The notes below the pieces were generated by a model. It was given only the letters and a program-made list of their open reading frames with translations. It was not told the origin of the DNA and did no database searches. From positions 1 through 24,079 of the IMG/VR virus record IMGVR_UViG_3300025087_000295: DNA of 24,079 nt; one strand, written 5' to 3'. Shown one piece after another: positions 1 through 24,079 of the stretch (its first letter is position 1; every line of letters begins with the position of its first letter). The translations under genes and the position numbers were made by a program. The DNA is from a virus.

Positions 1-129
1 GTGCGAGCCGCTGAACGTGAGCCAGTAGCAGCCGGCGGGGATGACTTCGAGCACGGGTAGGCTTGCAGGTATCCCCTCCCCCTCTGGTGCTGGGGGAGGT
101 GGCGGGGGTAGGGGTAGGTGGTTTGTCAT
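1..129 (-). CDS. Partial ORF with proline-rich N-terminus, unknown function
   Basis: The 5' end of a leftward gene that runs off the window. The ATG at 129-127 overlaps the TGA of the upstream gene (ATGA), and AAGGAGG lies just upstream in the end of that gene, so it is translationally coupled. The 43 visible residues begin MTNHLPLPPPPPPAPEGEG and continue with an ordinary globular-looking stretch (VLEVIPAGCYWLTFSG). No family is recognised from this fragment; it is the last visible gene of the long leftward operon. Confidence 0.6.
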   Translation of the reverse strand, partial: MTNHLPLPPPPPPAPEGEGIPASLPVLEVIPAGCYWLTFSGSH

Positions 130-323
130 TTCGCCTCCTTCGGAATAAGCTGCCAGCTATTCAGACTGGCCAGCAGGCTCAGGTACGGGTGGCAGATCGG
201 GCAGATGCAGACGTGATCCTGGAAGCGTAGTTGAGCAAGGGCGCGCTTAGCGTCATCGTTTTCGCTCAGGCAGGCGACTTGCAGCCGCTGGCCTTCGAGA
301 CACAAGACGGGGATATTATTCAT
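126..323 (-). CDS. Small hypothetical protein with CxCxxCH motif
   Basis: A 65-aa ORF with ATGA overlaps at both ends (with the genes starting at 129 and ending at 320), which supports it as a real operon member. It contains CICPICHP near residue 40, a CxCxxCH pattern that could bind a metal, plus a further Cys pair in the N-terminal half. I do not recognise a family. Function unknown. Confidence 0.65.
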   Translation of the reverse strand: MNNIPVLCLEGQRLQVACLSENDDAKRALAQLRFQDHVCICPICHPYLSLLASLNSWQLIPKEAK

Positions 324-595
324 GCTTCCACCTTTGCCAGTACAAACTTGCCGTTGATGATCCTGGCTTCCAGTATTTCGCCGGTCGTGATGTGCTGCAA
401 GCGTGCGCCGATCGATAGCCCGTAGGGGTGCTGTTTGTTGTAGCGCGCCGGGATGGTATCGCTGTAGCCGAGCATGGCCTTAAGCTCGAACTTATTGAAG
501 CAGGGGCAGTCGCCCCAGCAGCCGCCGGGGTCGTGGATCAGCAGCCAGGGGGTTTCGGCGGCAGGGATCAGGTTGCGGGGCAGGTTGGGCGTCAT
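320..595 (-). CDS. Hypothetical phage protein
   Basis: About 91 aa, starting MTPNLPRNLIP. I chose the ATG at 595 because GGAAAGG at 605-611 is 9 nt away; the alternative ATG at 604 (three residues longer) abuts that site with no spacing. It contains a GGCWGDCPCFNKFELK stretch with three cysteines and a C-terminal half of beta character. Its stop overlaps the next start (ATGA). No family recognised. Confidence 0.65.
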   Translation of the reverse strand: MTPNLPRNLIPAAETPWLLIHDPGGCWGDCPCFNKFELKAMLGYSDTIPARYNKQHPYGLSIGARLQHITTGEILEARIINGKFVLAKVEA

Positions 596-616
596 GGGTG
601 TCATCCTTTCCGGGGG

Positions 617-838
617 TCAATCCCTCATCGCGGCATCGTAGCCGTCTTGCCATTCCCGGGCTTCGTAGCTGCCTTCGGGATACGGGTTGCCGGTCACGCC
701 TTCGGGGTGGCCGTCCATGCAGGTATTCCAGCCTTCCAGCCAACACTCGCTCGGGCGGCTGCGCTCGTGCGGTGCTGCGGGCGGCGCTTCCCAGGCGCCG
801 GTGACGAAGTTGTAGATGCGCCAGGTGTTGTCAGGCAT
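617..838 (-). CDS. RMF/CrpP-like small protein
   Basis: A 73-aa protein with AAGGAG 7 nt upstream of the ATG. It ends with NPYPEGSYEAREWQDGYDAA, preceded by a related CWLEGWNTCMDG segment. The NPY...W..GY..A pattern resembles the signature of the ribosome modulation factor/CrpP superfamily, whose members are common in phage accessory regions and bind ribosomes or, in CrpP, have been linked to drug modification. This is a motif-level match only; the role here is unknown. It overlaps the upstream gene by 8 nt. Confidence 0.6.
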   Translation of the reverse strand: MPDNTWRIYNFVTGAWEAPPAAPHERSRPSECWLEGWNTCMDGHPEGVTGNPYPEGSYEAREWQDGYDAAMRD

Positions 839-1103
839 CTGTTATCTCCTTCATCTTTTGCGACCACAAGGCGCCGCTTAGCGTATAAATCACAGCAAGC
901 GCCTCATCTGGCCGTAGCAAGATCGTAAGGTCGGTCTGGGTGCCGTCCCTGTCGAAGCGTAGGTACACCGTGTCCGGTTCCAATCCCTCGATCAGCCCAG
1001 CAGAAATCTCGCAGTTCTGGTATGGCTGCACAGCCGCACGCCAAAACTTACCCTTGCGACCATCGGCCTCAATCGTGAAGTTAACTTTTTTGCGGTTGCT
1101 CAT
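831..1103 (-). CDS. Hypothetical protein
   Basis: 90 aa, preceded by AAGGTG. It is a soluble, mixed alpha/beta-looking protein with a central EGLEPDTVYLRFDRDG segment. Its start lies inside the end of the Lar-like gene (23-nt overlap) and its stop inside the start of the RMF-like gene, so these three are probably translated together. No family recognised. Confidence 0.6.
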   Translation of the reverse strand: MSNRKKVNFTIEADGRKGKFWRAAVQPYQNCEISAGLIEGLEPDTVYLRFDRDGTQTDLTILLRPDEALAVIYTLSGALWSQKMKEITDA

Positions 1104-1419
1104 GGCTCACCTTGGATAGGGCATCTTCAACGGCTTCTATGATTACGCTGTCAGTTGGTGCGCCGAATTCATAGATATTGTTCAGTAAATAACGAGCGGC
1201 CTTTACCAACAACTCAATCTCCGAGCGCAGGGCGTCCTCAATCGGGCGGGTGTTCCAGTATTCCACAGCTTCCTCTCTGGTATTCTCCCACCAGTCGGGA
1301 GAGTATTGGCAAGCCTTACACCCTACCCTGAGCGGACCTAAAGGATTGTCCGGCCATATTTCAATCGCAACGTCACTACTCTTGCATTTCGGGCATGGTT
1401 TCAATTCGTCACTGGTCAT
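1081..1419 (-). CDS. Lar-like restriction alleviation protein
   Basis: 112 aa with an N-terminal zinc-ribbon: LKPCPKCKSSD (C9, C12), then VGCKACQY (C34, C37), then EEAVEYWNTR. This order (LKPCPxC...C..C...A.e.WN.R) is the hallmark of the Lar_restr_allev family found in many phages; the Rac-prophage member modulates type I restriction-modification in favour of DNA modification. The C-terminal half (about residues 60-112) is extra and unassigned. AAGGA lies 8 nt before the ATG. Whether this protein alleviates restriction is inferred from the family only. Confidence 0.75.
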   Translation of the reverse strand: MTSDELKPCPKCKSSDVAIEIWPDNPLGPLRVGCKACQYSPDWWENTREEAVEYWNTRPIEDALRSEIELLVKAARYLLNNIYEFGAPTDSVIIEAVEDALSKVSHEQPQKS

Positions 1420-1466
1420 TAGCTTTATCCTTATTTCTGGTTCTGATTGTTACAGTTTGTATAACG

Positions 1467-1988
1467 CTAGTTGCTGCGCTCCATCGCCTCAGCCACCCAC
1501 GCGGGCATGTACGTTTCAACCCACGCCCGCGCCGCCCGTCCGCGTTTGTCCTGCTTTAGCGTCCCCAGGAAGTAGTGCATCAGCAGGTCAGCTAACCCCT
1601 CATCCGGCTGGCTTCCCTCCGCCATACTCTCCGGGTGATATCCATCCCACAGTCCCACGCCCACAAGCATTGCCTTGTCTTTTGCGTACTGCTTTTCTGG
1701 TATGAGTTTGGCGCGGACGTTCAGGCGGTGCATCAACTCATGGATGGTTATTGCAATCCCGACTGTGGCTGGTGACTGATAGCGGATAATCCCGTACATG
1801 GACGATGCCCAGGTTTTGAGTGGCTTAGAAAACCATGAGCTCATCCCGCCAAAGACGGCGTTGAACGTTTCGATTGGCGGCAGTCCGGTGTATTTACTCA
1901 GGCGCCGAGATACGATGTAGATTGCATCTTCCACAATTGGGATAGTGTCGTCCACCCACAACTGCCGCTGATAGAATTTAATACTCAT
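1467..1988 (-). CDS. Putative zinc metallopeptidase-like protein (HExxH)
   Basis: 173 aa with TIHELMHRL at about residues 81-89, an HExxH zincin motif (H83, E84, H87), followed 43 residues later by DEGLAD (E130, D134), which could supply the third zinc ligand as in gluzincins. No signal peptide is seen, so it would act in the cytoplasm. GGAGG precedes the ATG, and the start overlaps the stop of the DUF5131 gene (ATGA). The family is not recognised; activity is inferred from the motif. Confidence 0.6.
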   Translation of the reverse strand: MSIKFYQRQLWVDDTIPIVEDAIYIVSRRLSKYTGLPPIETFNAVFGGMSSWFSKPLKTWASSMYGIIRYQSPATVGIAITIHELMHRLNVRAKLIPEKQYAKDKAMLVGVGLWDGYHPESMAEGSQPDEGLADLLMHYFLGTLKQDKRGRAARAWVETYMPAWVAEAMERSN

Positions 1989-2983
1989 GGGGTCACCTCC
2001 GGAAATTCATTCCACTCTTGCCCGTCCAGCATGCGACCGGCTGCCTTCTTGCCAACACGCGCTAGCTCTCTGTGTTTAGTTGAGACTCCGTCCCCGATAA
2101 GGTATGTCCATTTGCTTCTGGAACTACCCCAGGGTCCTGTCATTCCTTTTTGGGGGGTTGTGTAAACTGATCGGTTCGGTATTTCGATCCACTCCCCCCA
2201 CTGCTTGAAGAAATACGGCACGCCCGCCGCCTGGCACTGATCACGTACACTCCGCGCCCAATCTGGGTGCATCGGCCTGGCGTCTGGTCCGCTCTCGCCA
2301 CCCATGATGATCCAGTCAAGAGGTAGTCTGCCTAGTTTGCGTCCACATCCCTCACAAGGATGCGATATATGGTGGTAACAACCAACGTGTTTGCATGGTG
2401 GATATGGCCCAAGCTTAAAATCCACCGGCCCCAGCGCAGGCTCATAGCTGACGAACCTTACCGCTGCCGGAGTCTGCAACAGGATCGGGATGCGCTCATC
2501 GGCAGTCTTTTGATCCTCGACAGAGACGCCAAGCCAGACGTTGGGCAGAGGCTTATCCAACAACTTTAGACTCATTGTTGCCAACCCAAACGCACCCGGC
2601 AGCCATTCGTTTACAAATCTATTCATCCTATCGGGGCGCTTTGTCAGGATTAGGAAGGTGTGCCGAGATGCTTCTGCCATCGTTATCCATACCCTCAGGA
2701 TAAACTCAAGTGGCATATCCTCGTGGAACAGGTCGCTCATGCTATTGACAAATACCCGCCGCGGCTTGCGCCACTTCAGCGGATCTTCCAGGCGCTCAGG
2801 ATGTACGCGCACATCCGTAAACTTGCGCGGGCTGCCATCCTCATTCGGCGGGTATTGCTTCGCCCAGAACCTGTTTGCAATCGTCTCTGCATAACAGTGC
2901 TTGCAGCCCTGGCTCACCTTCGTGCAGCCGGTCGTAGGATTCCAAGAATCTGTCGCCCATTCAATACTCGTTTTCGCCATCAT
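1985..2983 (-). CDS. DUF5131 / phage Gp37-Gp68 family protein
   Basis: 332 aa beginning MMAKTSIEWATDSWNPTTGC. Three cysteines (C20, C27, C30, in TTGCTKVSQGCKHCYAE) form the radical-SAM-like Cys cluster typical of the phage Gp37/Gp68 (DUF5131) family; WVNSMSDLFHEDMP, TKRPDRM, WLGVSVEDQ, FVSYEPALGP, DWIIMGGESGP and PYFFKQWGEW are family landmarks and all are present. An insertion around residue 195-220 carries CKHVGC...HPCEGCGRK, probably a second metal site. The family is widespread in phages; its reaction is not settled to my knowledge. The first ATG is coupled to the previous stop (ATGA). Confidence 0.9.
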   Translation of the reverse strand: MMAKTSIEWATDSWNPTTGCTKVSQGCKHCYAETIANRFWAKQYPPNEDGSPRKFTDVRVHPERLEDPLKWRKPRRVFVNSMSDLFHEDMPLEFILRVWITMAEASRHTFLILTKRPDRMNRFVNEWLPGAFGLATMSLKLLDKPLPNVWLGVSVEDQKTADERIPILLQTPAAVRFVSYEPALGPVDFKLGPYPPCKHVGCYHHISHPCEGCGRKLGRLPLDWIIMGGESGPDARPMHPDWARSVRDQCQAAGVPYFFKQWGEWIEIPNRSVYTTPQKGMTGPWGSSRSKWTYLIGDGVSTKHRELARVGKKAAGRMLDGQEWNEFPEVTP

Positions 2984-3207
2984 TCACCGCCTTCCTGATA
3001 CTTCCGTACTTGGTCGCCTATCGGTCCTTTGAGTTCTGTGCGTCCACCTGGCCAGCACTTAGCAAAATAATCGCGCCTGTATTGGTCGGTGGTATATAGA
3101 ACTAATCCGTCAAAAAAACAGACGTACTGAATACGGTTGGTTTTATGCGCTAAATCTTTAGCCAGTTTCAATTCCCGTGCAATTTCTTCAATAGTTGTCC
3201 GGCTCAT
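2980..3207 (-). CDS. Small hypothetical protein
   Basis: 75 aa, starting MSRTTIEEIAREL. I chose the ATG at 3207 because AAGGAGG sits 7 nt upstream; a longer form from 3231 lacks a ribosome site and runs further into the upstream gene. It has an N-terminal helix followed by a beta-rich part (YVCFFDGLVLYTTDQY). The 3' end overlaps the DUF5131 start. No family recognised. Confidence 0.65.
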   Translation of the reverse strand: MSRTTIEEIARELKLAKDLAHKTNRIQYVCFFDGLVLYTTDQYRRDYFAKCWPGGRTELKGPIGDQVRKYQEGGE

Positions 3208-3448
3208 CACTAACCTCCTTCGGGTATTCAATAATCAGTTCCCTACCATCGTGTAACCAAATAGACCCAGGAGATTTCCCATGCCCGCAGCAACACGCTG
3301 CTGTATAAATTCCAGCCCTATTAAGCGCATCAACAATTGGCGCTATACAGGCGTCTATCGGTTTTATTGTCCAGCGCGCTTCTCCGGTATGACTAAGTGC
3401 GGCTGGGATTAGTACATTCAACTCTATCGAGGTTCCCCATTTACACAT
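3188..3448 (-). CDS. Hypothetical phage protein with CCCGHG motif
   Basis: 86 aa. The segment DACIAPIVDALNRAGIYTAACCCGHGKSPGSIWLHDGREL matches a pattern I recognise from small uncharacterised phage proteins (conserved D-A-C, L-N, GI-T-x-x-CCxGHG, then I-x-L-x-D-G-R). The Cys/His cluster suggests metal binding. The start ATG at 3448 overlaps the previous stop as TGATG; a TTG nine bases upstream is a weaker option. Function unknown. Confidence 0.7.
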   Translation of the reverse strand: MCKWGTSIELNVLIPAALSHTGEARWTIKPIDACIAPIVDALNRAGIYTAACCCGHGKSPGSIWLHDGRELIIEYPKEVSDEPDNY

Positions 3449-3846
3449 CAGACGCAAACTCCAAACTGCCGGTATTTCGCAACAAAGTTATTGGCCGACT
3501 TGTCGGTTCCAACTCTCGAAAATCCGAGGGGAGCTAAGGTTTTATCAAGAGCCTCTTCAATCTGGTGAACGAAATCGATATCGACTGGCCCTATATCGAA
3601 ATCGACGAAATTGACATCCAGTTCCGTGACCGGCTCGTAAGTCTTGTCGAATATGTCCGGCTTGCATGGGTATTTCTCGCCCTTAACACCAGTGATGATC
3701 CAATCGCCAGGGGATACTCGCATATCGCCTTCGAGCGTCTCGATAACGGGATTGCCGTCGTCGTCTAAAACCATCCCTTCAATACGTACGCCAGGCCGCC
3801 ATTGTTCTGCCTCAATAATGATTGGTCGCTTTCTAAACTTCGCCAT
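3448..3846 (-). CDS. PGDYG-like phage protein
   Basis: 132 aa. The N-terminal 75 residues read KFRKRPIIIEAEQW ... TLEGDMRVSPGDWIITGVKGEKYPCKPDIFDKTYEPV, a very common phage domain (PGDYG-like; KP-x-x-IEAxQW and PGDWII-x-G-x-GE-x-YPCKPDIF). The C-terminal 55 residues (VDIDFVHQIEEALDKTLAPLGFSRV) are a different segment. The start is the ATG at 3846, with GGAGG 6 nt upstream and a TGATG overlap with the previous stop. Function of the family unknown. Confidence 0.8.
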   Translation of the reverse strand: MAKFRKRPIIIEAEQWRPGVRIEGMVLDDDGNPVIETLEGDMRVSPGDWIITGVKGEKYPCKPDIFDKTYEPVTELDVNFVDFDIGPVDIDFVHQIEEALDKTLAPLGFSRVGTDKSANNFVAKYRQFGVCV

Positions 3847-4280
3847 CACTCACCTCCGTTAAGTAAAAACTTAGGAGCCATATCGCTCAGCTCGTGATTT
3901 GATACCTGGCTGACAGTCCTACCGTCTGGGAGCACCAGATATTCAAAGAACGCTGTCCGTGCTCCAAAGATCACCGCTTTGAGGCATTTGGCTTTGCAGT
4001 CGTGATACAGCATGGTCGCCGCCTGACGCCGGGCAGTTATGGCTGCTGATGGCTTGGTGGAGCGAGTTGGCAACACGGGCCACACCAAGCGATATTCTTC
4101 TATCCCAATCTCAAACCGTAGCATATATGCTGCTCGACCACCATGCTCCGCGCCAAATGCGTGAGACAGGACACTCCCACCCAGTGATTCAATAAGGGCG
4201 ATTGCTTTATCGATCCAGCTATCCGGAGTTGACTTTCCAGAATCCCAAAAGTTCAAATCCTCACCACAAGGTAGTTCCAT
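3846..4280 (-). CDS. Hypothetical protein
   Basis: 144 aa from the ATG at 4280 (TGATG overlap with the upstream gene). Features seen: SWIDKAIALIESLGGSV helix, a beta stretch AAYMLRFEIGIEEYRLVWPVLP, then ARRQAATMLYHDCKAKCLKAVIFGARTAFFEYLVLPDGRT. It looks like a compact alpha/beta fold. I do not recognise a named family. It overlaps both neighbours and is part of the same operon. Confidence 0.65.
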   Translation of the reverse strand: MELPCGEDLNFWDSGKSTPDSWIDKAIALIESLGGSVLSHAFGAEHGGRAAYMLRFEIGIEEYRLVWPVLPTRSTKPSAAITARRQAATMLYHDCKAKCLKAVIFGARTAFFEYLVLPDGRTVSQVSNHELSDMAPKFLLNGGE

Positions 4281-4528
4281 CACTCACCGCCTTCCAGGGC
4301 TTCACTCGCCATTCGTGCAATCTTATTTACCCGATACTCGCTCCAACCTTGCTGCCCGATGTTCAGCGCATCAGGGGCCAGCGACGTGCGCGCCAGGTCA
4401 AGGATTTCCTGAAGCTCATTCCTAAGCCTGTCCACTTCCGCTTGCAGGGCGGCAAGCTTAGCGAATGTCTGGTCGTAATATTCGCGCCTTACAATCACCA
4501 CGTCCTGATTGGTCGTTTCGTCGCTCAT
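4280..4528 (-). CDS. Small coiled-coil protein
   Basis: 82 aa. Residues about 18-45 (YYDQTFAKLAALQAEVDRL...) are a heptad-like helix, so a short coiled coil is likely. ATGA overlap with the upstream nuclease-like gene and GGTGAGG before the start. No family recognised. Confidence 0.6.
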   Translation of the reverse strand: MSDETTNQDVVIVRREYYDQTFAKLAALQAEVDRLRNELQEILDLARTSLAPDALNIGQQGWSEYRVNKIARMASEALEGGE

Positions 4529-5121
4529 TCCTCACCACCTTTCACACGGGCATAGTGGGCGCGCAGCGCGGCACAACTATAGCCTGGGTTTTGCTCAAGC
4601 TCTAGCTCCTCCGCCAACATGCGTGCATCCTCGTTGGCTTCTTTCAGTTCTTTCTTTAGTTCTACAGTACGGTTGACCATCTGCTTTAGAGCCCAGACAC
4701 GCATGGCTCCGAGCCTTGCCAGCTTCAGGGCGTTGGCTTCTGACCATTTCTTGTAAAGCTTATTGGCCGTTGGCTTGCGTTCAACTAGCACCCTGCCGTT
4801 CTTGGTGACAAATAGAATTCCTGCTCGCTCTGGTACGAGATCTTCGCAGCCTCGCATCTTCTCTGGCATAGCAAACCACAACTCTTTGATCAGAAAACCA
4901 TTTCGGTCGTGGTGGTGATACTTGTCGGCATCACGCTTAAGATCGGATTTTGACACTTTGATTTCGACCTCTTTGGCGCACATACTGGTAGTGTTTAGTA
5001 CGCAAAGGTCAAGCTCGTAACCAAACATGCCCCAACTTACATTCGGAACAACGATATGCCGACGAATGTCAAACCAGTTGGCGATAGCCACTTCAATCTC
5101 TCTGGTGGTTTCGTAGTTCAA
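4525..5121 (-). CDS. Putative PD-(D/E)xK nuclease-like protein
   Basis: 198 aa, TTG start overlapping the previous TGA (TTGA). The N-terminal half shows YELDLCVL (E36, D38), then AKEVEIKVSKSDLKRD (E51, E53, K55). The spacing D...ExK followed by SD-(I/L)-x-x-D matches the PD-(D/E)xK nuclease core seen in MmcB-like and phage-related proteins. Residues 150-185 form a long charged helix. It could be a DNA repair, recombination or host-DNA nuclease, or a catalytically inert relative. The TTG start is supported by GAGAGG 5 nt upstream. Confidence 0.65.
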   Translation of the reverse strand: MNYETTREIEVAIANWFDIRRHIVVPNVSWGMFGYELDLCVLNTTSMCAKEVEIKVSKSDLKRDADKYHHHDRNGFLIKELWFAMPEKMRGCEDLVPERAGILFVTKNGRVLVERKPTANKLYKKWSEANALKLARLGAMRVWALKQMVNRTVELKKELKEANEDARMLAEELELEQNPGYSCAALRAHYARVKGGEE

Positions 5122-5510
5122 CCATGCCTCTCTTTCAAAAACTCATCTAGATCAAAGTCGTCAAGAGAGTCGCCAATAATTGCTTGCATCTCCTTGCGCC
5201 ACTCCATGAAGGTCTGTTTTACTTGCCCTTCCAGAGACTCAAAATCTTCGCCATTGCATTCTGTCAGCGGTTTTAAGAAAGCGCGGGCGGCTTCTCTTTC
5301 GGTTTCCAGCTGCTTGATCTTCGCCTTGGCTTCTTCCAGCTCCTTGCGCAGCTCAGCGATCACACTCGCCCGCTCTGCCGCCAGGCGCAGATTGTCAGCA
5401 GCCTTCTTGCGCTCCTGTTCAGCGACTTTTCGCCAGTAGGTATCCGGGGTAGGTAGCGCCGATGTCTCTGGTAGTTTCCCGAATTTATAGCTATCATCTA
5501 TCTCGCTCAT
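5118..5510 (-). CDS. Coiled-coil protein
   Basis: 130 aa from the ATG at 5510 (MSEIDDSYKF), chosen because GGAG lies 8 nt upstream inside the previous stop region; the longer ORF to 5549 has no ribosome site. Residues about 30-85 (AEQERKKAADNLRLAAERAS...) are a long heptad-repeat coiled coil; the C-terminus DSLDDFDLDEFLKERHG is acidic. No family recognised. Confidence 0.65.
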   Translation of the reverse strand: MSEIDDSYKFGKLPETSALPTPDTYWRKVAEQERKKAADNLRLAAERASVIAELRKELEEAKAKIKQLETEREAARAFLKPLTECNGEDFESLEGQVKQTFMEWRKEMQAIIGDSLDDFDLDEFLKERHG

Positions 5511-5514
5511 TGGT

Positions 5515-6051
5515 TTAGCTCCATTTCCTAGTTGGCTTATATCCGGCATTGATTAAATCTTGATGGTAAGTAGTCCTCTGGTAGGCTCCAAACTCCCAGG
5601 ATAATGGCAGCGTTTCCAGGATTGCGATCAGCTCCGATTCTTCCTGGAAGGGCTTGCGTTTCATGTCCAGGTATCCCCTGCTGTTGTTCTTCACCCAGAG
5701 TCGCAACTCATCTTGGCTTGGAACTCTCCACTGCTTTCCAGTATCGATCAAGTCTTTCGGCGAAAACCAATTTACCTGTTCCGGAGCAATGCCAAAAGGT
5801 ATCGCTTTGCAAAAATACTGAAGCGGGAATTTTGCCGGATCATCGAAAGTAAAATCCTTATGCGAAAGAACTTTCCCACTGCCTTCGCCGTAATAGCCTG
5901 GGTGCGAAAACGACATAACTATCCAGTACGGGAATACATCTTGAACATACCCAATCCATGCCCAGGATTGGACGCAGATCGTTCCCGGCTTCAGAACGGG
6001 GCCTGACACACTATCGAAAAGCGATAACTGGGAGACGCGACTTAATCCCAT
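5515..6051 (-). CDS. Hypothetical protein with N-terminal QLSLF motif
   Basis: 178 aa. Near the N-terminus (residues 8-12) it has QLSLF, identical to the consensus sliding-clamp (DnaN) binding pentapeptide, in an otherwise unknown protein rich in aromatic residues (SWAWIGYVQDVFPYWIVMSF). The remainder includes WRVPSQDELRLWV and a C-terminal helix. GAGG is 9 nt before the ATG. Clamp binding is inferred from the motif; nothing else is assigned. Confidence 0.7.
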   Translation of the reverse strand: MGLSRVSQLSLFDSVSGPVLKPGTICVQSWAWIGYVQDVFPYWIVMSFSHPGYYGEGSGKVLSHKDFTFDDPAKFPLQYFCKAIPFGIAPEQVNWFSPKDLIDTGKQWRVPSQDELRLWVKNNSRGYLDMKRKPFQEESELIAILETLPLSWEFGAYQRTTYHQDLINAGYKPTRKWS

Positions 6052-6054
6052 CTC

Positions 6055-6234
6055 TCACTTCCTCTTCCGCATATTGCGCCGGTTCCTGGCCGCCTTCTGC
6101 CTCCCGTCGGCGTAGCGCTTCGTCGCTCGGATGCCGGACGGCAGGGTGTGCTTCGATGCCCGGTGGTAGGCGGGCTGCTTGCGGTACAGGTCCGCAGGCG
6201 TGAAGAACTTTTCGATTAGCTGTTGGAGGTTCAT
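6055..6234 (-). CDS. 59-aa highly basic small protein
   Basis: A short ORF starting MNLQQLIEKFFTPADLYRKQ and ending in a very basic tail (RQKAARNRRNMRKRK). Its ATG overlaps the TGA of the helicase-methyltransferase gene (ATGA at 6234-6231) and its TGA lies 3 nt before the next ATG, so it fills the gap exactly. The basic C-terminus suggests nucleic-acid binding. No family recognised. Confidence 0.75.
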   Translation of the reverse strand: MNLQQLIEKFFTPADLYRKQPAYHRASKHTLPSGIRATKRYADGRQKAARNRRNMRKRK

Positions 6235-8750
6235 TCGATCACCTTTTCCTTCGCTCCGTTTCCAGATACAGATGCCTTGACGGTTTCGAGATAATCAAAC
6301 AGGGTCGGACTGGTTACCTGGCGCTCGATGTCCTGGCAGTAGCGCACGCCGGCGGCGAAGTAGTCCGAGTTCAATTCAATGCCGACGGCTTTACGGTTCA
6401 GCTTCATAGCTTCATAGGGAACGGTGAACAGGCCGGCGAAGGGATCGAGCACCAGGTCGCCGGGGTTGGAATAGAGCCGGATCATCCGCTCTACGGTGTC
6501 AAATGGCAGCGGGCAGACGTGATTCTCCAGGCGCTTGCGGCTTTGGTCGCTGTTTAGCGTGCGCATGAATACCACATCGTCCCACACCCAGCCATGCTTG
6601 CTTTCAGGCGGGGAATAGAAGAAGCTGGCAGGCAGGTTCCCGGCTTTCTCCTTCGCTTCCAGGTATTCGATATGCTGCTCGTAGTCATACAGCTCAGCCG
6701 GATCCAGCGGACCGTTGCCATTCGAGCGCCAGAAGCTATGCGCATCCACCTGCCAGCGCGCCCGGCTGAAATCGTCCTTGCTCTTTTTGATCGGTTCGTC
6801 TGCGTAGGCGTTCTCATTGGTTGACGGCGGCTTGCGAAACAGCAGCAGATACTCAGGCAAGCCGCTGCCCATCTTAGAGGCGTCTTTTGTCATCTCAGTC
6901 CAGCCCAGCCGGTAGGTGCTGGAATTTTCACGCACAACATCGGTAACGATGGTCCGGCGGCCTTCGTAGAGCCAGCCGTGTTTGCGAAAGGCCATTACGC
7001 ACTCATCGCTAAACGGAGCGACTTCCATGAAGCCGCTGGGAGTCTGGTGACCGTACAGGATACGATCCTTGACGTGGATAGCGGCGATGCGCCCCGGTTT
7101 CAGGATGCGCAGCAGCTGCGGAATCAGGAACTCCATCTGTCCCCAGAAATCGGCGTCGGACGGGTTGTGTCCGAAATCTTCCACCTGGGCGCTGTATTCG
7201 TAATGGTTCCCGAATGGCACCGAGGTTGCTATAAGACCGAAGTGGTTATCGGGCATCAGGCGGGTTTCGGCTACGCAGTCGTTATTGATTGCTCGAAATA
7301 GCTTGCCGGTGACTTCCATGCGGTTTACTCCTATGCTCCTGGTCAAATCGCGGCGCATCGCTTCTTGCGACAGGCCGTATTGTTGAACGATGTCACGCAT
7401 CTTGCGGGTCAGCCGGTCATGCTGCCCCCACTTGCGCTTGAGGGTTTCCACTACGCCGTCTTCACTTTCGGCGTAGATAATGTGCACGTCTACATCATGA
7501 TCCTGCTGGAAGCGGTAGGTGCGGTGCACGGCCTGAATGAAATCTTGGAATTTATAATCCACGCCTAGAAAGATATTCGAGTAGCAGTGGCGCTGGAAGT
7601 TACAGCCGCTGCCGGCGATCTCCGGCTTGGTCGCCAGGATTGGGATGCTGCCGTGCACAAAGCCTAAGATGCGCTCTTCGCGGGTATCCAGGTCTTGCGA
7701 GCCGTATACACTGAGCGAGCCTGTGACGGCTTTCTCGATCGCCCGGCGCTCATCTTCCAGGTGATGCCAGAGTAGCCAGTGCCGATCGGGGTTATCGGCC
7801 ATAATTTCCAGCATCTTCTCGATGCGGTCCGGCAACGTCGCCCGCTTCTCGGCGGCGGCTTCACGCACGCCGCCGGCCGAATCCAGATACAGGCGGCGCT
7901 GGCCGTAGTTATCGACGTAGTTCCAGGCACGGGTATGGTCGACATTGATCTTACGCCAGTGCACGTTTAGCTTAGGCAGGCTGTAGCCGTCGTCGGGATA
8001 GCCCAGGTCGGATGGTGTAAACAGGAACAGCGCCCAGGATGCTACCCACAGCCAGAATTCTTTTGCGTGCATCGGATGGATGGTCAGATGGCCGGCTTTG
8101 GCAGTATCGCGTTTGAACCAACGGGTAAGCACCTGGCCGTGATCCATGATGCCGAGGAATTCGGCGTAGTAGATCAATTCTTTGTAATCGTTGGGCGAAG
8201 GCGTTGCAGTGGCAACGAAACGATACGGGGTATTTGCGAACAGGTCCTTGAAGACCTGCGAAGTTTTGCTGCCCAGGTTGCGCAAGATCGAGCCTTCATC
8301 CAGCGATACGCCCGCCAGGCTTTTGATCGTTTCAGCGGTGATATTGCCATCGCGCACCCGCTCATAGTTGGTTATCAGGTACGGGGTATCGGCGGCGGCG
8401 GCTTCGGCGTCGGTGCGCACATACTGCCAGCGCATGTTTAGGACCGGGCCGTCTTCTTCGCTGAATTGATGCTTGACGCCCAGCGGACAGATGACCAGGA
8501 ACCTGGCGCCCGTGCGCTCGTAGATCAACCGGGCAAGCTCGCATTGTATGCGGGTCTTGCCTAAGCCGAAGCTCATCGCAATCAGCGCTCGCCCCAGGTT
8601 GGCCGCCCAGCGCACGGCGTCATTTTGATGCGGGAAGTTAGCGGGGTGCAGGCGGGCGGGATCGACTTCGAAGCCGGTGTGCTCCACGTCTACAACCTTG
8701 CCTTCCAGGAATTGCAGGTATTCGGGGGTGTAGTTAGCGGTGGTTATCAT
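6231..8750 (-). CDS. SNF2-type helicase fused to DNA methyltransferase
   Basis: 839 aa from the ATG at 8750 (MITTANYTPEY), which directly follows the previous stop and has GAGGTGAGG upstream; a longer ORF to 8786 reads into the preceding gene. Residues 35-440 are a superfamily-2 helicase: HQNDAVRWA, Walker A SFGLGKT (60-66), motif II DEGS (151-154), TATPSP (181-186), and motif VI QAVHRTYRFQQ (about 407-416). Residues 490-800 are a beta-class (N4-C/N6-A) DNA methyltransferase: motif IV TSVPFG (509-514) comes first, then NHVCPLPF and motif I LDPFAG (768-773) near the end. Motif IV departs from the usual DPPY/SPPF. Such fusions recur in phages; the likely role is modification of phage DNA against restriction, coupled to helicase or translocase activity. 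Confidence 0.9.
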   Translation of the reverse strand: MITTANYTPEYLQFLEGKVVDVEHTGFEVDPARLHPANFPHQNDAVRWAANLGRALIAMSFGLGKTRIQCELARLIYERTGARFLVICPLGVKHQFSEEDGPVLNMRWQYVRTDAEAAAADTPYLITNYERVRDGNITAETIKSLAGVSLDEGSILRNLGSKTSQVFKDLFANTPYRFVATATPSPNDYKELIYYAEFLGIMDHGQVLTRWFKRDTAKAGHLTIHPMHAKEFWLWVASWALFLFTPSDLGYPDDGYSLPKLNVHWRKINVDHTRAWNYVDNYGQRRLYLDSAGGVREAAAEKRATLPDRIEKMLEIMADNPDRHWLLWHHLEDERRAIEKAVTGSLSVYGSQDLDTREERILGFVHGSIPILATKPEIAGSGCNFQRHCYSNIFLGVDYKFQDFIQAVHRTYRFQQDHDVDVHIIYAESEDGVVETLKRKWGQHDRLTRKMRDIVQQYGLSQEAMRRDLTRSIGVNRMEVTGKLFRAINNDCVAETRLMPDNHFGLIATSVPFGNHYEYSAQVEDFGHNPSDADFWGQMEFLIPQLLRILKPGRIAAIHVKDRILYGHQTPSGFMEVAPFSDECVMAFRKHGWLYEGRRTIVTDVVRENSSTYRLGWTEMTKDASKMGSGLPEYLLLFRKPPSTNENAYADEPIKKSKDDFSRARWQVDAHSFWRSNGNGPLDPAELYDYEQHIEYLEAKEKAGNLPASFFYSPPESKHGWVWDDVVFMRTLNSDQSRKRLENHVCPLPFDTVERMIRLYSNPGDLVLDPFAGLFTVPYEAMKLNRKAVGIELNSDYFAAGVRYCQDIERQVTSPTLFDYLETVKASVSGNGAKEKVIE

Positions 8751-8752
8751 CC

Positions 8753-8977
8753 TCACCTCACTCTGTAATCTTGCACGTGGCGGCAAAGCTGGCAGACGAA
8801 ATGCTCCCAGTCACCGTTTACGAACAGGCTATGCGGCGTCTGTTTGCCGCAGTCTGCGCAGTACATCTGGCGCGCCGGCGTCTGCTGCGCAGCGGCTACC
8901 GCTTCGGCGGGCTGCTGCCGCAGGCGGGCGTGCGCCTGGCGGACAAGCTCTAAAAATGCGTTGGATAAATCGCTCAT
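8753..8977 (-). CDS. Small zinc-ribbon protein
   Basis: 74 aa. An N-terminal helical part (MSDLSNAFLELVRQAHARL) is followed by CADCGKQTPH...HFVCQLC, a CxxC...CxxC zinc ribbon. It lies between the DnaB-like helicase and the helicase-methyltransferase. AGGAG is 10 nt upstream. Probably DNA- or protein-binding; no family recognised. Confidence 0.7.
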   Translation of the reverse strand: MSDLSNAFLELVRQAHARLRQQPAEAVAAAQQTPARQMYCADCGKQTPHSLFVNGDWEHFVCQLCRHVQDYRVR

Positions 8978-8996
8978 GTCGGGGTGTCTCCTATGA

Positions 8997-10283
8997 TCAG
9001 AACGGGATGGGTTGGCTGAAGGCGCTGTCCTTGTCGCCGGTATCGAACCATTGCGCCTGACCGTCGAAGTCGGTCTTTACCAGGATGCTATCGGGGCCGT
9101 TCCTAAACTTCAATCCGACCAGACTGGCGGTGGTTTTTGCCAGTCCCATTTCGATAGCGGTCCTGTCACGGTGTATGCCGATCACCACGTCGGCGTTTTC
9201 CTCGATCTCGCCGCTGTCGCGCAGGTCCGCCAGGGTCGGCTGCTTGTCGGTGCGATCTTCCAGCTTGCGGTTGAGCTGAGCGGCGGCGATCACGGGGATG
9301 TCAAACTCGCGGCTGATCTGCTTATGCGCCCAGGAGATGCGCCCCAGGCGCTTGACTTCGTTGCTGCGAGCGTCATCATCCGCGAACAGGCGCAGATGGT
9401 CGGTGAATACGATGTCCGGCTTCAGGCTGGCGACTTTCTGCCAGAGCTGGTTGGTATTCATGCGCACGGTGTCATCGATCATCAACAGGTTGTTGTATTG
9501 ATCGGCCAGCCTGCCGGACGCTTCCGCCAGCTTATCGCGCTGATCGTCGCTCAGGCGCTTCGCCATCATGTCCCGGTAGCTGATGCCGGCTGCGCCGCAT
9601 GCCATACGAGCAATCAGATCCCGCTCGGACATTTCCAGGCTGACGAACAGCACTCGCCGGCGGTGGTGAGCGGCGACGCGGGCGGCTTGTAGCAGCAGAG
9701 CGGTCTTGCCCACGCCTGGCCGGGCGCAGATAACGTAGAAGTTCTTGAACCACCACCCGCCGAAAGCGTTGTGGAGCTTAGGGAAGGGCATGGCGACAGC
9801 CTTTACCCCGTCTTCATACAGGCTGGCGGTAAATTCCAGGAACGCATCGCCAATCGGGGAAATAGTCGCGGCGGCGCTCGGGCGGTTATTCTGCAGGGCT
9901 TCCAGGCTGCGCCAGGCGTCTTCGTAGCTGCCGTCGCCTACGGCCAGGGCGATGTCGGCCAGTTTGCCGGCGGCGTAGTAGAGCCAGCGTTCTTTCAGGA
10001 TACGCTCCGCGAACGGGTTCAGGTCTTGCGGGTAAATCTCATCCGGCGCGCCTGATACCAGGTCATAAAGCAGGAGCGGATCGACGTTCATTGCGGCGGC
10101 GTCGCGGTCTTTCGTGGCGGTAAACTCTTTCCAGTAAGCGGATAGCCGCTCATCGCTGAAAACATCCGGGGCCAGCCAGCCGCATTGCTCAGCCGCGCGC
10201 TGCGGATTGCGGAAGGCGACGCTAGCGAAGATGCGCTCCGCTTCCAGCTTGCGGACCATCACGGCGGCGGATAGGTCGCTCAT
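8997..10283 (-). CDS. DnaB-type replicative helicase
   Basis: 428 aa from the ATG at 10283 (GGAGG 7 nt upstream, ATGA overlap with the initiator gene). N-terminal residues 10-110 resemble the DnaB N-terminal domain. The C-terminal RecA-like domain has Walker A ARPGVGKTALL (about residue 185), catalytic E in FVSLEMSERDL, Walker B-like DIVFTDHLRLF, then DIPVIAAAQLNR and DLRDSGEIEENADVVIGIHRD, all characteristic of DnaB/gp41-type hexameric helicases. It should unwind DNA at the replication fork, loaded by the initiator encoded just upstream. No primase domain is visible, so it probably uses a separate or host primase. Confidence 0.95.
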   Translation of the reverse strand: MSDLSAAVMVRKLEAERIFASVAFRNPQRAAEQCGWLAPDVFSDERLSAYWKEFTATKDRDAAAMNVDPLLLYDLVSGAPDEIYPQDLNPFAERILKERWLYYAAGKLADIALAVGDGSYEDAWRSLEALQNNRPSAAATISPIGDAFLEFTASLYEDGVKAVAMPFPKLHNAFGGWWFKNFYVICARPGVGKTALLLQAARVAAHHRRRVLFVSLEMSERDLIARMACGAAGISYRDMMAKRLSDDQRDKLAEASGRLADQYNNLLMIDDTVRMNTNQLWQKVASLKPDIVFTDHLRLFADDDARSNEVKRLGRISWAHKQISREFDIPVIAAAQLNRKLEDRTDKQPTLADLRDSGEIEENADVVIGIHRDRTAIEMGLAKTTASLVGLKFRNGPDSILVKTDFDGQAQWFDTGDKDSAFSQPIPF

Positions 10284-11011
10284 TCCCACACCTCCGAGAA
10301 GCGGCGCTCGGGTTTTCGGTTACCGTTGTTGGCCTGCGCTATGGTTTCCAGAATTTGTTCAGGGGTGGGCGGCTGCCCTTTCTGGCCGCGCCAGTCGTGC
10401 GTGTACCACCAATCGCCGGGGCTATAAAATGTTTTTACTTGCTCGGGAAGATAGCCGGCGACAAGCAATTCTTTTGACGGCTTAGCCAGCCTGCCAGCGT
10501 TGCGCTTGATCTTGTAGTCCAGTTTGGTGACATCGGACAAAACGCCCAGCATCTCAGCTTGCGGATTGACAACTCTTTCTTCAGTACTTATTGATTCAGT
10601 ACTTAGTGATTCAGTACTTAATATATCTACCCCTTTACCATCGATGGTTGAACCATCGATGGATGACGGTAAGATGGTTGCACCATCTACCCTTGGGGGT
10701 AAGATGGTTGCATCCCCCACATGTGGGGTTTCGTGTATCACGGACACCCACTCAAACTTACCACCCCCCTTATTAAGACGCTCGCGTTCCAGGTAACCGT
10801 ATTCCTGCAACTCCTTCAGGATGCGCCTGATAACTTTAATACCAGCTGGTCCGCTGTTTACCAGATCACTGAACATCACCTGCCAGTTATCGGGCTTGCT
10901 GAGCAAGTAGCCCATCACGCCGCGGGCCTCCCATGACAGGCGCTCATCGTTGAATGGCTCATTACTGGCAGCAAAGTACTTGCTGTCTTTTACGACTCTA
11001 ATAATGCTCAT
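10280..11011 (-). CDS. Phage replication initiator / replisome organizer-like protein
   Basis: 243 aa with AAGG before the ATG. Residues 20-95 form a winged-helix domain (LSWEARGVMGYLLSKPDNWQV ... GPAGIKVIRRILKELQEYGYLERER), as in phage replisome organizers. Residues 96-150 are a repetitive linker (three VDGATILP-like decapeptides, then STESLSTESISTE). The C-terminal region (SPGDWWYTHDWRGQKGQPPTPEQI) resembles the DnaD-like tail that contacts the helicase. Its position directly before the DnaB helicase fits an origin-binding helicase loader. The DNA for the linker contains iteron-like repeats (separate entry). Family membership is inferred from layout and domain look. Confidence 0.8.
   Translation of the reverse strand: MSIIRVVKDSKYFAASNEPFNDERLSWEARGVMGYLLSKPDNWQVMFSDLVNSGPAGIKVIRRILKELQEYGYLERERLNKGGGKFEWVSVIHETPHVGDATILPPRVDGATILPSSIDGSTIDGKGVDILSTESLSTESISTEERVVNPQAEMLGVLSDVTKLDYKIKRNAGRLAKPSKELLVAGYLPEQVKTFYSPGDWWYTHDWRGQKGQPPTPEQILETIAQANNGNRKPERRFSEVWE
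10580..10728 (-). other. Candidate phage replication origin (iterons inside the initiator gene)
   Basis: Within the initiator gene three sets of repeats follow each other: TTCAGTACTTA starts at 10580, 10595 and 10610 (exact 15-bp period); GATGGTTG starts at 10643, 10673 and 10703 (exact 30-bp period), the first two inside inverted repeats (GATGGTTGAACCATC at 10643-10657, GATGGTTGCACCATC at 10673-10687); and a perfect 14-bp palindrome CCCCACATGTGGGG lies at 10715-10728. A short AT-rich run (TTAATATATCTA) separates the first two sets. This mirrors lambda ori, which lies inside gene O. The strand label follows the host gene only. Confidence 0.65.
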
Positions 11012-11032
11012 TGTGTACCTTCTATTTGTGTC

Positions 11033-11419
11033 CTAAAACAACGCCGGCTGCCGCTCTGGGGCGTAGCGCCCCCAGCGCCGCTCGGCGGCTGCTTTCAACG
11101 CCTTCTCCTGCTCGAGCAGGTCCATTGCCCTGGGGCGCACTTCACGGTCTAAAAATTCGGTAAGCTCGCTCCAATCCGAGGCCAGGTAGTAGCCGCCGCC
11201 TTCGCCGCCCGTGGAGCATATCGGCTGCCCGGCTTTGCGCAGCTGGTTGATTGCCGCACGCATAGCGCGCTCGTGGAGGCGGAAGCCGATCATGTCCAAT
11301 TCCAGGCGCAGGCTGTCGCGGCTGATGGCCTGCTCGCGCCCGGTGTGGAAGCTGAGCACGCGCAGGATAGCCCGGTCCAGTCCGGCGGGGAGATTGTCAA
11401 TCATCTTTTGTACGTCCAT
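11033..11419 (-). CDS. Winged-helix protein with C-terminal clamp-binding-like motif
   Basis: 128 aa. Residues 10-80 look like a winged helix (LDRAILRVLSFHTGREQAISRDSLR ... RAMRAAINQLRKAGQPICSTGGEGGGYYLA), the last part being a typical wing. Residues 85-120 are a charged helix. The very C-terminus is QPALF, close to the QxxLF sliding-clamp binding consensus. Position at the head of the replication genes suggests a replication or regulatory role. GGGAG precedes the ATG; it overlaps the upstream gene by 23 nt. Confidence 0.7.
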   Translation of the reverse strand: MDVQKMIDNLPAGLDRAILRVLSFHTGREQAISRDSLRLELDMIGFRLHERAMRAAINQLRKAGQPICSTGGEGGGYYLASDWSELTEFLDREVRPRAMDLLEQEKALKAAAERRWGRYAPERQPALF

Positions 11420-11612
11420 CGTCGCTCCCTTCCAGCGGGTAAGCCGTCAAAGACAGGTAGCCGTTGAGAATGCGCTGCCACGCTCGGACCTGGCCGCTGT
11501 CGGCTACATCCGCCGGGATGGTCAGCAGGCTGACCACCTTGCCGTGCTTGCGGATGACGCCAACGATGCGCTCGCCTACCGGCGTGGGCGTTTTCGCTTT
11601 ATGGGGTTTCAT
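11397..11612 (-). CDS. Small hypothetical protein
   Basis: 71 aa from the ATG at 11612 (MKPHKAKTPTPVGERIVG), chosen because it overlaps the upstream TGA (ATGA). A longer form to 11663 would overlap the zinc protein by 55 nt. The sequence has a helix-strand look (RIVGVIRKHGKVVSLLTIPADVADSGQVRAWQRIL). No family recognised. Confidence 0.6.
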   Translation of the reverse strand: MKPHKAKTPTPVGERIVGVIRKHGKVVSLLTIPADVADSGQVRAWQRILNGYLSLTAYPLEGSDDGRTKDD

Positions 11613-11845
11613 GGCTTCACCCCCAGCGCATAGCGGGCGGCGGTTTCGATCCTTGCCACCCAATTTGCGTCTCTGCGCCTGCCGCAGTCCGGGCAGGCGA
11701 GCGGGACGTGGCCGGTAGCGCCGTAGAAGCCTTTGCAGTATTCGCAGTACTGCACATCCGCCTGGACTTCGTTATCCACCGCAAGCTGGAAGGGATCATC
11801 CAGCCGGGCTGAGATGCGGGTCAGGATCCATTCGCCGCTGCTCAT
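11609..11845 (-). CDS. Small zinc-ribbon protein
   Basis: 78 aa from the ATG at 11845 (GGAG 8 nt upstream, ATGA overlap with the membrane protein gene). It contains CEYCKGFYG...LACPDCGRRRD, a CxxC...CxxC zinc ribbon, followed by a C-terminal helix. Probably nucleic-acid or protein binding. Function unknown. Confidence 0.7.
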   Translation of the reverse strand: MSSGEWILTRISARLDDPFQLAVDNEVQADVQYCEYCKGFYGATGHVPLACPDCGRRRDANWVARIETAARYALGVKP

Positions 11846-12015
11846 GGCTTTTTCTCCGGCGTGCAGGTAACCCGCTGCTTTTGCCTGGCCTCCCACTCGA
11901 GGCGGTCCAGCAGGTCGTCGGTTTCGCTGGCTTTATTGGCAAGCCCTAAAGCAAGCGAATAAACCACAATGACAACGACGGCTGCTAAAGCTAAGATCAA
12001 AATGACATAGACCAT
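11842..12015 (-). CDS. 57-aa single-span membrane protein
   Basis: First gene of the long leftward operon. Starting at the second of two adjacent ATGs (12015, AGGAGG with 6 nt spacing), it reads MVYVILILALAAVVVIVVYS, one N-terminal transmembrane helix, then a charged cytoplasmic tail (LANKASETDDLLDRLEWEARQ). The ATG at 12018 is too close to the ribosome site. Its TGA overlaps the next ATG. Function unknown. Confidence 0.75.
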   Translation of the reverse strand: MVYVILILALAAVVVIVVYSLALGLANKASETDDLLDRLEWEARQKQRVTCTPEKKP

Positions 12016-12018
12016 CAT

Positions 12019-12227
12019 TTACCTCCTGGGGTTAGCCCGCCAGATCACCCGCTTTTAGTATTGCCGGGGGATGACAGGCTTGTTATGTTTATGTATCGTT
12101 AGGGGACGTGGAATTTATGCGACAATGTAGCCGGGGGCGATGGTGAGACCTGCCAAAGTCGCATCACCCCCGGCCCAGGCTGGCAATCCTCGGATTGCAG
12201 CTTTTAGGTTCGGGAGAGTGATACAAG
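12019..12227. promoter_or_regulatory. Divergent regulatory region between leftward operon and integrase
   Basis: About 210 bp without a gene. It holds a large GC-rich inverted repeat (12130-12174), an extra copy of its half-element GCCGGGGGATGA at 12063-12074, and a short hairpin GCAATCC-TC-GGATTGC (12183-12198) followed by AGCTTTT. No convincing -35/-10 pair is seen for either strand, though transcription of both flanking genes must start near here. The repeated half-elements could bind integrase, excisionase or a regulator. Confidence 0.5.
12130..12174. repeat. Inverted repeat upstream of integrase
   Basis: Arms GCCGGGGGCGATG (12130-12142) and CATCACCCCCGGC (12162-12174) pair with a single mismatch over 13 positions around a 19-nt loop. 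A third, direct copy of the half-element lies at 12063-12074 (GCCGGGGGATGA). No T-run follows on either strand, so a protein-binding site is more likely than a terminator. Confidence 0.65.
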
Positions 12228-13199
12228 ATGCCTACGCAGACTGCAACCAACTTGGCGACGGCGCTTGAGCTCGATCTGTCTAACGCCGTTGAAACCTTTA
12301 TTGCCTTGGACCTGGCGGATAAAGCGCCGGCCACCCGCCGCTGGTACGCGCACCGCTTACACGATCTGGTAGAGATGCTGGGCAACAAGCCTTTGGTTAC
12401 GGTGCTGGAAGTGGACCTGCTGGCCTGGAAGGCGGAGCTGATCCGGCGGGATACGCTCTACCAGGGCAATACCACCCGCCCGGCTGAGACGGGCAGCCTG
12501 TCGCCGCAGACGGTATCCGGCTACGTGCGAGCCGCCCGGCGCTTCTTTCGCTGGCTGCTCGAGCACGACTTCTTGCCGGATAACCCGGCGCGCTTGCTCA
12601 AGCCGCCGCGCAAAGGTAGGATCGGGGAGAAGGGCATCTCGGATGCGGACGCCGGCAAGATGCTGGCCGCCGCTTACGAGCAGCCGAGAGATTACGCAAT
12701 CCTGTATTTCGTTTCAGATACCGGCTGCCGGCTGGGGGGTGTGACGCATCTGGCGTTGGGGGATCTGTTTCTAGATCATCCCAAGCCTGAGATGCGCCGT
12801 GTAGCTTTGGTGCGTGAAAAGGGGGATAAAACCCGCCCGGTGGTGATGACCGAAGGCGGGCTAGGAGCGCTCGAGCGCTGGCTGGAAGTGCGCCCTGCGG
12901 ACAGCGGCTTTGACGCCGTGTTCCTGGGTCGCTGCCCCGGTACGCCCTGGCACCCGCTGCAAGAGGCCGGGATTTATGGCATCTTCAAGCGTTACGCTCT
13001 GGCGGGTGGGGTAGGCGGCGCCTGGTCGCCGCATCAGTGGCGGCATCGCTTTGGCCGCCGCATGGCTGCCAATGGCATGAACCTGGGGACGTTATCGCAG
13101 CTCATGGGACATTCAACAAGCTCCGTAACGGTCGAGCATTACGGGATGTTTTCGGTTTCACATCTGCAGGAGGCGTATGACCGCTTCTGGCAGAAGTGA
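12228..13199 (+). CDS. int: Tyrosine-family site-specific integrase
   Basis: 323 aa. N-terminal residues 15-115 are a SAM-like core-binding domain (VETFIALDLADKAPATRRWYAHRLHDL ... RRFFRWLLEHDFLPDNPA). The catalytic domain carries the first Arg in GCRLGG (about residue 167; the usual following Glu is Gly), Lys in EKGDKTRP (about 200), HQWRH (about 268-272), LMGHS (about 294) and the nucleophilic Tyr in VEHYGMF (about 305). It should integrate phage DNA at the tRNA-derived attP lying 83 bp after its stop. The start ATG has only a distant GGGAG. Followed by a clear terminator. Confidence 0.95.
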   Translation: MPTQTATNLATALELDLSNAVETFIALDLADKAPATRRWYAHRLHDLVEMLGNKPLVTVLEVDLLAWKAELIRRDTLYQGNTTRPAETGSLSPQTVSGYVRAARRFFRWLLEHDFLPDNPARLLKPPRKGRIGEKGISDADAGKMLAAAYEQPRDYAILYFVSDTGCRLGGVTHLALGDLFLDHPKPEMRRVALVREKGDKTRPVVMTEGGLGALERWLEVRPADSGFDAVFLGRCPGTPWHPLQEAGIYGIFKRYALAGGVGGAWSPHQWRHRFGRRMAANGMNLGTLSQLMGHSTSSVTVEHYGMFSVSHLQEAYDRFWQK

Positions 13200-13206
13200 A
13201 ACGATG

Positions 13207-13237
13207 CGGGGGACTTTATCGCCCCCGGGTTGTTTTT
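13207..13237 (+). terminator. Rho-independent terminator after integrase
   Basis: CGGGGG (13207-13212) pairs with CCCCCG (13222-13227) around a 9-nt loop, followed by GGTTGTTTTT. It begins 8 bp after the integrase stop. Confidence 0.8.
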
Positions 13238-13281
13238 CGGATCGTACAGGGGACTCACGCGCTCCACCTGTGCGGCAGGCA

Positions 13282-13336
13282 GGACTTAAAATCCCCCGGT
13301 AGTAATACCGTGTGGGTTCAACTCCCACCCGCCCTA
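13282..13336 (+). other. attP core: 3' part of a tRNA-Leu(UAA) gene
   Basis: Contains an anticodon loop CTTAAAA (anticodon TAA) with three paired bases (GGA/TCC), the long class II variable arm CGGTA-GTAA-TACCG (13297-13310), a perfect T-arm GTGGG-TTCAACT-CCCAC (13312-13328) and the 3' acceptor strand CCGCCCT plus discriminator A (13329-13336). The 5' half is missing: no AGGGCGG acceptor strand or D-arm lies upstream, and the outer anticodon-stem pairs are broken. This is the usual attP of a tRNA-targeting integrase, which restores the 3' end of the host gene on integration. The integrase gene lies immediately upstream. Exact crossover ends cannot be set from one copy. Confidence 0.85.
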
Positions 13337-13380
13337 CTAATTTCAATTGCATATTCAGTTTGTAAGGTGCAAGGTGCTGT

Positions 13381-13449
13381 ATGTCTGATAGCTTGATTGC
13401 TTTACAACTCCAGCTGGACGAGCTGCAAGAAGGCCGGCGGCGTGCGTGA
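13381..13449 (+). CDS. Very short ORF (22 aa), possible leader or N-terminal piece
   Basis: MSDSLIALQLQLDELQEGRRRA, an amphipathic helix with AAGGTG 4 nt before the ATG. Its TGA (13447-13449) is in the same frame as the following membrane ORF, so the two could be one gene split by a stop, or two coupled genes. Too short to judge by coding signal alone. Confidence 0.3.
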   Translation: MSDSLIALQLQLDELQEGRRRA

Positions 13450-13500
13450 AGCCGCCGCCGCTGCCGCTCAATCTCACTAAGGATTGGGCTGCTGGGTCTC

Positions 13501-13689
13501 TTGATCGGCGCTGGCCTGGCGTTCGTTCTGTCGTCCGCCTGGTACGTCGGGGCGTTCATCGCCCTGGCGGGGGCGCTGGCATCTATGACGCAGGCTGGCA
13601 AGCGCTCCGACGCTCGGGCGAAGCTGGCGGAAGTGGAAGGCCAGATCGCCGGCTTGCGAGCGCAGATGATCGAGAGAGCCGGATCGTAA
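13501..13689 (+). CDS. Small membrane protein with C-terminal coil
   Basis: 62 aa from a TTG; the frame is open back to 13450, and CTG at 13489/13492 behind AAGGA (13479-13483) are alternative starts. It has two hydrophobic segments (LLIGAGLAFVLSSAWYVGAFIALAGALASM) and a short charged helix (ARAKLAEVEGQIAGLRAQM). Codon use looks genuine, but the start is unsettled and it may be joined to the preceding 22-aa ORF. It could be a lysis- or envelope-related phage protein; unknown. Confidence 0.5.
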   Translation: MIGAGLAFVLSSAWYVGAFIALAGALASMTQAGKRSDARAKLAEVEGQIAGLRAQMIERAGS

Positions 13690-13704
13690 GGTGCTGGCAA
13701 GGTT

Positions 13705-13770
13705 GCCGCTTTCCCCGGACGGTAGGAGAGAAAGTTAGAGAAAACCCGTCCGGGGATACCAGTAAGCGGC
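13705..13770. repeat. Large two-part inverted repeat between convergent genes
   Basis: Inner arms TCCCCGGACGG (13712-13722) and CCGTCCGGGGA (13746-13756) are perfectly complementary over 11 bp around a 23-nt purine-rich loop; an outer stem GCCGCTT (13705-13711) pairs with AAGCGGC (13764-13770) across a 7-nt bulge. It lies between a plus-strand gene and a minus-strand gene, where a bidirectional terminator would sit, but there is no T-run. Confidence 0.75.
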
Positions 13771-13794
13771 CAGAGCATCCTGGGAGGGGCAAGC

Positions 13795-14010
13795 CTAGCG
13801 GCGGATGCTCGGAACCTTCTTGCGCGGCCTACCACGCCTGGCGGCCTGTTTTTCGCCCGTGCCGTCACAGGCCTGGCAGTCGCCGGTGTAGTCACAGGTC
13901 ATGCAGCCGTAGCCTTCGCAGGCCTGGCAGTTGCCGGATCCGTGGCAGATGTGGCAGGGTGTCGCTAGCTTAGCTTCTGAATTATCTTCGTAAGGTGCGG
14001 GATGGCTCAT
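13795..14010 (-). CDS. DnaJ-type zinc-finger-like small protein
   Basis: About 71 aa from the ATG at 14010 (MSHPAPYEDNSEAK); the upstream ATGs at 14025 and 14049 lie in the terminator sequence. It has a run of Cys motifs, CHICHGSGNCQACEGYGCMTCDYTGDCQACDGTGE (written here as its core; CxxCxGxG repeats), like the zinc-binding region of DnaJ, then a basic AT-hook-like tail RRGRPRKK. Probably binds nucleic acid or protein. A leftward terminator lies directly upstream, so it may have its own promoter or be read by leakage. The ribosome site is weak. Confidence 0.65.
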   Translation of the reverse strand: MSHPAPYEDNSEAKLATPCHICHGSGNCQACEGYGCMTCDYTGDCQACDGTGEKQAARRGRPRKKVPSIRR

Positions 14011-14025
14011 CGCTGCTTTCCCCAT

Positions 14026-14070
14026 AAAAATACCCCACGCGGGCGACATGACGCAATCGCCCGGCGGGGT
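14026..14070 (-). terminator. Leftward rho-independent terminator
   Basis: On the minus strand, ACCCC (14070-14066) and CGGGCGA (14063-14057) pair with TCGCCCG (14046-14040) and GGGGT (14036-14032), followed by ATTTTTA (14032-14024). It would stop transcripts coming from the repressor gene just before the zinc-finger gene. Confidence 0.75.
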
Positions 14071-14232
14071 GAATAGGTAGGGTTATTTGGGGGTTAGTAC
14101 GTAAGGGTTAGGCATGATCCACCCCTCCGGGTGGTCTTGCGCCCGCTCTCCTGGTTGACTGTGGCAGGTCCGGTCAGGATTGGCGGGTGAGCTTGATGGT
14201 CCGGTGCTTATTCAGGCGCTGGACCGTCTTGT
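14071..14232. other. Gap after the repressor gene
   Basis: 162 bp with no clear gene. A small hairpin CCACCC-CTCC-GGGTGG lies at 14119-14134. On the minus strand GGAGG precedes a 10-codon frame MPNPYVLTPK (ATG at 14115, stop at 14083), just before the leftward terminator; this could be a leader peptide or chance. Confidence 0.3.
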
Positions 14233-14466
14233 TTATTCGGTCTCCCCGGACGTTACGAACAGATCGCCGGGCTGAACGCCAAGAGCGTTGCAAATGCGCT
14301 CTATGGTTTCAACGTCGATCCGTGAGTATGCGCCACGTCGCAGGGCTAGAGCCTGGTTGTATGTCAGGCTGGCAGCTTCAGCGAACTCAGCGGTACTCAT
14401 ATTACGCTGGTCCAGTAATGCGGAGACCGTCAACCGGACGGTCATTGGGGACATCTGACTTAGCAT
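14233..14466 (-). CDS. Cro/CI-type (XRE) helix-turn-helix repressor
   Basis: 77 aa. The HTH is MTVRLTVSALLDQRNMSTAEFAEAASLTYNQALALRRG ... RIDVETIERICNALGVQPGDLF, the usual lambda-repressor-like DNA-binding fold (residues 8-68). It has no oligomerisation domain, so it resembles Cro or a minimal phage regulator. AAGGAGG is 4 nt from the ATG. Its promoter is a consensus sigma70 site with an operator-like sequence over the -35, shared with the 16.8 kb promoter, so it probably controls both. Which role it plays in the lysis-lysogeny choice is not shown. Confidence 0.85.
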   Translation of the reverse strand: MLSQMSPMTVRLTVSALLDQRNMSTAEFAEAASLTYNQALALRRGAYSRIDVETIERICNALGVQPGDLFVTSGETE

Positions 14467-14493
14467 CGAACCTCCTTTAGCTTGGATATAAGG

Positions 14494-14522
14494 ATTGTAT
14501 AGTATATTCGCTTTTATGTCAA
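14494..14522 (-). promoter_or_regulatory. Sigma70 promoter of the repressor gene
   Basis: On the minus strand TTGACA (14522-14517), 17-nt spacer, TACAAT (14499-14494). The predicted start is about 21 nt before the repressor ATG. Confidence 0.85.
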
Positions 14523-14531
14523 GTAGTTAAT
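14516..14531. promoter_or_regulatory. Operator-like sequence at the repressor promoter
   Basis: The plus-strand 15-mer ATGTCAAGTAGTTAA covers the -35 element and is repeated exactly at 16902-16916. The core TGTCAA-GTAG-TTAATA is an imperfect dyad. Probably bound by the adjacent HTH protein. Confidence 0.6.
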
Positions 14532-14701
14532 AATAGCACATCTTACCAACCCACTCCCCCAGCCGGTGGAGTCCGCCAAGACGCCGGCTGGGGAATGATG
14601 GCCGCCACAATCCTACTGTGGTATGCAGGAGAAACTTACCTCCTTTCGCGTGGATTAGTTAGGATGTGTGCTATCCGCTGGCGGCTGCGGCGGTAGCTGA
14701 T
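14531..14701. repeat. Non-coding gap with GC-rich inverted repeat
   Basis: Holds a perfect 10-bp inverted repeat, CCCCAGCCGG (14557-14566) and CCGGCTGGGG (14584-14593), around a 17-nt loop, and a smaller CCACA-ATCCTAC-TGTGG hairpin at about 14604-14621. It lies downstream of the 14702-15238 gene (leftward) and upstream of the repressor promoter. A strong AAAGGAGGT on the minus strand at about 14640 has no usable start codon. No gene is supported. Confidence 0.5.
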
Positions 14702-15238
14702 CTATTCCCGCTCGCGCAGGTGTTCGAGTATGCCGACCAGGGACGCGGCGATTGCGCCCTGTACCTGGTCCGGGTCTACCATCCCCTTGGCTATTTCCAG
14801 CCAGTCTACCGGGGTGGGCAGCGCCTTCAGCTCTTGCAGCTTGAGGTATTCCTTATGCGCCATTGCCAGGGCGATTTCGATAGACGGGGTTTCGTGTGTG
14901 GACAATCCGTTTCCGCCCAGAGCAGCCCGCTTCCCGGTGCCCCTGGCGCGCCAGACGATAAACTTAGCCCCGCTGGGAGAGTTACGGTTGCGCACGACGC
15001 CGATGGGGGTGTATTCGCCGGGGACATGGATATTGACATTCTCGCGCCCGTAGACAGTCAGGAACGGGGCAAGGCAGGTAGGGATCAGCGTCTCAAACTC
15101 CTGGCGCACTTCCCGGACCAGCTCGGCGCGTTCCCATTCTTTATCTAAAAATTCATGGTCAAGCTGCTCCTGGCCGTATCCGGTCAGGCGCTGGATTTCC
15201 TTCTCGCGCTCAGCGGCTTCGAGGTTCAGATCTGTCAT
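14702..15238 (-). CDS. Hypothetical phage protein
   Basis: 178 aa with AAAGGA 9 nt before the ATG. Charged N-terminal helix (residues 1-50), a middle beta-like section (LTVYGRENVNIHVPGEYTPIGVVRNRNSPSGAKFIVWRARG), then helices including PSIEIALAMAHKEYLKLQELK. It is the last gene of the 16.8-14.7 kb leftward operon. No family recognised. Confidence 0.7.
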   Translation of the reverse strand: MTDLNLEAAEREKEIQRLTGYGQEQLDHEFLDKEWERAELVREVRQEFETLIPTCLAPFLTVYGRENVNIHVPGEYTPIGVVRNRNSPSGAKFIVWRARGTGKRAALGGNGLSTHETPSIEIALAMAHKEYLKLQELKALPTPVDWLEIAKGMVDPDQVQGAIAASLVGILEHLRERE

Positions 15239-15372
15239 GGTGTCTCATCCTTTCGATTGCCGCCCGGCCCTGGGGGATTGTAGAGCCGGGCGGCTGGTGG
15301 CAAGCCAGACTATCGATCCAAGATATGCTGACTTCGCCAGCTAAGCTAGCGACGCTAGCCTTAGCTCAGGGG
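15239..15372. repeat. Non-coding gap with two inverted repeats
   Basis: First, GCCGCCCGGC (15259-15268) and GCCGGGCGGC (15285-15294), a perfect 10-bp repeat with a 16-nt loop. Second, a near-perfect 26-bp palindrome at 15340-15365 (GCTAAG CTAGCG A CGCTAG C CTTAGC; 12 bp of pairing with one extra base and a single central base). The first resembles the hairpins at 13705 and 14557; the second has too small a loop for a hairpin and looks like a dimeric protein-binding site. No T-runs. Confidence 0.65.
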
Positions 15373-15945
15373 TTATTCCCGCTCCAGGCGGGTGACCTTG
15401 GTCGCCTTGCCGTTTTCGTCGGCGGCATAGTAGGCGGTGAACCCGTTCAGGCCATAAGCCTGGCGGGGATCGAGCGCATCCACATCGAACCCGGCAACCT
15501 TCAAGACTTCGGGCCAGATAGCGACGCCATATTTGCTGAAGCGCCCGCCCTTGACCTTCCAGTACAGCTTGCCTTCCAGGATCGAGCCTATCAGGCTATC
15601 GGCGGCGAAGCTCTGATCCTGGCTGGTGTGCGCATTTCCGGTTGTAGCAGGCGGCGGTGTGGGTGTGGTATTGGGTATCCCCGAAGCGGGGGGCTGTGGA
15701 GCAGCAGGCTGCTGCGGCTGCTGGCCGACGGGCTTGGGCGTGACATGATACTGGTCGAGCAGGCCAACGAAGCGGGCGAAGCGCTCCATAAGCCGGTCTT
15801 CGTCGATATCGCGCAGGGTAAACTGTACGTTCCAGCCGGCCTTGGTGATGCCAAAGAAGTTCATGCTGGCGGGTGATTCGGACAGGTTTTTTAGGTCTGC
15901 CATCTCGGGTAGTTCTGGCTTGCTGGTTTTCGTTTGATCGGACAT
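15373..15945 (-). CDS. Hypothetical phage protein with Pro-rich linker
   Basis: 190 aa with AAGGAG 6 nt before the ATG. Residues 20-70 are a small domain (MNFFGITKAGWNVQFTLRDIDEDRLMERFARFVGLLDQ), residues 72-108 a low-complexity linker rich in P, Q, T and A, and residues 115-190 a second domain (LIGSILEGKLYWKVKGGRFSKYGVAIWPEVLKVAGFDVDAL ... GLNGFTAYYAADENGKATKVTRLE). The C-terminal domain resembles uncharacterised phage proteins found near recombination genes; no confident family. Confidence 0.7.
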   Translation of the reverse strand: MSDQTKTSKPELPEMADLKNLSESPASMNFFGITKAGWNVQFTLRDIDEDRLMERFARFVGLLDQYHVTPKPVGQQPQQPAAPQPPASGIPNTTPTPPPATTGNAHTSQDQSFAADSLIGSILEGKLYWKVKGGRFSKYGVAIWPEVLKVAGFDVDALDPRQAYGLNGFTAYYAADENGKATKVTRLERE

Positions 15946-15994
15946 TCTAATCTCCTTTGCCGTCCTGTTCGGTCACGGCGTCTAAAAGATGGAC

Positions 15995-16123
15995 TTACTT
16001 CTTATCGACCTTCTCGGTCTTAGGATCATAATGCTTGCGGTCGTATTCAGCCTGCTCCGCTTCGATCCAGCATAGAGCGGCGGCTAAGATCACCAGGGTA
16101 ACGATTGCCAGGATATATAACAT
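15995..16123 (-). CDS. 42-aa single-span membrane protein
   Basis: MLYILAIVTLVILAAALCWI followed by a charged tail (EAEQAEYDRKHYDPKTEKVDKK): one N-terminal transmembrane helix. GGGAGG with 5 nt spacing and a TAATG overlap with the preceding gene support it. It has the same plan as the small membrane protein that begins the other leftward operon (11842-12015). Function unknown. Confidence 0.7.
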   Translation of the reverse strand: MLYILAIVTLVILAAALCWIEAEQAEYDRKHYDPKTEKVDKK

Positions 16124-16794
16124 TATTCCCTCCCGCGGTAGTGCGCAAGCACCGCATACGGGCGGCAGATGCTGCAACCGGCGCTGTTGACGCCGTTGCA
16201 ATCGCACTCACGCCCGGCGGCTTTATCCTGCTCGATCTGGTAAGTAGCCCAGGCGCAAAGAGCCAGCGCTTCTTCGTCGATGGTGCCGGCGAAGTACAGG
16301 CGGCGGGCGTGCTCACTCACCCGCTCTTGCCCGGCTGTATCCAGATCGAAATACTCATCCGGCAGACATTCCAGGTAGCAAGCGTAATCTTCAACCAGCC
16401 TGGAGACTGGCAGGGTTTCGATTTTATCCAGCGTAGCTCCAAATGTGCGCTCTGCGAGTTGTGCGCCCGTGATGGTATCCTGGCCGCTGAAGCCGCGAGC
16501 GACCCAGGCCAACAGGAGCGGGTGCCATACGTAAGCCGCCTGGCGGGTGATCAGCTCAGTCGCGCAATCCAGGCAGACGTAGCCCTGGCGATGCCCGATG
16601 TAGCGCACGCCTTCGCCAGCCTGCAAGCGGCGGCTGCAATTGACGCAGTCACAAGCGCGGGGAGCGACAAACTCAGTCGCCAGCCGCAGCCGGCTGTCGG
16701 CCTGTGGGTAGATATCGGGATTGGCGACCGTCTCGGGTGATCCGAAGGTAGGGGCCTTGCGCATGGTGGATTGTGGTATGATTTCGATGGTCAT
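16123..16794 (-). CDS. Hypothetical protein with two Cys clusters
   Basis: 223 aa, AAGGAG 9 nt before the ATG. An N-terminal cluster CDCVNCSRRLQAGEGVRYIGHRQGYVCLDC (C48, C50, C53 and a CxxC further on) and a C-terminal cluster CDCNGVNSAGCSICRPY look like zinc-binding sites. The middle is helical. It is the first gene of the operon driven by the consensus promoter at 16880-16908. No family recognised. Confidence 0.7.
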   Translation of the reverse strand: MTIEIIPQSTMRKAPTFGSPETVANPDIYPQADSRLRLATEFVAPRACDCVNCSRRLQAGEGVRYIGHRQGYVCLDCATELITRQAAYVWHPLLLAWVARGFSGQDTITGAQLAERTFGATLDKIETLPVSRLVEDYACYLECLPDEYFDLDTAGQERVSEHARRLYFAGTIDEEALALCAWATYQIEQDKAAGRECDCNGVNSAGCSICRPYAVLAHYRGRE

Positions 16795-16853
16795 ATTGGG
16801 TGTCTCCTTTCTGACCGGCCCGGCGGTGTTAGCGCATCGTCGGGCAAACTGTT

Positions 16854-16870
16854 TGTTAAGTTGTTAATTA
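16854..16870. promoter_or_regulatory. Second operator-like sequence downstream of the leftward promoter
   Basis: TGTTAAGTTGTTAATTA resembles TGTCAAGTAGTTAACA at 16903-16918 and lies just after the predicted start of transcription (leftward), where a bound repressor would block clearance. Confidence 0.45.
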
Positions 16871-16879
16871 CTTAATACA

Positions 16880-16908
16880 AGTATAAACTATTTTATGTGG
16901 AATGTCAA
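16880..16908 (-). promoter_or_regulatory. Sigma70 promoter of the 16.8-14.7 kb operon
   Basis: On the minus strand TTGACA (16908-16903), 17-nt spacer, TATACT (16885-16880). It reads leftward into the gene starting at 16794 after a leader of about 80 nt. Confidence 0.85.
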
Positions 16909-16918
16909 GTAGTTAACA
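16902..16918. promoter_or_regulatory. Operator-like sequence shared with the repressor promoter
   Basis: ATGTCAAGTAGTTAA is identical to 14516-14530 and again covers the -35. Extended to TGTCAA-GTAG-TTAACA (16903-16918) it is a near-palindrome. Confidence 0.65.
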
Positions 16919-16951
16919 TTAGAAAAACTTACATTAGGGTAAGCAATATTC

Positions 16952-17245
16952 TTGACTCACATATGTTACAATCATCCTGCTACTTGTGGTCCAGGGTTAC
17001 TTACTGTAATTTTGACAGAGACGCCTTTACCAATTACCTGGCTTACCTGCCTGTATTGCAAGCACCGTCTTGCGCCAGTGGTGATCAGAGACGGTGTGCC
17101 TGTGATACCGGTGATCAGCTTCTCGATAGTGGTTTACATCGAGCAGGCTGAGATTACGTGCCCGCAGTGCCTGACTGTGCGGCGCTTCGAATACAAGCCG
17201 CCGGTGAAACGCAGGGCGGCGAAGCTGGAAACTGCAACGGTTTAG
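16952..17245 (+). CDS. Zinc-ribbon protein, start uncertain
   Basis: Up to 97 aa. TCLYCKHRL (CxxC) and ITCPQCLTVRRF (CxxC), 35-40 residues apart, form a zinc ribbon similar in plan to small phage Com-like regulators; the tail KPPVKRRAAK is basic. Both candidate starts are TTG codons (16952, or 17012 giving 77 aa) and neither has a good ribosome site. It lies between the leftward promoter and the late promoter, so a regulatory role is possible. An alternative is a decayed gene. Confidence 0.5.
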   Translation: MTHICYNHPATCGPGLLTVILTETPLPITWLTCLYCKHRLAPVVIRDGVPVIPVISFSIVVYIEQAEITCPQCLTVRRFEYKPPVKRRAAKLETATV

Positions 17246-17247
17246 GG

Positions 17248-17276
17248 TTGACATCAAACTGAAAAGTCTATATACT
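17248..17276 (+). promoter_or_regulatory. Candidate late promoter
   Basis: TTGACA (17248-17253), 17-nt spacer, TATACT (17271-17276): near-perfect sigma70 promoter reading right. It starts inside the 3' flank of the zinc-ribbon gene and lies upstream of the whole lysis-packaging operon. Confidence 0.85.
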
Positions 17277-17282
17277 CAAATC

Positions 17283-17376
17283 TGAACACGGTGCGAGTTA
17301 TCCGAAACGGATAACGCCGTGATCCAGCCGGGTGACGCCTGGCGACGCTCCTTCGGGAGTGCGCCTGGCGTTTTTT
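17283..17376 (+). ncRNA. Structured leader or small RNA ending in a terminator
   Basis: Transcription from 17248-17276 would give an RNA of about 95 nt. Hairpin 1: GTTATCCG-AAA-CGGATAAC (17297-17315, perfect 8 bp) closed by CACGG/CCGTG (17287-17291/17317-17321). Hairpin 2 is the terminator at 17335-17376. The two stems are joined by about 13 nt. This could be a free small RNA or an antitermination leader like HK022 put or the lambda pR' leader. Confidence 0.6.
17335..17376 (+). terminator. Strong terminator between the late promoter and late genes
   Basis: ACGCC-T-GGCG, a bulged A, then CGCTCC pair with GGAGTG, CGCC-T-GGCGT around a TTCG tetraloop, followed by TTTTTTG. About 16 pairs with one T-T mismatch; a textbook intrinsic terminator, placed before rather than after its operon. 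Confidence 0.85.
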
Positions 17377-17416
17377 GTTTAACCGCTAACGATGGTCGAA
17401 ATGGAGGCACAATCAA

Positions 17417-17779
17417 ATGACACCTGAAACTTTGGCACTGGTAGCCGGCGTTGTACTATCGCTGGCATTTTCGTATATCCCCACCTTGCGCACCCGCTTT
17501 GCCGAGCTGGCAAAAGAAACTCAGCAACTGGTGATGCTGGGGCTTATGGCCCTGGTTGCCCTGGGAACCTACGCCCTGGCGTGCTTTGGCATCCTGTCGG
17601 ACCTATTTGGCCTGGACATGACCTGCGACAAGATCGGCATTCTGGGATTGGTCCGGGCATTTATCTTTGCGATCATGGCGAACCAGGGAGTATACAAGCT
17701 GACGCCCCAAAAGGTGGATGTACAACTGGCGAAGGCGGAGCGAGACGGCACTGCTGATCTGGGCGTGGGGAGAGGATAA
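17417..17779 (+). CDS. Putative holin-like membrane protein
   Basis: 120 aa with GGAGG 9 nt before the ATG. Three hydrophobic segments: LALVAGVVLSLAFSYIP, LVMLGLMALVALGTYALACFGIL, and a third around IGILGLVRAFIFAIMANQGVY; then a charged tail. I recognise the plan (short first span, LVMLGL span, then xxNQGVYKLTPxK) from small phage membrane proteins placed before lysins. It may be the holin that permits endolysin release. First gene of the late operon. Confidence 0.6.
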   Translation: MTPETLALVAGVVLSLAFSYIPTLRTRFAELAKETQQLVMLGLMALVALGTYALACFGILSDLFGLDMTCDKIGILGLVRAFIFAIMANQGVYKLTPQKVDVQLAKAERDGTADLGVGRG

Positions 17780-17791
17780 AGGAGCCGCCGC

Positions 17792-18097
17792 ATGGATAAC
17801 TGGCTGCCGATCTTTGTTGCCCTGATCACTGGCCTGTTAGGTGGCGGCGGCGTCGCCTGGTATCTAGCCGGATCACAGCGGCGAATCAACGACGCAGAAG
17901 CGGTACTCCGGCTGGCAGACGCCAGAAAGAAAGGGGCTGAAGAAGACGAGCTGGCCGCCAAATCCTGGGTAATGCTGATCCAAACCATGAGCAATCAATT
18001 AGCTGCTTATCGCCTTGAGATAGACAAACTCAAGGACGAGGTAAGGGAGCTACGAACCTACATCAAAGATCAGGGGTTGCTCGACCCACCCCCTTAG
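17792..18097 (+). CDS. Membrane-anchored coiled-coil protein (spanin-like plan)
   Basis: 101 aa with AAGGAG before the ATG. One N-terminal transmembrane helix (WLPIFVALITGLLGGGGVAWYLAG) and a long coiled coil (residues 35-95: AEAVLRLADARKKGAEEDE ... EIDKLKDEVRELRTYI). An N-anchored coiled coil in a lysis cassette resembles an inner-membrane spanin, but no matching outer-membrane partner (lipobox) was found, so this is a plan-level suggestion only. Confidence 0.6.
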   Translation: MDNWLPIFVALITGLLGGGGVAWYLAGSQRRINDAEAVLRLADARKKGAEEDELAAKSWVMLIQTMSNQLAAYRLEIDKLKDEVRELRTYIKDQGLLDPPP

Positions 18098-18119
18098 AGC
18101 GACTTGAAAGGAACGGTAA

Positions 18120-18248
18120 ATGTCAATCGATTTGATCCTGTACGTTGTAGCGTTTATCCTGATGCTGCTGGCGGCCTTCCAGGTCCCGGCCAAGGTTTCC
18201 TGGTATCACCTGAGCCTGGCAGCCTTGATCTTGAGCCTGGTTGTATAA
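18120..18248 (+). CDS. 42-aa membrane protein
   Basis: MSIDLILYVVAFILMLLAAF, then QVPAKVSWYHLS, then LAALILSLVV: two transmembrane segments with a short loop. AAAGGAA is 6 nt upstream of the ATG. It could be a holin or antiholin, by size and place. Confidence 0.7.
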   Translation: MSIDLILYVVAFILMLLAAFQVPAKVSWYHLSLAALILSLVV

Positions 18249-18264
18249 GCAGCAAGTGGACAGC

Positions 18265-18561
18265 ATGCCGGATTTGCAGTCCTTGCAGAATGTCAATGGC
18301 GTCGTGTTCTTGCTGGCATTGTTCGCATGGGTCCAGGCGGCAAGAAAAATTCCGAAGTACCGGGGGCTGGTTGTAGCGCCCATTTTCTACTGTTTTGCGA
18401 CGGTGGTCTTTTACGTGATGGACTACTTTTTCAACTCGCAAGCGATAGGAAATACAACCGCCTACACGATCGCTTCGGCTTATCTGAGACTGGTTGGTGG
18501 ATTGCTGCTCCTGGGCATCGCCATCATCGTCATCGCAGAATACCGGGAGAGGGGCAAATGA
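18265..18561 (+). CDS. Multi-span membrane protein
   Basis: 98 aa from the ATG at 18265; a TTG at 18241 overlapping the preceding gene is an alternative giving 106 aa. Three hydrophobic segments (GVVFLLALFAWVQ, LVVAPIFYCFATVVFYVMDYFF, LVGGLLLLGIAIIVIAEY). Its TGA overlaps the next ATG (ATGA). Ribosome site weak. Part of the small-membrane-protein cluster; no family recognised. Confidence 0.6.
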   Translation: MPDLQSLQNVNGVVFLLALFAWVQAARKIPKYRGLVVAPIFYCFATVVFYVMDYFFNSQAIGNTTAYTIASAYLRLVGGLLLLGIAIIVIAEYRERGK

Positions 18562-19061
18562 GTGAAACCACCATTATCACCATCATCAGCTTTTTGCTGG
18601 GTGGCGGCACCATTGGGGCGCTGATCAGCTTCTGGGCAAACCGCAAAAAGACGGATGCGGAAACAGATAACCTAGTCATCGAAGGGGCTACGGCGCTGCT
18701 CAGGCCGCTGACCGAGCGGGTAACGTGCCTGGAAGGTGACCTGGCCACCGAACGGAAACGGCGCAGTGAATTGAATGATGAGCTGGAGAAAGCCAAACGT
18801 GAAAGCGTGGAGGCCAACCAGCGGAACATTCAGCGCATTGTCGCTTTGGAAGAGGCATTGATCGGCAAGGACGCTGAGATTGCCAAGCTGCAAACCGAAG
18901 CCGAAACACTGAAACAGCAAGTCGCAAGGCAGCGCCAGCAGATTGAAGACCTGGAAGCGCAGCTCGAGGAGCTGAAGCAGACGCCAGTTACCAAACTGGA
19001 AGGCGGAACGGTGATTATCAAGCGTAAGGGCACCGGTCCTTTGAAAGAGAGCAAAACATGA
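18558..19061 (+). CDS. Membrane-anchored long coiled-coil protein
   Basis: 167 aa from the ATG at 18558 (ATGA overlap, GAGAGGGG upstream). One N-terminal transmembrane helix (IITIISFLLGGGTIGALISFW), then an almost continuous coiled coil from residue 45 to 145 (e.g. LATERKRRSELNDELEKAKR). Same design as the 17792-18097 protein but longer. It may span the periplasm in lysis or tether something at the membrane. Confidence 0.65.
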   Translation: MSETTIITIISFLLGGGTIGALISFWANRKKTDAETDNLVIEGATALLRPLTERVTCLEGDLATERKRRSELNDELEKAKRESVEANQRNIQRIVALEEALIGKDAEIAKLQTEAETLKQQVARQRQQIEDLEAQLEELKQTPVTKLEGGTVIIKRKGTGPLKESKT

Positions 19062-20317
19062 GCCTGTTATCCGGTAAAGGTTATTTCATGTGGAAGGCGA
19101 TCAACTGCAACGCCGGGCGCCCGCAGGAGATTGCCGCAGCCGCCTACGCCGCAGATCTGGGGCACGTGCTGATCAAGATCGCGGACGGGGTACTTGGCTA
19201 CAACCAGTCTGTAAACGTCCCGGCCATCGTGGAAGCTCTGCAAGCCTACGGCATCGAAGTCTGGGGCTGGCAGTATATCTACGGCCAATCGCCGTCCGTC
19301 GAAGCGCAGGTTGCCATTCGGGAAATCCTGCGCACCGGCGTGACCGGTTTCGTGGTCAATGCTGAGCGCGAGTTCAAAGCGCCCGGCATGGCGACGGCGG
19401 CCATCGCCTATATGTCCGCATTACGCTCAGGGGTTTCTGACCTGCCAATCGCCCTGAGCACCTACCGTTTCCCGTCCTTGCACCCGCAATTCCCCTACGC
19501 CGCTTTCCTGGCGCGCTGCAACCTGGCTATGCCGCAGGTGTACTGGCTTTACAGCCACGACCCCGTGCAGCAGCTCACGCGTAGCCTGGCAGAGTATCGC
19601 CGGCTAACCAGTCTGCCGATCATCCCCACCGGGGCCGCCTGGAAGCAAAACGGCTGGCAATCCACGCCCGCCGATTGTAACGCCTTCTTGCAGGCTGCGC
19701 AGAGCGCCGGATTGCCGGCGGCCAACTTCTGGAGCTGGGACGCATCGCAAAACCTGCCGACCTGGGACGCCATTGCCGCCTACGACTGGCCGCCTGAGCC
19801 AGCGCCGCTGCCGCCTTCGCCGCCCGAACCGGAGCCTGAACCCGTACCCGTACCCGTACCGCCTATTGTTATCCCGGAGGAAGATATGAATATCGAGCAA
19901 ATCAAGGCGCTTCAGGAAGAGTTCCCGGAAGCTGCCATCATCATCAATATCAATTTCAGCGCCGAGGTATCCGTCCCCGAACCCGAGCCAGCGCCGGATC
20001 CGGAGCCAGAGCCTGAGCCAACACCACAGCCGCCCGCTCCGTCTGCTTACCTGGTGCGCGTGACGGCTGATCCACGCGCCAATGCCCGCTTCACAAAGGC
20101 CAACAACGCCGTCGGGCTGCCTATCATGCAGATTTACCCAAGCGACAGCAGCCTTACCAGCCAGCGCATCCAATTCACGGTAGGCGACTTGCTGCCCGTC
20201 GATCCGAAGGGGCTGCGTGCTGACGGCGGCGAAGACTACTTCAAGCTGACCGGCAAGCGCGGGCGCGACGGCGAGACGCTGTACATCCGTGACGACGACT
20301 GCATCAAGACCTGGTAA
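19058..20317 (+). CDS. Endolysin-like protein (TIM-barrel lysozyme-like domain plus C-terminal domain)
   Basis: 419 aa, ATGA overlap with the previous gene; MWKAIN at 19088 is an alternative start. Residues 10-240 look like a GH25/GH18-like barrel: WKAINCNAG, HVLIKIADG, IEVWGWQYIYG, GFVVNAEREFK (E near residue 100 is a catalytic candidate), LPIALSTYRFP, LAMPQVYWLY, FWSWDASQ. Two Pro/Glu-rich linkers (about 243-270 and 306-328) flank a 35-residue island (NIEQIKALQEEFPEAAIIININF). The C-terminal 90 residues are probably a cell-wall-binding or SH3-like domain. It lies after the membrane-protein cluster and should cut peptidoglycan. The fold is inferred by eye. Confidence 0.7.
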   Translation: MSLLSGKGYFMWKAINCNAGRPQEIAAAAYAADLGHVLIKIADGVLGYNQSVNVPAIVEALQAYGIEVWGWQYIYGQSPSVEAQVAIREILRTGVTGFVVNAEREFKAPGMATAAIAYMSALRSGVSDLPIALSTYRFPSLHPQFPYAAFLARCNLAMPQVYWLYSHDPVQQLTRSLAEYRRLTSLPIIPTGAAWKQNGWQSTPADCNAFLQAAQSAGLPAANFWSWDASQNLPTWDAIAAYDWPPEPAPLPPSPPEPEPEPVPVPVPPIVIPEEDMNIEQIKALQEEFPEAAIIININFSAEVSVPEPEPAPDPEPEPEPTPQPPAPSAYLVRVTADPRANARFTKANNAVGLPIMQIYPSDSSLTSQRIQFTVGDLLPVDPKGLRADGGEDYFKLTGKRGRDGETLYIRDDDCIKTW

Positions 20318-20320
20318 CGC

Positions 20321-20488
20321 ATGAAGCTATCCTTCTTCGTGAGCAACCGCCTGCTACGGCATGTAATCCAGCGCCGCATGTGGCGCATGATCGTAGCGGA
20401 GATCGAAGCCGTTGACAGCCGCCGGGTGCTGTGGACAGACCGGCGGCTGAAGGCGCGCACGCTGCTGCTGTGGAGGCGGGACGGGTGA
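20321..20488 (+). CDS. 55-aa basic protein
   Basis: MKLSFFVSNRLLRHVIQRRM...RRLKARTLLLWRRDG, rich in Arg. It fills the gap exactly between the lysin and the terminase small subunit, overlapping the latter as GTGA. No good ribosome site. Its position upstream of the terminase is also where a cos or pac site would lie. Function unknown. Confidence 0.5.
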   Translation: MKLSFFVSNRLLRHVIQRRMWRMIVAEIEAVDSRRVLWTDRRLKARTLLLWRRDG

Positions 20489-21009
20489 GCGAATCGACAA
20501 AATCGACACTTAAAAAAGAGGCGGACCGCAAGCCTTACACCGACTTCACGGACGAGCGCCGCGCGCGCTTCTTGACCGTCCTGGAGCGCACCGGCAACGT
20601 CACGGCGGCGGCCAAAGCAGCGCGCGTAAACCGCTCCACCGCCTACGACGAGCGCGAGCGTAGCAAGGAATTTGCAGCCGCCTGGAAGGAAGCCGTTGAA
20701 GCTGCCATCGAAGGCATGGAGCTTGAAGCGCACCGCCGGGCAGTGAAGGGAACGCTGAAGCCAGTGTTCTATCAAGGCGACGTCTGCGGCAAGATACGCG
20801 AATACTCGGACACGCTTCTGATCTTCATGCTGAAAGCGCACAAGCCCGAGAAGTACCGGGATACGGTCGAGCACTCCGGCTCGCTGGCGGTAGCCACGCT
20901 CAGCATGGCCGAATGGAAAGCGCAAGCCGAAGCGCGCCGGCTGAAAGCCGCTGAAGTCATGGCGACCTTTGAAGATGACGAAAACGACGCCGGGGAAGCA
21001 GATGCGTGA
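20485..21009 (+). CDS. terS: Phage terminase small subunit
   Basis: 174 aa from a GTG at 20485 (GGAGG 8 nt upstream). Residues 15-60 form a DNA-binding HTH (FLTVLERTGNVTAAAKAARVNRSTAYDERERSKEF), then AIEGMELEAHRRAVKGTLKPVFYQGDVCGKIREYSDTLLIFMLKAHKPEKYRD, a pattern typical of small terminases. It recognises the packaging site and recruits the large subunit. The acidic C-terminus (FEDDENDAGEADA) may contact TerL. GTGA overlap with the next gene. Confidence 0.9.
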   Translation: MSESTKSTLKKEADRKPYTDFTDERRARFLTVLERTGNVTAAAKAARVNRSTAYDERERSKEFAAAWKEAVEAAIEGMELEAHRRAVKGTLKPVFYQGDVCGKIREYSDTLLIFMLKAHKPEKYRDTVEHSGSLAVATLSMAEWKAQAEARRLKAAEVMATFEDDENDAGEADA

Positions 21010-22433
21010 AGCAGTTTTCCCTGCGCGCCGAATACCTGCTAGACAGTCTTGATCTACCCGCCGCTACGGGCGTTGAAGATGCGCAGTGGGAACACTTCCA
21101 GCTTCAGCACCTGAACGACGATAGCACCTTCAGAATTGAAAACAAATCCCGCCAGATAGCCTGGTCGTGGACTGTAGCCGCCGAAGCGATAGCGGATGCG
21201 CACCTGCAAGGCGACGGCACCATCTTTGTGTCGATCAACCAGGAGGAAGCCGCCGAGAAGATCCGCTACGCCCGCCAGATACACGAAGCCATCAGCCTGG
21301 CAGGAACGCCGCGGCTGATCCGTGACAGCGTAATGAGCATGGAGTTCGACAACGGGGCGCGGCTGATCTCGCTGCCCAGCCGCCCGCCACGCGGCAAATC
21401 ACGCATGAACGTGGTGTTGGACGAATTCGCCCACGTTCAGCGCGATCGGGATGTTTACACGGCGGCGCTGCCGGTCATCTCGAAGGGTGGCAGGCTGCGA
21501 ATTGGCTCATCGCCGCGTGGGGCTTCGGGTGTGTTTTGGGAAGTGGCAGAGCAGAAGCTGCGCAAGTACCCCGGCTACCGGCGCAAACGTACCCCGTGGT
21601 GGGAAGTAGCCGCCTTCTGCGTCAACGTAGCAGCTGCTCGCAAGCTTGCGCCGGCGCTGACCACCGAGCAGCGAGTAGCGTTATTCGGCAATGACCGGAT
21701 ACAGGCGATCTTCGCCAATATGCCGGAAGATGATTTCGGACAGGAGTACGAATGCCAGATCGTAGACGAAACCACCGCCTGGATATCCTGGGACCTGATA
21801 CGGCGCAATCAAGAGGCCTTCGAGAGCGGCCACATGCGCTGGTACCGGGCGTCCAACGTAGACGACGCCCTGGCGCTGATCCCGCTGGTCCTGGAAGCGA
21901 TCTCAGACGGTCACATGGAGCCGTCGCTGGCCGGCGGGATCGACATCGGGCGCAAGAAGGACCTGAGCGAATTATTTGCAGTCGGGCGCACGACGGACGG
22001 GCGGATGCCGCTGCGCATCGCCGTGTCGCTGGACCGGGTAGAGTTCGACGACCAGGCGGCCTGCTTCACGCAGCTGATCGAGCGCCTGCCGTTTACGAAT
22101 GTGCTGGTCGATCAGACGGGCATTGGCAACCAGCTCGCAGAGCACCTGGAAAAGACCGGCAAGGCAACCGGCGTGACATTCACCAACGAGCGCAAGGCGC
22201 TGTGGGCGATCGAGGCGAAGCTGCAAGCGGAGCGCGGCAACGTGCCGCTGCCGCCGGACCGGGAGATTGCCTACCAGGTGCATTCCATTCGCAAGACTAC
22301 GACGGCGGCGCGCAATGAAGTCTATGACACGGAGGCCAACGAAAAGCATCACGCCGATAAATTCTGGGCCTGGGCGCTGGCGATCTACGCTGCGCAGGGT
22401 TCCGCGGCGAGCTTTGTGGTGAGGTACACATAA
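21006..22433 (+). CDS. terL: Phage terminase large subunit
   Basis: 475 aa, GTG start overlapping the terS stop. ATPase part: adenine/Walker A-like NKSRQIAWS (46-54), Walker B VVLDEF (136-141), and a coupling motif IGSSPRG (167-172). Nuclease part (RNase H-like): GGIDIG (D313), LVDQTG (D369) and HHADKFWAWALA (D451), the three acidic residues that hold metal. Complete by length. It cuts concatemers and drives DNA into the procapsid through the portal encoded next. Confidence 0.95.
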   Translation: MKQFSLRAEYLLDSLDLPAATGVEDAQWEHFQLQHLNDDSTFRIENKSRQIAWSWTVAAEAIADAHLQGDGTIFVSINQEEAAEKIRYARQIHEAISLAGTPRLIRDSVMSMEFDNGARLISLPSRPPRGKSRMNVVLDEFAHVQRDRDVYTAALPVISKGGRLRIGSSPRGASGVFWEVAEQKLRKYPGYRRKRTPWWEVAAFCVNVAAARKLAPALTTEQRVALFGNDRIQAIFANMPEDDFGQEYECQIVDETTAWISWDLIRRNQEAFESGHMRWYRASNVDDALALIPLVLEAISDGHMEPSLAGGIDIGRKKDLSELFAVGRTTDGRMPLRIAVSLDRVEFDDQAACFTQLIERLPFTNVLVDQTGIGNQLAEHLEKTGKATGVTFTNERKALWAIEAKLQAERGNVPLPPDREIAYQVHSIRKTTTAARNEVYDTEANEKHHADKFWAWALAIYAAQGSAASFVVRYT

Positions 22434-23858
22434 ATGGTTGACGCAATCGAAATGAGTTACCTGGACGCTTTAGCGCAGTCCGAGCTGGACTTGCAAAGCG
22501 ACATCGCCCTATGCCGCCGCTATCATGAAGGCAAGCACGACACGCTGCTTACCGAGCGCATGAAAGAGTTTTTGGGCTTGCACAAGAACAAGCGGGCGCA
22601 GTTCAAGATGAACCTGATCCGCTCCGTGGTAACGGCAATCAGTGAGCGGCTGCTGGTATCCGGCTTCGATAGCACGGAGCCGGCGGACGCTGAAGGCGTG
22701 AAGCTGCAAGCGCAGTGGGCATGGGACCTGTGGCAGGCTAACCGCATGGATGCAATCCAGGTAGACGTGCACGACCAGGCGCTGGTATCCGGCGAGCATT
22801 TTGTGATCGTAGACTGGGACGCCGCCAAGCGCCGCCCGCATTTCACACCCACCCCGCGCTACACCGACACCACCGCCGGCGGCGACGGCTACGGGGTGCT
22901 GATGGTCTACCCGGACGGCGACATCTATTCCGATCCTTTGTATGCCGTCAAGCAGTGGACTGAAACGATCGTGGTCGGCGGCGAGCGCCGCAGCCGGCAG
23001 CGCCGCACGCTCTACTACCCGGAGCGCATCGAGCGTTACGTGCGTGGCGACGGCGGCGGGACGTGGCGGGAGTACGAAGGCGTACCGCCTGCAACCGCCT
23101 GGCCGCTGCCCTGGATTGGCAGCGACGGCTTGCCGCTGGGCATCCCGGTCGCCCACTTCCGCAACAAAGATCTGCGCCCTGAAGCCCTGGACATCGTGCC
23201 CATGCAGGACGCGGGCAATAAGACGCTGATCGACCTGCTGGCATCAGCGGACGTTTCCGCCTTCCGCATCTTCAAGGCTTTCGGGTTTTTTCCCACTTCC
23301 GACGGCAAGGAACCTAAAACGGACGGGTCGAACGCGCAGCGCATCGCTCCAGGGCAGATCATCGGCTCGACCAAGGGGCCGCAGGATGCGAGCTTCGATG
23401 CGATCGAAGCCGGCGACCTGAGCCAGATATCGGAGGTGCTTTCGCAGCTCGTGCTGCTGACCGCTATCGTATCCGACACGCCCGCCAGCCGCTTCATGCA
23501 AACCCGCCAGGTATCCAGCGCCGAAGCCTTGCGCGAGCAGCGGGAGCCGCTGGAAGCGAAGGTGGTCAACCGCCAGACGCTGTTTGGCAACGGCTGGGAA
23601 GATGTAATGAGTATCTCCCGCCGCCTGTCTAACCATTTCGGGCAAGCCGGGCTTGACGAAAGCCAGCGCCTGACAACGCTGTGGAGCAGCCGCCAGACGC
23701 TGGAAGACGTGGCCGCCAAGCGGCAGCTGGGCGTGCCCGAGGAACAGTTGTGGATCGAAGCCGGTTACACGCAAGAGGAAATTGCAGCGATGAAGGAAAC
23801 CGACGAATACCGGGCGCGGTCGATGATGCGCCAGATAGGATTGGGCGGTGAGGGGTGA
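22434..23858 (+). CDS. Portal protein (SPP1 gp6-like)
   Basis: 474 aa, starting right after the terL stop with GAGGT upstream. Landmarks: RRYHEGKHDTLLT, NLIRSVVTAISERLLVSGF, DVHDQALVSGEHFVIVDWD, IPVAHFRNKDLRPEALDIVPMQDAGNKTLIDLLASADVSAF, then TPASRFMQTRQVSSAEALREQREPLEAKV, typical of gp6-like portals. It forms the dodecameric channel at one capsid vertex. Length is normal. Confidence 0.9.
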   Translation: MVDAIEMSYLDALAQSELDLQSDIALCRRYHEGKHDTLLTERMKEFLGLHKNKRAQFKMNLIRSVVTAISERLLVSGFDSTEPADAEGVKLQAQWAWDLWQANRMDAIQVDVHDQALVSGEHFVIVDWDAAKRRPHFTPTPRYTDTTAGGDGYGVLMVYPDGDIYSDPLYAVKQWTETIVVGGERRSRQRRTLYYPERIERYVRGDGGGTWREYEGVPPATAWPLPWIGSDGLPLGIPVAHFRNKDLRPEALDIVPMQDAGNKTLIDLLASADVSAFRIFKAFGFFPTSDGKEPKTDGSNAQRIAPGQIIGSTKGPQDASFDAIEAGDLSQISEVLSQLVLLTAIVSDTPASRFMQTRQVSSAEALREQREPLEAKVVNRQTLFGNGWEDVMSISRRLSNHFGQAGLDESQRLTTLWSSRQTLEDVAAKRQLGVPEEQLWIEAGYTQEEIAAMKETDEYRARSMMRQIGLGGEG

Positions 23859-24079
23859 GTTACTCGCAGCACTCGCGCTCGATCCGGGCGGCTTTGGCGG
23901 CAGGCGACACCTTAGCGGACATCCTTGCGCGGCTGGGCACGACCGAACATCCGCGGGGATTGGTCTTGACCGCATACCGTACGGCGCGCCGGGCATTGGC
24001 AGGCAACCTGGCGAACCCGCGGGCGGTATCCGATGCGCTGGCGATGCTGCGCTACACGTTGGAAGCGGCGATCACAGAA
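23855..24079 (+). CDS. Start of a further gene, unknown (cut by window end)
   Basis: GTG at 23855 overlaps the portal TGA (GTGA). The 75 visible residues are helical (SIRAALAAGDTLADILARLGTTEHPRGLVLTAYRTARRALAGNLANPRAV) and open to the end. Genes after the portal are usually head morphogenesis or scaffold; the fragment alone does not show which. Confidence 0.55.
   Translation, partial: MSYSQHSRSIRAALAAGDTLADILARLGTTEHPRGLVLTAYRTARRALAGNLANPRAVSDALAMLRYTLEAAITE

Follow-up and report, generated by a model that had tools for sequence, protein, structure and literature searches.

The late genes of IMGVR_UViG_3300025087_000295, a linear IMG/VR virus record of 24,079 bases that was analysed whole (hereafter the window) and is possibly a fragment, stand behind a near-consensus promoter and a predicted intrinsic terminator set close together, and the same promoter-terminator unit recurs upstream of a holin-like gene, TerS or a lysin in diverse relatives. 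We think it moderately likely that the unit is a late switch, in which a terminated transcript of ~94 nt is made by default and read-through into the late genes needs an antiterminator, most likely the zinc-ribbon protein whose gene adjoins the promoter. An earlier note on this DNA had argued that a terminator between late promoter and late operon implies antitermination, and the recurrence of the layout strengthens that argument.

Virus, host and gene layout

The virus in the window looks temperate: it carries an integrase and a Cro/CI-type regulator, its early genes are mostly leftward, and its late operon runs rightward from 17417 (Table 1). Bacterial genomes with relatives of its TerL are mostly Anaerolineales/Chloroflexota assemblies, and the host side is Anaerolineae (Chloroflexota-type bacteria). 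One carrier of the unit is a cultured bacterium, Ornatilinea apprima, and in the prophage of strain P3M-1 the gene order is prim-pol, zinc-ribbon protein, TATAAT, terminator, TerS, TerL.

The 15-base operator-like repeat has exact copies at two promoters, that of the regulator itself and the leftward early one; allowing up to 3 mismatches, none was found at the late promoter. Beside the integrase gene, at 13278-13334, there is a tRNA-Leu-like 3' part (GACTTAAAATCC...GTGGGTTCAACTCCCAC) that is probably the attP core; ARAGORN found no whole tRNA in the window. A single leftward ORF of 851 aa occupies 6231-8786, with helicase-like matches and an adenine methyltransferase-like match at its C-terminus.

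Table 1. Features of the window that bear on late-gene control
Feature	Position	Strand	Remarks
Tyrosine integrase	12228-13199		
Cro/CI-type HTH regulator, likely lysogeny repressor	14236..14466	(-)	Pfam HTH_26 3e-15
Operator-like repeat TTAACTACTTGACAT	14516..14530	(-)	exact; at regulator's own promoter
Operator-like repeat TTAACTACTTGACAT, second copy	16902..16916	(-)	exact; at leftward early promoter
Extended -10-like TGtTACAAT, possible zinc-ribbon gene promoter	16964..16972	(+)	no good -35
Zinc-ribbon protein, candidate antiterminator	17012-17245	(+)	two CxxC knuckles ~31 residues apart; start codon uncertain, 16952 or 17012
Late promoter, -35 element TTGACA	17248-17253	(+)	
Late promoter, -10 element TATACT	17271-17276	(+)	
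Leader hairpin 1	17287-17321	(+)	14 bp with 4-nt bulge; -16.6 kcal/mol
Small hairpin CCGGGU-GAC-GCCUGG, possible antiterminator	17328-17342	(+)	3' strand is start of terminator 5' arm; -6.7 kcal/mol
Predicted intrinsic terminator	17334-17372 (core 17336-17370); T6 17371-17376	(+)	UUCG loop 17352-17355; -27.5 kcal/mol
First late gene (hol1), small membrane protein, holin-like by position	17417..17779	(+)	120 aa
Remaining late operon within window	17792..23858	(+)	coiled-coil/membrane proteins, lysin, TerS, TerL, portal-like
Putative lysin	19058-20317	(+)	by position and size only
TerS	20431-21009	(+)	
TerL	21006-22433	(+)	
Portal-like gene	22434-23858	(+)	by position and size only

The promoter-terminator unit in the window

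On recheck, the promoter, hairpin and terminator coordinates given in the earlier note are all exact. The -35 and -10 elements are separated by a 17-nt spacer, only two bases lie between the end of the zinc-ribbon gene at 17245 and the -35 box, and the RNA is predicted to start at ~17283, giving a terminated product of ~94 nt. The terminator with its TTCG loop and T6, followed by 40 nt to the first late gene, stands as described, that gene having an SD GGAGG at 17403 before its ATG. The hairpin reported as GTTATCCG-AAA-CGGATAAC (17297-17315) is likewise present, but its full stem is longer than had been proposed (hairpin 1 in Table 1).

In 10 kb there are three 11-of-12 promoter matches, the late promoter among them; promoters were scored with the weights of E. 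coli sigma-70, the host being Chloroflexota. The leader RNA folds with z = -3.3, an equally good fold arising in 2 of 200 shuffles, and the 5' leader of the window folds better than 200/200 shuffles (p = 0.005). The palindrome of hairpin 1 occurs once in the window against 0.10 expected (at up to 3 mismatches). A terminator scan of the window gave no overall excess (10 vs 9.0) and detected the late terminator only as a short inner stem; the case for this terminator is built on its folding energy and its recurrence in relatives. The spacers of the window and its relative L021 have 9 of 17 letters in common, including AAAGTC beside the -10 (shuffle p 0.058, from two sequences).

Recurrence in relatives

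A single-sequence scan with hol1 gave no relative, and an alignment of six hol1 proteins gave 73 loci, of which 61 are non-identical, the window included. A strong terminator lies within 160 nt upstream of hol1 in 17 of these 61 loci, where the frequency elsewhere in these loci would predict 0.74, and the median promoter score is 10.0 before those 17 terminators compared with 5.3 before 71 others in the same loci (Mann-Whitney p 6e-5; the loci are mutually related, so that p-values for recurrence are overstated, the effect nonetheless being large). The leaders used for promoter statistics were picked by homology alone, superseding an earlier set that was partly hand-picked. By the same criteria a strong terminator is absent at 44 of the 61 loci, in some cases owing to a short contig; the layout is common in relatives, not universal.

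L089-L093 carry inserted genes (methylase, tRNA or others) that separate the zinc-ribbon gene from the late genes, and the unit adjoins hol1. Since it stays with the late genes there, the terminator is not simply that of the zinc-ribbon gene itself. Two copies of ATATCTGG are present in L089 and L091 (similar in L092), one in the -35/-10 spacer and one just after the start, and are possibly a protein-binding repeat. Elsewhere (L105, L151, L153 and L103), GTTTAA or GTTAA, or GTTTTAA in L103, follows the leader hairpin, even where the T-run is poor.

The zinc-ribbon protein and its neighbourhood

The earlier note had named the zinc-ribbon protein (there 16952-17245) as first suspect for the antiterminator, a choice that gains from the position of its relatives, which adjoin promoter-terminator units as well. 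Homologues are encoded directly upstream of the unit in the window, L021, L003, L014, L084, L086, L088, L095, L116, L181 and L182. In L186 a single small ORF, and in L185 ~0.3 kb, separates the two. At least 12 distinct phages have the gene directly or closely upstream. In L178 and L179 it lies ~1.2 kb upstream of the unit, and in L085 and L194 no unit was found in the stretch read. The small ORF of L186 between zinc-ribbon gene and late promoter (L186:1651-1859) also has Cys pairs.

Relatives recovered by alignment and later searches have two CxxC-like knuckles ~30 residues apart. Identity between the window-type proteins (the window, L021, L186) and most of the other branch is only 10-16%, so that the two branches are likely, and no more than likely, a single family. 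As a single query the window protein found no relative in IMG/VR, and alignment A6 (type 1) had diverged too far to be used in scanning viral sequences. All Pfam matches of the zinc-ribbon proteins are below cut-off, with no ANTAR or CAT RNA-binding domain among them. NCBIfam gave no match for the window protein and none above cut-off for other members (best E 2e-5, ECs_2282_CxxC), PHROGs gave none above cut-off (best 7e-5, unknown function, for L021), and INPHARED gave none in DNA or zinc-ribbon protein searches. The AlphaFold2 model is confident and all-beta (pLDDT 84.5), and a fold search with it found nothing in the PDB or among viral structures at E <= 0.001, the best VIA Z being 2.2.

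The earlier note had recognised no Q-like gene, and indeed no protein in this record, possibly a fragment, matches either Pfam Q family (PF03589, PF06530), while control genomes do; we therefore do not count the window system among the Q families. The antiterminator may also lie outside the record.

The gene upstream of the unit is not always a zinc ribbon, and in some relatives other small proteins take its place. L106 has a DUF2292-like protein there (E 0.0015, below cut-off), which the small proteins of L002, L101 and L139 resemble by eye; that of L098 is Cys-rich with no recognised zinc-ribbon, and L099 and L103 share another small protein. By analogy with the Q families, this slot may hold non-homologous factors.

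Leader RNA

Hairpin 1 is significant in the window, L021, L105 and L186, and accompanies the window-type zinc-ribbon protein (the window, L021, L186), whereas the leaders of the other zinc-ribbon branch are mostly short and without it. Such branch-specific pairing of leader and regulator fits a joint exchange of both. The expectation that the tandem hairpins would be conserved in relatives does not hold, since most leaders in that other branch have no hairpin 1. We also rejected the palindrome of hairpin 1 as a conserved element: it has exact matches in 6 IMG/VR stretches, none of them in a similar setting by eye. Among the short leaders, those of L098, L181, L185, L178, L179 and L184 have in common a motif around AACTGAATAGG, placed ~10-13 nt past the -10 box.

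The small hairpin that shares its 3' strand with the beginning of the terminator 5' arm recurs more widely. Of 16 zinc-ribbon-linked leaders, 14 have it, where dinucleotide shuffling predicts 8.2 (p 0.002) and swapping arms between leaders predicts 8.9 (p 0.003), these being values for a pattern noticed before testing (post hoc) in leaders that are not all independent. The 18 other leaders show no excess (8 vs 6.7, p 0.33), and enrichment over all leaders is modest (22/34 vs 14-15 by shuffle, with 45% in control terminators). At -6.7 kcal/mol against -27.5 for the terminator, the small hairpin in the window would need help to win.

Proposed mechanism and alternatives

From this anatomy we infer an active promoter, a point of termination, a factor and its possible modes of action. 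The promoter (17248-17276) would probably be active without a phage activator, the terminator (17334-17376) would end its transcript after ~94 nt, and only read-through by RNA polymerase would allow expression of the genes for lysis and packaging. In a lysogen the repressor would silence the early genes, probably the zinc-ribbon gene too, while the late promoter would fire and its transcript terminate; upon induction the factor would appear and the late genes would be read. Release of the repressor would allow the zinc-ribbon protein, the most likely factor, to be made. Its target would be either polymerase, whose RNA exit channel it would narrow as do Q21, AlpA and P7, or the leader RNA, in which it would stabilise the small hairpin overlapping the terminator arm. 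A bolder version, in which these proteins are a new Anaerolineae-phage family of RNA-binding antiterminators that hold the small terminator-excluding hairpin, not a Q-type polymerase nozzle, strikes us as unlikely.

The same switch might be worked by some other protein of the phage or by a factor of the host, with the zinc-ribbon protein no more than a bystander, for instance a Com-like or DNA-binding regulator. Relatives with the same layout and unrelated small proteins in the slot speak for this, as does the leader motif GACAACTGAATAGGTCTA, which is common to L181 and to L098, in which no zinc-ribbon was recognised; yet many phages that otherwise differ have the zinc-ribbon gene next to the unit, and enrichment of the overlap hairpin is confined to leaders linked to a zinc ribbon, and on balance we hold the bystander role to be somewhat unlikely. 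It is quite improbable that the hairpin is a passive attenuator, or an mRNA-stabilising 5' structure, that lowers late expression without any regulator: it is kept with a poor T-tract in a few relatives (L105, L131, L151), but most retain both a good T-run and a strong stem.

The anatomy would also suit a gene for a stand-alone small RNA of ~94 nt, with the late genes read from elsewhere or by leakage, and the lambda pR'-tR' transcript is itself a small RNA. However, in many phages the late operon comes immediately after the unit, the leader sequence is not conserved as expected of an RNA gene, and Rfam gave nothing above threshold, making this very unlikely. More doubtful still is the put-like reading raised in the earlier note, in which hairpin 1 and the next hairpin would themselves render polymerase terminator-resistant in the style of HK022. 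There are indeed two hairpins within ~90 nt of the start, the first of them significant in four loci; but the second large hairpin is the terminator itself, hairpin 1 is lacking in the short leaders of the other zinc-ribbon branch, and known put elements lie after early promoters (PMC9378689).

We found no description of late-gene control of Chloroflexota phages in the literature searched. The recurrent promoter-terminator unit marks a probable late-switch site and names a candidate factor. If confirmed, antitermination by the zinc-ribbon protein would add a small, previously unnoticed kind of antiterminator, and a further case of lambda-like late control built from non-homologous parts.

Comparison with known systems

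Two RNA-based systems resemble the window in part. In HK022 put, an RNA of ~70 nt that acts without a phage protein, two stem-loops lie near the 5' end of the transcript, as here, but put is downstream of the early PL or PR whereas the window unit precedes a late operon, its hairpin 1 is not generally conserved, and its second large hairpin is a terminator. In ANTAR and BglG/LicT leaders a small hairpin overlaps the proximal arm of the terminator (PMC3369936), and the small hairpin of the window, a possible antiterminator overlapping the terminator 5' arm, is alike in logic only: the zinc-ribbon protein has no match to an ANTAR or CAT RNA-binding domain, and the loop of the overlap hairpin is 3 or 11 nt, not an A1/G4 hexaloop.

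Protein-based late antitermination offers closer parallels, the same principle being shared by lambda Q and Q21 (PMC7171158), by Xp10 P7 (PMC6624301) and by GafZ (PMC11150451). As at lambda pR'-tR' with Q (also Q21 and Q82), a late promoter is followed by a terminator before the late genes, and the gene for the candidate regulator, in a role that is putative here, lies directly upstream of the late promoter; a QBE and a sigma-dependent pause belong to the lambda side of the comparison. In Xp10, the small phage protein P7 enables host polymerase to transcribe through the intrinsic terminators that precede late genes (PMC6624301); general sequence and fold searches with the zinc-ribbon protein, rather than a direct comparison, reported no match to P7.

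Among described systems, AlpA of P. aeruginosa comes closest: there, terminators that lie 26 and 54 nt past the start keep the lysis genes blocked until AlpA is loaded at the promoter (PMC7969949). AlpA is predicted to include a winged helix, whereas the candidate in the window is a zinc ribbon for which no relative was detected outside its own family, and a binding element between -35 and -10 belongs to the AlpA side of the comparison. The geometry of the alpB and PA0807 promoters, each followed by an intrinsic terminator 26-54 nt downstream and before the lysis genes, is nevertheless that of the window and L021, where 53 nt separate the predicted start from the terminator arm, within the AlpA-type range of ~25-55 nt. 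As far as anatomy tells, then, the window system would work like AlpA, Q, P7 and GafZ.
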